Origin: Marinomonas sp. THO17
GTDB taxonomy: Bacteria > Pseudomonadota > Gammaproteobacteria > Pseudomonadales > Marinomonadaceae
Length of the DNA stretch: 64,000 nucleotides
Direction of reading: 5' to 3'
NCBI RefSeq assembly: GCF_040436405.1
Contig: NZ_AP031575.1
Span: 3,089,501-3,153,500, forward strand
The notes under the pieces: model-generated
Databases searched by the model: none
Told to the model about the DNA's origin: nothing
The model's input: only the letters and a program-made list of their open reading frames with translations
Program-made: the position numbers and the translations under genes
Shown: positions 1-64,000 of the stretch, piece by piece
Layout: the number at the start of each line of letters is the position of its first letter
How positions within the stretch are numbered: the stretch's first letter is position 1

Positions 1-3000
1 AGAAAATGCTGTGTTGTGAGCTGTAAAGCATGAATTTGCTCGGCATGAAAACACGCCGTATCGTAAGCAAAAATCACGCTTAACCCATCATCAGGTAAGA
101 CGGCCAGTGTCAGAGGGTAATGGGTGAATTCATAGCTGTCTGGCTCGCCGATGCGAATATCCCCTTGATTTAGCTGGGCTTTATCGAGGGGATAATTTTC
201 AAATACCATCAGGGTATCGAACAGTTTGCCAGCGTCCAGTGGTGAGCAGTTTGCTACATCGGAAAGCGCGCTGTAGCTAAATTCTCGTTGCTGACTGGCT
301 TGGTCTTGTAAGTTTTTCAACCAATCTTGTGTGTTGCTTTGCCAATCAATCCTGCTGGTAATGGGCAAGGTATTGATAAAGAGCCCCACCATGTTGTCAC
401 TGTTGGCAAAAGACGAGGGGCGACCGGTAACCGTATTGCCAAAGATAGGATTGTCTTGACCTGTATAGCGTTGCAGGGTCAGTAACCAAGCCCCTTGAAT
501 TAAAGTGTTTAGGGTCAGTCCAGATTGCTTGAGTGTATGCTGCCATTGCTCACGAGTGGCAGTGTCAATCTGCAAAATATCCCTTACGTGTCCCTGTTGG
601 GGTTGAGCTTGACCATAAAGGTCAGCTAACAAGGTCGGCGCTTCAGTCTGGCGCAAATAGTCTTGCCAATAATCCTGTGACGCGCTGCTTGATTGTTGAT
701 TAAGCCAAGTGAGGTAATCGGCAAAATCTTCTTGCACTGGGGGCAGGGAGTGACCTTGATAAAGATTAATCAGCTCGGCAAATAGCACGCCGGTGCTCCA
801 ACCGTCCATTAATAGATGATGAATGGTAAAGATGCAGTGTAAAACGGGCTCTGATGTCTGTACCAAGTCGACTCGCCACAAGGGTTGAGGCACATGGTTA
901 AGTGCTTGTGTCAGATTAAAACCTTGTGCAATCAGATTTTGTTGAAGGCTGTTAAGGCTAACCTCATCTTGATCGCGGACATCATGGTAAGCACTGCTTA
1001 CAGGCAGATTTGGCCACACCAAAAAATGGGCTTGTCCCTCAATTTGACTAATGGTTGAGCGCAACATACTGTGGCGTGCCATGAGTTGCTGCCAGCAGCT
1101 TAATAATTTGTCGGCGTTAGCACCCTCTATAGGTAAGGTGATTTGATTGACATAAGTGTGTTGATTATTCGCCAATTGAGTGTGGAAATAGAGCCCTTGT
1201 TGTAAGGCAGATAAGGGCAGTATCTTGTCCACGAGTTGGGTATTCTGCCTTGATAATAGGTTATGACTTACCTGTGTGAGATTAGGCTGAGTCAATGACG
1301 TAAGTTTGGCGTCCTGTGTGGTGAGAATAGGCGACTGATGCTGGCAATATTGTGTGATGGTATCAGCGGCACTCGCCAATTGTTGAATGAGTTGTTCGAC
1401 TTGCTGGGCATCAAATAACGCCTCATCTGTCTCAAGATCAAACAGGATACCTTGCTTGGTTTCAGAAAGGTTCAATGTGATGGCGGCATCTGCCGTTACG
1501 TCTTGGGCGCGCCATAAACCAAATTCGTTGATTTTTATGTCTGCAATCTGGTGCTGTGCGGCACTACCAAGGTAGTTAAATAAGACATCGATACTGGGGG
1601 CATAGGACCAGGCCTCTTGTAGAATGCCTGCCGAATAACCTATCCCGCCAAATGGCACTTGGCAAGCAATGTCTTTGATGAAGGCAAGGGTGTCGCCTAA
1701 GGTCTCTTGAAGCTCGATCGTTTGTGGATATAAGGCCGTATGCCAGTTCACACTGCGCGACAAATCTAACTGGAAAGGCTCGGCAAAACGGCCGTGGCTT
1801 TCTTTATGCAATGTCAGACGCGTCAGAGAGGTTAAGGAGGCAATCCCCTGGACAACAAGACTCATTAAGCTGGTTTCTTTGTCCATTCTGGCAAAGCCTT
1901 GGGTGCTGGAAAATAGGGCATCCGCTTGATGTTTTGGCAGTAGCCATTGGTGAGTTTGCGCTGTGCTGCGCTTAGCTGGGAAATGCGCAGCGCCTTGTTG
2001 AGCTTGCCAGTATTGGATTTCCTGCTGGGTTAATTGATAGCTTTTCAGTGCTTGATACCAGTCTTCTTGATGGTGTGTTTTTGCTGCTAAAGCAGGACGA
2101 TTTTTATCAAGCACACCTTGATAAAGCTGGATAAGATCTTCCAAAAGAACAGGCCAAGAGAGTGCATCAATGACCAAATGGTGTACCGCTAACAGTACCT
2201 CACCCTCTTGGAGGTTGACGCCTAATGACAACAGACACCCTGTCTCAGGCTGTAGCGCTGAGTGTACTTTGTGGTCATCTATCTGTTGCGCATAGGTTTG
2301 TAACGTAAATTTTCCATCCTCAAGGTAGCGCGCGGTGGCTTGGTTGCTCCCTTGAGGAAGAGTAAAGGCCAACCTTAACGCATCGTGATGTTGTAACACC
2401 TGTGATAAAGCCAGTTGCAGGGCATTGATATCAATAGGCGCAGGCAGCACAAAGCGAGCAAATTGGTTGCAAAGGGACAAAGCATACTGCGCCACAAAAC
2501 GAGACTGCATGGGCAATAAGGAGACTTCGCCTGTCAGCAAGCCTTGTTGTGCGGGTTGAGTTTGGTTGTCGATCACACACTCAGCCATGTCAGACAAGAC
2601 AGGATGTTCAAATACCTGTTTGGGGGTGAGCATGAGGTGTTGTTGGCGTAATTTACCGACCAATTGCAGGGCACTGATAGAGTCGCCACCAAGGGCAAAG
2701 AAGTGACTATCTGCTCCTATGCTTGGCACATTTAACAGGCTTTGCCACAAACTGGCCAATAAGTGTTGTCTTGGTGTACTAAGACGGCAAAGTGATTGGG
2801 CTTGTTGAAGTGCTTGCCATTGCGGTGCGGGTAGGTTCTTGCGATCAATCTTACCGGCTGGCGTAATGGGTAATTGTGCTTCAATCACTATGTGAGAAGG
2901 CACCATATAATCTGGAAGTTGTTGGCTTAGTGCGGCCAACCAGTTTTGTGCATCTTGTTGACTGGCTTGACTTTGCACATAAGCAACGAGCTTTTTACCA

Positions 3001-5669
3001 CTTGGCGAATCCTGTGTGATTACGGCACAGAGTTTAGCATTCGTCAGCGCCTGCAGGCGTGATTCAATTTCCCCTAGCTCAATACGAAATCCGCGAATTT
3101 TGACCTGCTGATCGACACGACCAAAGTACTCAATAATACCTTGTTCATTGAGTCGGACAAGATCGCCCGTTCGATACATTCGTTCCCCGTTGGCGGAAAA
3201 AGGATCCGCTAAAAAACGTTCAGCAGAAAGTCCGGCTTGATTCAAATAACCACGGGCAAGGCCGACTTCCAGACCTATGTAAAGCTCACCTATGGTGCCT
3301 GCAGGAAGAGGCTGCAGCTGATTATCCAAAATATAAAGCTGGCGTGCGCCAACGGGCGAGCCAATTGGAGCATAAGCGCTGGTTAGAGCATCCTCGGCGT
3401 AGGCACGCCATATAAGTGGCGTGACAACGGTTTCGGTTGGCCCATAGCCATTAATGATTCTGGGAGGCTTAATGACCTGTTGAATACGCTCAAAGGTCTC
3501 GCGGGTAAAGGCTTCACCACCCAGAGTCAGTGAACGTAGGTCCGGTAATGACGTGTTGCTGTCGGCTATCCAATCCAATAAAGGGCCGATGTAACTGGGT
3601 GGAAAGCAGGCGATAGTAACCTTCTCTTGAAGCAATATTTGCGTGGTTTGCTCAGCTGTCCACAGTGCTTGATCGCGGATAATCAGTCGTGCGCCAAATG
3701 CCAACGGAACTGTCCAGCGTTCTATGGCACCGTCAAAACTGATCGATGCAAAATGCAGTTCTGTGTCTGCAGGTGTCATATCATAGTCTTTGCCTATGGT
3801 TTGCACGTGCATACTCAAGCCTTGATGGTTGATGGCAACGCCTTTTGGCGTTCCAGTAGAGCCTGAAGTATAGATAACATAGGCGAGGTGCAGTGGGTGT
3901 GGTTTGATATTGGGAGCAGAAATAGGCTGATGCTTTAAAGACAAGGATTCAATTGCGATAACCGGCTTATTCGTTAATTGTTTGCCTTGTTCAATGAGTG
4001 TGTTTTGCGTGAGCAAGAGAAGAGCATCACTGTCATTTAACATAAAGTTCAGGCGTTGCTCAGGATAATCCGGATCGAGAGGTAAAAAGGCCCCTCCAGC
4101 TTTCAATACGGCAATCATGGTGACGAATAGCTGGATGCCACGTTCCATCATGATGCCAACAATACCATCGGCTTGAACGCCTGATGCCACTAAATAGTGA
4201 GCAAGTTGGTTACTTTGCTTCTCTAATTCACCATAAGAAAGGGTCTGAGAACCATGTTGTAGGGCGATTTGCTTGCTATGATCTTTCGCCTGTCGGCTCA
4301 GCAGATCGGTAAAAACGACTGGGTTCCAGTCTGGCGCTAAAGGAGACAAGGGCTTTAGCAGAGCTTGCTCCTTTTCCCCTAATAGATTCACTTGCGCTTT
4401 TTTCTGTTCTGGTGCTTGGCACAGTTGCAGCAGAATATGTTGGTAAGAATCGATAAGGCGAAGAATAAAATCTTCTGGGTATTTTTCTGCAGCATAAACA
4501 AAACGCACGGTCAGTTGTGTATGACTGATCGCATCTAATACCAATTCAAACGGCGTCTCTACGACCGGAAATTCTTCAAATGTTAACTGATAATTAGCAA
4601 CCTTGACGGTGAGTCCATCCCCATGGGTGCGGTAATTAAACGCATAGTTGGGCAGTGATTGTTGCGTGCACAGCTGCTCAGCAGAAAAGCCCTCAAACGA
4701 AATCGATTTTGCTAGTTTTTCTCGCACAGCTTGAATGATGTCGTTAAAAGTATCAGTCGTCTTGATGGATAACCCCAGTACGGCATTGCCGACATAAAAG
4801 CCGACATTGCGACGATTGTTACTGTTTCTGTTAAGGGTTGGCACAATGATGGCTGGATGTGGGTGATTCGCATACAGAGACAAGGTTAATAACAATGCGC
4901 TGGATAAAAGTTCAAATTTTGTCACGCCAAGTGTTTTAGCGGCATTGTCGACCATCTGGGTTTGCGAGGGACTAAGGGTGTTTTCAATATGTCCTGCTTG
5001 ATAGCTGGCATCTGTTATGGTGGATTGGGGCTTGAGCTGCAATGGTTCATCCGAGAGTAGTTCAAGGCTTTGCCATTTTTGTTGTGCGTCATCCAATTCT
5101 TCAGGAGACTTAGAGCGTCTAGCATGGGAGAAGAAATCTTCTCCAGTTTTGGTCTTTGCGCTAACGCCTTTTAGGTAAGATAAAATCGATTTGCAGCAAA
5201 GCGACAGGCTCCAAGCATCGCCAATTAAATGATGCAAGGCTAACAATACGGCATAGCTTTGATCACTGATTTGATAAATGCCTAAACGCAATAGTCGACT
5301 ATTGGTCAATTGATAGGGTGAATAGGCTTTTTGGCGAGCGTCCTGTTTTAGCCAGTCGTAAGGATTTTGGTGATGTCGAAGGTCATGAACTTCAATGTCT
5401 AGGTCAGGGCTATTATACTTTTGTAAAGGTGTGCCCGTGCTGTCGTCGATCGTGATGGTAAAGGCTGGGTGATCGGCCACCATGTATAACAAAGCTTGCT
5501 GCAAGCGATCAGGGGATAGGCGAGGATCGTCAAACCACAGTAGGCCACCTATGTTATAGGCAAGGCTGTTGGGTTTTAATTGATGGAACATCCATAAGCG
5601 TTGCTGAGAAGCGGATAAAGGGCAAACTTGGTCAGAGACGTCAGCGTTGCAGAGATCTTCAATTGACAT
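1..5669 (-). CDS. Non-ribosomal peptide synthetase, C-A-T-E-C..., 3' part cut by window edge
   Basis: Open throughout from the ATG at 5669 to the left edge, about 1889 residues visible. Order: condensation domain (HHLIGDAWS), adenylation domain (YTSGSTGTPKG near residue 597, NGYGPTE, YRTGDL, GKIDRKNLP near 940), carrier domain (LGGDSISALQL near 995), epimerization domain (HHLVIDALSW near 1165, GIGYSAG, FNYLG), then a second condensation domain (HHLLMDGWS near 1617). By alignment to the GrsA pocket I read the specificity code as D-G-E-C-T-G-G-V-T-K, which resembles codes I recall for lysine in pyoverdine synthetases; this is a weak prediction. The E domain implies that this residue becomes D. 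The gene has an N-terminal C domain rather than a bare A domain, so it either takes a chain from another synthetase or is acylated. It is last in an exporter-MbtH-NRPS operon. Confidence 0.95.
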   Translation of the reverse strand, partial: MSIEDLCNADVSDQVCPLSASQQRLWMFHQLKPNSLAYNIGGLLWFDDPRLSPDRLQQALLYMVADHPAFTITIDDSTGTPLQKYNSPDLDIEVHDLRHHQNPYDWLKQDARQKAYSPYQLTNSRLLRLGIYQISDQSYAVLLALHHLIGDAWSLSLCCKSILSYLKGVSAKTKTGEDFFSHARRSKSPEELDDAQQKWQSLELLSDEPLQLKPQSTITDASYQAGHIENTLSPSQTQMVDNAAKTLGVTKFELLSSALLLTLSLYANHPHPAIIVPTLNRNSNNRRNVGFYVGNAVLGLSIKTTDTFNDIIQAVREKLAKSISFEGFSAEQLCTQQSLPNYAFNYRTHGDGLTVKVANYQLTFEEFPVVETPFELVLDAISHTQLTVRFVYAAEKYPEDFILRLIDSYQHILLQLCQAPEQKKAQVNLLGEKEQALLKPLSPLAPDWNPVVFTDLLSRQAKDHSKQIALQHGSQTLSYGELEKQSNQLAHYLVASGVQADGIVGIMMERGIQLFVTMIAVLKAGGAFLPLDPDYPEQRLNFMLNDSDALLLLTQNTLIEQGKQLTNKPVIAIESLSLKHQPISAPNIKPHPLHLAYVIYTSGSTGTPKGVAINHQGLSMHVQTIGKDYDMTPADTELHFASISFDGAIERWTVPLAFGARLIIRDQALWTAEQTTQILLQEKVTIACFPPSYIGPLLDWIADSNTSLPDLRSLTLGGEAFTRETFERIQQVIKPPRIINGYGPTETVVTPLIWRAYAEDALTSAYAPIGSPVGARQLYILDNQLQPLPAGTIGELYIGLEVGLARGYLNQAGLSAERFLADPFSANGERMYRTGDLVRLNEQGIIEYFGRVDQQVKIRGFRIELGEIESRLQALTNAKLCAVITQDSPSGKKLVAYVQSQASQQDAQNWLAALSQQLPDYMVPSHIVIEAQLPITPAGKIDRKNLPAPQWQALQQAQSLCRLSTPRQHLLASLWQSLLNVPSIGADSHFFALGGDSISALQLVGKLRQQHLMLTPKQVFEHPVLSDMAECVIDNQTQPAQQGLLTGEVSLLPMQSRFVAQYALSLCNQFARFVLPAPIDINALQLALSQVLQHHDALRLAFTLPQGSNQATARYLEDGKFTLQTYAQQIDDHKVHSALQPETGCLLSLGVNLQEGEVLLAVHHLVIDALSWPVLLEDLIQLYQGVLDKNRPALAAKTHHQEDWYQALKSYQLTQQEIQYWQAQQGAAHFPAKRSTAQTHQWLLPKHQADALFSSTQGFARMDKETSLMSLVVQGIASLTSLTRLTLHKESHGRFAEPFQLDLSRSVNWHTALYPQTIELQETLGDTLAFIKDIACQVPFGGIGYSAGILQEAWSYAPSIDVLFNYLGSAAQHQIADIKINEFGLWRAQDVTADAAITLNLSETKQGILFDLETDEALFDAQQVEQLIQQLASAADTITQYCQHQSPILTTQDAKLTSLTQPNLTQVSHNLLSRQNTQLVDKILPLSALQQGLYFHTQLANNQHTYVNQITLPIEGANADKLLSCWQQLMARHSMLRSTISQIEGQAHFLVWPNLPVSSAYHDVRDQDEVSLNSLQQNLIAQGFNLTQALNHVPQPLWRVDLVQTSEPVLHCIFTIHHLLMDGWSTGVLFAELINLYQGHSLPPVQEDFADYLTWLNQQSSSASQDYWQDYLRQTEAPTLLADLYGQAQPQQGHVRDILQIDTATREQWQHTLKQSGLTLNTLIQGAWLLTLQRYTGQDNPIFGNTVTGRPSSFANSDNMVGLFINTLPITSRIDWQSNTQDWLKNLQDQASQQREFSYSALSDVANCSPLDAGKLFDTLMVFENYPLDKAQLNQGDIRIGEPDSYEFTHYPLTLAVLPDDGLSVIFAYDTACFHAEQIHALQLTTQHF

Positions 5670-5729
5670 GGCTTCCTACCTAATTTTTTGAAAAATAACA
5701 GCAAGTGATTTTTGTTGAAAAGTTGATTA

Positions 5730-5939
5730 TCAATCTGTTGTTGCTAGAGCATCCCGCAAACTTTTGGGGCGCATGTCAGTCCAAACAGTATTAATGTGGG
5801 CTAAACAGGTTTCTTTATTGCCCACTATGCCGACTTCGCTCCAACCTGTGGGGACAGGGTGGTAAGTGGGCCAAATGCTGTATTGTTCTTGACCATTAAT
5901 GACCACGGTGAATTCGGTGTTGGGGTTATCAATACTCAT
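5730..5939 (-). CDS. MbtH-like NRPS accessory protein
   Basis: 69 residues, the normal size for the family. The hallmark residues are all present: N-G-Q-E-Q-Y-S-I-W-P near residues 15-24, GWSEVG, and CLAHI followed by VWTDMRPKSLR. Proteins of this family bind NRPS adenylation domains and are needed for their solubility or activity. It lies 60 bp upstream of the NRPS start and 33 bp downstream of the exporter, all on the same strand, so it almost certainly serves the neighbouring adenylation domain(s). Confidence 0.95.
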   Translation of the reverse strand: MSIDNPNTEFTVVINGQEQYSIWPTYHPVPTGWSEVGIVGNKETCLAHINTVWTDMRPKSLRDALATTD

Positions 5940-5972
5940 AAAATAAGCCTCTCGTTGAATTTGTGTTTTCCG

Positions 5973-7631
5973 TTATAAGAGAACCTGTGATGGTTTTCGT
6001 TGCGTCGAGTTTGCTTGGTTCGCGATGCTAATTTCACAGAGCTGACCTAGGTCCATTTTGAATATCTTGTCAGCCGCAGCGAAATATTTGTCATCATGGG
6101 TAATGGCAATCACAGTCACACCGCGAGCTTTAAGTAACGGCAGTAAGTCTTCATAAAAAGTGCGTCTGAAGGTTGGGTCTTGATCTGCCGCCCATTCATC
6201 CAGCAGTAGGCAGCCTCGTTTTTCAGATACCGCCATCAGCAGGGCGAGTCGTTTACGCTGCCCTTGGGAGTAGCGAGTGTCAGAAAGGTAGCCATCTTGA
6301 TGCGAGACTTTATGCGTCATTTCTAATAAAGACATCCACTCATCAATCTTAGCGTTATCGATATTGTTACCATCGCCATCGGTTATTTGATGAAACAAAT
6401 AGAAGTCACTGAATACGGCGGAAAACTGTCGTCTATAGTCTTGCCACTTGTCGAGCGCTATGGCTTTTTCATTGAGGAAAAATTGACCTGAGTGTGGACG
6501 GTATAAACCGGTTAATAAATTGGCAAAAGTGGATTTGCCACTGCCATTACCGCCAATGATGAAGAGGATTTCACCCTTGTTTACTGAGAAATCAATAGGG
6601 CCAACTTGAAACGGTTGGTCATCCCCATCCGCTGGATATTCATACACAACCTGTTGCAAACGTAGCTGTGAAAATGTGCTGGTCTCTGTTGGTTGATCGT
6701 CGAGGGAATCATTTGCACTGAGAGACAAGTTCTCTAACTTTTGCATGGATATATTGGCGGTGACTAAGGTTGGAATGGAGCCGACCGCTGACATGAGAGG
6801 CGTTCGCATGAATAATATAATCAAGGCAAAAGAAGAGGCCACATCAAATGTTGCCCAATTCAGTCCTAGGGCGAGATAGTAATTCAGACCAATTAGCGCC
6901 AACACAATGACGTTTGCAATGTTGGCGGCAAAGCCATTGAGAACATCTGCACGCGTGACTTGGTTACGATAGGTTTGAGCGTTTTCTTTAAATTCGTCGT
7001 TAAAGTAACGTTTAGCGCGACCTGGATTAAGTGACAGTTCTTTGCGACCTTCAATAAAGGACTGATAATCTTGATAAAGCTTGTCATCGAACTCACGCAC
7101 CTGAGTGATGTGGTAGGCGATCTTATTGACCAAGCCAAAACCCAATATGCCAGTGAAGGCCAATAGTGAGATGCTGACGGCAAAGAGTGCAGGCGACAGA
7201 AACGCCAAATACCCTAACGCCAGAAAGCAAAGCACAATGCCATAAATGAGCTCTGGTAAGTGGACAAAGGCGAAAGTGACATTACGAATGTCTGTGCTCA
7301 ATGAAGCCAGTAAGCGGGCGCTACCAATGCGTTCAATTTGTTCTATGTCGGTATTGATGAGTTGCTTAATAAGTTGGCAACGTTTGTTAAAAACAAATTG
7401 ATGACCAAGCTTGTGAAGGGCCATTTGTGCCACTGTGGCGGTCACTAATAACACAGCAAGCAATAGAAAAAATTGCCACAAGATATCCAAGGTTAATTGC
7501 GCTTGGCTAAGCAACTTATATTGAATAAAAGCGATGACACCCACCGTAAGAAGTGCGCTAACCATGCTCAAAAAGATGACGGCGAGTAAAGATTTGCTTT
7601 GGTTTGCTGAAAGTTGAAGCAGTAGTTTCAT
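5973..7631 (-). CDS. Cyclic peptide/siderophore exporter, PvdE/SyrD-type ABC transporter
   Basis: 552 residues with a fused membrane domain (about six hydrophobic segments between residues 15 and 300) and a C-terminal ATPase. Visible motifs are Walker A GGNGSGKST, an ABC signature in the variant form YSQGQRKR, Walker B CLLLDEW and the switch histidine in AITHDD. The single-polypeptide architecture and size match the cyclic peptide export family that includes PvdE and SyrD, which move NRPS products or precursors across the inner membrane. It is the first gene of the minus-strand NRPS operon and lies just downstream of a Fur-box-like site. The cargo is inferred to be the product of the adjacent NRPS. 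Confidence 0.9.
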   Translation of the reverse strand: MKLLLQLSANQSKSLLAVIFLSMVSALLTVGVIAFIQYKLLSQAQLTLDILWQFFLLLAVLLVTATVAQMALHKLGHQFVFNKRCQLIKQLINTDIEQIERIGSARLLASLSTDIRNVTFAFVHLPELIYGIVLCFLALGYLAFLSPALFAVSISLLAFTGILGFGLVNKIAYHITQVREFDDKLYQDYQSFIEGRKELSLNPGRAKRYFNDEFKENAQTYRNQVTRADVLNGFAANIANVIVLALIGLNYYLALGLNWATFDVASSFALIILFMRTPLMSAVGSIPTLVTANISMQKLENLSLSANDSLDDQPTETSTFSQLRLQQVVYEYPADGDDQPFQVGPIDFSVNKGEILFIIGGNGSGKSTFANLLTGLYRPHSGQFFLNEKAIALDKWQDYRRQFSAVFSDFYLFHQITDGDGNNIDNAKIDEWMSLLEMTHKVSHQDGYLSDTRYSQGQRKRLALLMAVSEKRGCLLLDEWAADQDPTFRRTFYEDLLPLLKARGVTVIAITHDDKYFAAADKIFKMDLGQLCEISIANQANSTQRKPSQVLL

Positions 7632-7735
7632 AGTGAGTCCATTAATAACTGTGTTTAAAAGCCTTAATTATTCCCTAGGCAGCACGTTCAAAAGCCTTTA
7701 CTGAGGTGGCATTTTATATAATAAGATCATTAATG

Positions 7736-7752
7736 CAAATGATTTTCATTTG
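7736..7752. promoter_or_regulatory. Fur-box-like palindrome upstream of the NRPS exporter operon
   Basis: caaatgattttcatttg is a 17-bp palindrome with 7-bp arms, and its core AATGAT-TTTCATT closely resembles the classic Fur inner repeat AATGATAATCATT. It lies about 105 bp upstream of the exporter start, in AT-rich DNA with several TATAAT-like hexamers on the minus strand. Iron repression of the exporter-MbtH-NRPS operon is inferred from it. Confidence 0.6.
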
Positions 7753-7850
7753 ATTTTTTAAATTTTCTCGATTGCGTGTCTGCAAACCTTATTTCTCAAG
7801 AGTAAGTGCTTTTATCCATTGGTGTTTTTGCTTTTCTTTCCTTGCTTAAC

Positions 7851-7890
7851 AAGATTGCCTAGTTATTAAAAAGATTGTCTAGCCATTAAA
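7851..7890. repeat. Imperfect 20-bp tandem duplication
   Basis: aagattgcctagttattaaa is followed directly by aagattgtctagccattaaa; 17 of 20 positions agree. It lies about 110 bp upstream of the Cys/Met PLP enzyme. Confidence 0.75.
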
Positions 7891-7996
7891 AAAATCGTAT
7901 CTAACACCAGAATTTGATGATTACTACTTCGTCTATTATTTGTCTATAGTGGGGTTTTATAAGCACAGTAGCAGACAATAAAATAGGTAATTTTGC

Positions 7997-9199
7997 ATGG
8001 CGTATAACAATAGTATTGGGATTGGTACTCAAGCGGTATGGGGTGGTGAAGAGACTGAGCATCCCTATCGTGCCACCCAGACGCCCATAGTAGCCAGTGC
8101 CGCGTATGGCTATCAAGATATTGATCATTGGTATGAGGTGGCGCTAGGAAAAGCCCCCGGTTTTATTTATAGCAGGATGAGTAATCCCACCGTTGAAACC
8201 TTGGAAGCAAAAATATGTGCTTTGGAGAAGGCCGAGTCAGCGGTGGCTTTTAGTACTGGCATGGCTGCGATCAGTAGTGCGCTTTACACCTTCTTAAAAA
8301 ATGGCAGTCGAGTAGTGTCTACCAAAGACAGTTATGGTGGTACCAATAAAGTATTTGAAGAGTTTCTGCCGCGTATGGGAGTGGATGTGGTGTTGTGCGA
8401 AACTCATAGTCATGAGCAAATTGAAGCAGAAATTGCCAAAGGGTGTGATCTTCTTTATCTGGAAACGCCGACCAATCCGACTTTAAAAATAATAGACATC
8501 AAGCGCTTGGTTAATGCGGCGAAAAAAGTGGGCGCTATTGTGATGGCAGACAATACTTTTGCTACGCCATTAAATCAAAATCCTTTGGCTTTGGGAGTGG
8601 ACATTGTTATTCACAGCGCCACCAAATTCTTGAGTGGTCATGCCGATGCGATGGGTGGTTTGGTTTGCGGTGCCGAAAGCCTGATGGAAAAAGTTCGGCA
8701 TTATCGAGAAATAAACGGAGCTGCATTGGATCCTTTTTCAGCCTATCTCATTATCCGTGGTATCAAAACCTTGGCATTGCGTGTTAGGCAGCAGCAGCAA
8801 AGCGCACAGGCCATTGCAGAATATCTTCAGACCGAGCCTTTGGTAGAAAAGGTCAATTACCCAGGTTTGGTGACGCACAAAAATCATCATATTGCCATTG
8901 AGCAGATGCGCGGTTTTGGTGCTATTGTTAGTTTTGTCCTTACTGGTGGTATGGACATGGTAACGCGCTTATTGCCGCAATTGCACCACGCCCATTGTGC
9001 TGGAAATTTGGGGGCAGTTGAGACCATTTACGGTCCAGCAAGAACCACCAGTCATGTTGAAAACACCTTAGCAGAACGTCAAGCCTTGGGCATTTCGGAG
9101 GGCTTGGTGCGCATTTCCGTTGGTATTGAAGATACAGAGGATTTAATTTTCGATTTAAAACAAGCCTTTGAGAAGGTTAGGAATACTTCTTGCAGGTAA
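7997..9199 (+). CDS. Cys/Met-metabolism PLP enzyme (cystathionine gamma-synthase/lyase family)
   Basis: 400 residues, typical for the trans-sulfuration enzyme family. The Schiff-base lysine lies in HSATKFLSGHAD (Lys210), preceded by the PLP-contacting aspartate in MADNTFATP. STGMAAISS near residue 86 binds the cofactor phosphate and YSRMSNPT near 58 comes from the partner subunit. The sequence does not discriminate between cystathionine gamma-synthase, gamma-lyase and methionine gamma-lyase; the following amino-acid ABC transporter would fit catabolism of an imported sulfur amino acid, but that is inference. Start chosen at the ATG at 7997, where homology-like sequence begins. Confidence 0.9.
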   Translation: MAYNNSIGIGTQAVWGGEETEHPYRATQTPIVASAAYGYQDIDHWYEVALGKAPGFIYSRMSNPTVETLEAKICALEKAESAVAFSTGMAAISSALYTFLKNGSRVVSTKDSYGGTNKVFEEFLPRMGVDVVLCETHSHEQIEAEIAKGCDLLYLETPTNPTLKIIDIKRLVNAAKKVGAIVMADNTFATPLNQNPLALGVDIVIHSATKFLSGHADAMGGLVCGAESLMEKVRHYREINGAALDPFSAYLIIRGIKTLALRVRQQQQSAQAIAEYLQTEPLVEKVNYPGLVTHKNHHIAIEQMRGFGAIVSFVLTGGMDMVTRLLPQLHHAHCAGNLGAVETIYGPARTTSHVENTLAERQALGISEGLVRISVGIEDTEDLIFDLKQAFEKVRNTSCR

Positions 9200-9344
9200 G
9201 TTTTGAAGAAGCACACGGCTTGAGTCACATGCATTGGTCTAAAAAGTGATATTTCATAAGGACTGTTGAAGTGAATTTGAGTATGATGTGCGGCTGGTTA
9301 CAACACTAAGATAATAATGACTTATAAATTGGGGACATTAGATA

Positions 9345-10151
9345 ATGAAAAAAATACTGATTGCCTTCGCGGCCTTAGTAAGCGCAACTGTTGCTTCTGC
9401 TTCAGACAACAGCCTTTGGGAAAAATCTACCTTGAACGAAATTCTAACTCGTGGCGAGATGCAAGTATGTCTTGAAGCGGGTTACATGCCATTCGATATG
9501 CGCGATAAAAAAGGCAACATCGTCGGTTTTGATGTGGACATCGCCAAATCTATGGCAAAAGCCATGGGTGTAAAAGTGGATCTACGTAACACGGCTTGGG
9601 ACGGTATCATTCCAGCGTTGTTAACGGCTAAATGTGACATCATCATCTCTGGTATGACCATTACCGCGGAACGTAACTTGAAAGTTAATTTCACTGACCC
9701 CTACATAGTTGTTGGCCAAAGTATTTTGCTAAGCAAAAAACTGGAAGGCAAAGTAAAGTCTTACCGTGACTTAAACAAAAAGCGATACACTATCGCGACT
9801 AAGTTAGGTACCACTGCGGATTACGCAACTAAGCGTTACCTAAGCAAAGCTAAGGTAAACCTTTTTGAAACGGAATCTGAAGGGGCGTTAGAAGTGGTCA
9901 ATGGTAATGCAGATGCCTTCATATATGACTTGCCATTCAACGCTATCTACGGTGCGCAAAACAGCGACAAATTGGTTCACCTAGATACACCATTTACTTA
10001 TGAGCCTCTAGGTATGGCGATTCGTAAAGGCGATCCAGACTTCATGAATTTCATCAATAACTACCTTGCACAAATCAAAGGCGATGGTACTTACGATAGA
10101 ATTTACAACAAATGGTTCGCAAGTGATGCATGGATGAAGAACATCCAGTAA
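9345..10151 (+). CDS. Polar amino-acid ABC transporter, periplasmic substrate-binding protein
   Basis: 268 residues with a clear Sec signal peptide (MKKILIAFAALVSATVASA) and a type 3 solute-binding fold. Family features are the N-terminal GEMQVCLEAGYMPFDM strand, GFDVDIAKSMAK and DIIISGMTIT, and near the C-terminus DGTYDRIYNKWF. The last is the classic end of this family. It is the first gene of a binding protein-permease-ATPase set; a stem-loop follows at 10171. The ligand cannot be told from sequence. Confidence 0.93.
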   Translation: MKKILIAFAALVSATVASASDNSLWEKSTLNEILTRGEMQVCLEAGYMPFDMRDKKGNIVGFDVDIAKSMAKAMGVKVDLRNTAWDGIIPALLTAKCDIIISGMTITAERNLKVNFTDPYIVVGQSILLSKKLEGKVKSYRDLNKKRYTIATKLGTTADYATKRYLSKAKVNLFETESEGALEVVNGNADAFIYDLPFNAIYGAQNSDKLVHLDTPFTYEPLGMAIRKGDPDFMNFINNYLAQIKGDGTYDRIYNKWFASDAWMKNIQ

Positions 10152-10170
10152 AATCCGTTTTGATTATGAA

Positions 10171-10197
10171 AAGTGGCGCTGTCAGCGCCACTTTTTG
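10171..10197 (+). terminator. Intra-operon stem-loop after the binding-protein gene
   Basis: Perfect 10-bp arms (aagtggcgct / agcgccactt) with a 3-nt loop, followed by TTTTT. It is a strong intrinsic terminator shape between the binding protein and permease genes. In such operons it commonly gives excess binding protein over the membrane components. Confidence 0.88.
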
Positions 10198-10294
10198 TAT
10201 GCGAACGGCTAGCCCTTGGTCTGGCTAGTTTCCTAGTAGGATCGGATGCCTATTCGTAACTAAAGTTATTAACACGACGGGGAATCTCTCATCG

Positions 10295-11245
10295 ATGGAA
10301 AAACAATCACACCTGCTTTTATGGAAAGGCGTTTTTGTACTGATCCTATTTGCTTTGGGTTTCGGTATTTACGTCTCTAGTAAAAGTATTGACTACACGT
10401 GGCGTTGGGAACGCATTCCCCAGTACATTGTGAGTACTGAGCCAACCGAAATTCGAGCTCCTTTTGATGGTACTGCTTATGTAGACGATGCAACCAACAC
10501 CATTACTATTGAGTCCGATATTGGACTTGATCCTTTGGTTATCAAAAAGTTTGACGAAGCCCTTATTTACGACGGTGATCTGGTATTTGAAGGGGATCCG
10601 GTTGCGCAGCGAACCGGTTGGACAATAGGCCCTATTACGTGGGGGTTATGGATTACCCTGAAATTGTCCGTGGTATCTTTGATTTTTGCTGTCATCATAG
10701 GTTTGTTTACCGGCTTAGCGCGTATTTCCCATAATCCAGCTTTGCGCTACCTTGCCATTACTTATGTCGAGTTGGTTCGAGGTACGCCGTTACTTGTACA
10801 GATTTTCATTTTCTATTTCTTTATTGGAACCGTGTTAAGTCTGGATCGATTTACCGCTGGCGTGGCGGCATTATCTGTCTTTACGGGGGCTTATATTGCA
10901 GAGATCGTACGTTCAGGTATCCAGTCAATTCATCCCGGACAAATGGAAGCTGCACGTAGCTTGGGAATGAATTATGTCCAAGCCATGATTGAGGTCATTT
11001 TGCCGCAGGCGTTTAAGCGCACCTTGCCGCCAATGGCAGGTCAATTTATTAATTTGATCAAAGATTCTTCTTTGGTATCTGTTATCTCCATTACAGATTT
11101 AACCAAAGCCGGTCGTGAAGTGGTCAGTTCCACCTTTGCGCCATTTGAAGTTTGGTTTACCGTTGCGTTACTCTATTTGGTGCTTACTGGTACGTTATCT
11201 TGGGCCATTCAATATTTAGAGAAGAGGTTGTCAGCCAGTGACTAA
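10295..11245 (+). CDS. Polar amino-acid ABC transporter permease (HisM/GlnP type) with a periplasmic insert
   Basis: 316 residues, roughly 90 longer than common single-domain HisM/GlnP permeases. After a first membrane segment (about 10-27) comes a polar, beta-rich stretch to about residue 108, then the standard permease core from [10 protein letters not shown]. The EAA-type loop reads [29 protein letters not shown], and [17 protein letters not shown] is the conserved family sequence. The insert is predicted periplasmic and may contact the binding protein. The 3' end overlaps the ATPase start by 8 bp, indicating translational coupling. Confidence 0.92.
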
Positions 11246-11984
11246 GCAAGTTGATGAGCGCATTATTTGCGCTAAAAAGGTTGAAAAAGTGTATCCCAAT
11301 GGCTGTCATGCTTTGAAAGAAGTGTCATTGGATATAAAACGTGGTGAAGTGGTTGTCATCATTGGGCCAAGTGGTTCAGGCAAATCGACTTTTTTACGCA
11401 CCTTAAACCAGTTAGAGACCATCTCCGAAGGGACCATTCTCATTGATGATGTGAGCTTGACGGATAAGAAAACCAACATCAATAAGGTGCGTGAAGAAGT
11501 CGGCATGGTGTTTCAGTCTTTCAACTTGTTTCCGCACAAAACCGCCCTTGGTAACGTCATGTTGTCGCCTATGAAGGTGTTGAAAAAGAGCAAGCAAGCA
11601 GCGGAACAAGAAGGTCGTGAATTGCTAACACGTGTTGGTTTGGCTGAGCGCATGAATAATTATCCTTCACATCTGTCAGGTGGTCAGCAACAACGTGTTG
11701 CCATTGCTCGTGCTTTGGCTATGATGCCGAAAATTATGTTGTTTGATGAGCCAACCAGTGCTCTGGATCCGGAAATGGTTGGGGAAGTCTTGGATGTTAT
11801 GAAGAGCCTAGCCAGTGACGGCATGACCATGGTGGTGGTGACTCACGAAATGGGCTTTGCTCGTGAAGTGGCTGATCGTGTTGTCTTTATGGAAGATGGG
11901 GAACTGGTATTCGAAGAGTCGCCAGAGCGCTTTTTCGAATCAGATAATCCGCGTCTACAGCGTTTCTTGGGTCAGGTACTATAA
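11238..11984 (+). CDS. Polar amino-acid ABC transporter ATPase (GlnQ/HisP type)
   Basis: 248 residues starting at a GTG that overlaps the permease gene. All nucleotide-binding motifs are intact: Walker [11 protein letters not shown]-loop [11 protein letters not shown], signature [15 protein letters not shown], Walker [15 protein letters not shown] and the switch histidine in VVVTHEM. It completes the importer begun at 9345. A weak terminator-like hairpin follows at 12014. Confidence 0.95.
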
Positions 11985-12013
11985 GTACTTGCATGCTATT
12001 GACTGCTGTAAAA

Positions 12014-12039
12014 AGCCGCTTTGTGTTCCGAGGCGGCTT
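12014..12039 (+). terminator. Weak terminator-like hairpin after the amino-acid ABC operon
   Basis: Arms aagccgc / gcggctt, 7 bp, 12-nt loop, only a poor T-tract after it. It sits between the ATPase stop and the LysR start. Confidence 0.4.
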
Positions 12040-12053
12040 ATTAGGCATTGAAT

Positions 12054-12953
12054 ATGAATCAAAAGTCTCTCCCTCCCTTAAATTGGCTGCATACCTTTGA
12101 AGCCTCTGCACGCCATCTAAACTTCACTCATGCCGCAGCGGAATTGTGCTTGACCCAAGGCGCAGTGAGTCAGCAAATACGCTCACTTGAAAGTCATCTC
12201 GGGGTAATGCTGTTTCAACGTCTGGCACGTGGCTTAAGCCTTACAAAAGAAGGATTAGCCTATTATCCTGTCGTACAAGATGCCATCGGTCGCCTGTCTT
12301 CAGGTACCAGTGAAATATTTTCTTCCAGCCAACAGACTAGAGTAAAGATACGTGGCAGCTTGGCTTTTTTTAACCTTTGGTTAGCGCCTAAGCTGGGTGA
12401 CTTTAAAGCCTTGCATCCAAATATTGATATTCGTTACGCCAGTCATATCTGGTTAGCGGAGTGGGACGCAGAGCAAGACATGGAAATTCGCTGGGGTCAT
12501 GGTAACTGGCAAGGTTTGCAGTCACAGCGTTTGACATGGGATAGCTTGATACCTGTTTGCTCACCCACCTTGCTACAACACAGTCCTTTAGGATCCACTG
12601 AAGACTTGGTTCACCATACCCTATTGCATGTTCTTGGTTATGAAGAGGGGTGGGGCTATTGGCTGAATAGTATGGGTGAGAAAAAAGTTGATTTCTCCAA
12701 AGGAATGCAATTCGATACTTTGGTCTCCACATTGCGTATGGCGGAGCTGGGACAAGGTGTTGCCTTGGCAAGATCGTCCATGGCTGAAGGCTTAATTGCC
12801 GAAGGACGATTGGTGGCCCCCTTTGCCACAAAGGTTGAAGCCAGTGAATCTTTTTACTTAGTCAAGGAATCCAGTGCACCTTTGCATGCTGCAGCACAAG
12901 CATTCTTTGATTGGCTTTTAGAGCAGGCTCACCATAGCAAGCCTGCTCAATAA
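12054..12953 (+). CDS. LysR-family transcriptional regulator (GcvA-like)
   Basis: 299 residues from the ATG at 12054; a TTG two codons upstream is the alternative. The N-terminal winged helix reads LPPLNWLHTFEASARHLNFTHAAAELCLTQGAVSQQIRSLE, the pattern of the GcvA subgroup, followed by a LysR substrate-binding domain to the end. It follows the amino-acid transporter on the same strand and may regulate it, but no operator was identified. A perfect 9-bp inverted repeat (12921-12948) lies inside its last codons. Confidence 0.92.
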   Translation: MNQKSLPPLNWLHTFEASARHLNFTHAAAELCLTQGAVSQQIRSLESHLGVMLFQRLARGLSLTKEGLAYYPVVQDAIGRLSSGTSEIFSSSQQTRVKIRGSLAFFNLWLAPKLGDFKALHPNIDIRYASHIWLAEWDAEQDMEIRWGHGNWQGLQSQRLTWDSLIPVCSPTLLQHSPLGSTEDLVHHTLLHVLGYEEGWGYWLNSMGEKKVDFSKGMQFDTLVSTLRMAELGQGVALARSSMAEGLIAEGRLVAPFATKVEASESFYLVKESSAPLHAAAQAFFDWLLEQAHHSKPAQ

Positions 12954-12975
12954 GAATGGAAATTACACTTAAGGG

Positions 12976-13947
12976 TTAAAAAAACAACCAACTGAAGAGT
13001 TCGATAACGCCAGCGATCAGGCCTAAAATCATCAAGAGCAGCAAGGTGTTTAGGGTGTATTTTAAACACTTGTAAGCCTTACGATTGGTTTTCTTCAATG
13101 CCTTACTGCGCTGCAATACAGGCGCCACAGTTTTAAACACCTTGTTTGCCAGTCCGCTTTTATCCTCGGCGGTATTGGGTACCAAAGAGGCTTTCATTAA
13201 TAACTTGTAGCAGAAGTTAATCAGTTTACCGAATAGGTTTACAGGGCGATCAAAGTCACACATTAAAATCAAACGGCTTTCTTCTGTGTTGTTTTTGACA
13301 AAATGTAAGTAGGTTTCATCAAACAATAAATCTTTACCATCCTGCCAAGCGTATTCTTGCCCATCCACATTGATAAAGCAGTCCTTTGAGTTCGGTGTTT
13401 GTAATCCTAAATGGTAGCGAAGGGAACAGGCCACAGGATCCAAGTGGCGAGTGAGCTCGGAATTGGCTGGCATGTAAGCAAACATGGCGCCGTTGATGTT
13501 TTTCACTCGACTGAGAATGGCCGTAGTTTTCGGGCACATGGTTTGTGCTGAAGTGTGGGTGTAGCCATACCACTTAAGGTAAAACTTACGCCAGCCGTAT
13601 TTGTGGAAAGTACGGAAACCCACATCATAGTATGCGTCTGAACCCGCTTGATTAATGTCTTCCAAATCCCCCTGCTGTTGCAAAGCGAGGGCTTCGTCTC
13701 GAATGACTTGCCAATTAGCACGTAGCTCATCCAGTTCTTTGAACGATTGTGTATCGATAATGGGCTTTTTTACCTTGCTGTGCGAAAACAGATATAAGAG
13801 ACAATTCAATGGCGCAAAAATTGGCCATCCTTTACGAAAATATTCGCTCCAACAGCGGTAGCGAATATTGCCACGATAGGCATAGATGTAATAGATGGAA
13901 GATAGGCTGAAAACCACGGTGAGCAATAAAATAACGGCAAGCTGCAT
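12976..13947 (-). CDS. lpxO: Aspartyl/asparaginyl beta-hydroxylase domain protein, LpxO-like lipid A hydroxylase
   Basis: 323 residues from the ATG at 13947, which has AAGGA seven bases upstream; a TTG seven codons earlier is less likely. A hydrophobic helix near the N-terminus is followed by the 2-oxoglutarate/Fe(II) dioxygenase domain: metal ligand region TRHLDPVACSLRYHLGL, then FDETYLHFVKNNTEESRLIL, where the second histidine and the 2-oxoglutarate-binding arginine lie. A C-terminal membrane helix follows. In LpxO the membrane-anchored enzyme 2-hydroxylates an acyl chain of lipid A. The symbol rests on fold and topology, not on a tested substrate. Confidence 0.75.
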   Translation of the reverse strand: MQLAVILLLTVVFSLSSIYYIYAYRGNIRYRCWSEYFRKGWPIFAPLNCLLYLFSHSKVKKPIIDTQSFKELDELRANWQVIRDEALALQQQGDLEDINQAGSDAYYDVGFRTFHKYGWRKFYLKWYGYTHTSAQTMCPKTTAILSRVKNINGAMFAYMPANSELTRHLDPVACSLRYHLGLQTPNSKDCFINVDGQEYAWQDGKDLLFDETYLHFVKNNTEESRLILMCDFDRPVNLFGKLINFCYKLLMKASLVPNTAEDKSGLANKVFKTVAPVLQRSKALKKTNRKAYKCLKYTLNTLLLLMILGLIAGVIELFSWLFF

Positions 13948-14287
13948 TTCTTTATCCTTAAGATTCAATGGATTGCCGTTATTATTTGTTAGCTTTGGGG
14001 AAAGTTGGACAAGGCAGACGGCAGAAACCGTCTTTGCCTATTGGCGAGAACTGCTGGCCTTGTCTGTGTTGTCCTTGCTTGTCGGCGAGGACTGTTTGCT
14101 CCTCGCTTAATGCTAAGAAAAGAGCCAAGCTAATCGATTTTTCATTTATTGATCAGTCTGTTACATCGCTTTAATGCAGCGTTTTTATTTGGTGGATACA
14201 TGAATAGCCGCATGGCTTGAGCTAAGGCTAAACCTAAGCCTAAGCCTAAGCTAAACTTAAGCAGCATGACTTGAGCTAAGCCTAAAC
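13948..14287. other. Intergenic region with nested inverted repeats, no convincing gene
   Basis: Between the lpxO-like start and the yebG end. It contains gacaaggc (14008-14015) pairing with gccttgtc (14057-14064) and enclosing agacgg/ccgtct (14016-14021, 14028-14033). A separate hairpin gcgagga/tcctcgc is at 14085-14106. The distal part holds repeated copies of the yebG 3' end. Short ORFs here have no recognisable protein and no good ribosome site. Confidence 0.5.
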
Positions 14288-14303
14288 CTAAGCCGCATGG
14301 CTT
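14207..14303. repeat. Degenerate repeat built from the yebG 3' end
   Basis: gccgcatggcttgagctaag at 14207 recurs as gcagcatgacttgagctaag at 14261, 54 bp on. A third start of the unit at 14292 lies in the last yebG codons. In between is a ctaagc-type low-complexity run (ctaaacctaagcctaagc and similar). Confidence 0.8.
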
Positions 14304-14704
14304 TCATCAAAGTTGTCCTCGTCAAATGGATCGCTAACGCCTTCTTCCTGATAGACTTGTTCTTCATCGGGTTCTATCACCAAGTCTTCTAAGTCCGTGC
14401 TTGGGGTTTTAGGGGTTTTATTGAGTGCCAACTCGGTTTGTGGACTCGGCGTGCTCTTCTTTTTGCTGGTCGATTTCTTTTTCGGCCCCAGTGCATCAAT
14501 GACACTGTTTTTGTGTTCCGCTAGGTACATGGCCAATGCTTCTTTTAGCGCATCGTCTGTAATGAGTTGGCTAGCGCTGAGCAGCTGCGTGAGAGCCTCA
14601 GCAGTATCCAGAAGCTTATCATGAGCATCGGCTTCAGCTTTTGAAGTAAAAGTCATTTTTTCGATTCCATGGCGTTCTACGACGTATTTAATAATGACGG
14701 ACAT
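14288..14704 (-). CDS. yebG: YebG-family SOS-regulated protein
   Basis: 138 residues. The N-terminal half (KYVVERHGIEKMTFTSKAEADAHDKLLDTAE, then EALAMYLAEHKNSVIDAL) matches the pattern of E. coli YebG, a small LexA-controlled DNA-damage protein of unclear biochemistry. The C-terminal part after about residue 75 is longer than in E. coli: a lysine/serine-rich linker (KKKSTSKKKSTPS), then an acidic tail. A near-consensus LexA box sits 20 bp upstream of the ATG, which supports both identity and start. Confidence 0.88.
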   Translation of the reverse strand: MSVIIKYVVERHGIEKMTFTSKAEADAHDKLLDTAEALTQLLSASQLITDDALKEALAMYLAEHKNSVIDALGPKKKSTSKKKSTPSPQTELALNKTPKTPSTDLEDLVIEPDEEQVYQEEGVSDPFDEDNFDESHAA

Positions 14705-14724
14705 AAGTCACCTCACAAAAATTA

Positions 14725-14744
14725 TACTGTACAAATATACAGTA
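14725..14744 (-). promoter_or_regulatory. LexA (SOS) box of yebG
   Basis: tactgtacaaatatacagta contains CTGT-N8-ACAG with an AT-rich centre, the gammaproteobacterial LexA consensus. It is a near-perfect palindrome and lies 21 bp before the yebG start. It should repress yebG until RecA-mediated LexA cleavage. Confidence 0.9.
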
Positions 14745-14827
14745 TAATTTTTCTTCTTGTCTACACTTTATTGTTGTCCTAATAAATGATTGTTAAAGTA
14801 TCGACTTCTAGAAAAAAGTGACTCTTT

Positions 14828-15697
14828 ATGCCTTTCGATTTTACTCAATTGGATCTATCCATTATTACGGATCATGTAGAGCTGGTGCTTACTTTGGCCC
14901 TAATCTTATTGGTCTATATTATTCGTCGTTACACCAAGCGCGCCATTCGACTTAACCAACACATTGATCATGATAAAAAGCGTCAAAGAATCAATGCGGC
15001 AGACAATTCTTTTAATTTTTTATTTGTCGTCGGCTTGATCCTTATTTGGTCGTCTGAGTTACAAAATATCGCCATTTCCATTGCCGCTTTTATGGTGGCG
15101 TTGGTCATCGCCACAAAAGAATTTATTGCTTGTATCGTGGGGGCTTTTTATCGTGCTAGTACGCGACCTTATCAGGTAGGAGATTGGATCAAGGTGGCGA
15201 ATTTTGAAGGCGAAGTGACAGACAGTGATTGGTTGTCCACTACCTTGTTTGAAGTAGACCTCAAAGGTGGAAGTTATGCTTATACAGGTAGAACCACTGT
15301 GGTACCGAACAGCGTATTGTTGCTTCATACGGTGCAAAATCTTAACTATATGCGCCGTTACGTTACCCATACTTTTTCCATTTCAAGACAGTCTGATGAC
15401 GTGAACCTGTTCGATATCAAAGAACAAATCATTGGCAAGATACGTGAGTACAGTGAGCACTTTCATGAAGTGGCCATTCGTTATAACAGCCTGATCGAAA
15501 AACGCCTGGATATTAATATTTCAGGGCCAGAACCTCGCGTTCGTATTACCACCACACCAGAAGGTTTTAATATCTTTACGGTTTCTTTGTTTTGTCCAAC
15601 CGATGAAGCGGTGGAAATAGAACAAAAAGTAACAGAAGACTTTATGCGTTTTTGGTTTGATAAACGCCAAGCAGGTTTAACACAACAGGCGAATTAG
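14828..15697 (+). CDS. MscS-family mechanosensitive ion channel
   Basis: 289 residues. Three hydrophobic segments lie near residues 14-32, 56-75 and 77-103; the last ends in the pore helix AFMVALVIATKEFIACIVGAFY. Next comes the beta domain sequence RPYQVGDWIKVANFEGEVTDSDWLSTTL and the NSVLL strand typical of MscS. The cytoplasmic part is of ordinary length. Channels of this family release solutes on hypo-osmotic shock. It is followed after 8 bp by a lipoprotein gene, probably co-transcribed. Confidence 0.9.
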   Translation: MPFDFTQLDLSIITDHVELVLTLALILLVYIIRRYTKRAIRLNQHIDHDKKRQRINAADNSFNFLFVVGLILIWSSELQNIAISIAAFMVALVIATKEFIACIVGAFYRASTRPYQVGDWIKVANFEGEVTDSDWLSTTLFEVDLKGGSYAYTGRTTVVPNSVLLLHTVQNLNYMRRYVTHTFSISRQSDDVNLFDIKEQIIGKIREYSEHFHEVAIRYNSLIEKRLDINISGPEPRVRITTTPEGFNIFTVSLFCPTDEAVEIEQKVTEDFMRFWFDKRQAGLTQQAN

Positions 15698-15705
15698 GAA
15701 GCATT

Positions 15706-16296
15706 ATGGGATTGAACAGAAAATCTTTATATCTAGCGCTTCTTGCATTTCTGAGCCTCACTTTGAGTGGTTGCAATCGTTTTCGTATCAGTGAAACGAA
15801 AGTCAATGAAGACCTCGCCAAGCAAATAGACAGTGCGCAAGATACGCGTTTTGAACTGGCGGCAGAAGGGCAAGTGGTTGCACTAACGCTTGCTATTAAA
15901 CAAGCAGACGTTGACTTTCTTGAGCGTGATGGTGGTGTGATTGCAATCGCCTTAAGGTGTGATTTAACGGGTGAGGTTTCCGCTTTTGGACAGAACTTCT
16001 CGTTAACAACGGAGGTGAACCCTGATTTTGAGGCGGGTATTCGTATTCAAGATAAAGATCTTTTTTTAGTGGCGCCACGACTCACGCAAGTCGCCATCAA
16101 AGGCTCCAGTTTTGATGAAAAAATCCTCCGCTCTACCTTAGGTTCTCTACAAGACAGAGTAGAGCAGGTGTTGCGTCAATATTTTGATCAGCATCCTATT
16201 TATAGCCTAAACCATTCTGTCTTTGAGAAGTTGGCCGCCTCTTTGGTATCGGACATTGAAATAAAAGACGATGCCCTTGAATTATCACTGTTTTAG
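15706..16296 (+). CDS. Predicted lipoprotein, DUF1439/YceB-like
   Basis: 196 residues with a lipoprotein signal: LALLAFLSLTLSGC, lipobox cysteine at residue 23. The mature part begins NRFRISETKVNEDL and contains two beta-rich repeats, as in the YceB/DUF1439 lipid-binding-like family. Asparagine follows the lipobox cysteine, so outer-membrane sorting is expected. It starts 8 bp after the MscS channel gene. No function is established for the family here. Confidence 0.75.
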   Translation: MGLNRKSLYLALLAFLSLTLSGCNRFRISETKVNEDLAKQIDSAQDTRFELAAEGQVVALTLAIKQADVDFLERDGGVIAIALRCDLTGEVSAFGQNFSLTTEVNPDFEAGIRIQDKDLFLVAPRLTQVAIKGSSFDEKILRSTLGSLQDRVEQVLRQYFDQHPIYSLNHSVFEKLAASLVSDIEIKDDALELSLF

Positions 16297-16328
16297 TGGA
16301 ATCAAGCCCTTATAATGGCGCCCTACAT

Positions 16329-16358
16329 TTGTAGTAACACATTTTGTAGTAACACATT
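16329..16358. repeat. Perfect 15-bp tandem duplication upstream of slyD
   Basis: ttgtagtaacacatt occurs twice head to tail, 16 bp before the slyD start codon, in its leader or promoter region. Confidence 0.9.
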
Positions 16359-16374
16359 GAAATGAGGACAACCC

Positions 16375-16854
16375 ATGTCGATTGCAGACAATCAAGTGGT
16401 GCAATTTCACTACACCCTACGCAGTGGTGACGAACTGATCGAAACGTCCGCTGGTAATGACCCAGTGGCTTACCTTCATGGTCATGGCAACATCATTCCG
16501 GGTTTGGAAAAAGCCATGGCTGGAAAAGCCGCGGGTGAAGAATTCGAAGTAACCGTGACACCGGAAGAGGGTTATGGTCAACGCAAAGAAAACCATACCC
16601 AACAAATGCCTATTAAACACCTACGAGGCGCCAAGCGTTGGCAGCCGGGTATGGTAGCCACAGTGCAAACAGAACAAGGTCTGCGTCAAGTGACCATAGT
16701 CAAAGCAGGCTTAAAACACGCTACGGTGGACATCAACCACCCACTTGCTGGTAAAGACTTAACCTTCAGTGTCCAAGTGATTGATGTACGTGACGCAACG
16801 AAAGAGGAAATTGCTCACGGTCATGCCCATGGTGTGGGCGGACATCACCACTGA
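16375..16854 (+). CDS. slyD: FKBP-type peptidyl-prolyl isomerase, SlyD type
   Basis: 159 residues. The FKBP part opens VVQFHYTLRSGDELIETS and contains GHGNIIPGLEKAMAGKAAGEEFEVTVTPEEGYG, followed by the insert-in-flap chaperone domain (residues about 70-125). The C-terminus is histidine-rich (HGHAHGVGGHHH), a short version of the metal-binding tail of SlyD. The protein folds prolyl bonds in the cytoplasm and in other bacteria supplies nickel to hydrogenase. Start at the ATG after GAGGACAACCC. Confidence 0.93.
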   Translation: MSIADNQVVQFHYTLRSGDELIETSAGNDPVAYLHGHGNIIPGLEKAMAGKAAGEEFEVTVTPEEGYGQRKENHTQQMPIKHLRGAKRWQPGMVATVQTEQGLRQVTIVKAGLKHATVDINHPLAGKDLTFSVQVIDVRDATKEEIAHGHAHGVGGHHH

Positions 16855-16889
16855 TCTTAGTGTTAACAGCAAATCTTACTTTTCTTCTC

Positions 16890-16916
16890 AGCCTCTGCGT
16901 CAGCAGGGGCTTTTTT
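16890..16916 (+). terminator. Intrinsic terminator of slyD
   Basis: A 9-bp stem with one G-U pair (agcctctgc / gcaggggct), 4-nt loop, then six T residues, 35 bp after the slyD stop. Confidence 0.85.
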
Positions 16917-16991
16917 ATGCCCTAGGTTAATGACCTTAATCAAAACTCGCAGCATCATTGTTAAATTTTAATAATAATCGTTATCAATTGC

Positions 16992-17037
16992 TTGACAGAA
17001 GAATACTCACCGAACATTATTGATAATAGTTATCATT
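16992..17037 (+). promoter_or_regulatory. Sigma-70 promoter with overlapping Fur box for fagA-fumC
   Basis: TTGACA at 16992-16997 and CATTAT at 17015-17020 are separated by 17 bp. The 19-bp palindrome attgataatagttatcatt at 17019-17037 fits the Fur consensus and covers the -10 element and start site. A second Fur-like half lies just upstream (taataatcgttatca, about 16970-16984). Iron-Fur should block this promoter, so the operon turns on in iron limitation. Confidence 0.85.
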
Positions 17038-17058
17038 TAAATTTCGGAGGGTAGGACG

Positions 17059-17415
17059 ATGAGTCGTTACTTGGTGCCATTTTCTGTTCTTGAGCAAACC
17101 ATTCAGGCAGGTCAGTGCGCCGACTCGCCGGAGATTTTGTATCACTATCTTAATTTGACCGAAGAATACGCAGAGCGTTTGAGCATTACCGATGCCACGC
17201 AATTGCACCAAAGGGTGTTTAATGTCCTATTGGATACCGTGTGTGATACCAGTATCGCACCACAATGGCGACAAACCTGTTTGGATAAAGTGTATTTACC
17301 CCTGTCACACCTGAAGCGCCTGATCGTGACCTATCAGGACGCAAGAAATTATTTCAAGATGGAACATAACCTTAGGGTATTGAGCCATTACTTCATCTCT
17401 TCTTTTGAGTCGTAA
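17059..17415 (+). CDS. fagA: FagA-like Fur-associated protein
   Basis: 118 residues, mostly helical, no signal peptide, no catalytic motif I can name. Size, Fur-controlled promoter and position directly before an iron-independent fumarase gene match fagA of the Pseudomonas fagA-fumC-orfX-sodA operon. The name rests mainly on that synteny. Start at the ATG with GGAGGG upstream. The gene ends 20 bp before fumC. sodA does not follow here. Confidence 0.7.
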   Translation: MSRYLVPFSVLEQTIQAGQCADSPEILYHYLNLTEEYAERLSITDATQLHQRVFNVLLDTVCDTSIAPQWRQTCLDKVYLPLSHLKRLIVTYQDARNYFKMEHNLRVLSHYFISSFES

Positions 17416-17435
17416 ACAGAGGAACCTAATCGCGA

Positions 17436-18812
17436 ATGAAAACACGCATTGAAAAAGACAGTATGGGTGAACTGGAAGTCCCTGAAAATGCCCTTTATGG
17501 TGCTCAAACCCAACGCGCCATTAATAATTTTCCGATCAGTGATGAAAGCCTGCCAGAGGCCTTTATTCGTTCCCTGATCTTGATCAAAGCGGCGGCCGCA
17601 CAGGCTAATGAAGCGCTGCAATGCATTACACCAAAGCAAGCACAAGCGATTCAAAATGCTTGTAATGAGTTGTTGGATACAGACGATCTAATGCAGCATT
17701 TCCCGGTGGACGTATATCAAACTGGCTCTGGCACCAGTTCCAATATGAATGCCAACGAAGTCATTGCCACCTTAGCCAGTCAATACAATGGCGAGACCAT
17801 CAACCCTAATGACCATGTGAATTTTGGTCAAAGCAGTAATGACGTGATTCCCAGTGCCATTCATGTGAGCGCCACGTTGGAATTGGCTGGTCACTTATTA
17901 CCTGCTTTGCAACATTTGCAAAATACCATTATTGAAAAAGGCAAAAGCCTTGCAGGTTATACCAAAACAGGCCGTACCCATTTGATGGATGCCATGCCAG
18001 TGCGTTTGGATCAGACGTTTAACGCTTGGGCGGCACAGCTACAAGATAACATTGATAATCTTAATCATATCAAGACTAAAACCAGTCAATTGGCACAAGG
18101 TGGCACAGCGGTAGGAACTGGCATTAATGCTCACCCTGAGTTCGCCGAGAGGTTTGCCAACGCCCTGTCTAAGTTGACCAAAGAAACCTTCTCTCCAGGT
18201 CAGGACTTCTTTGCTTTGATTGGCTCTCAAGACACGGCAGTGGCCTTGTCTGGTCAACTAAAAGCGGTGGCGGTGACTTATATGAAGATCGCCAACGATT
18301 TGCGTTGGATGAATTCAGGTCCCTTAGCGGGGTTGGGGGAAATCACTTTAGAGGCCTTGCAACCGGGCTCGTCCATCATGCCGGGTAAAGTCAACCCTGT
18401 GATTCCCGAAGCCGCGGCTATGGTCGCAGCGCAAGTAATAGGTAATGATGCGGCCATCACCATAGGTGGGCAGTCGGGCAATTTTGAGTTGAACGTGATG
18501 TTGCCAATGATTGCCAAAAATCTCTTAAACAGCATTAAGTTGTTGGCCAACAGTGGACAATTATTGGCGGACAATGCCATTGCGACGCTGACGGTTAATG
18601 AAGAAAAATTGAATCAAGCCCTGCATCGCAATCCAATATTAGTCACCGCCTTGAACCCCATTATTGGTTACGCAAAAGCGGCTGAGATTGCGAAAAAAGC
18701 CTATCGAGAAGGGCGACCTGTGATCGATGTGGCGGATGAAGATACGGATCTAACGCGAGAAGAGTTAACCACCTTGTTGGATCCTGCCAAATTGACCCAC
18801 GGCGGTCTGTAA
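17436..18812 (+). CDS. fumC: Class II fumarase, iron-independent
   Basis: 458 residues, the usual fumarase C length. The three conserved blocks are visible: TGSGTSSNMNANEV, TGRTHLMDAMPVRL and the signature GSSIMPGKVNP. It interconverts fumarate and malate without an iron-sulfur cluster. Its place behind a Fur-box promoter and fagA implies it replaces Fe-S fumarase when iron is scarce. A strong terminator follows. Confidence 0.96.
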   Translation: MKTRIEKDSMGELEVPENALYGAQTQRAINNFPISDESLPEAFIRSLILIKAAAAQANEALQCITPKQAQAIQNACNELLDTDDLMQHFPVDVYQTGSGTSSNMNANEVIATLASQYNGETINPNDHVNFGQSSNDVIPSAIHVSATLELAGHLLPALQHLQNTIIEKGKSLAGYTKTGRTHLMDAMPVRLDQTFNAWAAQLQDNIDNLNHIKTKTSQLAQGGTAVGTGINAHPEFAERFANALSKLTKETFSPGQDFFALIGSQDTAVALSGQLKAVAVTYMKIANDLRWMNSGPLAGLGEITLEALQPGSSIMPGKVNPVIPEAAAMVAAQVIGNDAAITIGGQSGNFELNVMLPMIAKNLLNSIKLLANSGQLLADNAIATLTVNEEKLNQALHRNPILVTALNPIIGYAKAAEIAKKAYREGRPVIDVADEDTDLTREELTTLLDPAKLTHGGL

Positions 18813-18874
18813 GTTTATCAATAGGCTCGATAGGTTATCCCTTGCCTATCCATTCACTCGCTATTGATGAAATC

Positions 18875-18903
18875 AAGCCAGCACATTTTGCTGGCTTTTT
18901 CTT
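18875..18903 (+). terminator. Intrinsic terminator of fumC
   Basis: Perfect 9-bp arms aagccagca / tgctggctt, 5-nt loop, then TTTTT and further T residues. Confidence 0.92.
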
Positions 18904-18920
18904 TTGTGTTTGAGTTGCTG

Positions 18921-19379
18921 TTATGACAGAGTTTTGCTCATAAATACGCTATAAGGGTCGGGTTGATAATCGGCAAACGGGCCACATTCAGCAAAGCCAT
19001 GTTTTTTGTACAAGGCTCTTGCTGGGGCGAAAAAGTCTTGTGTTCCCGTTTCTAAACTGATTTTAGTCAGACCTTGCTGCTTGGCGTCGCCTAAAATGTA
19101 TTGTAGCAAGGTGGAAGCGACACCTTTATTTCGAGCGGCATTGGTAGTGCGCATGGATTTGATCTCGCCTTCCTCGCTATTGTGTGTTTTTAGAGCACCG
19201 CAGCCGAGTAGCTGGTCATTTTGCCAAACTGTCCAAAGGCGAATGTCAGCTTGCTTTAATGCAGATAAATCCAGCGCGTGAACGCTTTTTGCTGGAGAAG
19301 CATCATACATGTCGTCCAAATGTTCTTGTAATAACCTCTTGATTTCCGCTCCGTTTAAATCGTCTAATCGAATGTCCAT
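18921..19379 (-). CDS. GNAT-family N-acetyltransferase
   Basis: 152 residues from the ATG at 19379 (MDIRLDDLNGAEIKRLL). A longer open frame upstream lacks family-like sequence and runs into the divergent promoter region. The acetyl-CoA-binding motif reads RNKGVASTLLQYILGDAKQQG, and the family strand TKISLETGTQDFFAPARALYKKHGF follows. Substrate unknown. Confidence 0.85.
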   Translation of the reverse strand: MDIRLDDLNGAEIKRLLQEHLDDMYDASPAKSVHALDLSALKQADIRLWTVWQNDQLLGCGALKTHNSEEGEIKSMRTTNAARNKGVASTLLQYILGDAKQQGLTKISLETGTQDFFAPARALYKKHGFAECGPFADYQPDPYSVFMSKTLS

Positions 19380-19509
19380 ATTAAAGCCCTTAATAAAAAA
19401 TAAAACTTTGGGTAAAAGGTATGGGTAACAAAGCAAATTTTGTACCTTTCCATCCTTTTGGTAAAGACGCAATGACCTTGATAAAGAAGAAATAACGGAA
19501 AAGGGGACA

Positions 19510-19953
19510 ATGCTTGTGTTGGTTGAACTACGGCTGGTGACGATGGAAGACGCTGATCTGTTATTGGAATGGCGCAATGACGCCGTCACTCGAAAAGCCT
19601 CCTTGTCGTCTGAGAAAGTCACCCAAGAAGGTCATCTCGCTTGGTTACAGGCATCATTAGGCAACAAGGATCGTCGTTTGTGGATGGCGCAAGTGGCAGG
19701 CAAGAGGATTGGCAGTGGCCGAGCAGATCGTCAACAGGAAGGCTGGCTGTTGTCTTGGACGATCGCGCCTGATATGCGAGGAAAAGGATTGGCGTATCCA
19801 ATGCTGCAGGCCATGCTAACTGGCTTAACAGGCCCTTTCTTTGCGCAGATCAAAAATGACAATCTAGCGTCTATTAAGGTGGCCCAGAAGGCGGGCTTTG
19901 TCTGCCAAGAGACAAAAGAGGGCGTCTTGTATTTTGCCCGTGGAGCGAGCTGA
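19510..19953 (+). CDS. GNAT-family N-acetyltransferase, RimJ/RimL or PseH-like
   Basis: 147 residues. LRLVTMEDADLLLEWRNDAVTRKASL near the N-terminus is typical of the RimJ/PseH-like branch, and the acetyl-CoA loop is MRGKGLAYPML. LASIKVAQKAGFV supplies the terminal motif. It is divergent from the previous GNAT and nearly abuts the convergent DUF3820 gene. Substrate unknown. Confidence 0.82.
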   Translation: MLVLVELRLVTMEDADLLLEWRNDAVTRKASLSSEKVTQEGHLAWLQASLGNKDRRLWMAQVAGKRIGSGRADRQQEGWLLSWTIAPDMRGKGLAYPMLQAMLTGLTGPFFAQIKNDNLASIKVAQKAGFVCQETKEGVLYFARGAS

Positions 19954-19954
19954 T

Positions 19955-20218
19955 TTACTCGTCGAATCGAATGCGTACTTTGGGCTCATCGGTTTTGTTT
20001 GATTCAGGTAAGCGTAATGGGTCGACCAACTTTTCCAAACCGTTGATTTTGATTTCCAAACAAAGCTGCAACCAAGTTCCCAGATTACCATTTGGCCAGC
20101 CTTCATGGGCAAACCATAATAAATAGGCTTCGGGTAGATCGATCAAGATACGTCCCTGATATTTACCAAATGGCATGGTTTGGCGTGCGACCTGAATTAA
20201 ATCTTCTTGAGCAAACAT
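19955..20218 (-). CDS. DUF3820 family protein
   Basis: 87 residues. The core MPFGKYQGRILIDLPEAYLLWFAHEG is the diagnostic part of this small conserved gammaproteobacterial family, annotated in some genomes as a quorum-sensing-regulated factor. There is no signal peptide. It sits 28 bp upstream of the LysR stop on the same strand. Biochemical role unknown. Confidence 0.78.
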   Translation of the reverse strand: MFAQEDLIQVARQTMPFGKYQGRILIDLPEAYLLWFAHEGWPNGNLGTWLQLCLEIKINGLEKLVDPLRLPESNKTDEPKVRIRFDE

Positions 20219-20246
20219 GATTATGTCCTAATGGAGAGAGGGCTAT

Positions 20247-21152
20247 TTAACCACAGTCACGATAGCGATGAAATGGGGCATTATCTTGAAAGCAGGCGAT
20301 TAAATAATCGCAAATAGCACTGAGTTTAGGAGAAGGGTGTTGTGCTTTTGGGTACACCAGCCAGACCCCACTGTAAGGATATTGATATTGTGGCAAGAGG
20401 GACACCAAACGGCCAGCGGCTATTTCGTCCTTGACATAATAATCTGGCAATTGCGCAATGCCTAAGCCTTTTTTCACGGCATCTAATAGGGCCGGGCCAG
20501 AATTACTGCGCCACTGGTTGCTGACACGTACTTCCTTGCGATGACCTTCTTGTTGAAATAGCCAATGACTTTTTGATCCTAATAAACATTTGTGTTTGTT
20601 CAGTTCCGCCAAAGTATGTGGCACGCCAAATTGATCTACGTATTCTCTGGAGGCGCATAGAAACTCCTCACGGTCACACAAGCGTCGCGACAGTAAACTG
20701 GAATCCTTCATAGCGCCCATACGAATGGCCAAATCGTAATCTTCTTCCACTAAATCCACCGCCCTGTTGGTGAGGTGCAAGTCCAGCTCGATTTTGGGGT
20801 TTTGCTTGAGAAAGTCGTTCATTAAAGGAGCAATGTAACGTTCGCCAAAGGTGGTGGCACAAGTCATTTTAAAGCTGCCGATGGGGGCTTGATTTAATGA
20901 GGATACCACTTCTTCTGCGCTGCTCAGGGCGGCAGGCAAATTACGACAATGTTGGTAATAGAGTTCTCCTGCTTCGCTCAAATTGATGCGTCGTGTGGTG
21001 CGATGCAAAAGCGTGCTGCCTAAGGTGTTTTCAAGTTGCGCCACCAAACGACTGATGTGTGAGGCGGACACATTGAGTTGGCTGGCGGCGGCGGAAAAAC
21101 TGCCTTGTCGAACCACTTCCACAAAGGCTTCCATGGCTTCCCAATTCTTCAT
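20247..21152 (-). CDS. LysR-family regulator divergent from frmA
   Basis: 301 residues. N-terminal helix-turn-helix MEAFVEVVRQGSFSAAASQLNVSASHISRLVAQLENTLGSTLLHRTTR, then a substrate-binding domain. It is transcribed away from frmA with 186 bp between the start codons, the usual layout for a LysR activator of its neighbour. Control of formaldehyde detoxification is inferred from this arrangement alone. Confidence 0.92.
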   Translation of the reverse strand: MKNWEAMEAFVEVVRQGSFSAAASQLNVSASHISRLVAQLENTLGSTLLHRTTRRINLSEAGELYYQHCRNLPAALSSAEEVVSSLNQAPIGSFKMTCATTFGERYIAPLMNDFLKQNPKIELDLHLTNRAVDLVEEDYDLAIRMGAMKDSSLLSRRLCDREEFLCASREYVDQFGVPHTLAELNKHKCLLGSKSHWLFQQEGHRKEVRVSNQWRSNSGPALLDAVKKGLGIAQLPDYYVKDEIAAGRLVSLLPQYQYPYSGVWLVYPKAQHPSPKLSAICDYLIACFQDNAPFHRYRDCG

Positions 21153-21305
21153 AATGCTTACCTTAATGGATCGGAATAAAGTGTTATATTATAACTATAT
21201 TGGGATTTTTTCTAATTATTGTTGCTATATGACAATAATAAATTGCCAATGTGAGCATTATCCTTTTCATGAATTGCCACTACACTGCTGTTACTTGATG
21301 AATAA

Positions 21306-22454
<1,149 letters not shown>

Positions 22455-22526
22455 GTATGGACGGATACCTTATTGCCATAATACATGCCGCCTAACTTGG
22501 GTGGTGTGTGTTCTCAGGAGAAAAAC

Positions 22527-23360
22527 ATGGAACTTATATCCAGCACCAAAAGCTTCGGCGGTTGGTTAAAGCGTTACCAGCATGAAAGTTTGTCCGTAAA
22601 AGGCGATATGACCTTTGCGATTTATCTGCCACCTCAAGCAGAAACTCAGCCTGTTCCAGTCTTGTATTGGTTATCGGGGTTAACCTGTAACGACGAAAAC
22701 TTCACGCAAAAAGCCGGCGCATTTCGTAAAGCGGCGGAATTGGGTTTGGCCATTGTTTGCCCAGACACCAGCCCGCGTGGTACGGATTACCCAGGTGAAC
22801 ATGATAGCTATGATTTTGGCTCAGCCGCAGGCTTTTATCTTAATGCAAGCGTTGCGCCGTATGCTCATACTTATCATATGTATGACTATGTGGTGCAAGA
22901 ACTGCCACATGTGATTGAAGCGAATTTTCCTGTCACTAATGAACGCTCCATTTCTGGTCATTCCATGGGGGGACATGGTGCTTTAATTTGTGCCTTAAAG
23001 AACCCCGGACATTATCAGTCAGTGTCTGCGTTTGCCCCTATTGCTAACCCAACGGATTGTCCTTGGGGTGAAAAGGCCTTTACTGGCTATTTGGGAGAAG
23101 ATAAGAGCACTTGGCAAGAATGGGACGCCAGTTTATTGATCGCCAATGCCAAAGAGCGCTTGCCTTTGTTGGTGGATCAAGGGGAAGCGGATAACTTCCT
23201 TGAAGAACAGCTCAAGCCAGAAGCCTTGGAAGCGGCTTGTGAAGCGGTGGGACATCCACTGACACTGCGTCGTCAGCCGGGTTATGATCACAGCTATTAT
23301 TTTATCGCCAGCTTTATCGACGAGCATTTAGAACATCATGCTAAAGCATTAGGGCTTTAG
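22527..23360 (+). CDS. frmB: S-formylglutathione hydrolase
   Basis: 277 residues from the ATG at 22527, seven bases after AGGAG; upstream in-frame codons are not conserved-looking. The esterase D fold is clear: SGLTCNDENFTQKAGAFRKAAELG, nucleophile Ser146 in SGHSMGGHGAL, an acid in DQGEADNFL and the catalytic histidine in PGYDHSYYFI. It hydrolyses S-formylglutathione to formate and glutathione. Its last codons lie in a segment that recurs about 2 kb downstream. Confidence 0.96.
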   Translation: MELISSTKSFGGWLKRYQHESLSVKGDMTFAIYLPPQAETQPVPVLYWLSGLTCNDENFTQKAGAFRKAAELGLAIVCPDTSPRGTDYPGEHDSYDFGSAAGFYLNASVAPYAHTYHMYDYVVQELPHVIEANFPVTNERSISGHSMGGHGALICALKNPGHYQSVSAFAPIANPTDCPWGEKAFTGYLGEDKSTWQEWDASLLIANAKERLPLLVDQGEADNFLEEQLKPEALEAACEAVGHPLTLRRQPGYDHSYYFIASFIDEHLEHHAKALGL

Positions 23361-23403
23361 ACTGAGTTTGATTAAGCGGAACCAAGCGAGCTGCGGCTCG
23401 CTT
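23342..23403 (+). repeat. Direct repeat copy 1: frmB 3' end plus terminator
   Basis: taaagcattagggcttta (18 bp, the last frmB codons and stop) and the terminator stem recur at exactly the same spacing at 25322-25383, offset 1980 bp. The 24 bp between these two blocks have diverged to about 13 identities. Confidence 0.88.
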
Positions 23404-23408
23404 TTTTG
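23384..23408 (+). terminator. Intrinsic terminator of frmAB
   Basis: Arms aagcgagc / gctcgctt, 8 bp, 4-nt loop, then TTTTTT. Confidence 0.92.
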
Positions 23409-23730
23409 TTTCTTCATTGGTGATGCTTGCCCCTACCCTAGATCTTTTTTTTCTTCTTTGGAAAGCTGAATACAATAAAAACTGTATTTCCTTGCTGCTT
23501 ATTTTAATTGGCTAGTTGCAAGGGTAAAAAATTGTTTTATGCGTTTTTATGGTCTACTTTTTTTCTGGCAATGTCTGTGAACAGATGAGGACAGAAGCGA
23601 GATTTTTTGTTCTCTACTCACACATTGCTTTGCCATCATAAGAATAGGGATAGTTTCATGATGTGCTTTGTCAGGCGCTTTTCATCCTATCTTTATTCGA
23701 ATATCACATTATTAAAGTAAGGATGAAAGG
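23409..23730. other. Intergenic region, no gene seen
   Basis: AT-rich sequence between the frmB terminator and the beta-propeller gene. It ends in aaggatgaaagg, a good ribosome site for the gene at 23731. I see no clear promoter, no structured RNA and no ORF of merit. Confidence 0.6.
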
Positions 23731-25281
23731 ATGACTTTACGACACTCAAAGAGACGCTTTAATACCCTCATAGCACTGACTATTTTTCTTATTACAACCT
23801 CGCTTTACGCCAAAAATATAGATTTAAGTGGCCAAATCGCCATTGACGGTGTATCAGGGGCGGCAGAGATTTATGACAAAGTCGGTATTCTTGGTGAGCA
23901 GGTGATCTTCAAAAAAGAAGGGGTGTGGCAACTGGGGCCAAAACTGCCTGTACAAGGGAGCAGTCGTCCAAATCGACATGTCAGTGTGAGTAAAAGATTT
24001 ATCGCTGTTGGTTCGTATTCAGAAAACAAAGTATGGGTATTTAAGCGATCAGACGATGATTGGTTGTTAATGACAACATTAACTGTACCGTCAGGCTATT
24101 TGCCAGGCAATTATGGTGGCAGTGTTTATATTGATGATCATCTTCTTGCGGTAGCAGACACCTCAGGTCAACAGGTGTTTCTTTATAAACGAAGTTATGA
24201 CCATTGGGAGTATGAAAGGCAACTGGATGCGTCGGATTTGCCGCGGGGCTTCTACCAATCTTTTGGTGTGACCATGAAAAAGGTTAAGAATGAGCTTTAT
24301 ATCAGTGATTCTAGTGCGGATAGATTGTTCATTTATAAGAACATAAAAGATCAATGGAAACGTACGCAAGTCATTGAAGCGCCTATCGAATTGCCGAATG
24401 TGGATAATCAAAAATTTTCTTATGCTTTTGATGTGGATCGACATACCTTGGCGGTCAGCGCTTATGTGTATGGTCAAGGTTATATACAGATGTATACGCG
24501 TAAGCATTCCAACCAGCCTTGGGTGATTGGGCAGAGGATTCTGCAAACCGATATTGATGACCAAAGTGGTTATTTTGGCCATGATGTTGAATTGGATGGT
24601 TCCGTACTGTTGGTGGGCGATGACTACTTGAAAAAAATCTATCGGTTTGATGAACAAGAAGATCAGTGGCAACTTACTGAAACGCTTTTAGGGGATCAAT
24701 CTAATACTCATTTTGGTTACTCGTTTGGTTATGATAACGGCACCTTACTGGTGGGGGCAAAACAGTCATTTCTGTATACTCGCCCTTTTGAAACGGTAAC
24801 CTTGTTCGGTCGTGTATTAACGGATAATCAAGTACCGGTAAAAAATGCTCAAGTTCAAGGCTATTTAAATCATGCCTTAACCGATCAAAATGGCGACTAC
24901 GAGTTGACCGTACAACGTGGTTGGTCGGGCGGTTTGCAAGCCACGCCGACTATTACTATGGAACAAGAGGTGGCTTCTCAAATAGCAATTCTGGACAGAG
25001 TGACTCGTGACACGCAGCTCAATGATCTTGTGTTTACCTCTCCTTACCTGATTCAGCAATTTATTGGTTTATTGGGAGCTTGTATTGACCCAAATATGAC
25101 TTTTGATGGGTTTCCAGATGACGCTGTGGAATTGGAAGGAAGAGCGGTAGTGAGTTTGACGATACTTTATGGATGGAGTGGCACGTTAACACCAGTTTCA
25201 GACTTGTGTACTTTCAGCCCAACTTCTATTGCGGTTGATTTTATAGATGCTGACAGTTTTTTTATGTTTAACACAGAGTGA
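23731..25281 (+). CDS. Exported beta-propeller-like (FG-GAP-type) protein with a carboxypeptidase-regulatory-like domain
   Basis: 516 residues with a signal peptide (hydrophobic TLIALTIFLITTSLYA). From about residue 60 to 350 it shows repeated blade-like units in which a short strand about display or logic of state (VGSYSENKVWVFKRSDDDW, VADTSGQQVFLYKRSYDHW, ISDSSADRLFIYKNIKDQW, VGDDYLKKIYRFDEQEDQW) recurs every 45-60 residues. Residues about 357-395 (VTLFGRVLTDNQVPVKNAQVQGYL, then TDQNGDYELTV) look like a carboxypeptidase-regulatory-like Ig fold. The rest is unrecognised. No partner gene is nearby; it lies alone between two copies of the frmB terminator segment. Function unknown. Confidence 0.85.
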   Translation: MTLRHSKRRFNTLIALTIFLITTSLYAKNIDLSGQIAIDGVSGAAEIYDKVGILGEQVIFKKEGVWQLGPKLPVQGSSRPNRHVSVSKRFIAVGSYSENKVWVFKRSDDDWLLMTTLTVPSGYLPGNYGGSVYIDDHLLAVADTSGQQVFLYKRSYDHWEYERQLDASDLPRGFYQSFGVTMKKVKNELYISDSSADRLFIYKNIKDQWKRTQVIEAPIELPNVDNQKFSYAFDVDRHTLAVSAYVYGQGYIQMYTRKHSNQPWVIGQRILQTDIDDQSGYFGHDVELDGSVLLVGDDYLKKIYRFDEQEDQWQLTETLLGDQSNTHFGYSFGYDNGTLLVGAKQSFLYTRPFETVTLFGRVLTDNQVPVKNAQVQGYLNHALTDQNGDYELTVQRGWSGGLQATPTITMEQEVASQIAILDRVTRDTQLNDLVFTSPYLIQQFIGLLGACIDPNMTFDGFPDDAVELEGRAVVSLTILYGWSGTLTPVSDLCTFSPTSIAVDFIDADSFFMFNTE

Positions 25282-25321
25282 AAAATAACACGCTTATTGC
25301 CATCTTTTCTGATGCTTACAG

Positions 25322-25383
25322 TAAAGCATTAGGGCTTTATGCAGGGTTCGATACATCTGAGCAAAGCGAGCTGAGGCTCGCTT
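25322..25383 (+). repeat. Direct repeat copy 2: frmB 3'-end-like segment plus terminator
   Basis: Carries the same 18-bp block as the frmB end at 25322-25339 and the same terminator stem at 25364-25383, but no coding function here. See copy 1 at 23342. Confidence 0.88.
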
Positions 25384-25387
25384 TTTC
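25364..25387 (+). terminator. Intrinsic terminator after the beta-propeller gene
   Basis: Arms aagcgagc / gctcgctt with loop tgag, then TTTTT. It differs from the frmB terminator only in the loop, so it is a duplicated copy. Confidence 0.9.
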
Positions 25388-25448
25388 TTATTTTATTGCT
25401 TCTTACTTTCCTTAAGTCGGTTTATAGGATGGTTAAGGTAACGGCGTT

Positions 25449-26333
25449 TTATGGATTGTGTGATATTTCCCGAATAGCTTGTTTAACATCATCAACATGG
25501 GTCAGGTTGATGATGTGGCCGGCCCCTGCGAGCCACTTAACTTGCACTTTACTGTTTTTAAACAAGGAGGTGGCCAGGGAAGCATTATTCGGTCGGACAA
25601 GTTCATCGTCGGTTCCTTGTATCACTTGAATTGGCTGGGTAATGGCGGAGAATTTTTCTCTCGCGTTTGCAAGCCCCGGTGACAAAGCAAGTACTTCGTC
25701 GTTTGAGTGTTTCCATATATCGGGAATGATCGCCTCTGGAACCCAGTCAAGGACGTGGTTATACCATCGAGCGGCGGCTAATTTGGCGTCAAGGTCGCCA
25801 GCTAGGATGACGACGCCTTTTATGTATTGGGGGTAATCTGCGGCGAGTAGCGGCACCAAAGATCCTCCTAATGAGTGCCCGACAAGTGTGTATTTTTGTC
25901 TGTCATTACTTTCCCAAATGGATTTCAGCATAGGGCCTAACAGTTGTGATTGGGTCTCTAACGATAAGGGAAAAGCGTCGCCGGGGTAAGAGGATTCCCC
26001 CCAGCCTGGACGATCTAAAGAAATGAGACGAAACTCTTGTTCAAATGGTTGTTCGAGGTAGTATTTCGAAAAGCTAGACCAACTGCCCGGTGTACCGTGC
26101 ACAAATACGACGGTTTGCCTTGGGCGGATGCTGAGATCATTCGTTTTATAATGAAGCTTGTACTGACCAAGATGATGATTGACCTCGATATACGCATCTT
26201 TGGTAAGCCCTGACGTATTTAATACTAGCTTTGTTGTTGTTTGATTCTTACGGATATCTTCTGGGGTAGTGCATGCTGCTAAAGCGAGGGAGCAGAGAGT
26301 AACAAGGGGAACCCTGCTGAATAATGGTTTCAT
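25449..26333 (-). CDS. Alpha/beta hydrolase lipoprotein
   Basis: 294 residues. The N-terminus is a lipoprotein signal with lipobox LAAC (Cys near 21). The fold shows the oxyanion loop VFVHGTPGSWSSF, nucleophile elbow LVGHSLGGSLVP, acid in IQGTDDELVRP and catalytic histidine in GAGHIINLTH. An esterase or lipase anchored in the envelope is likely; the substrate is unknown. Its stop lies 62 bp from the duplicated terminator of the convergent gene. Confidence 0.87.
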   Translation of the reverse strand: MKPLFSRVPLVTLCSLALAACTTPEDIRKNQTTTKLVLNTSGLTKDAYIEVNHHLGQYKLHYKTNDLSIRPRQTVVFVHGTPGSWSSFSKYYLEQPFEQEFRLISLDRPGWGESSYPGDAFPLSLETQSQLLGPMLKSIWESNDRQKYTLVGHSLGGSLVPLLAADYPQYIKGVVILAGDLDAKLAAARWYNHVLDWVPEAIIPDIWKHSNDEVLALSPGLANAREKFSAITQPIQVIQGTDDELVRPNNASLATSLFKNSKVQVKWLAGAGHIINLTHVDDVKQAIREISHNP

Positions 26334-26498
26334 ACGTGCTCCGTTTTAGATCAAACATTCTTGGGTATGGATGTTGGACTGCAGAGGGACTCGAAGGTTC
26401 CGTTTGTCATTGTTCCTCGTTATATTAAATCAGAGTTTAATCTATACGATGGGGTTCTCAGAAAAGAGCCTTTCACTATGAATGCTTTATAGGTAGAT

Positions 26499-26545
26499 CA
26501 AGCCATCATAGGCTTCACACCAAGTGCAAAGTCTATGATGGCTTG
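26499..26545 (-). terminator. Long-armed hairpin after the chemoreceptor gene
   Basis: Perfect 13-bp arms caagccatcatag / ctatgatggcttg with a 21-nt loop, 6 bp downstream of the chemoreceptor stop. No T-tract follows, so termination is uncertain; it may be an mRNA 3'-end structure. Confidence 0.5.
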
Positions 26546-26550
26546 TTGTA

Positions 26551-28173
26551 TTAAGAGAAACGGAACTGAGAGATTTTGGTGTTCAACTCGTCTGCCATCT
26601 TGGCGATGGTATCGCTGTTGTCAGTGACTTGCTGAGCATCGCTTAAGACTTTCTCAGAAACGTGTTTTATTTCCATTAGGTTATGGTTGATGTCTTCAGC
26701 CACGCTACCTTGTTGTTCAGCAGCGGAGGCAATATGCTGACTGCGATTAGAGACATCATCAATTTGCGTCTGCATATCGCCTAACTTGGCAACGGCATAT
26801 TGTACTTGTTTGGCACCTTTTTCCGCATCCTGTGTGCTGCTGGCCATCGACTCAGAAGCGGCTGTGGATTGCTGTTGTAGTTTTTCGATAATACTGCGAA
26901 TTTCGACGGTGGATTCTTGGGTGCGATTCGCCAAGGATCTTACTTCGTCAGCGACCACAGCAAACCCTCGTCCTAATTCACCTGCTCGTGCGGCTTCAAT
27001 GGCGGCGTTAAGAGCAAGCAGGTTGGTTTGTTCTGAAATGTCACCAATGACACCCAATACAGAATCTATGTCTTTGGTTTGATTTAGCAGTTCTAAGATG
27101 ACGTGATTGGCGTTTTCAATCTGTCCCGTTAAATGTTGGATATCTGCATTTGTGGTATCCAGTTCTTGACTGCTCTGACGGGTAACTTGTTGAACCGTCT
27201 GAGTCGCATTAGCGGTATCCAAGGCATTTTGAGCGACGTCTTTAATGGAGTAGGACATCTCATTCATCGCGGTCGCCAAAGAATCCACTTTTTCAAACTG
27301 ATTGTTCATTCCTTGTTGGGTGTTTTGTGAGCGCGTACGCATGTTTTCACATACTTCTTTTAGGGCCAAAATAGAGTGTGCGAATTGCGCTAGGGTGGTG
27401 TTTAGAGAATGGGATACCGTATTGGATGCTGTGGTCAGTAAGCCAATTTCATCATTACGTTGCATGTTGAGTGACTGCGTCATGTCGCCATTAGCAATGC
27501 TTTGCAAATGTTGGGTAACCTTACTTAAAGGACGAGTAATATTGCGCACAATACTGATACAAAGAGCCAATACTAAACCGACAAGAATCACTTGAATAAT
27601 AATCGACCTTTGTAGGCTTGACCAAAATCGATTGGCTACTTCTTCATACAGAACGCCACTGCCAATAATCCAACCCCATTGATCAACCCCTTTGACAAAG
27701 GAAATCTTTTCCAATGGTGGGGCTGAATTAGGTGGCTGAAAGTAATAGCTAACAAAACCTTCACCGGCTTTTTTGACTGTAGACACCATCTTTTGCCAAT
27801 GATAAGCGCCGGTAATATCTTGGCTATTGAACATGTTTTTACCATCCAGCTCAGGTTTAATAGGATGCATTAAGATGTTGGCATCCATATCATTTACCCA
27901 AAAATAGCCGTTGCCTTCATAACGTAAACTGGCTAATGCTTTTAACGCTTCTTGCTGCGCCGCAGCTTCACCAATGACGGGAACTTGCTGAGTGTAAAAA
28001 GTGACTAATGAATGCGCGTTTTCAACTTGAGATTTCACCATCTCCTTACGTCCATTCAGTAAGTCTTGATAAAGCTGTTTATAGGCCAAACCTTCAAAAA
28101 TAATCAGAACGAATAGCATGGAAGCTATAATGATCCATAATTTATGGCCAATTTTTATTGAACTAAGAAACAT
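26551..28173 (-). CDS. Methyl-accepting chemotaxis protein with single Cache (sCache_2) sensor
   Basis: 540 residues. First membrane helix about 11-29; periplasmic domain with [28 protein letters not shown] and [13 protein letters not shown], the signature of sCache_2 domains; second helix about 188-208; HAMP; then the signalling domain with the hairpin tip [48 protein letters not shown]. Related sCache_2 receptors sense small organic acids; the ligand here is unknown. Monocistronic. Confidence 0.94.
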
Positions 28174-28216
28174 TGATACCTTCCTGTTATTTCAATTACT
28201 TGCATTTAAGCCAGAC

Positions 28217-28382
28217 AAGGTGCGAATAAGTCTTCTGAAAGACCGTAAGGGTGTGGTCTAAGCCCTCTTTATTCTTTGTTAAGCTTCTTGCCAATATGTT
28301 CAATATTGGACGGCGAAACTTGCCTCGAATAAAAGAGAGTTATTCACACGCCGTAGTCAGTGGACTTGTTCGTGCCTTCCTT
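28217..28382 (+). repeat. MITE-like repeat copy A, internally deleted
   Basis: Begins aaggtgcgaataagtc and ends gacttgttcgtgccttcctt, so the ends are inverted copies of each other. Apart from one missing internal block of about 100 bp it is the reverse complement of copy C at roughly 90% identity. The hairpin ccaatat-gttca-atattgg is kept. Confidence 0.85.
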
Positions 28383-28645
28383 AGGCTGATGTCGATGATA
28401 AGTGGCGGACATTATCAACTTACATCATGAATTTTACTTTTCATGCATGTTTATATTTATATTTAGACTAGGTTTATTATCGTTTATATTTATGATTATT
28501 TTATTAAATAATAATACAGATCAACGATTTGCATTCTCAATGAAAACCGCGAATATTTCAATGGTTTAGATATATTAACTAGAAGGGGGCGAGTAGAACC
28601 ATTGATTATGGCTCTGTTACTGCACTGTTGGGCGACATCCGCATA

Positions 28646-28787
28646 GGTCTTCTTCAGGCCTTGTAGAGAAACCATCTGTCTGTATTTATTAAGAGTGATT
28701 GTTATTACTATTCCATCTCACTCTTGCCTTGATAGAGGGCATCTATGATAGGACTGAAGTTCAGAAGACTTATTCTCACCATCCCTA
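28646..28787 (-). repeat. MITE-like repeat copy B, partial
   Basis: In the same orientation as copy C and aligns with its distal half (29272-29403): shared blocks include ttaagagtgattg, cttgccttgata and cagaagacttatt. Its outer end is degenerate and the other half is missing. Confidence 0.75.
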
Positions 28788-29136
28788 GTAAAAAATATAT
28801 ATAGGCTAATTATTATAATAGGACGAAAACAGAGGGTTATTATTTGAATTCGAATACTTCAATGGAAAGCACTTTGTTATATTTGTTCTTTCGCTGAAAT
28901 AATTGGATAGAAATATCCATTTCCATTCTAGTTTTATACCACATGAATCTCGTAAAGCAAATGTCATTACCAGTGAATAGGGGCTTTGAGAATAGCGGTT
29001 GTTTTCGTTTATTAAATGGCGTTGCTTTGTTTTTAGTGAGGTAAACAATCACTGGCAATGTTTCTTGGGTTGACCCCTGATTCATCATCAGGGCAATGCA
29101 AGGATACTCTTTAGGCTTCAAAGCTCATTGTTACTT

Positions 29137-29403
29137 AAGGAAGGTACGAACAAGTCCACTGACTTCAGCGTGTGGATAACTCTCTTTTATTCGAGGCAAG
29201 TTTCGCCGTCCAATATAAGCATATTGGCAAGAAGCTTAACAAAGAATAAAGAGAGCTTAGACCACGCCCTTCGGGTCTTTCAGAGAAACGGCCTCTCTGT
29301 GTTAAGAGTGATTGAAAGGTATTAACATTCCTGCTCACCCTTGCCTTGATAGGCCATTTCTCTGATAAGACTGATGTCCAGAAGACTTATTCGCACCTTC
29401 CTT
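29137..29403 (-). repeat. MITE-like repeat copy C, full length
   Basis: 267 bp bounded by 20-bp terminal inverted repeats, aaggaaggtacgaacaagtc and gacttattcgcaccttcctt, matching at 18 of 20 positions. Internal pairs agagaaacggcc/ggccatttctct and ccaatat/atattgg would fold it into a branched hairpin. It encodes no protein. No clean target-site duplication is evident. Confidence 0.85.
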
Positions 29404-29496
29404 TAGGGAAGTTTACCTCTCTCAAGGGCAAAATAGTTTTTGCTAAATCTCGATCAACTCGCATAATAGTCCCTCGGAAGGGGCCCACCAAGGTAA

Positions 29497-29531
29497 CTTT
29501 GTTTAAGAGCTTTGTTTAAGAGCTTTGTTTA
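29497..29531 (+). repeat. 13-bp tandem repeat upstream of the SDR gene
   Basis: ctttgtttaagag occurs 2.7 times in the 85 bp before the SDR start codon. Confidence 0.9.
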
Positions 29532-29581
29532 TCAGCGAAGAGGTGGGAGTCCATATCATTTCTATTATAAGGGTTAATGCT

Positions 29582-30415
29582 ATGCAATATTCTGTGCTGA
29601 TAACGGGTTGTTCCAGTGGTATTGGATTGGAAGCCGCACGCCTATTGCAGCAGCGAAACTTTCTGGTGGTGGCCAGTTGTCGTCAGCAAAAAGATGTTGA
29701 TGCTTTAAAAGCACAAGGCATTAAGCATGTGGTGCAGCTCGATTTAGCGGATCCAAATTCCATTGAGAAAGGTCTTGCCGCCACCTTGGAGATCACAGGT
29801 GGATACTTGTTTGCCTTGTTTAATAATGGTGCTTATGGACAACCTGGTGCAGTAGAAGATTTGCCTGTGGCGGCATTGCGAGAGCAATTTGAAGCCAATG
29901 TATTTGGTACTCACGATTTAACCACGCGAGTGATCCAGTTGATGCTGTCGCAAGGATATGGTCGCATCGTGCAAAATAGCTCAGTGTTGGGTTTGGTTGC
30001 CGCGCCATTTCGAGGCGCTTATAACGCCAGCAAATTTGCTTTGGAAGGGCTGACGGATACCCTGCGAATGGAGTTATATGACACGCCATTGAAAGTCAGT
30101 TTGATTGAGCCTGGTCCCATCGAGAGTCGTTTTCGTGCCAATGCTCTGCAAGCGTTAAAAGACAATATTGATATCACGGCTAGCCGCCATCAACAAGGTT
30201 ATCAAGAAGCCATTGCTCGTTTGAGCAAAGAAGGAGCGACATCGTCACACACTCTGCCAGCCAGTGCGGTGGTGAAGAAATTGCTTCATGCCTTAGAATC
30301 GCCGCGTCCTAAAGCTCGCTATTATGTGACTACACCCACCTATGCCGCAGCACTGATGAAACGGCTTTTACCAACCTATTTATTGGACTGGGTGATGCGT
30401 CGCCAAGGAAGTTAA
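29582..30415 (+). CDS. Short-chain dehydrogenase/reductase
   Basis: 277 residues from the ATG at 29582; upstream in-frame codons are not family-like. Cofactor loop TGCSSGIG at residues 8-15, NNGAYG near 80, catalytic serine in QNSSVLG and the YNASK motif with catalytic Tyr and Lys. Length and EPGPIESRF suit the classical SDR subfamily that acts on lipids or steroids, but the substrate is unknown. It overlaps the convergent hydrolase gene by 4 bp. Confidence 0.92.
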   Translation: MQYSVLITGCSSGIGLEAARLLQQRNFLVVASCRQQKDVDALKAQGIKHVVQLDLADPNSIEKGLAATLEITGGYLFALFNNGAYGQPGAVEDLPVAALREQFEANVFGTHDLTTRVIQLMLSQGYGRIVQNSSVLGLVAAPFRGAYNASKFALEGLTDTLRMELYDTPLKVSLIEPGPIESRFRANALQALKDNIDITASRHQQGYQEAIARLSKEGATSSHTLPASAVVKKLLHALESPRPKARYYVTTPTYAAALMKRLLPTYLLDWVMRRQGS

Positions 30416-31440
30416 TCTGACGTTGAGTCGTCTTCAGGTATGAGTGTCCCCAACCATTCGTCCATGGCGTTTAAATAGTCGTTTCTGGCACTTTCATGAG
30501 ACAGATACAGATCATGAAAGCCTTTATCAATCACCGCTTCCGTTAGATTGGCAAAGCTTCTCTGGGCAGCTTGCTTCATGCTGTTTACGTCCAGCACACC
30601 ATCACCTTGCTGGGTTTCAATAACACTGGCTTTGCCAATGGTGCTGATTTTGGAACGGCACAATAGGGTGGGTATGCGGATACTTTGTTGTGCCAAATTA
30701 CGCTGTGCCAGAATGATTTCTTTGAGCCAATGGAAGGACAGATCAAAGCCTTCGGCGGGTTTCCAGTCGAGTCGATAGTCCCACTCTCCACCAAAACGAC
30801 AGTGTAAGGTTTTGGCGTAAATGGAGATCTTCTTGGCGCGTATAAAAGAAAAGGGCAATGCTGATACCAAGATGCGAATTGGCCAACTGATGCGGTTTAG
30901 CACTGCCGGAGAAAAGGGCAAGGCTAAAAATGGACTGTTGAGCATCAAGCCGATTACCTCGGGAAACGGCATTTGATAATGACTTTCCCGCTCAGGTAAA
31001 GCATAAGGCTGCGCCAGATAAGTGGAGACAACGAGACCGCCAGTAGAATGGGCCAATATCACTACTTGCTCAACACCATCTTGCTTCATGGTGGCCAGAG
31101 CAATGTCCAAATCTTGGCTGTACTGGTCTACCGAATCGCACCAGTTGGGCGGAGTTGATGGGCGGATTGAGCGACCATAACCCTGTAAGTCCACCGCGTA
31201 AAAACGGTAACCTTGTTCAACAAAGTGTTGTGCCAAACCGGCCTGAAAAAAATAGTCCGTATAGCCATGTACATACAAGATTGCTTTACTGGCCTGTTGA
31301 TTTCCCAAATGGTGAATCAGCGTGGTGTGAACCTGTGTCTTTGGGCCAGGGAAAGCGAAAGTTCGGAAATAGAAATCCGCGCCCAATTGGTCTTCACCTT
31401 GATTCAGTAAACGCCAGGCTTGTCCTATTGGTACGCTCAT
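30412..31440 (-). CDS. Alpha/beta hydrolase, lysophospholipase/monoacylglycerol lipase-like
   Basis: 342 residues, no signal peptide. It has AILYVHGYTDYFFQAGLAQHF, the strand YAVDLQGYGRS, nucleophile AHSTGG and a C-terminal catalytic histidine in DKGFHDLYLSHESARNDYLNAM. This arrangement matches the serine aminopeptidase S33/Hydrolase_4 type seen in PldB-like enzymes. The substrate is unproven. It is convergent with the SDR. Confidence 0.85.
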   Translation of the reverse strand: MSVPIGQAWRLLNQGEDQLGADFYFRTFAFPGPKTQVHTTLIHHLGNQQASKAILYVHGYTDYFFQAGLAQHFVEQGYRFYAVDLQGYGRSIRPSTPPNWCDSVDQYSQDLDIALATMKQDGVEQVVILAHSTGGLVVSTYLAQPYALPERESHYQMPFPEVIGLMLNSPFLALPFSPAVLNRISWPIRILVSALPFSFIRAKKISIYAKTLHCRFGGEWDYRLDWKPAEGFDLSFHWLKEIILAQRNLAQQSIRIPTLLCRSKISTIGKASVIETQQGDGVLDVNSMKQAAQRSFANLTEAVIDKGFHDLYLSHESARNDYLNAMDEWLGTLIPEDDSTSD

Positions 31441-31502
31441 GATGGGTATGTCCTTTTTGCAGTAAGTGTTTTTCGATAAGTTTTTGTCGGCACTATTTTT
31501 TT

Positions 31503-31554
31503 AAATCAGTTCTTTTTTAAAAATCAGTTCTATTTAAAAAATCAGTTGAACAGG
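31503..31554. repeat. 17-bp repeat covering the hlyU 3' end
   Basis: Three consecutive units starting at 31503, 31521 and 31538, each containing aaatcagtt; the third includes the stop codon of the HlyU-family gene. Confidence 0.85.
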
Positions 31555-31829
31555 TTTTTGCCTAACTGATCAATGGTCAATTTGGCTTTACGAATGGTGA
31601 TTTCAATGCATTCATCGCGGTTTGCCATGAGGTCTGAACGGATGAAATTGTGCACTTTTTGTTCTTCTCCTTCGCCTAAGGTAATGGTGGCTGCCACGCG
31701 ATACTGGCCGCCGTCTTTCATTGGCGCTGGAATAATTTGGTAACCATTGTATTCAATGGCTTCTTCGACTTTCTCTGCCCCTGTTGTAGCGCCGGAAAAT
31801 AGCCCTTTCAGACCAGATAAAATACCCAT
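31542..31829 (-). CDS. HlyU-family protein
   Basis: 95 residues. The sequence IEYNGYQIIPAPMKDGGQYRVAATITLGEGEEQKVHNFIRSDLMANRDECIEITIRKAKLTIDQLG is characteristic of the HlyU-like family (a short beta-rich protein, not the ArsR-type HlyU). Family members have been linked to haemolysin activation in Vibrio, but their biochemical role is not established. Monocistronic. Its 3' end is repeated downstream. Confidence 0.82.
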   Translation of the reverse strand: MGILSGLKGLFSGATTGAEKVEEAIEYNGYQIIPAPMKDGGQYRVAATITLGEGEEQKVHNFIRSDLMANRDECIEITIRKAKLTIDQLGKNLFN

Positions 31830-31937
31830 TTGTTGTTACTCCTATATAATGATGGGCTTATTCTTCGGGGATTTTGTGCAATAGTCAAATTAGGTCGATG
31901 AGTTATACTAGGAGGATACTGAATAAAGGGGAATCAT

Positions 31938-32159
31938 TTGTCACAAACTCAGCAAAATAACCCATTGCATGGCGTTACGTTAGAAAAAATGGTGACACAA
32001 CTGCAAGCGCATTATGGTTGGCAGGAATTGTCTTGGCTCATCAATATTAACTGCTTTAAAACAGATCCATCGGTGAAATCCAGTCTCAAGTTTCTGCGTC
32101 GTACGCCTTGGGCACGGAAAAAGGTCGAAGCCCTGTATTTAGAGACCTTCCTTAGTTGA
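31938..32159 (+). CDS. VF530 family DNA-binding protein (DUF2132)
   Basis: 73 residues. [61 protein letters not shown] contains every conserved block of this small helical family, whose Vibrio member has a DNA-binding-like fold. No ATG is available; the TTG at 31938 follows aaggggaatca and is the only sensible start. It overlaps the convergent GGDEF gene by 8 bp. Confidence 0.82.
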
Positions 32160-33198
32160 GCTCATCAACCAAGTCATTATGGTGCACCAGATTGCGACCT
32201 TTGTGTTTGGCTGAATAGAGGTTTTTGTCAGCCGCCCTAAGAAATTTTCTAAAGGAATGACCTTGTTGAAGCTTGGCAATGCCAATACTGACGGTAATAT
32301 TGATTTGATGATGGCTGGCGCGGAACACAGACGCTTCCACACGCTGGCGAATGTTTTCAGCAAAATCATAGGCTTGCGAAGAGGTGGTATCCTTTAAAAT
32401 GATTAAAAATTCTTCCCCCCCAAAGCGATAAACATGATCTTTCCCCGCATAAAATTGCAACAGTTCCGCCAACTCGATCAGAACTTGGTCGCCCACTTCG
32501 TGGCCGTATTTATCGTTAATCGTTTTAAAGAAATCAATATCGACAATTAATAAACGCGTGGCCCATTTTAGATCGTTATACAGGTTTTTGGTTTCACGAT
32601 TAAAATTCTCAAAAAACAGTTTTAAGGCGTGACGGTTTTTGGCCCCTGTTAATGGGTCTTCAAAGGCCATGGTTTTGAGCTTCTGGTGCTGTTTGCTTTG
32701 TTGTATTTCGTAGAGATAACAGACGCCGTAGACCATATAGTAAGCTAATACATAATTGAGGATGGCGCGGTATGGAATATAGCTGTCGCTGTCGGAGCGG
32801 AAATAAATAATAAAAATGGCAGGAAAAGAAGCCAATATGGTGTAACAAAGTCCTGCTTTGGCACCGCCTAGTAAGCAGAAAACCGCGGGCAGTAATATCA
32901 ACCAGTATGCAGCCCCTGCCCGTAAATCCGCATAAGCAAAGGCAAACAATGCAGTGACGCAAAGGCTGATGATGAACAAATGACGATGCCAAGCTTGGGT
33001 TCGTTGACCTTTTGCAACCCAATAAAAGTAGAAATTAAGGAGGCTCAAACCTAGCTGAATTAAGCCTAATTTTTGCTGATCGAGCATAAAAGTATTCAGC
33101 AAGCAGAAAAACAAAACAATAATGCCTGTGCTTAAGCTCAGCCATTTATGCAGCGTATTTCGTGTCTCTTGAAATAGTGATTCGACAGCATAACTCAT
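32152..33198 (-). CDS. Membrane diguanylate cyclase (GGDEF)
   Basis: 348 residues. About six hydrophobic segments fill residues 18-170; the catalytic domain follows with [36 protein letters not shown] and [10 protein letters not shown]. The active site GGEEF is intact, so cyclic-di-GMP synthesis is likely. The allosteric I-site position reads AGKD instead of RxxD, so product inhibition is probably absent. No EAL domain. Confidence 0.92.
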
Positions 33199-33275
33199 TT
33201 ATCTACTTCTCTAAGAAAAATAAGGCATCATTTTTGGGGCCCATATTCTCTCTCAAATGAATAGATGAGTTTGAC

Positions 33276-33776
33276 TTATTTCAGTAATAATTTGTTACCG
33301 ATGGCGATGAAGTCACTGGCTGCTTGAATAAGAGATTGTGCGGTTAAGGCTTCCACACCAAATACTTCCACCTTGGTGTGATGTTTATTTATCAAGGTTT
33401 TGGCCAGTAAATCAAAATCCCCATCGCCGGATGCCAGTACTAAGATATCCGCATCGCGACCGTATTCTAAGGCATCAATGGTAATGCCCACATCCCAATC
33501 GCCTTTGGCGGAGCCATCGGCACGTTGAATAAAAGGCTTTAATTTCACCTCAAAACCTATGGCGCGTAATATGTTTTGGAATTGACGTTGCTTTTCATCC
33601 CCCCGATCCGTGGCATAAGCAATGGCTTTTACCAGCTGTCGCTGGTCCGTTACCTGTCGCCAAAAGGCGTTATAGTCAAATGATCGCGAAAACGCCTGTC
33701 GTGTGGTGTAATAAATGTTCTGCACGTCCACCAAAATGGTCACACTTGGTTGATTAGAAAGTTGAGATGGTGCCAT
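33276..33776 (-). CDS. NYN-domain (LabA/DUF88) protein, putative ribonuclease
   Basis: 166 residues. PIN-like acidic residues are in place: SVTILVDVQNIYYTTRQAF, KGDWDVGITIDALEY and ILVLASGDGDFDLLAKTLINK. This is the compact NYN fold of the LabA/DUF88 family, which includes RNases of uncertain targets. It follows the GGDEF gene's promoter side and precedes a membrane-anchored protein, all on the minus strand. The target is unknown. Confidence 0.85.
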   Translation of the reverse strand: MAPSQLSNQPSVTILVDVQNIYYTTRQAFSRSFDYNAFWRQVTDQRQLVKAIAYATDRGDEKQRQFQNILRAIGFEVKLKPFIQRADGSAKGDWDVGITIDALEYGRDADILVLASGDGDFDLLAKTLINKHHTKVEVFGVEALTAQSLIQAASDFIAIGNKLLLK

Positions 33777-33818
33777 TGCAGAGACCTTTTGCTGACTTTT
33801 CCAGAGGGTTCATTATGG

Positions 33819-34736
33819 TTAATTTTGGTGCTGGCTAATGGCCATATTTGTCGATTCTGCTACGCCTTTTTCCCCCGTCAATAAAACCCATTCTTTTAAA
33901 CTGATGGGGTCTGCTGGTTGCAGTGTGACGGCTAGGCTTTGATCTTGTTCGATAAGCTGATACAGGCCTTGTGCCATTTGCCGAGCGGTGCGGCTATTGG
34001 CTGGCGCTAACCCCCATTGAGCAATGTGATTTTGCAGACTCAACAAGGCCAAGTCTGGTGTTTGCCAGGCTTGCAGTAGGTGTTGATATAAGCCAGCATT
34101 GTCAAAGCTGAGCTGTGCCTCCTCAAGCTTGAGTTTATCACCGTAAATAATCAGTACGGCTTCGGGTTGGCCAAGGGCGATGGAGGCCAGCAAATCGGTA
34201 CGGACTTCGGTTAAATTAAGTGGGCTTTGATCAACTAAGCTGTCACTGGTGAGGTTCCATTTACCCAAATCCTTAATGTCCAAATGCAGTTGTGATGTGA
34301 CCTCATCCCCATCGACTTGAGAGCGAAAATGCCCTTTGCCCAATAATGTCTGCAAACCGGCATGGCGCAATAGACTGGCACTGCTGGCGGCCAGCTGGTT
34401 CACTGGCGTTTCTTTGATCCAGAAATTCACGTCCAAATTGGGCTTCTTGAATAAATATGAATTGAACGAAATACGCGCCAAATAAAACCAAGGAGCGGAA
34501 GCCGGGCCAATACGAACCTCTTCTAATGAAGGCGTTAAAGTAAAGGGGTCCAGATGCAGACGCTCATAGTGAATCAAGTGCGTTAACCCTGCGTTACGAA
34601 TCCGCTGCTGAATTTTTTCTTCTGCGTAGTTACTGCCAAATTTTTGCACCAAATAAAGAACAAAAATAGCGATACAAGCAAGGACAATGAAGAAGGCAAC
34701 GCCTTTGGCTAATTTGGTGGTGACTGAATAATTCAA
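33819..34736 (-). CDS. Unrecognised membrane-anchored protein, AsmA/DUF748-like repeat character
   Basis: 305 residues. One N-terminal helix (GVAFFIVLACIAIFVLYLV) anchors a largely periplasmic beta-rich part. HYERLHLDPFTLTPSLEEVRIGP and repeated strand-like segments recall AsmA/DUF748 envelope proteins, but I cannot assign a family with confidence. It is divergent from the RNase J gene with a 117-bp gap. Function unknown. Confidence 0.65.
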   Translation of the reverse strand: MNYSVTTKLAKGVAFFIVLACIAIFVLYLVQKFGSNYAEEKIQQRIRNAGLTHLIHYERLHLDPFTLTPSLEEVRIGPASAPWFYLARISFNSYLFKKPNLDVNFWIKETPVNQLAASSASLLRHAGLQTLLGKGHFRSQVDGDEVTSQLHLDIKDLGKWNLTSDSLVDQSPLNLTEVRTDLLASIALGQPEAVLIIYGDKLKLEEAQLSFDNAGLYQHLLQAWQTPDLALLSLQNHIAQWGLAPANSRTARQMAQGLYQLIEQDQSLAVTLQPADPISLKEWVLLTGEKGVAESTNMAISQHQN

Positions 34737-34853
34737 ACTAACATTCCATGACAGTAGGTAATAAAAAAACAGGAGTAATAGTAACCCAGAGAAAATATCA
34801 TATTCTCAATAATCTATGTCAGTTTATCGCTTGTGTTATTATTCACAAGGGCA

Positions 34854-36227
34854 ATGCAACCTAAGGAGCCTCTCATCACAAATCTCATTCCATCCCGTCA
34901 AGACTTATGGTTTCTCCCGCTTGGTGGTACTGGCGAAATCGGCATGAACTTAAATCTATATGGTCATGATGGGCAGTGGCTGATGGTGGACTGTGGTGTG
35001 TCTTTTAACGAACCTCTGACCCCCAAAGAGGTTCGAACCTCAGAAATAGTAAGTGCCGATCCAAAATTTATCAGTGATCAAAAAGAGCGTTTGGTGGGCA
35101 TAGTCATCACCCATGCACATGAAGACCACGTAGGAGCTTTACCTTATTTGTGGCGACGCTTTAAGTGTCCTGTTTATACCACTAAGTTCACCGCCGAAGT
35201 GTTGCGCCGTAAATTGGCGCAAGTGGGCTTGCTTGAGGAAGTGCCCATCATTGAAGTGGCGGATCAGCAGTCGCAAACAATCGGTGTGTTTACCGTCTCT
35301 TGGCTGAGTCTGACCCATTCTACGCCAGAAGCCTTTGCGCTAATCATAGAGACTCAAGCGGGTCGCGTGTTTCATACTGGTGATTGGAAAATCGATCTGT
35401 CACCCGTGTTAGGTGAAGGCTTTGATGCGCAGCGTTTTCGTGCCTTGGCGAAGCAAGATATTCTCGCCATGGTGTGTGATTCCACCAATGCGTTACAGAA
35501 AGGCCATTCTGTCTCTGAGGAAGCCTGTTATCAAGCCTTACTGGAGACCATAAAAACCGAGAGAAATCGTGTTGTAGTGGGGTGTTTTAGCAGTAACTTG
35601 GCGCGTTTGGTGTCCCTTGGCAAGGTAGCAAGAGAGACGGGGCGCTATTTGGCCTTGTTGGGGCGTTCCATGATCAACATGGTGAACATTGCCAAAGCGA
35701 CAGGCTATTGGCCCGATGATTTACCCTTAATTGATGCGGCTCATGTGGGGTATTTACCGCGCGAAGAAGTGTTGGCGGTGGCCACCGGGAGTCAAGGTGA
35801 GCCGCGAGCGACCCTGAATCGCTTGGCGGCCAATAATTGCTTTGATTTGACCCTAGAAGCCGATGATCTGGTGCTGTTTTCTGCCATGATGATTCCGGGT
35901 AACGAAAATGACATCCTGCGCTTAGTGAGTCAATTTAAGGGGCAGAACATTCGTACTCTGCAACAACAAGACACCGACCTGCCAATTCATGTCAGTGGCC
36001 ACCCCTATCGCGATGAGTTGCAACAACTTTATTCTTGGGTACAGCCGCAAGTGGCCATTCCAGTGCATGGTGAAGCTGCCCATTTAGCGGCCAATGCCGA
36101 TGTGGCAAAAGCAAGCCACGTGCCCCATCAGTTAGTCGGCTTGAACGGTGACTTGTATCAGTTGGCGCCCCGTATCACATTGGATCGCAAGGTGGTGAGC
36201 ACAGGGCGTATTGCTTTGTTGCGCTGA
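34854..36227 (+). CDS. Ribonuclease J-type metallo-beta-lactamase/beta-CASP nuclease
   Basis: 457 residues from the ATG at 34854; a GTG at 34833 is an alternative, and neither has an ideal ribosome site. The zinc motif HAHEDHVGALPYL (HxHxDH) is present, followed by the beta-CASP motifs CDSTNA, SSNLARL and IHVSGHPYRDELQQLYSWVQPQVAIPVHGE. RNase J is a 5'-3' exo/endonuclease common in Firmicutes and alphaproteobacteria but missing from E. coli. The protein is about 100 residues shorter than B. subtilis RNase J1, lacking most of its C-terminal domain. Confidence 0.88.
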   Translation: MQPKEPLITNLIPSRQDLWFLPLGGTGEIGMNLNLYGHDGQWLMVDCGVSFNEPLTPKEVRTSEIVSADPKFISDQKERLVGIVITHAHEDHVGALPYLWRRFKCPVYTTKFTAEVLRRKLAQVGLLEEVPIIEVADQQSQTIGVFTVSWLSLTHSTPEAFALIIETQAGRVFHTGDWKIDLSPVLGEGFDAQRFRALAKQDILAMVCDSTNALQKGHSVSEEACYQALLETIKTERNRVVVGCFSSNLARLVSLGKVARETGRYLALLGRSMINMVNIAKATGYWPDDLPLIDAAHVGYLPREEVLAVATGSQGEPRATLNRLAANNCFDLTLEADDLVLFSAMMIPGNENDILRLVSQFKGQNIRTLQQQDTDLPIHVSGHPYRDELQQLYSWVQPQVAIPVHGEAAHLAANADVAKASHVPHQLVGLNGDLYQLAPRITLDRKVVSTGRIALLR

Positions 36228-36244
36228 GCGCCTTTTTTCAAGTG

Positions 36245-37282
36245 TTAGGCGTTGGACTCTATCCGTGGTGCGTATAAGGTTTTGGCTTGTTGACCGGGAA
36301 TTTCTTTGGCGAGTTTGGGTACCAGATAACCGGGCAATTCGGCGGCCACCTTGCCCATCAAGACCTGTGCTTCTTCAATGCTAATGTCAAAGTGTGCTGC
36401 CCCTTCAACGGCATCCAGTGTGAACAGGTAATAGGGTAGAATTCCAGCGGCAAACAAGGCTTCGCTCAAGTTCACCTGATCTTCCACTTGATCATTAATG
36501 CCTTTGAGTAACACCCCTTGATTGAGCAAAGTCACGCCAGCCTGTTTGAGCTTATTACTGGCTTGTGTAATTGCCTGATCTACTTCATTCGCGTGATTAA
36601 TATGCCAAACCATGACAATGTCCAAACGGCTGCTTTTGATCCAAGTCAGTAATTCCTCATTGATGCGTTCTGGAATCACTACGGGTAAGCGAGTGTGAAT
36701 GCGCAAGCGTTTGATTTGCTGCAAGTTTTCAAGCTGTCGCACCTTATCCGCCAAGAGACTGTCTTTCATCATCAAAGGGTCGCCGCCGCTTAAAATGACT
36801 TCGTTTATTTCTGGGTGATCTTGTAAGTAAGCAAACACGCTTTGCCATTCAGCTTGTGCTAACTGATTGTCGCCATAGGGAAAATGGCGTCTAAAACAGT
36901 AGCGACAATTGACCGCACACACGCCTGTGGTAATCACCAAAAGACGGCGTTTGTACTTATGAACGAGGGCTTTTTGCGGAGTGTGCTCGGCCTCGGCCAG
37001 TGGGTCTGTGGAGTAGCCTGCCACTTTCTGCATTTCTCGTGCGCTGGGCAAAATTTGTTGCAGCAGAGGATCGTTTGGATTGCCGTATTCCATACGTGCT
37101 ACATAAGGTCGCGGTGCCAATAAACGAAAGCTATTATGGGCTTCGATACCTTGTGGTATCAGTTCTTGTGATAAGCCTAAATGATCAACCAGCTCAGGTA
37201 ATGAGCTAATGGCTTGTTTGAGATGCTCGGTCCAGCTTAGGTGGCGTTCAGTTTGAATTGGTATCACGTCAAATATCTGCAA
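36245..37282 (-). CDS. epmB: EF-P beta-lysylation protein EpmB (lysine 2,3-aminomutase-like)
   Basis: 345 residues. The radical-SAM motif CxxxCxxC is at Cys122, Cys126 and Cys129 (CAVNCRYCFRRHFPYG), and the PLP-binding region VILSGGDPLM follows. ILPYYLFTLDAVEGAAHFD near the end is conserved in the family. It converts lysine to (R)-beta-lysine for attachment to EF-P. It is divergent from efp (177 bp apart), and epmA lies 8.5 kb downstream. Confidence 0.94.
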   Translation of the reverse strand: MQIFDVIPIQTERHLSWTEHLKQAISSLPELVDHLGLSQELIPQGIEAHNSFRLLAPRPYVARMEYGNPNDPLLQQILPSAREMQKVAGYSTDPLAEAEHTPQKALVHKYKRRLLVITTGVCAVNCRYCFRRHFPYGDNQLAQAEWQSVFAYLQDHPEINEVILSGGDPLMMKDSLLADKVRQLENLQQIKRLRIHTRLPVVIPERINEELLTWIKSSRLDIVMVWHINHANEVDQAITQASNKLKQAGVTLLNQGVLLKGINDQVEDQVNLSEALFAAGILPYYLFTLDAVEGAAHFDISIEEAQVLMGKVAAELPGYLVPKLAKEIPGQQAKTLYAPRIESNA

Positions 37283-37344
37283 AATTGAGTTTATTTAGGT
37301 TATGATTGCGCCAAGGTTTTGGCCACTTGGCCGATTGGCTCACA

Positions 37345-37402
37345 AAGATCTCTGCAAACGCCATTTTATCATCATAGGCTTAAAAACGTTTGCAGAGATC
37401 TT
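37345..37402. promoter_or_regulatory. 16-bp perfect inverted repeat in the epmB-efp intergenic region
   Basis: aagatctctgcaaacg at 37345-37360 and its exact reverse complement at 37387-37402, with 26 bp between. It sits 57 bp before the efp ATG, so it may be an mRNA leader hairpin or a protein site in the shared promoter region. Confidence 0.6.
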
Positions 37403-37459
37403 AGGCTGACATGATACGCCAGTCAGAGCTTTTTCTCTAAACATATACGGTGAGGATGT

Positions 37460-38035
37460 ATGGCAAATATTTCTACCAGTGACATGCGTGGTGGCACAAA
37501 AGTAATGGTCGATGGCGATCCATGTGCGGTATTGGACAATGAACATGTAAAACCCGGTAAAGGTCAGGCCTTTAACCGTTTGAAATTACGTAACCTAAAA
37601 ACAGGCCGTGTTTGGGAACGTACCTTTAAGTCAGGCGACACACTGGAAGCGGCTGATGTTATGGATACTGACATGGAATACTTGTACACAGACGGTGAGT
37701 TCTGGCACTTCATGGCGGTTGATGGTTCATTTGAGCAACACGCAGCAGACGAAAATGCCATTGCTGATACGAAGCATTGGTTGAAGGAACAAGAGAAATA
37801 CGTTGTGACCTTGTACAACGGTGCACCATTAGCGGTTACGCCACCTAACTTCATTGAGTTGGAAGTGGTAGAAACGGATCCGGGTGTAAAAGGTGACACA
37901 GCCAACGGTGGTTCTAAGCCTGCTTTCTTGACCACAGGCGCTATGGTACGTGTGCCTTTGTTCATAAACATTGGTGAAGTCTTGCGTGTGGATACCCGTA
38001 CGGGCGAATACGTTTCACGTGCGACTGGCAAATAA
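37460..38035 (+). CDS. efp: Elongation factor P
   Basis: 191 residues with the three beta-barrel domains of EF-P. The modification site is Lys34 in [10 protein letters not shown], the Lys-type site that matches EpmA/EpmB rather than the Arg-type rhamnosylation system. The C-terminal [13 protein letters not shown] is the conserved end. It rescues ribosomes stalled on polyproline. Start at the ATG preceded by gtgaggatgt. Confidence 0.97.
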
Positions 38036-38058
38036 GTTCGCAGAGTGAATTTGGAAAA

Positions 38059-38082
38059 GGGAAGCCTCGGCTTCCCTTTTTT
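38059..38082 (+). terminator. Intrinsic terminator of efp
   Basis: gggaagc-ctcg-gcttccc, then TTTTTT, 23 bp after the efp stop. Confidence 0.92.
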
Positions 38083-38128
38083 ATTGCCAATAAGCTTTTT
38101 ATTGCTAAGAAGCTTTTTATTGCAAGAG
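38076..38128. repeat. 18-bp tandem repeat between efp and the convergent oxidoreductase
   Basis: Three units starting cttttt(t)attgc at 38076, 38095 and 38113. The first unit supplies the T-tract of the efp terminator; the last ends 4 bp before the convergent gene's stop. Confidence 0.88.
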
Positions 38129-38131
38129 CAT

Positions 38132-39124
38132 TTATAGCGCCACAATCAATTTACCTTGGTTTTTGCCTTCAAACAGTAAGTTGATTCCGCTAATGGCACT
38201 TTCTAAACCTTTCAAGGTATGAGCACGGTATTTTAATTCTCCATTTGCCAACATGGCTCCCAAGGCTGTTCCGTATTCTGGAATACGGTGAAAATGATCT
38301 GGCATGGTGAAGCCTTGGATGCAGAGACGGCGTTTGATAATACCCACCCAGCTGGGGCCTGGTGCTGGTTCTTTGCTTTGGTAATCGGCAATCAAACCGC
38401 ATACAGCAATGCGGCCATGTGGATTCATACGTTCAAAGATTGGCCCTTGCGCTGTGCCACCGGTATTTTCAAAAAACAGATCAATGCCCTCTGGTGTGGC
38501 ATTGTGTAATTGCTCGACAAAATCTGCATCCTTGTAATTGATCGCATGATGGAAGCCCAGTTCGCTGGTCAACCATTGACATTTTTCATCTGAACCGGCC
38601 ACACCAATCACCTTCAGACCTTTATTCTTGGCCATTTGTCCCACTAGAGAACCAACAGAGCCTGCTGCCGCGGTGACAATCAGAGTTTGACCTGCTTCAG
38701 GTTTCAACACTTCAAATACACCATGATAAGCCGTAATGCCGGGAAGGGCGATGACAGATAAAATGGCTTCTGCTGGGAGTTCTTTAGGGATGTGATTAAG
38801 ATTGTCGCCATTGCTGAGAGCGTATTCCGTTAAGCCCATGAGTCCCATCACACGGCTACCTATGGGGAATTTATCGTTTTCAGAAGCAACCACTTCACCT
38901 ATACCGCTAGCGCGCATGGTATCGCCTAACTTCACTGGAGGAATATAGCTGTTTTCATCGGCACTCATCCAACCACGCATGGCAGGATCAAGGGATAGAT
39001 GCGTTAATTTCACAAGAACCTCACCTACAGCGGGTTTTGGTATGTCTTCAGTAACCAGTTCAAACTGATCTGCGTTGATTTCAAGCTCAGGACGTTTAAC
39101 GAGCTTAATAGCACGGTAAGACAT
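38132..39124 (-). CDS. NADP-dependent oxidoreductase, medium-chain, CurA/PTGR type
   Basis: 330 residues, zinc-free medium-chain dehydrogenase. The entry LSLDPAMRGWMSADENSYIPPVKLGDTMRA and cofactor region VTAAAGSVGSLVGQMAKNKGLKVIGVAGSDEKC are typical of prostaglandin reductase/curcumin reductase-like proteins that reduce alkenal or alkenone double bonds. GGTAQGPIFERMNPHGRIAVCGLIADY is the expected later motif. Physiological substrate unknown; quinone or enone detoxification is plausible. Confidence 0.9.
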   Translation of the reverse strand: MSYRAIKLVKRPELEINADQFELVTEDIPKPAVGEVLVKLTHLSLDPAMRGWMSADENSYIPPVKLGDTMRASGIGEVVASENDKFPIGSRVMGLMGLTEYALSNGDNLNHIPKELPAEAILSVIALPGITAYHGVFEVLKPEAGQTLIVTAAAGSVGSLVGQMAKNKGLKVIGVAGSDEKCQWLTSELGFHHAINYKDADFVEQLHNATPEGIDLFFENTGGTAQGPIFERMNPHGRIAVCGLIADYQSKEPAPGPSWVGIIKRRLCIQGFTMPDHFHRIPEYGTALGAMLANGELKYRAHTLKGLESAISGINLLFEGKNQGKLIVAL

Positions 39125-39216
39125 AAAAAATTCTCCTTTTCAAATGTGCTGACAAGTGTAGTCGAAATAGACTGACTTAATGGTCAATTTCTATGGAGTG
39201 ATTGTGGACATCCAAT

Positions 39217-40107
39217 TTAGAGGTGCATCATCTTGATAATCCATTGCTCAAATTCTCTTACTGAAGTTAAGTGAGCGACTCTTTGGGGGATGAGTAAATA
39301 GTAATCCTGCCCGGGAATTTGCACAGAGTAATTTTTTTCCCCACTCTGTAACCAACCCTTTTCAAGGGAGTGCTTGGCAGTAATTCTACCCAGCAGAGCA
39401 ATGCCTTGACCTGATAATGCAGCCTGAACAGTGAAGCTTTCATCATTGAAATATTGGATTTTCATGTTTAAGTGTTTTTTAAGTAGCTGCTCTTCTATGT
39501 TCAAGGGGGCTAAGTTAGGGTTTTTCCATTGAGTCGCAAAAAGCTGTATTGGTTGCTTATCGCGATTTAATGCTTGCCAGTAACCCGGTGTGGCGTAAAG
39601 AGAAAAGTATTCTGTAAACAAGGTTTTTTTAATGAGTCTGCTTTTCTCAGTATTTTTTGACCCGTCACCGTAGCGGATAACCAAATCGATTCGTCTGTCG
39701 TTTTCTATGTCTACCATTTCATCTTCACCCCGTATCTGAATATTGATATCAGGATACAATGCCTGAAATTTACCCAAGTTTGGGACGAGCCATTTACTTG
39801 CAAATGAGTTTGTCGTACTGATGGTTAAATCATTGGGGGCTTTTTGTAGGTAGTTAATTTTTGCCAGTAATCCTTGTAAAGATTGATGAGCCGCTTCCGC
39901 CAATATTTTGCCTTCTGGTGTGAGGATGACCTTTCTGGTTTGTCGCTCGAAGAGTCTTATATTCAATTTTTCTTCCAGACCACGAATTTGATGGGAAATG
40001 GCCGTTGCTGTGACATGGAGTTCAATGGCTGCATCTTTGAAACTGCCAAGTCGAGCAGAGGCCTCAAATGCTCGAATTGCGTTGAGAGAGGGTAATTTCT
40101 GAAACAT
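39217..40107 (-). CDS. LysR-family regulator divergent from azoR
   Basis: 296 residues from the ATG at 40107, which follows AAGGAAG; the frame is open 20 codons further upstream but without a site. HTH sequence LPSLNAIRAFEASARLGSFKDAAIELHVTATAISHQIRGLEEKL, then a substrate domain. The promoter region is shared with azoR (116 bp between start codons), so control of azoR is the natural inference. Confidence 0.9.
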   Translation of the reverse strand: MFQKLPSLNAIRAFEASARLGSFKDAAIELHVTATAISHQIRGLEEKLNIRLFERQTRKVILTPEGKILAEAAHQSLQGLLAKINYLQKAPNDLTISTTNSFASKWLVPNLGKFQALYPDINIQIRGEDEMVDIENDRRIDLVIRYGDGSKNTEKSRLIKKTLFTEYFSLYATPGYWQALNRDKQPIQLFATQWKNPNLAPLNIEEQLLKKHLNMKIQYFNDESFTVQAALSGQGIALLGRITAKHSLEKGWLQSGEKNYSVQIPGQDYYLLIPQRVAHLTSVREFEQWIIKMMHL

Positions 40108-40223
40108 GCAGCACTTCCTTATAGATGAAATTATCTTATTTATGAGCAAAGAATAAACCTTTGTCAAAAAGCCATTTTAAATGAAGACTTTGCTCTGTAA
40201 ATGGCAAGATAGCAGAGGATATT

Positions 40224-40886
40224 ATGAATAAAATATTGCATATAGATTCAAGTGTTCGTTTAAGCGAGAGTGAGACCGCCTCTCATGCTTCAATATCTAA
40301 ATCACTGGGTCAGTACTTGTTAACATTATGGATGAAAAAAAATAATTCAACGCAAGTGGTTTATCGGGATTTAGCAAGCAACTCACCTGAGTTTATATCG
40401 ATTGATTGGTTAGCGGCTGCGTTCACCGAAGAAAGGGAACGCTCTGAGTATCAGAACAAGGTCTTAGAACAATCGGATTTGTACTACAAAGAAGTGGCAC
40501 AAGCCGATCTAATACTAATAACGGCACCTATGTATAACTATGGTATGCCAGCCGTCCTAAAGGCATGGTTTGATCAGGTTATGAGGATTAATCATACATT
40601 TACCTTCGATCTTAAGAGAGGTGATTTTCCGATTGAGCCGATATTATCAGGCAAAGTATTGGTATTACTAACTTCAGCGGGTGAGTTTGGCTTTCAAGTG
40701 GGTGGGGTTAGGGAAGAAATGAATCATCTAGGCCCGCATGTAAAACAACTTGGACGTTATTTAGGGGCGGAATCCTTTTATGAGATTGGTTCTGAGTTTC
40801 AGGAATTCAAAGATGCTAGACACAAAGAATCCCTTGCAGAAGCAAGGCATCAAATAGAGAGCTTAGTGACGGAATTATTAGGCTAA
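40224..40886 (+). CDS. azoR: FMN-dependent NADH-azoreductase
   Basis: 220 residues. The flavodoxin-like fold shows the FMN phosphate loop IDSSVRLSESET, APMYNYGMPAVLKAWFDQVMRINHTF and a late STSAGEF-like stretch (LTSAGEFGF). Such enzymes reduce quinones and azo compounds, often under regulation by a divergent LysR. A strong hairpin follows the stop. Confidence 0.92.
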   Translation: MNKILHIDSSVRLSESETASHASISKSLGQYLLTLWMKKNNSTQVVYRDLASNSPEFISIDWLAAAFTEERERSEYQNKVLEQSDLYYKEVAQADLILITAPMYNYGMPAVLKAWFDQVMRINHTFTFDLKRGDFPIEPILSGKVLVLLTSAGEFGFQVGGVREEMNHLGPHVKQLGRYLGAESFYEIGSEFQEFKDARHKESLAEARHQIESLVTELLG

Positions 40887-40891
40887 TGACA

Positions 40892-40923
40892 TTCGACCTC
40901 TCTGCCGAGAGGTCGAACTTTTC
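40892..40923. terminator. Bidirectional hairpin between azoR and the DoxX gene
   Basis: Perfect 11-bp arms ttcgacctctc / gagaggtcgaa with loop tgcc, then cttttct. It lies between two convergent genes. Confidence 0.85.
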
Positions 40924-40940
40924 TAGCTACTTTTCTAGCT
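40917..40940. repeat. Perfect 12-bp tandem duplication
   Basis: acttttctagct twice head to tail, directly after the azoR hairpin and 12 bp before the convergent doxX-family stop. Confidence 0.9.
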
Positions 40941-40951
40941 AAGATGAAAAG

Positions 40952-41389
40952 CTATTTATTGCTTATTACTTTATCTAATGACAAAGCGCCAGCGCCACTG
41001 AAAGCCAAAGACAAACAAGCCACCAGAAGGGTTAGGGCATATTCATAACCATTGTTTGACATGAAAAGACCATGGCTGAAGTGCACTGAGAAGATGGCGA
41101 TCAGCATGGTGAAGGCGAGGGCGATGCCAGCAGGGCGAACCAACAAACCAATGACTAAGGCCAGACCACCAAAGAATTCTGCGCTACCCGCTAGTAGTGC
41201 CATCAGGTAACCAGGCTCAAGACCAATGGAAGCCATCCACTGACCTGTCCCTTCTAAACCATAACCACCGAATGCGCCAAATAACTTTTGCGCGCCGTGG
41301 GCCATCATAATCAAACCCACAGGGATACGAAGAATAGTGCTCGCCCAGCCAGATGACGTACGAGTGATGTTTTGAATAAATGCTTGCAT
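40952..41389 (-). CDS. DoxX family membrane protein
   Basis: 145 residues with four hydrophobic helices. RIPVGLIMMAHGAQKLFGAFGGYGLEGTGQWM is the family signature, then EFFGGLALVIGLLVRPAGIALAFTML. DoxX-type proteins are linked to redox or thiol metabolism in the membrane, without a general mechanism. Convergent with azoR. Confidence 0.9.
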   Translation of the reverse strand: MQAFIQNITRTSSGWASTILRIPVGLIMMAHGAQKLFGAFGGYGLEGTGQWMASIGLEPGYLMALLAGSAEFFGGLALVIGLLVRPAGIALAFTMLIAIFSVHFSHGLFMSNNGYEYALTLLVACLSLAFSGAGALSLDKVISNK

Positions 41390-41533
41390 ACTTTATACCT
41401 TGATATTGGTTAGGAACAATGGCGATACCATATAGGGTTTGAAAGCAAATAGATAACGAAGTATTTTGATTAATAAGTTCAAAAAAGTTGAACAATGTTC
41501 AGAACTTATAATCCATTCTGCGTTTTTATCACG

Positions 41534-42952
41534 TTATTTATTCACACTGGATTGGATCAATTCACATAAGGTTAATAGCTGCTGGTGGGTGTTGTGTTGC
41601 TCTGCTTTGGGTTCAAGGGGCCAGCCACAATTGATGCGAAAACAATCCCTATAGAAATCATGGGTACTGAAACAAGCGCCACTGCGGATGTCTATTTTAA
41701 GCTGCTGGGCATCGGCTTCTAATTGCACTGTATTGAGTCCCGGAATCTGAATCCATAATACCATTCCGCCTTGTGGCGTACTGATCTTGGCATTCTCTGG
41801 TAGGCTTTTGCTTAATACTTGTTGATATTGGTGAATCTGCTGCGCCATTTGATAACGAACTTTGTGAACATGGCTGCGGTATTCGCCGGTGTTAATGAAT
41901 TCTGCCATACAAGATTGTACTAAGCCGTTTACGCCAAAACTGGTGAGCGTGTGCTTGCGCATGTAATCGGAAAAATAACGTCCCGGATGACACCAGCCTA
42001 ACCTCATGCCTTCCGCCAAAATTTTTGAAAAGGATCCACACCAAATCACATAGCCTTGTTGATCCCAATATTTGGCGGGCAAGGGGACGTCTTTTTGATG
42101 GCTTAATTCAAAATACACATCGTCCTCTATCATAGGAGTTTGATATCTTGCGGCCAGTTCTGCTAAGGCTTGTTTTTGCTGGTTTGAAAAACTGATGCCA
42201 TTGGGATTGATGTTATTGGTACTAAACAATGAGGCTTTGACTTTGCCTTGTTTGAGTAACCCTTCAAACTGTGGCAAATCTATTCCATCTTGCCCAATAG
42301 GCACTTCAATGACCTGTCTTGATAAGGTGGTGAGCAAATCCAATAAGCCGCTAAAACAGGGTGAGCCAATAGCGATAGTATCGCCTTCACGGGTCAGTGT
42401 TTCGATGGCTTTTTTGACGCTGTCGATACAGCCATTGGTGATCACCAGTTCTTGGCTCGAAAAGGCCAAACCGTAGCGGCGTAAATGGTCTGTCAGGGCG
42501 CTTCGTAAGATCATGTCTCCTTGAATATCCGGGTATTGAAAGAGCGGTTGGCTGGCACGATGGGCAACGCGCTTGATACTGCGTTGTAAAGCTGTAGAGG
42601 GCAATAATTGGGGGGCAATCATGGACGTCCCCAGCGGACTGAAAAATGCAGAATAAGGGTTGTAGCCTCGGCTGGGTGCGTATTTTTTAGGATCTCTTTG
42701 CTCCATGAGTAGCTGAGTCAGAACAGGAAAAGCCGTGTCCTTGATGCGGCTGGAAACAAAATAGCCAGCTTGTGGGCGCGCATAAATCCAGCCAGTTTGT
42801 TGAAGGTATTGATAAGCACGAGTCGCGGTGGTCATGCTGACTTGATGCTGTTTGGTCACTTTTCTAAGGGCTGGCAAACGTGCACCCGCCGGCAGTTTCT
42901 GGTGATTAATCTGCTCAATAAAATGCTCTGCCAAGCGTTGAAATTTAGACAT
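41534..42952 (-). CDS. MocR-type regulator: GntR DNA-binding domain fused to an aminotransferase fold
   Basis: 472 residues. N-terminal wHTH (LPALRKVTKQHQVSMTTATRAYQYLQQTGWIYARPQAGYFV), then a class I aminotransferase-like domain with Schiff-base lysine in CGSFSKILAEGMRLGW and NTNGCIDSVKKAIETL-like helix. MocR proteins use PLP-bound amines or amino acids as effectors. It is divergent from the EamA transporter gene (154 bp), which it may control. Confidence 0.92.
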   Translation of the reverse strand: MSKFQRLAEHFIEQINHQKLPAGARLPALRKVTKQHQVSMTTATRAYQYLQQTGWIYARPQAGYFVSSRIKDTAFPVLTQLLMEQRDPKKYAPSRGYNPYSAFFSPLGTSMIAPQLLPSTALQRSIKRVAHRASQPLFQYPDIQGDMILRSALTDHLRRYGLAFSSQELVITNGCIDSVKKAIETLTREGDTIAIGSPCFSGLLDLLTTLSRQVIEVPIGQDGIDLPQFEGLLKQGKVKASLFSTNNINPNGISFSNQQKQALAELAARYQTPMIEDDVYFELSHQKDVPLPAKYWDQQGYVIWCGSFSKILAEGMRLGWCHPGRYFSDYMRKHTLTSFGVNGLVQSCMAEFINTGEYRSHVHKVRYQMAQQIHQYQQVLSKSLPENAKISTPQGGMVLWIQIPGLNTVQLEADAQQLKIDIRSGACFSTHDFYRDCFRINCGWPLEPKAEQHNTHQQLLTLCELIQSSVNK

Positions 42953-43106
42953 AAGGCCAACTCTATCTCAAAAAGTGAAACTTGATGGTTAACGATAGCA
43001 AAATTGTACTCTTATTTTTATCAAAAATTGAATCTGCTCTGTTTTGTTTTTTGTTGTCATACTCCTTGCGTCATGTGTCGCCTTATAGGGATTAAGGAAG
43101 AAGAAA

Positions 43107-44024
43107 ATGAAACAGAGAGATGTTGGTTTGTTGTTTGCCTTGATGGCCTTATGGGGCTTGAATTTCAGTGTTATTAAGTTGGGGGTGAATAATATTGACC
43201 CGCTTATGCTAACCGCATTGCGTTTTACCTTTGCGGTATTTCCCTTAGTGTTTTTTATTAAGCGCCCTAATGTGCAATGGCGTTATCTAGTGGCATACGG
43301 TCTGTCATTTGGTGTTGGCGTTTGGGGGCTAACCACCTTGTCAATTCGCTTAGGCCTATCCGCGGGCATGGCATCCTTGTTACTGGACATGAGTGTCGTT
43401 AGCAGTTTGTTGGTAGGGTATTTTGTGTTGAAAGAAAAGCTGACCTTCAATAAGTTATTGGGGGCGGGGCTGGCCTTGATGGGGCTATTCATCATAATGC
43501 AGGCGGATGGCGGTGCTATTAGCATGGCTGGTCTGGTGTTGGTTTTACTGGCTTCGGTGTGTTGGAGCATCAATGGCGTTATTGTGAAATGGGCCAATAC
43601 GCGAGAAATTTTTGCCTTCAATATATGGGGTATGTTGTTTGCTCCTTTACCTTTGGTGTGTTTGTCGATTCTTATCAATGGCTCACAGGTAGTATTTGAA
43701 CTGTTAGCAGAGTTCGATCGCTCGACCTTATTTTCAGTCTTGTTTCAGGCTTACCCCACAACATTATTTGGGTATTGGCTCTGGAATAAGATGATAGTCA
43801 AATACGGTATTTCCAGTGTTGCCCCTATGACTTTGTTGGTGCCAGTGTTTGGCATATTAGGTGGGTATTGGTTCTACCAAGAGGTCATTTCCCTCAGCCA
43901 GATAGTGGCGGGTGTCATGATTTTAGGAGGATTATTTATCAGTCAAATGCCAAGTTATCTTCTTAAAAGCAGGTTAAGAAAAGTAGTTTTTTATGTACAA
44001 AGCCGGATTAACGGCTTGAGATGA
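43107..44024 (+). CDS. EamA/DMT superfamily transporter
   Basis: 305 residues, about ten hydrophobic helices in two EamA repeats (first opens LLFALMALWGLNFSVIKLGV; second LVLLASVCWSINGVIVKWA). Start at the ATG after AAGGAAGAAGAAA. Divergent from the MocR regulator. Such carriers often export amino acids or metabolites; the substrate is unknown. Confidence 0.92.
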   Translation: MKQRDVGLLFALMALWGLNFSVIKLGVNNIDPLMLTALRFTFAVFPLVFFIKRPNVQWRYLVAYGLSFGVGVWGLTTLSIRLGLSAGMASLLLDMSVVSSLLVGYFVLKEKLTFNKLLGAGLALMGLFIIMQADGGAISMAGLVLVLLASVCWSINGVIVKWANTREIFAFNIWGMLFAPLPLVCLSILINGSQVVFELLAEFDRSTLFSVLFQAYPTTLFGYWLWNKMIVKYGISSVAPMTLLVPVFGILGGYWFYQEVISLSQIVAGVMILGGLFISQMPSYLLKSRLRKVVFYVQSRINGLR

Positions 44025-44177
44025 TGTTTTTTGAAAACACAATGTGTTGGATGTGATCGATTTTGTTATCTTTCCAACAAATTATTACAGATCAGCTGAT
44101 GAAATTACTTATGCTCAATCGCTAGTATCTAGACTTCCGCAAGGTTTTTTTTGTTATGGAAGTGTAGGGCATTTTAT

Positions 44178-45035
44178 ATGAGCATCAAAGCGCTTTTTGG
44201 AAGTACTGATTTGTATAAACAGTTTGTAGAACTCGCACCTGTTTTGTTTTTTGCTGTTGATAGGAATTTAAAGTGTACTTATATCAATAATAGATTTGCC
44301 ACAATACATGGTGTTTCCCAAGAAGAGGCCGTTGGCTTACATTTAGCTGAATTGATTGGCGAAACCTCCTTCAAGGCAAACCTAAATTTTTATAAAAAGG
44401 CCTTGTCTGGAAAGACAGTAAAATATAAGGGTTTAACAAGAAAAAGTGACGGTAAACAATATTATTACAGCGCCACCTATGAGCCCTTTATCCTTGACGG
44501 TGAATTAGTAGGTTTTACCGGAACGGTACAGGATAGAAGTTCAGAATACAGACTGGCTGAATTATCCGATACGGATTCACTGACGGGCTTAAGAAACAGA
44601 CGAAAATTTGATAGAGATTTAAGAGCAACCTTGAGGAAAAAGGGACAGAGTGCCTTAGTGATGATGGATTTGGATCATTTTAAAGCCATTAATGACAACT
44701 TTGGCCACGACGTTGGAGACGAGGTATTGGTCAAGGTGAGCCGTTTTTACAAAAAATACATGCGCCATAAAGATGTGGTATATCGCATTGGTGGTGAAGA
44801 GTTCGCTATTATCTTACATAACAATGACATAGAGGATAATGAGCTGGCAGAATATTGTAATCAGCTGTGTCGTCGGCTGGCGAACACTTCTATCTTGCAA
44901 GACCATCCCATTACCTTAAGCATTGGGGCGACCAAGGTATTGGCTGAGGATAATGCCAGTTCACTAATGAGGCGAGCAGATAAGGCGATGTATCAAGCGA
45001 AATACAGTGGCCGTAATCAGGTCAGTATTATTTAA
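44178..45035 (+). CDS. PAS-GGDEF diguanylate cyclase
   Basis: 285 residues from the ATG at 44178; a TTG at 44151 extends it without family-like sequence. PAS domain about 15-125 (FFAVDRNLKCTYINNRFATIHGVSQEEAVG), then GGDEF with SDTDSLTGLRNRRKFD, MMDLDHFKAINDNFGHDVGDEVL and IGGEEFAII. The I-site RHKD is present five residues before GGEEF, so product feedback is expected. No membrane helix, so it is a cytoplasmic sensor enzyme. Confidence 0.9.
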   Translation: MSIKALFGSTDLYKQFVELAPVLFFAVDRNLKCTYINNRFATIHGVSQEEAVGLHLAELIGETSFKANLNFYKKALSGKTVKYKGLTRKSDGKQYYYSATYEPFILDGELVGFTGTVQDRSSEYRLAELSDTDSLTGLRNRRKFDRDLRATLRKKGQSALVMMDLDHFKAINDNFGHDVGDEVLVKVSRFYKKYMRHKDVVYRIGGEEFAIILHNNDIEDNELAEYCNQLCRRLANTSILQDHPITLSIGATKVLAEDNASSLMRRADKAMYQAKYSGRNQVSII

Positions 45036-45062
45036 AAATTACATTATTCAGGGCAAAAGGAA

Positions 45063-45695
45063 GTGGTTATGCAGGAGATTCATTACGGTTTGATTTTACT
45101 CGCTGCCTTTGTGGCAACGGCAAGTCCTGGGCCGGCTACCTTAGCCATTGCCGGTACGGCTATGAGTTCAGGACGACCTCATGGCATAGCAACCGCGTTT
45201 GGCGTGCTGACAGGGTCTTTTCTTTGGTCATTTTCTGGTGCCTTTGGCATGGCTGCTGTGATGTACGCCAATGCATGGTTATTTGAAATCTTGCGTTATT
45301 TTGGCGCCGCTTACTTACTCTTTTTGGCTTTTAAATCCTTCAAGTCGGTGGTGTGGCCTAAGCCAATCAGGTTAGAGCAGACGGCTTCAAACTCTTTGCG
45401 AAGCGATTATTTACGCGGCTTGGCAATACATTTAACTAACCCTAAGGTTATTTTGTTTTTTGGTGCCTTGTACTCCATGGGGGTGCCAAGCGGCGTGGAG
45501 GTCCAGGGGTTGCTGACGATTATTTTTCTGATTGGTTTGCAAAGTATGTGTCTGTTTCTAGGCTACGCTCTGTTGTTTTCCCATGAAACCTTTCGACGCC
45601 TCTATTTTCGAATGAGTCGAGTATTTGATAGCCTGTTTACCCTGTTTTTTGGAGTAGCAGGGGTGAAAATGCTACTGAATAAAATCACGCCATAA
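45063..45695 (+). CDS. LysE/RhtB family amino-acid exporter
   Basis: 210 residues, six hydrophobic helices. The opening YGLILLAAFVATASPGPATLAIAGTAMSSGRPHGIATAFGVLTG carries the SPGP motif of the family, and LTNPKVILFFGALYSM is the second signature. Start chosen at the track-leading GTG/ATG pair near 45063; the ATG at 45069 is an alternative. Substrate unknown. Confidence 0.9.
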   Translation: MVMQEIHYGLILLAAFVATASPGPATLAIAGTAMSSGRPHGIATAFGVLTGSFLWSFSGAFGMAAVMYANAWLFEILRYFGAAYLLFLAFKSFKSVVWPKPIRLEQTASNSLRSDYLRGLAIHLTNPKVILFFGALYSMGVPSGVEVQGLLTIIFLIGLQSMCLFLGYALLFSHETFRRLYFRMSRVFDSLFTLFFGVAGVKMLLNKITP

Positions 45696-45757
45696 ATTGA
45701 CTAAGGCCAGTGGGATAATTTTGCTATGATGGGCTTTATTTTTTAGGACCTTTTCCT

Positions 45758-46732
45758 ATGTATGATGCCGCATTATGGCAGCCCAGTGCCGAGCTTTCTG
45801 TGTTGCGTCAGCGTGCTAAGCTGTTTCGTAAAGTACGTGATTTCTTTGCCGAACGTGATGTGATGGAAGTGGACACTCAGTGTTTGTCTCTGGCGAGTAT
45901 CTCTGATCCCCACATTGAAGTATTGACCGCTCATACCCGCTCTATGGGGCAGGATTTAACCTATTATTTGCAAACCTCACCTGAGTACGCCATGAAGCGT
46001 TTACTGTGCGTTGGCGCTGGCTCGATTTATCAGCTAGGTAAGGTCTTTAGGGCAGAAGAAATGGGGCGTCGTCACAGCATTGAATTCACTATGTTGGAAT
46101 GGTATCGCATCGGTTTTGATCATTGGCAATTGATGGACGAAATTGAAGCCTTATTGCAAGCATTGATTGCACCAAGTGTGATGTGTGAATCCCTCAGTTA
46201 CCGTCAAGCTTTCATCGATTTCACGGGGTTGGATCCCTGGCACGCCAGTCTTGAGTCATTGCAAACTTGCGCACATCAAGCAAGCGAATACGGTTTGCAA
46301 GAAGAAGACAGAGACACCCTATTGGAGTTGATTTTTGCCAGTGTCATTGAGCCTAATATTGGTCAACAACAGCCTTGCTTTATTCACAGCTATCCAGCTT
46401 CTCAAGCGGCGTTGGCAAAGTTGCATCAAGACGCTGAGGGCAATCAGGTGGCAGCTCGATTCGAGCTTTATTGGCAAGGTATGGAACTGGCCAATGGTTA
46501 TCATGAATTGACCGATGCGCAAGAGCAGGCGGCGCGTTTTGCGCAAGATAAAGCGCAAAGGCATATGTCAGGCTCGAAAGAACGTCAGTTTGATGAGCGT
46601 TTGGTGAGTGCATTAGCGCAAGGCATGCCTGATTGTGCTGGCGTGGCGTTAGGTATTGATCGTCTGCTCATGCTAATCTGTGATAAAAAGGACATTGCTG
46701 AAGTATTGGCATTTGCTCATGAAAGGGCTTAA
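45758..46732 (+). CDS. epmA: EF-P lysine ligase EpmA (GenX/PoxA)
   Basis: 324 residues, a truncated class II lysyl-tRNA synthetase lacking the anticodon domain. Motif 2 KVFRAEEMGRRHSIEFTMLEWYR, motif 3 GVALGIDRLLMLICDK, and QTSPEYAMKRLL are all visible. It attaches beta-lysine, made by EpmB, to Lys34 of EF-P. Unlike E. coli K-12, epmA is not adjacent to epmB or efp here but the full set is in the window. Confidence 0.95.
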   Translation: MYDAALWQPSAELSVLRQRAKLFRKVRDFFAERDVMEVDTQCLSLASISDPHIEVLTAHTRSMGQDLTYYLQTSPEYAMKRLLCVGAGSIYQLGKVFRAEEMGRRHSIEFTMLEWYRIGFDHWQLMDEIEALLQALIAPSVMCESLSYRQAFIDFTGLDPWHASLESLQTCAHQASEYGLQEEDRDTLLELIFASVIEPNIGQQQPCFIHSYPASQAALAKLHQDAEGNQVAARFELYWQGMELANGYHELTDAQEQAARFAQDKAQRHMSGSKERQFDERLVSALAQGMPDCAGVALGIDRLLMLICDKKDIAEVLAFAHERA

Positions 46733-46752
46733 TTAAGTAAAATGAGGTTTTG

Positions 46753-49041
46753 GTGAGCAAGTTATCCAATACGTTGAGTGAGGCCGCTGCTTTGTCTGTG
46801 GCACCGAGAAAAGTCATCCTGCTGTCTTTGTTGGCGATTCTATTCGTGGTGATTGTCATCCTATGGAAAGGCGGAGAGGCGCTGAAAAATCGGCAAATTG
46901 AAGCTTTACAACTGACCTCGGAAGAACAGTTGGCGCAGTTGGCTAATGTAATTGAAAATGCCATTGCCAAATATCAGCACATGCCAACCTTGTTGGCGAC
47001 CAATGGTCGAGTCAAAAAAGCCCTTAGAGACGGATTTTATAATGATATTTCTCAGCTGAACCTTGAGCTTGAGCAAATCAACCGCATTACCGAAGCTTCC
47101 GACAGTTATATTTTAAATAAGGATGGCCTTACCATCGCGGCGTCAAACTATCAAAGTGACGCCAGTTTTGTTGGCAATAACTTCGCCTTCAGACCCTATT
47201 TTCAGCAAGCCATACAGGGCAAGCCCGGTCGCTATTATGCCTTGGGAACCATGTCTAACCGTCGTGGTTATTACTTTTCCTATCCTGTGGTCGATGAGAA
47301 AGAGATCATAGGGGTTGCTGTGGTGAAAGTAGACATTAGCCAATTTGAAAAACGCTTCGCTAGCCAAAATTATGACTTTATCTTGCTGGATCCAGATGGT
47401 GTGGTATTCAGCAGTTCGCGCCCGCGTTGGCTGTATCAAGTATTGCGTGAATTGTCGTACAGCGAAATTCAACGTATTACTGAATCCAAACGCTATAAAG
47501 ACAGACCCATTGAAAAGCTGCCCATTGTTTATCAAACGCCGTTAAGTACTAGGGCAAGTGTCATTGAGGTATTAGAAACCAACCCGCTAAACGGTGAGTT
47601 AGAGCGCCGCTCTTATTTGAATATGAGTCGTCCTATTCAATTATTGGGTTTCACCATTTCTCTTTTGTCGCCTCTGCAAGGGATCAATGAAGAAATTGCT
47701 TTGTGGCGAGCCATATTCGCGGCTGGTTTGACCATCACAGGCTTGCTTGCTGGTCTGGCTGTGTTGCGACGTCGAATGCTACTAGAGCGTTATAACGCTA
47801 ATGAAATGACACGTCATAACCAAGCTTACATTCGAGAAGTGATTCAAAATACGCAAGCGGGTTTGGTCACACTGGATGACAAGCATTGTATCGAGTCATT
47901 TAACCCTGCCATTGAAACCTTAGCAGGACAGTCATTGAGTGCCCTCATTGGTCAACCATTAAAGACCTTATTTCATGCTGATGATCAGCAGGCACTAGAT
48001 AGGGTGTGGCGTGCTGATGACGAATTGGGGATAAAAGTGGTGACCATGGAGGGGCGTTTGCAATGGGATACCATGAGTCAGGTACCCGTTGAAATGACGC
48101 TTTGTGAGATGAATTTGCCGAATCGTCGTAGTTATTTGGTGACCTTTCATGACATGACGGAGCGTAAGCGTTACGAACAGGAAGTCATGCAAGCGCAGCT
48201 TGAACTGGAAAAACGTGTCCATGAACGTACCTTTGAATTAGAACAGGCCAACCTTTTGCTGCGTCAAGAAATGGCCGGCCATAAAGACACTCAAAGAGAG
48301 CTGATTCAAACGGCAAAATTGGCGGTATTAGGGCAATTGAGTGCAGGGTTAAACCATGAATTAAATCAGCCTTTGACGGCCATTCGCGCCTTTGCTGGTA
48401 ATGGTTTGACATTTCTGGACAGACAACATTATCAACAAGCACATAATAACCTCGAACAAATCCAACAGCTGGGTCAGCACATGAGTGATATTATTGCTCG
48501 TTTCAAAGTGTTTGCCCGTAAAGGTGACGTGCAACAAGGCCCTATTGCCATACAAACGGCCATAGTGGGGGCGATAAAAATCATATCGCCGCGCTACAAA
48601 GAGGTGGGCATTGAGCTACAAGTACCGGACGATCAAGGTTTTATTGTGCAGGGAGATATGGTGTTTTTAGAGCAGGTGCTGGTCAATTTATTGGCCAACG
48701 CGGCAGACGCCATTCAAGAGGCGAAACACACATCCCGTGATCCTCGACCCAAAGTGTGCATAGAGCAAAGTGCCGATGAAAAAGAAGTGACCATACGCGT
48801 CCGAGACTCGGGTGACGGCTTGACCGATGAAGCCATTAAACATTTGTTTGAGCCTTTTTTTACCTCCAAATCTTCTGGGGTTGGTTTGGGCTTAGGTTTG
48901 TCAATCAGTCAGCGTATTGTTGACCTAATGGGTGGCCAAATAAAGGCCCATAACAGTTCAGAGGCTGGGGCAGAGTTTGTGGTGATATTGCCACGTTTCC
49001 CAGCCAAATCCATAAGCGAAAGAGAACAGCATGACGGATAA
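46753..49041 (+). CDS. dctB: DctB-type sensor histidine kinase
   Basis: 762 residues from the GTG at 46753 (gagg five bases before). TM helix about 21-40, periplasmic double-Cache region about 60-315 (ILNKDGLTIAASNY, FAFRPYFQQAIQGKPGRYYALGTMSNRRGYYFSYPV), second TM about 320-340, PAS domain about 350-460, HisKA with His535 in LNHELNQPLTAIRAF and an HATPase domain (VLVNLLANAADAI, GVGLGLGLSISQRIV). The Cache sequence is that of DctB C4-dicarboxylate sensors. It overlaps dctD by 11 bp. Confidence 0.93.
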   Translation: MSKLSNTLSEAAALSVAPRKVILLSLLAILFVVIVILWKGGEALKNRQIEALQLTSEEQLAQLANVIENAIAKYQHMPTLLATNGRVKKALRDGFYNDISQLNLELEQINRITEASDSYILNKDGLTIAASNYQSDASFVGNNFAFRPYFQQAIQGKPGRYYALGTMSNRRGYYFSYPVVDEKEIIGVAVVKVDISQFEKRFASQNYDFILLDPDGVVFSSSRPRWLYQVLRELSYSEIQRITESKRYKDRPIEKLPIVYQTPLSTRASVIEVLETNPLNGELERRSYLNMSRPIQLLGFTISLLSPLQGINEEIALWRAIFAAGLTITGLLAGLAVLRRRMLLERYNANEMTRHNQAYIREVIQNTQAGLVTLDDKHCIESFNPAIETLAGQSLSALIGQPLKTLFHADDQQALDRVWRADDELGIKVVTMEGRLQWDTMSQVPVEMTLCEMNLPNRRSYLVTFHDMTERKRYEQEVMQAQLELEKRVHERTFELEQANLLLRQEMAGHKDTQRELIQTAKLAVLGQLSAGLNHELNQPLTAIRAFAGNGLTFLDRQHYQQAHNNLEQIQQLGQHMSDIIARFKVFARKGDVQQGPIAIQTAIVGAIKIISPRYKEVGIELQVPDDQGFIVQGDMVFLEQVLVNLLANAADAIQEAKHTSRDPRPKVCIEQSADEKEVTIRVRDSGDGLTDEAIKHLFEPFFTSKSSGVGLGLGLSISQRIVDLMGGQIKAHNSSEAGAEFVVILPRFPAKSISEREQHDG

Positions 49042-50389
49042 AAATCAGGTTTTATTAATTGATGATGAGCAGGCTGTTCGTATGGCAATCTCGCAAACAC
49101 TGACCTTGGAAGAGTTTGCCGTAACGGAATTTAGCTCAGTTCAAGGGGTCACGGCACACTTGTCCATTGATTGGCCTGGCGTGATTGTCAGTGACATTAA
49201 CCTACCGGGGAAAAGTGGCTTGGCGCTGTTTGAAGAAGTAAAAAAGATTGATGCCGAGATCCCCTTCATTTTGATTACAGGCCACGGTGATATCAGCATG
49301 GCGGTGAGTGCCATTCGCGATGGCGCCTATGATTTTATTGAAAAACCTTTTTCCAATGAGGATTTTGTTGAGGTGGTGCGACGCGCCAGTGAAAAACGTC
49401 GTTTGACCTTGGAAAACCGTCATTTGCGTCTTGAACTGGCAGCGCAAAATGCACCGGGGCCGCGCATTATAGGGAATACGCCGGGCATTCACCGCTTACG
49501 TCAGGCTTTGTTGCATGTGGCCGATACCGGAGCGGATATTTTGATTCAGGGTGAAACTGGCACAGGGAAAGAGCTGGTGGCGCGTTACATACATGAGCAC
49601 AGTTCCCGTCGTGGGCAGCCTTTTGTCGCCATTAACTGTGGTGCCGTGCCCGATTCCATAATGGAGTCAGAATTGTTTGGGCATGAGAAGGGGGCTTTTA
49701 CCGATGCCAAAGTACAACGTATTGGCAAGTTAGAGCATGCCAATGGTGGCACACTTTTTTTAGATGAAATCGAAAGCATGCCCATGTCCATGCAAATCCG
49801 CTTGCTGCGAGTGCTAGAGGAAAGGCGTTTAGAGCGTTTGGGGTCAAACACAGGCATTGATTTGGATTTGCGCATTTTGGCGGCCACCAAAGTGGACCTG
49901 AAGCAATTAAGTGAAGGCGATAGCTTTCGTGAGGACTTGTACTACCGTCTCAATGTTGTGCGAGTGGACATTCCCCCATTGCGGGAACGTAAAGACGACA
50001 TTTCTTTGCTGTGGCAGCACTTTTGTTTGGTGGCAACTGCCCAATACAAACGTGAATCTGAACCCTTATCGGCGGCACGAATGCACAGTTTGTTAAGCTA
50101 TGACTGGCCGGGTAATGTGCGTGAACTAAGGAACTTAGCGGAGCGTTATGTTTTGATGGGAGAAGCCGGATCGTTTGAGTTTGATCAAATCATCATCAAC
50201 GAAAACAATCCAGGAGTCATGACCTTACCAGAGCAAATGGAACGTTTCGAAAAAACCTTGTTAGAGCAGGAGTTGATGCGACAGAAAGGATCGATTAAAG
50301 ATACCATGGATGCATTGGGGTTACCGCGAAAAACCCTGTACGACAAAATGCGTAAGTACGATCTGGATAAAGATTTGTATAAACAGTAA
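49031..50389 (+). CDS. dctD: DctD-type sigma-54-dependent response regulator
   Basis: 452 residues. Receiver with phosphorylation site Asp55 (VIVSDINLPGKSG), AAA+ domain with Walker A GETGTGKE (about 174-181), Walker B GGTLFLDEIESM and arginine finger region, and a C-terminal Fis-type HTH. The sigma-54-contacting loop reads GAFTDA (221-226) instead of GAFTGA. It should activate C4-dicarboxylate uptake genes; no target with a recognised -24/-12 promoter was found in this window. Co-transcribed with dctB. Confidence 0.94.
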   Translation: MTDKNQVLLIDDEQAVRMAISQTLTLEEFAVTEFSSVQGVTAHLSIDWPGVIVSDINLPGKSGLALFEEVKKIDAEIPFILITGHGDISMAVSAIRDGAYDFIEKPFSNEDFVEVVRRASEKRRLTLENRHLRLELAAQNAPGPRIIGNTPGIHRLRQALLHVADTGADILIQGETGTGKELVARYIHEHSSRRGQPFVAINCGAVPDSIMESELFGHEKGAFTDAKVQRIGKLEHANGGTLFLDEIESMPMSMQIRLLRVLEERRLERLGSNTGIDLDLRILAATKVDLKQLSEGDSFREDLYYRLNVVRVDIPPLRERKDDISLLWQHFCLVATAQYKRESEPLSAARMHSLLSYDWPGNVRELRNLAERYVLMGEAGSFEFDQIIINENNPGVMTLPEQMERFEKTLLEQELMRQKGSIKDTMDALGLPRKTLYDKMRKYDLDKDLYKQ

Positions 50390-50673
50390 TTGAGCAAAAG
50401 TAAAAAAGTAACTAAACAAAAGCCAATAAGGTTGAAATTGCTCTTTGATTGTTTACTTAGACAACAATGTTTTGTAAATTAGCGGGCCTGCCAATTCTCT
50501 TCATTACTCAAGCTTCTCATCGCTAAGTTCGATGTCGCTTTGTAATAACGCGCTCAATGGACACGATAACTTGGTCTCTCTTGCTAAAGCTGAATTGTGC
50601 TTATTTAGGTAGAAGACGCAGACGCAGTTTGTGGTTCTTCCGGTTTTATCTATCTATTCGCCTTGGGGGCGCA

Positions 50674-51438
50674 GTGACTCCAATTATTCGACATTTATTA
50701 CGTTCATTAGGACGTATAGGCTTGGTTTTGGCCTTAACTCTTTCTGCTATTTTGATTTCCATATTTTTAGATATTACCTTTTCTAAGTTATTGGGTTTTA
50801 CTCTCGATGTTAAGCGCGATGTCATTATGATCCTGATTATTGCCGGCTTAACGACACCGATTTTGTCTTGGTACTTGGTCGGCCTATTCTTGCATGTCGA
50901 TGTGATGGAACAAAAAATGAGACACCATGCGTCGATAGACAGTCTCACGTCTGTGTATAACCGTGGTTATTTTTATAAAAAAGGTCTGCTTGCTCTGGCG
51001 TCTAAAGCCAGTGTGAAAGAAACCGGCTCGTCTGCTTTTTTTGTTCTCGATCTAGATGGTTTCAAGCAAATTAATGATGAGTATGGTCATCTGTGTGGTG
51101 ACCGAGCGCTGGTGAGCTTTGCACAAGCTTTGCGCAGTATTTTTCATTCGCCAAGTGTGGTCGCGCGTTTGGGGGGAGATGAATTTTCTGTGTTGTTATG
51201 CAATGTCACTAAAGAAGAAGTGGCAAGCATTGCACAGGGTATTTTGGAACGAGTGCGTAATATCATTTTAGCAACCGAGCAAGGCGAACTTAATTTTACC
51301 GCCAGTATCGGCATAGCTATGTTTCAAGGACAGGGTGAGCAGGTGTTTGAACGGGCGTTCCAGACCGCAGATAAAACCTTGTATGAGGTGAAAAGGGCGG
51401 GTCGCGACGGCTATAAAATTCAAGCCGTCTGCCAATGA
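50674..51438 (+). CDS. Membrane diguanylate cyclase (GGDEF)
   Basis: 254 residues from a GTG at 50674 with GGGGGCGCA upstream. A longer frame from an ATG at 50557 adds 39 residues including an odd RRRRR run, and is less likely. Two hydrophobic helices (about 13-33 and 50-72), then ASIDSLTSVYNRGYF, DLDGFKQINDEYGHLCGDRAL and LGGDEFSVLL. The active site is intact; no RxxD I-site (HSPS). The stop codon touches the 114-bp tandem repeats. Confidence 0.85.
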   Translation: MTPIIRHLLRSLGRIGLVLALTLSAILISIFLDITFSKLLGFTLDVKRDVIMILIIAGLTTPILSWYLVGLFLHVDVMEQKMRHHASIDSLTSVYNRGYFYKKGLLALASKASVKETGSSAFFVLDLDGFKQINDEYGHLCGDRALVSFAQALRSIFHSPSVVARLGGDEFSVLLCNVTKEEVASIAQGILERVRNIILATEQGELNFTASIGIAMFQGQGEQVFERAFQTADKTLYEVKRAGRDGYKIQAVCQ

Positions 51439-51764
51439 TTAAATTGTTCTAGTGGTGCCAATATAAGTCTTCTGGGTTATCGACGAATATCGCTTGTCTG
51501 GTACGCTTATTTAGTATCCAGCTTTTGGTATCCAGCTTTGTACTAAATCTAATTAAATTGTTTTAGTGGTGCCAATATAAGTCTTCTGGGTTATCGACGA
51601 ATATCGCTTGTCTGGTATGCTTATTTAGTATCCAGCTTTTGGTATCCAGCTTTGTACTAAATCTAATTAAATTGTTCTAGTGGCGCCAATATAAGCTTTC
51701 TGGGTTATCGACGAATATCGCTTGTCTGGTACGATCATTCGGTATCCAGCTTTGTACCAAATCT
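51438..51764. repeat. 114-bp tandem repeat derived from the gli 3' end, three copies
   Basis: Copies begin at 51438, 51552 and 51666, each with attaaattgtt(c/t)tagtggtgcc or close. Copies 1 and 2 are nearly identical; copy 3 is 15 bp shorter, has more substitutions, and contains the real C-terminus and stop of the lactone isomerase gene. Copies 1 and 2 hold an internal duplication of gtatccagcttt. Confidence 0.95.
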
Positions 51765-52528
51765 AATAATCTTGCATCGTTTGGTGCTTGCTCTGGTGTG
51801 CCTGAAACGTGTGGCCAATTAGAGCCCCAAATGATGCGCTCAGGGGCATGTTGGATTGCCGCTTTGGTCATCGCTGCAAGATCTTCATAGTCTGGCCCAC
51901 CACTGGCTGAGCTTTCATAACAGGCGGCGATTTTGTAATAGCAATTGCCCTTATCCAAAAGCTTGAGCACCTGTTTGAATTCGGCACTCTTGGTTTTGAC
52001 TGGGGGCAAAAACTTACCATGATGATCTAAGCTAAAATTGCCTTTGATCTGATTCAATAGGCTAGCGTGCTCTAATATATCTCGCCCATTGAATTGCACA
52101 ATACAACTCCAGCCAAATGAGGCAATTTTATCATTAACAGACAACAAATCTTTCAGGCGAACGGCGCCTTGCGTTAATTGCATAATACGTGCCCCACGTG
52201 CCCCCATTTGATGCCACTTTTCCAATTCAGCTTCGGTCGTATCAGGCGTTACTACGACAATGCCGCGGGCTTTATCCCCCATACTCTGTACCGCATTGAG
52301 CAGTACTTGGTTATCTGTCTGATAAGCGTTTGGCTGAGTGATGACCACCTTTTCTACCCCTAACCATGCCATTACCTGTTTGTAATCTTCAAGGTTGGCG
52401 GCATCGCTAGGAAGGTTTGGCCCACCGGGCAAGTTAGGGTGCTGAGCATCATAGACGTGTATATGAGTATCAATGCTACCTTGCGGTAGGGCGATTTTAG
52501 GGGCGTTTCCATTTAATAGTCTTGGCAT
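51677..52528 (-). CDS. gli: D-galactarolactone isomerase, amidohydrolase_2 family
   Basis: 283 residues. IDTHIHVYD (metal HxH) near the N-terminus, ARGARIMQLTQGAVRLKDL, DHHGKFLPP and WGSNWPH near the end belong to the Amidohydro_2 family of GLI/PDC-hydrolase-like enzymes. GLI shifts galactaro-1,5-lactone to the 1,4-lactone in Agrobacterium. Here it directly follows gci (10 bp) in a uronate locus, which decides the assignment over related lactonases. Its 3' end is duplicated downstream. Confidence 0.85.
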   Translation of the reverse strand: MPRLLNGNAPKIALPQGSIDTHIHVYDAQHPNLPGGPNLPSDAANLEDYKQVMAWLGVEKVVITQPNAYQTDNQVLLNAVQSMGDKARGIVVVTPDTTEAELEKWHQMGARGARIMQLTQGAVRLKDLLSVNDKIASFGWSCIVQFNGRDILEHASLLNQIKGNFSLDHHGKFLPPVKTKSAEFKQVLKLLDKGNCYYKIAACYESSASGGPDYEDLAAMTKAAIQHAPERIIWGSNWPHVSGTPEQAPNDARLLDLVQSWIPNDRTRQAIFVDNPESLYWRH

Positions 52529-52537
52529 AATGATTTC

Positions 52538-53677
52538 CTATGCTGCTGGACGATACTTGGCCAGTTCCTCTGGACGGATTTCAATTCCCAAGCCGTGGCC
52601 TTGTGGTACTGTTAGGCAACCATGATCAAGCTCAAAGGGCTCAGTGATGATGCTTGAGCGGAAAGGATTGTGAGTTTGATCGTATTCAAAACGTGGGGAA
52701 TCTGGTGTATAGCCATAAGAGGGTGGGTTCGGCGGAATAATGGCATGGAAGTGCAGTGCTGCTGCCAATGCGACACTGGTGCCCCAAACATGAGGCACGC
52801 AGCGCACGCCATAAATATCACACAGGGTGAGCACTTTTTTTGCTTCGCTTAAGCCTCCAACACCACAGACATCAGGCTGCAAAATATCGACGGTATGCTG
52901 TTTCAAGGCTTCGCTAATACCCCAGCGCGTGTGCCAGGTTTCACCGCCTGCAAGGGGAATAGATTGACTGGTTCTTAACTTGTGATAGCTGCTTAATGCT
53001 TCAGGAACAACGGGTTCTTCAAACCAGAGTAGGTGGCAATCACTGACGGCGTTGGCAAGGCGTGCGGCATTGATGTGATCATAGCCATGATTGGCGTCTA
53101 TCATGAGTTCGATATCGTCCCCCAAACATTGACGTACCGCTTTGATCGAGGCGATGTCCAAATCTATGCCAAAACCAATTTTGATCTTCACGGCCTTGAA
53201 TCCCGCCTGTTTGTAACCAGAAACTTCCTCCAACAAACTGGCTATACGATCTTGGCCTATTAAGCGAAAGCCGCCAGTGGCGTATACAGGAATTTGTTGG
53301 CGAAAAGCACCGCCTAGTAATTGATGGGTGGGGCATTGGTGATACTTGCCCGCTAAATCCCAAAGGGCAATATCAATGCCACTGATGGCATTAATGGTGG
53401 CGCCGCGTTGGCCTTGGTCACGAAAGAGATTGTAAAGCTTGAGCCAGATGGGTTCGATATGCAGGGCGTTGTCGCCAATGAGGTGAGGTTTCATGGCCTG
53501 AATGAAAGCATCATTGACGATGCGATTACCTAAACATTCTCCCCAGCCGACCAATCCCTGGTCAGTGTGGATTTCCACCAGTAGGTGATCTCTTGAGGTA
53601 AACAGCATGGAGGCGGACTCAAATGGCTGCGCTAATGTGTGGCTCAAGTGGTGGGTAAATATCTCTGTAATCTTCAT
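52538..53677 (-). CDS. gci: D-galactarolactone cycloisomerase (enolase superfamily)
   Basis: 379 residues from the ATG at 53677; the open frame continues 18 codons upstream without homology. MKITEIFTHHL, PFESASM, GWGECLG and LSGIDIALWDLAGK-like (ISGIDIALWDLAGKYH) are the opening motifs of the family; the active-site bases are in KAVKIKIGFG, metal ligands in MIDANHGY, WFEEPVVPE and GGETWH. The sequence closely resembles the Agrobacterium Gci I remember. It opens the lactone to 3-deoxy-2-keto-hexarate. First gene of the minus-strand arm. Confidence 0.9.
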   Translation of the reverse strand: MKITEIFTHHLSHTLAQPFESASMLFTSRDHLLVEIHTDQGLVGWGECLGNRIVNDAFIQAMKPHLIGDNALHIEPIWLKLYNLFRDQGQRGATINAISGIDIALWDLAGKYHQCPTHQLLGGAFRQQIPVYATGGFRLIGQDRIASLLEEVSGYKQAGFKAVKIKIGFGIDLDIASIKAVRQCLGDDIELMIDANHGYDHINAARLANAVSDCHLLWFEEPVVPEALSSYHKLRTSQSIPLAGGETWHTRWGISEALKQHTVDILQPDVCGVGGLSEAKKVLTLCDIYGVRCVPHVWGTSVALAAALHFHAIIPPNPPSYGYTPDSPRFEYDQTHNPFRSSIITEPFELDHGCLTVPQGHGLGIEIRPEELAKYRPAA

Positions 53678-53756
53678 AAAAAATGACCTTGTGTGCCTGT
53701 TTATTCTTGTTAGTTGTGGCAAACATAGCACAAGTCATTTTAAAAAATCCACAAAT

Positions 53757-53767
53757 TCATACTATGA
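53757..53767. promoter_or_regulatory. Palindromic operator candidate before gci
   Basis: TCATACTATGA, a perfect palindrome around C, in the context aattcatactatgatt. The same context recurs before dctP at 54611. It lies 80 bp upstream of the gci start and overlaps the last codons of the GntR gene. Confidence 0.7.
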
Positions 53768-54487
53768 TTTTGAGCGCTGTATATCGCGCATCAGTTTGCG
53801 ATAACGTTCACAGCCATTATCTAGATGAACACGCATCGCTTTTTTTGCGGCGTCAGCGTCACGTGCTTCTATGGCATCTAGAATGGCCTTGTGTTCACGA
53901 TTGAGGGATTTATCAATTTCTGGGTCGCGAGGTAAACCTGCTTCTTCACGCAACCGAGCTCTTGGAATAGTGCGACGGCCAAGCACTTCCAAAAAATCCA
54001 CAAAGTGTTGGTTGTTGGTGGCTTTGGCAATGGCCAAATGAAACTCGAAATCTTCTTGTTCGGCGCTTTCGCCTTTTTGCACTTTACGCTCATAAGCATC
54101 GAAGCAGCGGTAGATTTCTGCTTCTTGTGCTAATGAACAACGTGCCACCGCAAGGGCTACAGCCTCTATTTCTACGGCGGTTCTGAGCTCCAAAGACTCT
54201 ATAGTGTCGGTCAGGGTTTGCGTGCTGTTGCGCAGTAGTGAACTGAGTTTTTGCGCAGGTTCTGAGACAAACACCCCAGCCCCTTGTTTGGCCTTAACCA
54301 GACCTTCTGCTTTCAAGCTGGCGATGGCTTCACGCAGAACGGTTCGGCTGACAGACAACTCGCTCATCAAATTCGGTTCCGTTGGTAATTTATCGCCGGG
54401 TTTCATGCCCAGAGTGGTAATGCGCTGACGAATTTTTTCTGCTGTTTGTTGTGGCAAGCTGGCTTTCATGGTTTTGCTTATTGGCAT
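53762..54487 (-). CDS. FadR-type GntR regulator of uronate catabolism
   Basis: 241 residues. wHTH ITTLGMKPGDKLPTEPNLMSELSVSRTVLREAIASLKAEGLVKAKQGAGVFV, then the FCD effector domain (VEIEAVALAVARCSLAQEAEIYRCFDAYE, FHLAIAKATNNQHFVDFLEVLGR, REHKAILDAIEARDADAAKKAMRVHL). It is transcribed between the gci-gli arm and the TRAP arm; identical palindromes stand upstream of each. ExuR/UxuR-like uronate control is inferred from position. Confidence 0.92.
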   Translation of the reverse strand: MPISKTMKASLPQQTAEKIRQRITTLGMKPGDKLPTEPNLMSELSVSRTVLREAIASLKAEGLVKAKQGAGVFVSEPAQKLSSLLRNSTQTLTDTIESLELRTAVEIEAVALAVARCSLAQEAEIYRCFDAYERKVQKGESAEQEDFEFHLAIAKATNNQHFVDFLEVLGRRTIPRARLREEAGLPRDPEIDKSLNREHKAILDAIEARDADAAKKAMRVHLDNGCERYRKLMRDIQRSKS

Positions 54488-54610
54488 GATCTGTTGGCCT
54501 TTCTAAAACAATAAGATGTTGCTTTTTAATCACTTAAACATGTTATCACATAATATGAATAGCGCTTAATCTAGCGGTTAAGTATTAAGTTTAGAATAAT
54601 TTTAAATAAT

Positions 54611-54621
54611 TCATACTATGA
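54611..54621. promoter_or_regulatory. Palindromic operator candidate before dctP
   Basis: TCATACTATGA again, with the 16-bp context aattcatactatgatt identical to that at 53754. It lies 137 bp upstream of dctP and 124 bp upstream of the GntR start, so it may serve both. Confidence 0.7.
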
Positions 54622-54747
54622 TTATTGTCTATTCCTAATATCTTATGCTACAAATAAAAAAGGTTGGATGGCTATCATTAGGCTTTCGCCTTAAAGTGGC
54701 TATCCAAGCAAGCAGAAATAATTACAAGAATAACTGGAGACACAACA

Positions 54748-55746
54748 ATGATAATAAACTTTCCTGCAGGAAAAATTGGCAAAGCTTTGGCTCTGATGAC
54801 GGCGACTTCGGCAATGGTGTTTTCTTCCGTTGCCAATGCGGAATGGAAAGGTTGGAATATCCATAACACAGGTTACCCTGTGACGGATGCTTTAGAGTCT
54901 TTTATTGAGGCGGCTGATAAAGCCACTGATGGTCGTGTTAGTGGTCGAGTTTATAATGGCTCGGTGCTTGGTAGTCAATCCGATGCGATTCAAATGCTGC
55001 AAGTTGGTGCCATTCAATTTGCTGGTTTTAGCTTAGGACCAATGGGTGACGCGGTTCCTGAAGTAAACGTAGTATCCCTTCCTTTCATTTTCAAAGACCT
55101 TAATCACATGCACCGTGTTATGGATGGGCAGGTTGGCGATCAACTCAGTGATGCCATGGCGAAACAAGGCATTATGTCGTTAGCTTGGTACGACGGTGGT
55201 GCACGTTCTTTCTATAACACGGCGAAACCGATTCACACCCCCGCGGACGTTAAAGGTGAGAAATTCCGTGTCATGAACAATGAATTGTACGTTGGCATGG
55301 TGGAAGCCTTAGGTGGTAATGCTACGCCAATGGCTTATTCTGAAGTCTATCAATCTTTAAAAACGGGCGTGGTAGACGGCGCTGAAAATAACTGGCCATC
55401 CTACGATTCGAGTAACCACTATGAAGTGGCGCCTTATTATTCTTTGACGCAACATTTGATTATCCCCGAGTGCGTTTGTGTGAGTGTGAAAGCGTGGAAT
55501 GAACTGTCAGCAGAAGATCAAGCAGCAGTGAAAAAAGCGGCTCGCGACAGTTCTGCTTTACAACGTAAGTTGTGGGCGCAACGGGATGAAGAAAGCCGTA
55601 AGAAGGTGCTGGCGTCTGGTGTTAAGTTTAATGAAATCAAAGATAAAAAAGCTTTCAGTGATGCGATGAAACCTGTCTACGCGAAAGCGGTGAAAGACAA
55701 TCCATCCTTGAAGCCATTTATCGAGCAAATTCAAAATACTCAATAA
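54748..55746 (+). CDS. dctP: TRAP transporter substrate-binding protein, DctP type, probable hexuronate binder
   Basis: 332 residues. Signal peptide ending VFSSVANA. DctP family motifs: GRVSGRVYNGSVLGSQSDAIQMLQVGAIQFAGFSLG, FRVMNNELYVGMVEALGGNATPMAYSEVYQSLKTGVVDGAENNW and ITRHL-like (LTQHLIIPECV). Because it heads an operon with udh and kdgD, uptake of galacturonate or glucuronate is inferred; ligand not read from residues. A stem-loop follows before dctQ. Confidence 0.93.
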   Translation: MIINFPAGKIGKALALMTATSAMVFSSVANAEWKGWNIHNTGYPVTDALESFIEAADKATDGRVSGRVYNGSVLGSQSDAIQMLQVGAIQFAGFSLGPMGDAVPEVNVVSLPFIFKDLNHMHRVMDGQVGDQLSDAMAKQGIMSLAWYDGGARSFYNTAKPIHTPADVKGEKFRVMNNELYVGMVEALGGNATPMAYSEVYQSLKTGVVDGAENNWPSYDSSNHYEVAPYYSLTQHLIIPECVCVSVKAWNELSAEDQAAVKKAARDSSALQRKLWAQRDEESRKKVLASGVKFNEIKDKKAFSDAMKPVYAKAVKDNPSLKPFIEQIQNTQ

Positions 55747-55759
55747 CAAATAACGGCTC

Positions 55760-55793
55760 AGGCTAATTTGCTCTGTTGGCAGATTAGCCTTTT
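55760..55793 (+). terminator. Intra-operon stem-loop between dctP and dctQ
   Basis: aggctaat/attagcct 8-bp outer arms with an inner tgc/gca pair, then TTT. Partial terminator or mRNA stabiliser that would raise binding protein over the membrane subunits. Confidence 0.6.
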
Positions 55794-55820
55794 GATGACA
55801 TTGCTAGCAAGAGTGTGATT

Positions 55821-56387
55821 ATGGCTTTCTCTTCTTCTACACAACCCAAGATCAAATCTATTTTGGATGCGATTGCCTATGTGGTGACCGCTTTATCCGG
55901 CGTGTTTTTAGTTTTGTTGGTTGCTTCATTCGGCTGGTTGGTATTTGGTCGTTATGTATTGAATGACACCCCAACTTGGGTCGAGCAAATGGCTATGCTG
56001 TTGGTCACCAATATTACCTTTTTGGCCGCGGCGGTGGGGATTCACGAACGCACCCATTTAAGTGTCGACATGCTGTCTATGCTGGTGCCCGAACGAGTAG
56101 GTCAGGTTTTTAATATCTTGATTGACTTATGTATTGTCGCTTTCGGTTATGCCATGGCCCTATACGGTAAAGAGCTGGTGGACTTTGCTTGGTTTAGAAG
56201 CATTCCCTTATTAACTTTCCTAGAATGGAGAGTTCCGGAAGGTCTCCGCTATTTCCCCGTGGTGGCCAGTGGTGTCTTGATGTGTTTGTTTGCAGGTTAT
56301 CGAGTGGTTTATGGCACATTAAATGTATTTTCAAAACATTCTTTGTCAGCAGATTCTCATTCTTCTGATGTAGCGGGAGACAAATAA
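55821..56387 (+). CDS. dctQ: TRAP transporter small membrane subunit
   Basis: 188 residues from the ATG at 55821 (aagag seven bases before); GTG at 55815 is possible. Four hydrophobic helices; SFGWLVFGRYVLNDTPTWVEQMAMLLVTNITFLAAAVGIHERTHLSVDML is the DctQ family pattern. It ends one base before dctM. Confidence 0.9.
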   Translation: MAFSSSTQPKIKSILDAIAYVVTALSGVFLVLLVASFGWLVFGRYVLNDTPTWVEQMAMLLVTNITFLAAAVGIHERTHLSVDMLSMLVPERVGQVFNILIDLCIVAFGYAMALYGKELVDFAWFRSIPLLTFLEWRVPEGLRYFPVVASGVLMCLFAGYRVVYGTLNVFSKHSLSADSHSSDVAGDK

Positions 56388-56388
56388 T

Positions 56389-57672
56389 ATGGGCTTAGGG
56401 ATTTTACTGGGCTTATTTGCTCTGTTGACCTTTATTGGCGTACCTGTGGCGTTTGCTTTGGGTATGGCCGCAATTTCAGCGTTTTTTTACGAAGGCTTGC
56501 CATTGATGATTGGTTTTCAGCGTATTGTCGCAGGAACCTCTACCTTTTCATTGCTGGCCATTCCTTTCTTTATTTTTGCTGGTGAGTTGATGTTGCATGG
56601 CGGCATTGCCGCGCGTTTGATTCGCTTAGCCTCTTCGGCGGTGGGTTGGGTACGTGGTGGCTTAGGGCAGGTTAATGTCTTCTCCAGTATGCTGTTTGGT
56701 GGTATTTCGGGTTCCGCGGTAGCCGATGTGTCGGCACTGGGTTCTTTGTTGATTCCGGTGATGAAAGAAAAAGGCTATGACGATGCCTATGCGGTCAACG
56801 TCACTGTGACCTCGTCTATTGCCGGCATCATGATTCCACCCAGCCACAATATGATCTTATACGTCGTAGCCGCAGGTGGCGGTATGTCTGTTGCCAGTTT
56901 GTTTATGGCCGGTATTGTGCCAGGTATTTTAATGTGTGTGTTGTTAGGACTGGTGGCCCGCTGGATGGCGATCCGCAATAACTACCCAACAGAACCCTTT
57001 GCGGGTTTGAAAGTAATTTTTGTTGCTTTCTTAGCCTCATTTCCTGGATTGATTACCGCCATTATTGTAGTAGGTGGTGCTTTGTCAGGCGTATTCACCG
57101 TGACCGAATCGGGTGCCATTGGCGCGATTTACGCTGTGTTGATTACTGCTCTAGTGTATCGCTCTTTAAGCTTGCGTGACTTCTGGATAGCTGTGATTCG
57201 TTCTGTTCGTACCACAGGTCTGGTGATGATCTTAGTAGGTTGTGCGTCCGCTTTTGGTTATATGTTGGCCTTGTATGAAGTGCCGAAAGTATTGGCCACA
57301 GGTTTAACGTCGATTTCAGATAATCCGATTATCATCTTTTTGATGATGAACCTGATTTTATTGCTATTGGGCATGATCATGGACATGGCGGCATTGATTC
57401 TGATCTGTACACCTATCTTTTTGCCTGTGGCAGTGAGCTTGGGCATGGACCCCATTCAGTTTGGCATTATGTTGATGATGAATTTGGGCTTAGGTTTGTG
57501 TACTCCTCCAGTAGGCGGTTGTTTGTTTGTTGGTTGTGCCATTGGTGATGTGCCGATTCAACGCGCCGTGAAAAGCATTTGGCCATTTTATCTGGCGATT
57601 TTGGCGGCGTTAATCTTAGTGACATTTGTGCCTGCTATTTCTATGACATTACCAAACTGGATTAGTGGTTAA
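56389..57672 (+). CDS. dctM: TRAP transporter large membrane subunit
   Basis: 427 residues, about twelve hydrophobic helices. GEMLHGG-like GELMLHGGIAARLIRLASSAVGWVRGGLGQVNVFSSMLFGGISGSAVADVSALGSLLIPVM is the diagnostic DctM region, and PPSHNMILY and DMAALILICTPIFLPVA follow. It is the ion-coupled pump of the importer. udh starts 10 bp after its stop. Confidence 0.95.
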   Translation: MGLGILLGLFALLTFIGVPVAFALGMAAISAFFYEGLPLMIGFQRIVAGTSTFSLLAIPFFIFAGELMLHGGIAARLIRLASSAVGWVRGGLGQVNVFSSMLFGGISGSAVADVSALGSLLIPVMKEKGYDDAYAVNVTVTSSIAGIMIPPSHNMILYVVAAGGGMSVASLFMAGIVPGILMCVLLGLVARWMAIRNNYPTEPFAGLKVIFVAFLASFPGLITAIIVVGGALSGVFTVTESGAIGAIYAVLITALVYRSLSLRDFWIAVIRSVRTTGLVMILVGCASAFGYMLALYEVPKVLATGLTSISDNPIIIFLMMNLILLLLGMIMDMAALILICTPIFLPVAVSLGMDPIQFGIMLMMNLGLGLCTPPVGGCLFVGCAIGDVPIQRAVKSIWPFYLAILAALILVTFVPAISMTLPNWISG

Positions 57673-57682
57673 GGGGAAAGAT

Positions 57683-58483
57683 ATGAAACGAGTATTGCTG
57701 ACAGGCGCAGCCGGTACTTTGGGCAAGGCCATGCGCCGCACCTTAGCGGGCTGGGCGGATGAATTGGTGCTGTCCGACTTAGTACAGATTACCGACCTGA
57801 AACCGGGTGAGTCTTTTCAAGCCTGTGATTTGGCGGATTTTGATGGGGTAAAGGCCTTAGTAAAAGGCTGTGATGGCATTATTCATCTGGGCGGGCAATC
57901 CATTGAAGGCACCTTTGAAAGCATTCTCAATGGCAATTTGAAAGGCACTTATCATATTTATGAAGCGGCTCGCCAACATCAGGTAACACGTATTTTCTTT
58001 GCTAGCTCAAATCATGTGGTGGGCTTTCATTCCCGTGAGACACGTTTGGATGCGGACAGTCCAATGCGACCAGACAGTTTGTATGGCGTGTCAAAAGGCT
58101 TTGGCGAGTTGTTAGCACGTTATTACTTTGAAAAATTTGGCATTGAATCGGCTCTGGTACGTATTGGCAGTTGTCTGCCTAAGCCGCTTGACCGTCGTAT
58201 GTTGTCGACCTGGTTAAGCGAAGAAGACATAGCGGATTTAGTGAAGTGCGTGTTCCGTGTCAATCGCTTAGCTTGCACTGTGGTCTATGGTGCATCAAAT
58301 AACCCTTGGTCTTGGTGGGATAACCGTAAGTCCAATTTCTTGGGATGGCAGCCGAAAGATTCGTCGGCACAATTTGAGACAGAGGTGTTGGCACAAGATC
58401 CGTTACTGGATGGTGATCATCCCGCATTGTTATTTCAAGGAGGTTTTTTTGCCACTGCAGGCCACTTTGAAGACGATGATTAG
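57683..58483 (+). CDS. udh: Uronate (hexuronate) dehydrogenase
   Basis: 266 residues from the ATG at 57683 (AAGGGGA upstream). SDR fold with TGAAGTLGKAMR cofactor loop, CDLADFDGVKAL, catalytic serine in FASSNHVVGFH and Y-x-x-x-K in YGVSKGFGEL. WDNRKSNFLGWQPKDSS near the C-terminus is typical of bacterial Udh. It oxidises galacturonate or glucuronate to an aldarolactone with NAD. Position in this operon agrees. Confidence 0.93.
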   Translation: MKRVLLTGAAGTLGKAMRRTLAGWADELVLSDLVQITDLKPGESFQACDLADFDGVKALVKGCDGIIHLGGQSIEGTFESILNGNLKGTYHIYEAARQHQVTRIFFASSNHVVGFHSRETRLDADSPMRPDSLYGVSKGFGELLARYYFEKFGIESALVRIGSCLPKPLDRRMLSTWLSEEDIADLVKCVFRVNRLACTVVYGASNNPWSWWDNRKSNFLGWQPKDSSAQFETEVLAQDPLLDGDHPALLFQGGFFATAGHFEDDD

Positions 58484-58608
58484 GGCTAATTTTAGCTAAC
58501 GAACTTTTTTAATTTTTAACTCCTAACAATGACATTTTTGCTCAGCAATATGGGCAGGGGTTTCGTTTGCCCAAAATTTGGGTATTTGAATAATAAGAGG
58601 ACTCTTTT

Positions 58609-59520
58609 ATGGCACTTTCAATTGAGCAAATTCGTTTGTCTTTAAGTGACGGTTTACTGTCATTTCCAATCACGGATTTTGATGCGCAAGGGCAGTTTCA
58701 GGCGGATACTTACCAACAACGTATTGAATGGTTTATTGAGCAGGGTGTGTCGTCTGTGTTTATTGCCGGTGGTACGGGGGAGTTCTTCTCTCTTGGCTTG
58801 GAAGAATACCAAGCGATTTGTCGTGTTGCGGTGGATACCGTGGCAGGTCGAGTGCCCGTTATTGCCAGTGCTGGACGCAGTGTGATTGAGGCAAAAGCCT
58901 TTGTGAAAGCAGCGGAAGAAGCGGGCTGTGACGGTATTCTATTAATGCCGCCTTTCTTAACCGAGTGCCCAGAAGACGGTGTGCTAGAGTATGCCACGCA
59001 AATCATGCAAAGCAGTGCGATGCAATTTATTTACTATAATCGTGCGAATGGCATTTTGGGGGCAGAAAGCGTACAGCAATTAGCGGCGCAAAACCCTAAT
59101 TTAATTGCCCTTAAAGACGGTGTCGGCAATGTGGCGGCGTTAAACGATACCATTAAGACAGTTGGCGATCGTTTGGTTTACATTGGTGGCGTTCCAACAG
59201 CAGAGATTTTTGCCGAAGCCTACTTAGCCATTGGTGTTAACACCTATTCTTCTGCGGTGTTTAATTTTATGCCAGACATGGCGAATCAATTTTATAAGGC
59301 ACTGCGAGCGGGTGAAAAAGCCACAGTGAAAGCCATAGTGAAAGACTTTTTTATTCCTTTTTGTCGTTTGCGTGACGAGAAAAAGGGCTATGCAGTCAGC
59401 TTGATTAAATCCGGCGCTAAGTTGATTGGTCGTCCAGCGGGAGAGGTGCGTGCACCATTAACCATGCCGACTCAAGAACAAGAAGCACGTTTGCAGGCAC
59501 TGATCAAGGCCAACCAATAA
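58609..59520 (+). CDS. kdgD: 5-dehydro-4-deoxyglucarate dehydratase
   Basis: 303 residues. DapA-like barrel: GGTGEFFSLGLEEYQAI, catalytic YYNRAN with tyrosine and Schiff-base lysine in LIALKDGVGN. GLLSFPITDFDAQGQF and YSSAVFNFMPDMA are those of KdgD. The enzyme decarboxylates and dehydrates the keto-deoxyaldarate to 2-oxoglutarate semialdehyde. It follows udh by 125 bp. Confidence 0.94.
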   Translation: MALSIEQIRLSLSDGLLSFPITDFDAQGQFQADTYQQRIEWFIEQGVSSVFIAGGTGEFFSLGLEEYQAICRVAVDTVAGRVPVIASAGRSVIEAKAFVKAAEEAGCDGILLMPPFLTECPEDGVLEYATQIMQSSAMQFIYYNRANGILGAESVQQLAAQNPNLIALKDGVGNVAALNDTIKTVGDRLVYIGGVPTAEIFAEAYLAIGVNTYSSAVFNFMPDMANQFYKALRAGEKATVKAIVKDFFIPFCRLRDEKKGYAVSLIKSGAKLIGRPAGEVRAPLTMPTQEQEARLQALIKANQ

Positions 59521-59579
59521 CCACAGTCCTAGATTTTCGGGTCTGGGGTTGTTTAACGATTCAATGTATGGAGAAAACA

Positions 59580-61160
59580 ATGCAAATTACAGGACATATG
59601 CTGATCGGACAAAGCTCGGTACAAGGTCATAAAAAAGCCATTCGAGCATTGAACCCAGCAACCAATAAGTATCTGCAGCCGGAATTCTTGGGCGGTGATC
59701 AACAGCATGTTGATCAAGCGGTGGCATTGGCTTGGCAAGCATTTGATGATTACCGTGCTATGGCCCACGAGCGTCGAGCGGAGTTTCTGGAGACCATTGC
59801 GGATGAAATTCTAGCCCTTGGCGATCAGCTAGTAGAGCGAGCAATGGCGGAAACAGGCTTACCGCAAGCGCGTATTGAAGGTGAGCGTGGTCGAACCATG
59901 GGGCAATTACGCCTGTTTGCTTCCGTCGTTCGCATGGGGAAATTTCTCGATGCGCGCATTGATCCTGCCCTGCCTGATAGGGCACCGCTGCCGCGAGCGG
60001 ATTTGCGTTTGCAAAAAATTCCATTGGGTCCAGTGGCCGTGTTTGGTGCCAGTAACTTCCCATTGGCCTTTTCGGTGGCGGGTGGCGACACCGCTTCAGC
60101 ATTGGCTGCTGGTTGTCCTGTGGTGGTAAAGGCGCATTCGGCTCATCCGGGCACCTCTGAATTGGTTGGTCGTGCTATTCAGCAAGCGGTGAAAAAATGT
60201 CATCTGCCAGAAGGGGTTTTCTCTTTGTTGTTTGGTGCAGGCTCCGATGTGGGGGGCGCTTTGGTGGCCCATCCTGATATTAAAGCGGTGGGCTTTACTG
60301 GTTCCCGCGCGGGTGGTGTGGCCTTGATGAATATTGCTGCGAATCGTTCTGAACCCATTCCAGTTTACGCTGAAATGAGCAGCATTAATCCAGTTTTTAT
60401 GATGCCTAACAAGCTGGCTGAAGCCGCCAAAGCGGTGGCATCTGGCTTTGTTTCTTCCTTGGCGATGGGAGCAGGGCAATTCTGCACCAATCCAGGTTTG
60501 GTGGTGATCATGGATGGAGCGGATTGTGAGGACTTCTTGCAACAGGTTGCAGAGGACATTCACGGGCTGGACACACAAACTATGCTCACGCCCGGCATTT
60601 ATCAAGCCTATTGTGATGGCGTGAACAGCTTAGCCTTGCATGAAGGTGTGACTTTACTAACCCAATCTGCTAGTTCGGATTTACCTAATCAGTGTCAGGC
60701 GCATGTCTTTGTTACGCAAGCTAAGACTTTCCTTGCTGACAAGAGCTTAGAAGGTGAAGTCTTTGGTTCGACCTCATTGATCATCAAGTGTCAGAGCCTT
60801 GAAGAGTACCGCCAACTGGCCGAGCATTTTGAAGGCCAGCTGACGATTACCATTCAAATGAACGACGCGGATCAGGAGGCGGTGAGAGCGCTTTTGCCTG
60901 TGTTTGAGCGTAAAGCTGGACGCTTATTGTGTAATGGTTATCCAACTGGCGTGGAGGTGTGTCAGGCCATGGTACATGGAGGGCCATTCCCTGCAACATC
61001 AGACAGTCGTTCTACTTCCGTAGGCAGTGCGGCCATTGAGCGTTTCTTACGTCCTGTGTGTTATCAGGATTTCCCAGCGAGTTTGTTGCCAAGCAGTGTG
61101 CAAGACGATAATCCTCTGACAATCCCGCAACTGGTCGACAGCCAACTCAAGTTAGCTTGA
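59580..61160 (+). CDS. 2,5-dioxovalerate (alpha-ketoglutaric semialdehyde) dehydrogenase
   Basis: 526 residues from the ATG at 59580, six bases after GGAG; an ATG at 59568 overlaps this site. Aldehyde dehydrogenase fold: GAGSDVGGALVAHPDIKAVGFTGSRAGG, catalytic Glu in VYAEMSSINPVF and Cys in GAGQFCTNPG. GRLLCNGYPTGVEVCQAMVHGGPFPATSD is typical of the KGSADH-III type of aldarate loci. It finishes the path to 2-oxoglutarate. A strong terminator follows. Confidence 0.94.
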   Translation: MQITGHMLIGQSSVQGHKKAIRALNPATNKYLQPEFLGGDQQHVDQAVALAWQAFDDYRAMAHERRAEFLETIADEILALGDQLVERAMAETGLPQARIEGERGRTMGQLRLFASVVRMGKFLDARIDPALPDRAPLPRADLRLQKIPLGPVAVFGASNFPLAFSVAGGDTASALAAGCPVVVKAHSAHPGTSELVGRAIQQAVKKCHLPEGVFSLLFGAGSDVGGALVAHPDIKAVGFTGSRAGGVALMNIAANRSEPIPVYAEMSSINPVFMMPNKLAEAAKAVASGFVSSLAMGAGQFCTNPGLVVIMDGADCEDFLQQVAEDIHGLDTQTMLTPGIYQAYCDGVNSLALHEGVTLLTQSASSDLPNQCQAHVFVTQAKTFLADKSLEGEVFGSTSLIIKCQSLEEYRQLAEHFEGQLTITIQMNDADQEAVRALLPVFERKAGRLLCNGYPTGVEVCQAMVHGGPFPATSDSRSTSVGSAAIERFLRPVCYQDFPASLLPSSVQDDNPLTIPQLVDSQLKLA

Positions 61161-61192
61161 TATGTTAGTGGCATGTGGATAGGTGTCACATT

Positions 61193-61219
61193 AGCGAGGC
61201 TTTGGCCTCGCTTTTTTTT
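61193..61219 (+). terminator. Intrinsic terminator of the uronate operon
   Basis: agcgaggc-tttg-gcctcgct, 8-bp arms, then eight T residues. Confidence 0.93.
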
Positions 61220-61296
61220 ATCTCTCTCCCCTAAGCCTACTTTAGCCCGTTTTAGGAGGCTTCTAGAGGCTTACTAAAAAATAATTGAAAAGAGCG

Positions 61297-61333
61297 AATC
61301 ATTTTTTTGAAAAAGCATTTCAAAAAAATGATT
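61297..61333. promoter_or_regulatory. 16-bp perfect inverted repeat before the sugar ABC operon
   Basis: aatcatttttttgaaa, loop aagca, then the exact reverse complement. It lies 79 bp upstream of the permease start and downstream of the uronate terminator. Either an operator or an AT-rich hairpin in the leader. Confidence 0.6.
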
Positions 61334-61412
61334 AAAGTCATTGAAAAAATGAAATCCCTCCACTAATATCGAAAATGCAACGTTAATAACAACAAAATAG
61401 AGTTGATACAAT

Positions 61413-62294
61413 ATGTATGAAAATCGACGGTTAGGCTTGGCCTATATCAGCCCCTACATAATTGGATTGCTGGTTTTTACCGCTTTTCCATTTTTGTCGT
61501 CATTGATCATTAGTTTTACCGACTATGATCTGATCAATCCGCCGCAATATATTGGCTTGGACAATTACAGTTATATGCTGGATGACGATACTTTTTATAA
61601 GTCGATGGGCGTGACCTTCGCTTATGTTTTCCTGACGATTCCCCTCAAATTGGCCTTCGCTTTGTTTATTGCCTTCGTACTCAACTTTAAGTTACGCGGC
61701 ATTAAATTTTTCCGTACCGCTTATTACATTCCTTCTATCTTGGGAAGCAGTGTGGCCATTGCGGTATTGTGGCGCGCTATCTTCTCCCTTGACGGTTTGC
61801 TCAACAGCTTCTTAGGGGTGTTTGGTGTGGAGCCGATTTCCTGGTTAGGTGAGCCAGTGTTTGCCATGTTCTCAGTCACGCTATTGCGGGTTTGGCAATT
61901 TGGTTCTGCTATGGTGATCTTCCTTGCCGCTCTGCAAAGTGTGCCTCAGTCGCAATACGAAGCCGCTATGATTGACGGTGCGTCTAAGTGGCAAATGTTC
62001 ACTAAAATCACAGTGCCTCTGATTACGCCGGTGATTTTCTTTAACTTCATTATGCAAACCACTCAAGCTTTCCAAGAGTTTACTGCGCCTTATGTCATTA
62101 CTGGTGGTGGTCCTGCGAAATCGACTTATCTGTTCTCTTTATACATTTATGAAACCGCCTTTAAGTATTTCGACTTAGGTTATGGCAGTGCCTTGGCATG
62201 GGTATTGTTTGTGGCGGTGGCCATTTTTACAGGGATTTCCTTTAAGTCTTCTAAATACTGGGTGTTCTATTCTGGTGATAAGGGTGGTAAATAA
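61413..62294 (+). CDS. Sugar ABC transporter permease, MalF/UgpA type
   Basis: 293 residues, six helices. LGLAYISPYIIGLLVFTAFPFLSSLIISFTDYDL is the usual start of the family; the EAA loop is EAAMIDGASKWQMFTKITVPLITP. It is first in the operon and no binding-protein gene precedes it, so one may lie beyond the right edge. Start at the ATG at 61413. Substrate unknown. Confidence 0.93.
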   Translation: MYENRRLGLAYISPYIIGLLVFTAFPFLSSLIISFTDYDLINPPQYIGLDNYSYMLDDDTFYKSMGVTFAYVFLTIPLKLAFALFIAFVLNFKLRGIKFFRTAYYIPSILGSSVAIAVLWRAIFSLDGLLNSFLGVFGVEPISWLGEPVFAMFSVTLLRVWQFGSAMVIFLAALQSVPQSQYEAAMIDGASKWQMFTKITVPLITPVIFFNFIMQTTQAFQEFTAPYVITGGGPAKSTYLFSLYIYETAFKYFDLGYGSALAWVLFVAVAIFTGISFKSSKYWVFYSGDKGGK

Positions 62295-62296
62295 TC

Positions 62297-63205
62297 ATGA
62301 CAAAATTATTCATAGATAAATCCACCTCAGCCGTGGTCGATAATGATCGTCATTTGCGCGTGCAAATGCGTAAGCAGAGAATCGGTGCCGGTATTCGTTA
62401 CTTTATTCTTTTGTTCTGTGGTCTGGTGATGCTGTATCCCTTGTTTTGGATGTTTTCAGCGTCATTCAAACCCAACCATGAAATCTTCAGTTCGTTGAGC
62501 TTGTGGCCTAAAGAATTCTCTTTGGACGGTTTTATTAATGGTTGGAATACGGGAACGGAATACACCTTCGGGCGTTTCTTTCTGAACACCTTCTATTATG
62601 TGGTGCCGAAAGTCATCTTAACGGTGATTTCTTCTGTCATAGTCGCTTACGGTTTTGCCCGCTTTGATATTCCCTTCAAGAAGTTTTGGTTTATTACTTT
62701 GATTGCGACCATCTTGTTGCCGACTTCCGTGTTGCTGATTCCGCAATATTTGATGTTCCGTGAAATGGGCATGTTAGACAGCTATATGCCGCTGTATTTA
62801 CCAATGGCGTTTGCCACGCAAGGCTTCTTTGTTTTTATGCTGATTCAATTCCTGCGCGGTTTGCCAACCGACATGGAAGAGGCAGCTATGATCGACGGTT
62901 GTAACTCTTACCAATTGCTGTGGTACATAGTGGTGCCAATGCTAAAACCCGCCATTATTTCTGTGGCCTTATTCCAGTTCATGTGGTCAGTAAACGACTT
63001 CTTAGGTCCACTAATTTATATATCAAGTGTTGAAAAATACCCCATCGCACTCGCGTTGAAGTTGTCCATTGATGTCACCGAAGGTACCCAATGGAATGAA
63101 ATTCTTGCTATGGCATCGATTGCCATCGTTCCGTCAATTGTCGTCTTTCTGATTGCGCAAAACTATTTTGTGGAAGGAATTACGTCCGGTGGTGTTAAAG
63201 GTTAG
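62297..63205 (+). CDS. Sugar ABC transporter permease, MalG/UgpE type
   Basis: 302 residues. GAGIRYFILLFCGLVMLYPLFWMFSASFKPNHEIF near the N-terminus and EAA loop EEAAMIDGCNSYQLLWYIVVPMLKPA identify the MalG partner. It starts 2 bp after the MalF-like stop. It ends 9 bp before the ATPase start. Confidence 0.93.
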   Translation: MTKLFIDKSTSAVVDNDRHLRVQMRKQRIGAGIRYFILLFCGLVMLYPLFWMFSASFKPNHEIFSSLSLWPKEFSLDGFINGWNTGTEYTFGRFFLNTFYYVVPKVILTVISSVIVAYGFARFDIPFKKFWFITLIATILLPTSVLLIPQYLMFREMGMLDSYMPLYLPMAFATQGFFVFMLIQFLRGLPTDMEEAAMIDGCNSYQLLWYIVVPMLKPAIISVALFQFMWSVNDFLGPLIYISSVEKYPIALALKLSIDVTEGTQWNEILAMASIAIVPSIVVFLIAQNYFVEGITSGGVKG

Positions 63206-63214
63206 GTAGCTATT

Positions 63215-64000
63215 ATGTCTAAAGTTGTATTAGAAAATTTAACGAAAGTGTACTCGAACGGTTTTAAAGCGGTTCATGGGATAGATTTAGAAATCGAAGA
63301 CGGTGAGTTCTTAGTGGTGATCGGACCTTCGGGTTGCGCTAAATCCACTACATTACGCATGTTGGCCGGTTTGGAATCCATTTCTGGTGGCACCATCACG
63401 ATTGGCGATCGTATCGTCAATAATTTACCGCCAAAGGATCGTGGTATTGCCATGGTGTTCCAAAACTACGCCTTGTATCCACACATGAGCGTGCGGGAAA
63501 ACTTAGGCTTTGGTTTAAAACTGGCCAAGGTTGGCAAGGCAGACATTGAGAAGCAGGTTAACGAAGCCGCCGAATTGTTGGAATTAACGCCTTTATTGGA
63601 TCGTTTGCCGCGTCAATTGTCTGGTGGTCAGGCACAGCGTGTGGCGGTGGGGCGTGCCATTGTCAAACGTCCTCAGGTTTTCTTGTTCGATGAACCCTTA
63701 TCGAATCTGGATGCGAAATTACGTGCCTCCATGCGAGTGCGTATTTCTGATCTACACAAAACCTTAAAGCAAACCAATCGCTCAGCGACCAGTGTCTACG
63801 TCACCCACGATCAAACGGAAGCCATGACCATGGGTGACCGTATTTGTGTCATGAAAGATGGGCACATCATGCAAGTAGACACGCCAGCCAATCTTTATAA
63901 ATACCCGCGAAACCTATTTGTTGCAGGCTTCATTGGAGCGCCAGAAATGAACATGGTGGAAGCAGACTTGTCACGCAATGAGCAGGGGGAATATCACCTG
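63215..64000 (+). CDS. Sugar ABC transporter ATPase, MalK/UgpC type, 3' end cut by window edge
   Basis: 262 codons visible. Signature [36 protein letters not shown] with Walker B and D-loop, Q-loop [17 protein letters not shown] and switch [13 protein letters not shown]-like ([17 protein letters not shown]). Walker A reads GPSGCAKST: the glycine before the lysine is alanine. The C-terminal regulatory domain is beyond the edge. Confidence 0.93.

Follow-up and report, generated by a model that had tools for sequence, protein, structure and literature searches.

Between a chemotaxis-receptor gene (MCPsignal, sCache_2 and HAMP; ORF 26551-28173, minus strand) and a divergent short-chain dehydrogenase gene (plus strand, start taken at 29582), the genome of Marinomonas sp. 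THO17 carries three related hairpin-forming repeats. They lie in a window of 64,000 nucleotides (G000:C1:3089501-3153500; the genome, G000, is one contig of 3.92 Mb), and positions below are window positions unless given as genome positions. A first-pass annotation, made from the sequence alone, took the repeats for three copies of a MITE-like family. The locus raises the questions of what kind of element this is, what could move it, and why its arms remain able to pair.

Three repeats in the window and the spread of the family

Copy C, the most complete of the three, is a 263-bp element on the plus strand (29139..29401) with termini GGAAGG...CCTTCC and flanks TTAA and TTTA. The annotation had given it 267 bp and terminal repeats matching at 18 of 20 positions, figures that hold if two flanking bases are counted on each side; in the element proper, the 16-bp terminal repeats match at 14 of 16. 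Its interior consists of two hairpin modules in the module map, X (29168..29267, plus strand; covarying helices 2-5) and Y (29280..29365, plus strand; helices 7-10), and a pattern match to TTATCCACA lies at the base of X (29171..29179, minus strand). Copy A (28215..28380, minus strand; 166 bp; plus-strand flanks CCAG and TTAG) is an X-only element. As had been claimed, it is the reverse complement of C with about 100 bp missing (about 97 bp, module Y), and its arms are complementary to C at 95% over 81 nt and 94% over 65 nt. Copy B (28652..28784, plus strand; right flank CTAG) is a decayed module Y with the right end, 74% identical to 29269-29401 of copy C. A second CTAG at 28579 marks its supposed left end, and we considered an intact 202-bp element; among the window's 856 YTAR sites, 118 do equally well as that left end, which is thus at chance level, so that "half a copy", the original description, is a fair one.

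The statement that no ORF is encoded is right as regards long ones: among ORFs of at least 60 aa a single one, of 65 aa, overlaps copy C. We rejected outward promoters and terminators: the interval 28174-29600 has 8 promoter-like sites, compared with a shuffle mean of 4.6, in none of which the first hexamer lies inside copy A or C, and 0 terminators. Just upstream of the dehydrogenase gene, a 13-bp unit, CTTTGTTTAAGAG, occurs in three head-to-tail copies (29497-29535), the third 85% alike.

A BLASTN query of copy C plus a few bases of flank returned 50 matches in THO17 (E<=0.01), including 11 near-full-length copies besides C at 96-98% identity; pairwise identity among 13 X+Y copies averages 96.3% (range, 90.5-99.6%). 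Matches occur in 24 of 56 sampled genomes, THO17 included, and copy number varies among Marinomonas genomes. By our own count from the table, 23 of the 35 genomes within the genus match (including THO17), two of them weakly; outside the genus, the 56-genome sample gave one weak match of 70 bases. All 19 named-genome stretches containing an exact 20-base pattern are from Marinomonas. Across the order, a subfamily II copy matched 8 of 293 genomes and 1 of 118 genera (E<=1e-6), in a search that took in 13 Marinomonas genomes, and no family copies matched in the plasmid and phage collections. Single occurrence, which the annotation had named as grounds for abandoning its reading, is therefore not what is seen. 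Of 20 THO17 elements, 6 overlap an ORF and 14 lie in gaps, flanked by tandem ORFs in 7 cases, by divergent ones in 5 and by convergent ones in 2; the ORFs are unchecked mechanical calls of at least 100 aa, so intergenic placement is only a tendency.

IS5-type ends, target sites and a presumed helper transposase

Most THO17 copies end in GGAAGGTRCGAACAAG and GGAAGGTGCGAATAAG. The ends of E. coli K-12 IS5A, a member of the IS5 subgroup of the IS5 family, are GGAAGGTGCGAACAAG and GGAAGGTGCGAATAAG, and the family shares these 16-bp ends down to the T/C difference between the two. In copy C the left repeat, GGAAGGTACGAACAAG (29139..29154, plus strand), matches the first IS5A end at 15 of 16 positions, and the right repeat, GGAAGGTGCGAATAAG (29386..29401, minus strand), matches the other at 16 of 16. 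The relation of the ends to a transposase substrate, on which the first-pass reading had been made to depend, is borne out. Unlike E. coli IS5, the family elements lack a transposase gene, and their interior is not similar to that of IS5. Within the 46-copy alignment described below, the terminal inverted repeats form helix 1 (columns 1-16 with 268-283; 96.2% paired).

IS5 inserts at a 4-bp target, YTAR. Pairing of ends in the fetched loci gave 88 rows; three were repeats, arising where loci overlap, and without them 85 elements remain. In 54 of the 85 the 4-bp flanks on the two sides are identical, mostly YTAR, compared with a mean of 19 and a maximum of 32 when the right flanks were shuffled 2000 times; the flanks of the other 31 are not identical, and YTAR stands on both sides of 62. 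The family and many Marinomonas IS5 copies share the YTAR target; the single IS5A copy retrieved from E. coli lacks it, its flanks being unlike (ttat and ctcc). Of 14 predicted empty sites built by joining flanks, 5 were searched for in 48 genus genomes, at most six candidates being scored in each. Two sites, L002 and L006, gave continuous matches across the junction in G004, G009 and G032; in the aligned empty sites the target is present once, about one base off the prediction at each. For L002, unaligned matches in G030 and G033 likewise span the junction, at 70-73% identity, and for the other three sites the 48 genomes held no junction-spanning match outside THO17. The annotation's expectation of dispersed copies with empty sites thus agrees with the 50 matches and two sites empty in relatives.

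The family therefore has the features of a MITE (less than 500 bp without a transposase gene, inverted ends, target duplications, many copies and empty sites) and those of the IS5 subgroup (IS5-like 16-bp ends and a 4-bp YTAR target). It is a non-autonomous MITE of the ordinary kind, and among the matches listed in the open-licence literature no paper describes a MITE from Marinomonas. Judging from sequence, the elements very probably form a Marinomonas MITE family with modular palindromic arms that owes its movement to an IS5-subgroup transposase acting in trans. Such a DDE transposase, supplied by an IS5 relative elsewhere in the genus or by one since lost here, would bind both element ends and insert the element at YTAR, and the element would remain mobile when a palindromic arm, X, Y or Z, is gained, lost or swapped for another.

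Is there a candidate helper? PF05598 is present in 33 of 56 genomes and has no match in THO17; the E. coli control genome gave no match either, which makes this search weak on its own. The sole PF01609 protein of THO17 lacks PF05598. The transposase of a Marinomonas IS5 relative (L078), 72% identical to InsH1, matched 10 of 13 chosen genomes in a protein search (E<=0.001), with no match in THO17, G004 or G019; G019 has 17 MITE matches despite this. InsH1 itself matched 24 of 48 genus genomes at a strict E<=1e-100, THO17 having no match at that threshold. A cognate transposase in the same genome, though not required for past mobility, was accordingly not found in THO17 by these searches, and mobilization in trans, as first proposed, fits this result together with the lack of any ORF above 65 aa.

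The IS5 copies of the genus carry ends with 1-5 mismatches to the family ends. We fetched 35 IS5 end pairs from the genus (36 rows, L088 having been read a second time spuriously). GGAAGGT stands at neither end in any of them, and the nearest end has one mismatch. We rejected an origin of the family by deletion within a Marinomonas IS5, since the two have no common interior: across 91 IS5-bearing loci (a number that includes the E. coli locus and overlapping loci), the only similarity to the MITE interior was one neighboring MITE piece. A long-range end pair in THO17 (genome positions 3855053/3856988) was likewise rejected as an autonomous element, because the long ORFs that it encloses are by eye not transposases. 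In G010, an IS5 relative and a family member lie tip to tip with CTAG between them (L142, around 2550-2700).

Interchangeable hairpin modules

The family is modular: hairpin blocks X, Y and Z occur in at least six arrangements, each found with an identical target duplication. THO17 elements range from about 50 to 362 bp. In the block mapping of that genome, the X+Y form measures 262-264 bp, and several copies have an identical duplication. The X+Z+Y form occurs at 313 and 279 bp (identical duplication CTAA at 1342947), and a 354-bp copy also maps as X+Z+Y with its left part unmapped. Two 362-bp elements are Z+X+Z+Y, with duplications at 1185606 (CTAG) and 1415979 (CTAA). Z+Y elements are 210 and 198 bp (TTAA at 3074034); Z-only elements are 108, 112 and 124 bp, and in part one of 98 bp (TTAA at 2856296, CTAA at 3329556). 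X alone is found at 139 bp and in copy A, and in G009 two X-only elements have identical duplications (L136, TTAA; L137, CTAA). Among eight end-only forms of 50-64 bp, identical YTAR flanks occur at 2341789 alone; the remaining ones may be deletion scars or chance. This account omits the nested 88-bp readings, which begin at an internal GAAAGGT, as well as the truncated copy at 1218104 and the pairings at 1449621, 2318971 and 2339059, all three of which we judged to be chance.

Three smaller observations concern this architecture. An 88-bp form in THO17 (L028; genome positions 3720529-3720616) runs from an internal pseudo-end of module Y and is flanked by CTAA and TTAA, as if the inner end had served for transposition. 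At L060, around 2480-2510, a tiny scar in which TTAAGGAAG is followed by the end ...CCTTCCTTAA, between two TTAA copies, looks like an internally deleted element. In copies from G026, G017 and G006 (L044, L131, L132 and L133), the base of module Y carries an insertion of 15 bases common to them.

Composite small repeats are known from other bacteria. In Streptococcus pneumoniae, the BOX element is described as a modular repeat with ends likened to those of ISSpn2 and a middle module that folds largely independently and may be absent or repeated (PMC3049150). BOX is the closest functional counterpart of the family, although ends, host and modules differ and X, Y and Z stand in unlike combinations rather than in a tandem array such as that described for boxB. 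The Correia/NEMIS elements of Neisseria are hairpin MITEs in two length classes, 107 and 155 bp, set apart by a single internal block (PMC2229807). Length classes set by an internal block, hairpin and MITE character are thus alike in the two families, whereas Correia/NEMIS has 24-bp ends with terminal TA and the Marinomonas family 16-bp IS5 ends and the YTAR target. Other bacterial MITEs, ERIC among them, are small, numerous and strongly folded (PMC10969869). The Marinomonas family is likened to them by that description, in size, copy number and fold. The ends of ERIC appear to differ from those of the family.

Why the arms keep pairing

Alignment of 46 of the 66 distinct long copies (the 20 left out are mostly close relatives of rows kept) gave a consensus structure of 62 pairs, 26 of which changed on both sides. 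Pairing holds in 95.7% of the paired cells, against 87.5% in shuffled and 36-44% in slid versions, and the covariation score, 0.256 in the alignment, falls to 0.118 on shuffling and to 0.069 at most on sliding; the structure was taken from the same alignment, so comparison with the slid versions favors the real structure. The rows fall into two subfamilies (16 and 30), and the structure of one predicts Watson-Crick pairing in the other at 70-84%, compared with 22-34% slid; of the pairs common to both, the majority have not changed, and 6-15 have a difference on each side. Changes lie mostly between the subfamilies, so that independent events are fewer than cells. As first noted from copies A and C, the stem ccaatat/atattgg is kept and its loop changes: four of its pairs persist in 44-46 of the 46 copies. 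Folding z-scores (-5.7 for DNA, plus strand; -9.5 and -7.7 for RNA, minus and plus) are beyond chance, and with the 50 genome matches they uphold the description of a hairpin repeat family.

What is it that folds? Selection might act on a putative transcript whose fold affects neighboring genes through stability or attenuation, as proposed for other MITEs, with mobility secondary. The strong covariation of the arms and the RNA z-scores are in keeping with this, as is a modest lean to the minus strand, seen in the consensus fold (-49.7, against -35.8 for the plus strand) and in the union of both strands' pairs, where by our own derivation 255 exceptions are G-U and 350 A-C. Against it, in the 28 strand-neutral pairs (present on both strands with G-U disallowed) exceptions are 25 G-U and 26 A-C; the interval 28174-29600 has no terminator-like site; and Rfam returned no match at gathering scores in the window, nor any above gathering for a full subfamily II copy (L039) or a partial THO17 copy (L022), apart from one chance-level snoRNA hit. 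We regard a transcript as a somewhat doubtful cause. The near equality of the two kinds of exception leads us to infer that arm pairing is kept mainly at the DNA level rather than through a single functional RNA, by a cruciform or palindrome function or by hairpin-templated correction. The remark that a stem kept with a changed loop is expected if folding matters therefore stands as to covariation, and the data do not show RNA to be the molecule that folds.

In hairpin-templated (quasipalindrome) correction, replication copies one arm onto the other, and covariation could then arise without selection. We consider this possible, a little more so than a transcript. The strand-neutral pairs, free of strand asymmetry, agree with it, and so does a THO17 copy (genome positions 2874046-2874184) whose apical stem we read as replaced by a long perfect palindrome, with TTATCCACA kept; unpaired columns inside the arms nevertheless persist in both subfamilies. 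A REP/RAYT-type element, mobilized in single-stranded form through a Y1 (TnpA-REP) transposase, would also be palindromic and present in many copies. The 4-bp target duplications and IS5-type inverted ends contradict it, and the REP-like block Z, which we had considered as an independent repeat, is by our own reading inside a family member or next to one in 15 of its 16 occurrences; we find this explanation scarcely credible. An IS5-subgroup MITE with modular arms is the reading that we retain.

One motif in the arms deserves separate mention. TTATCCACA, which we take to be a perfect DnaA-box consensus, occurs at 78 sites in THO17, against 29 for a reversed control pattern; 20 of the 78 (own count) lie inside full or partial family members. 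The 9-mer is exact in 36 of the 46 aligned copies. It is not the most conserved motif, being only about the 16th best 9-mer, and its role in the family is a lead that we noticed after the fact. An improbable extension would make the family a cassette-like MITE, with IS5 ends around interchangeable, selected hairpin arms, in which the DnaA box links DnaA to transposition or to the local control of replication and the dispersed copies act as DnaA-binding sites.

The first-pass annotation had not recognized that the ends are of IS5 type, that the target is YTAR or that the family is modular. Marinomonas has with this a small-repeat family of its own that is useful in annotation and strain typing; its target rule is defined, and the IS subgroup that probably mobilizes it is indicated. 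Its two deep subfamilies and swapped modules open a direct way to ask why MITE arms stay palindromic, with RNA function, DNA structure and templated correction as the candidate causes.
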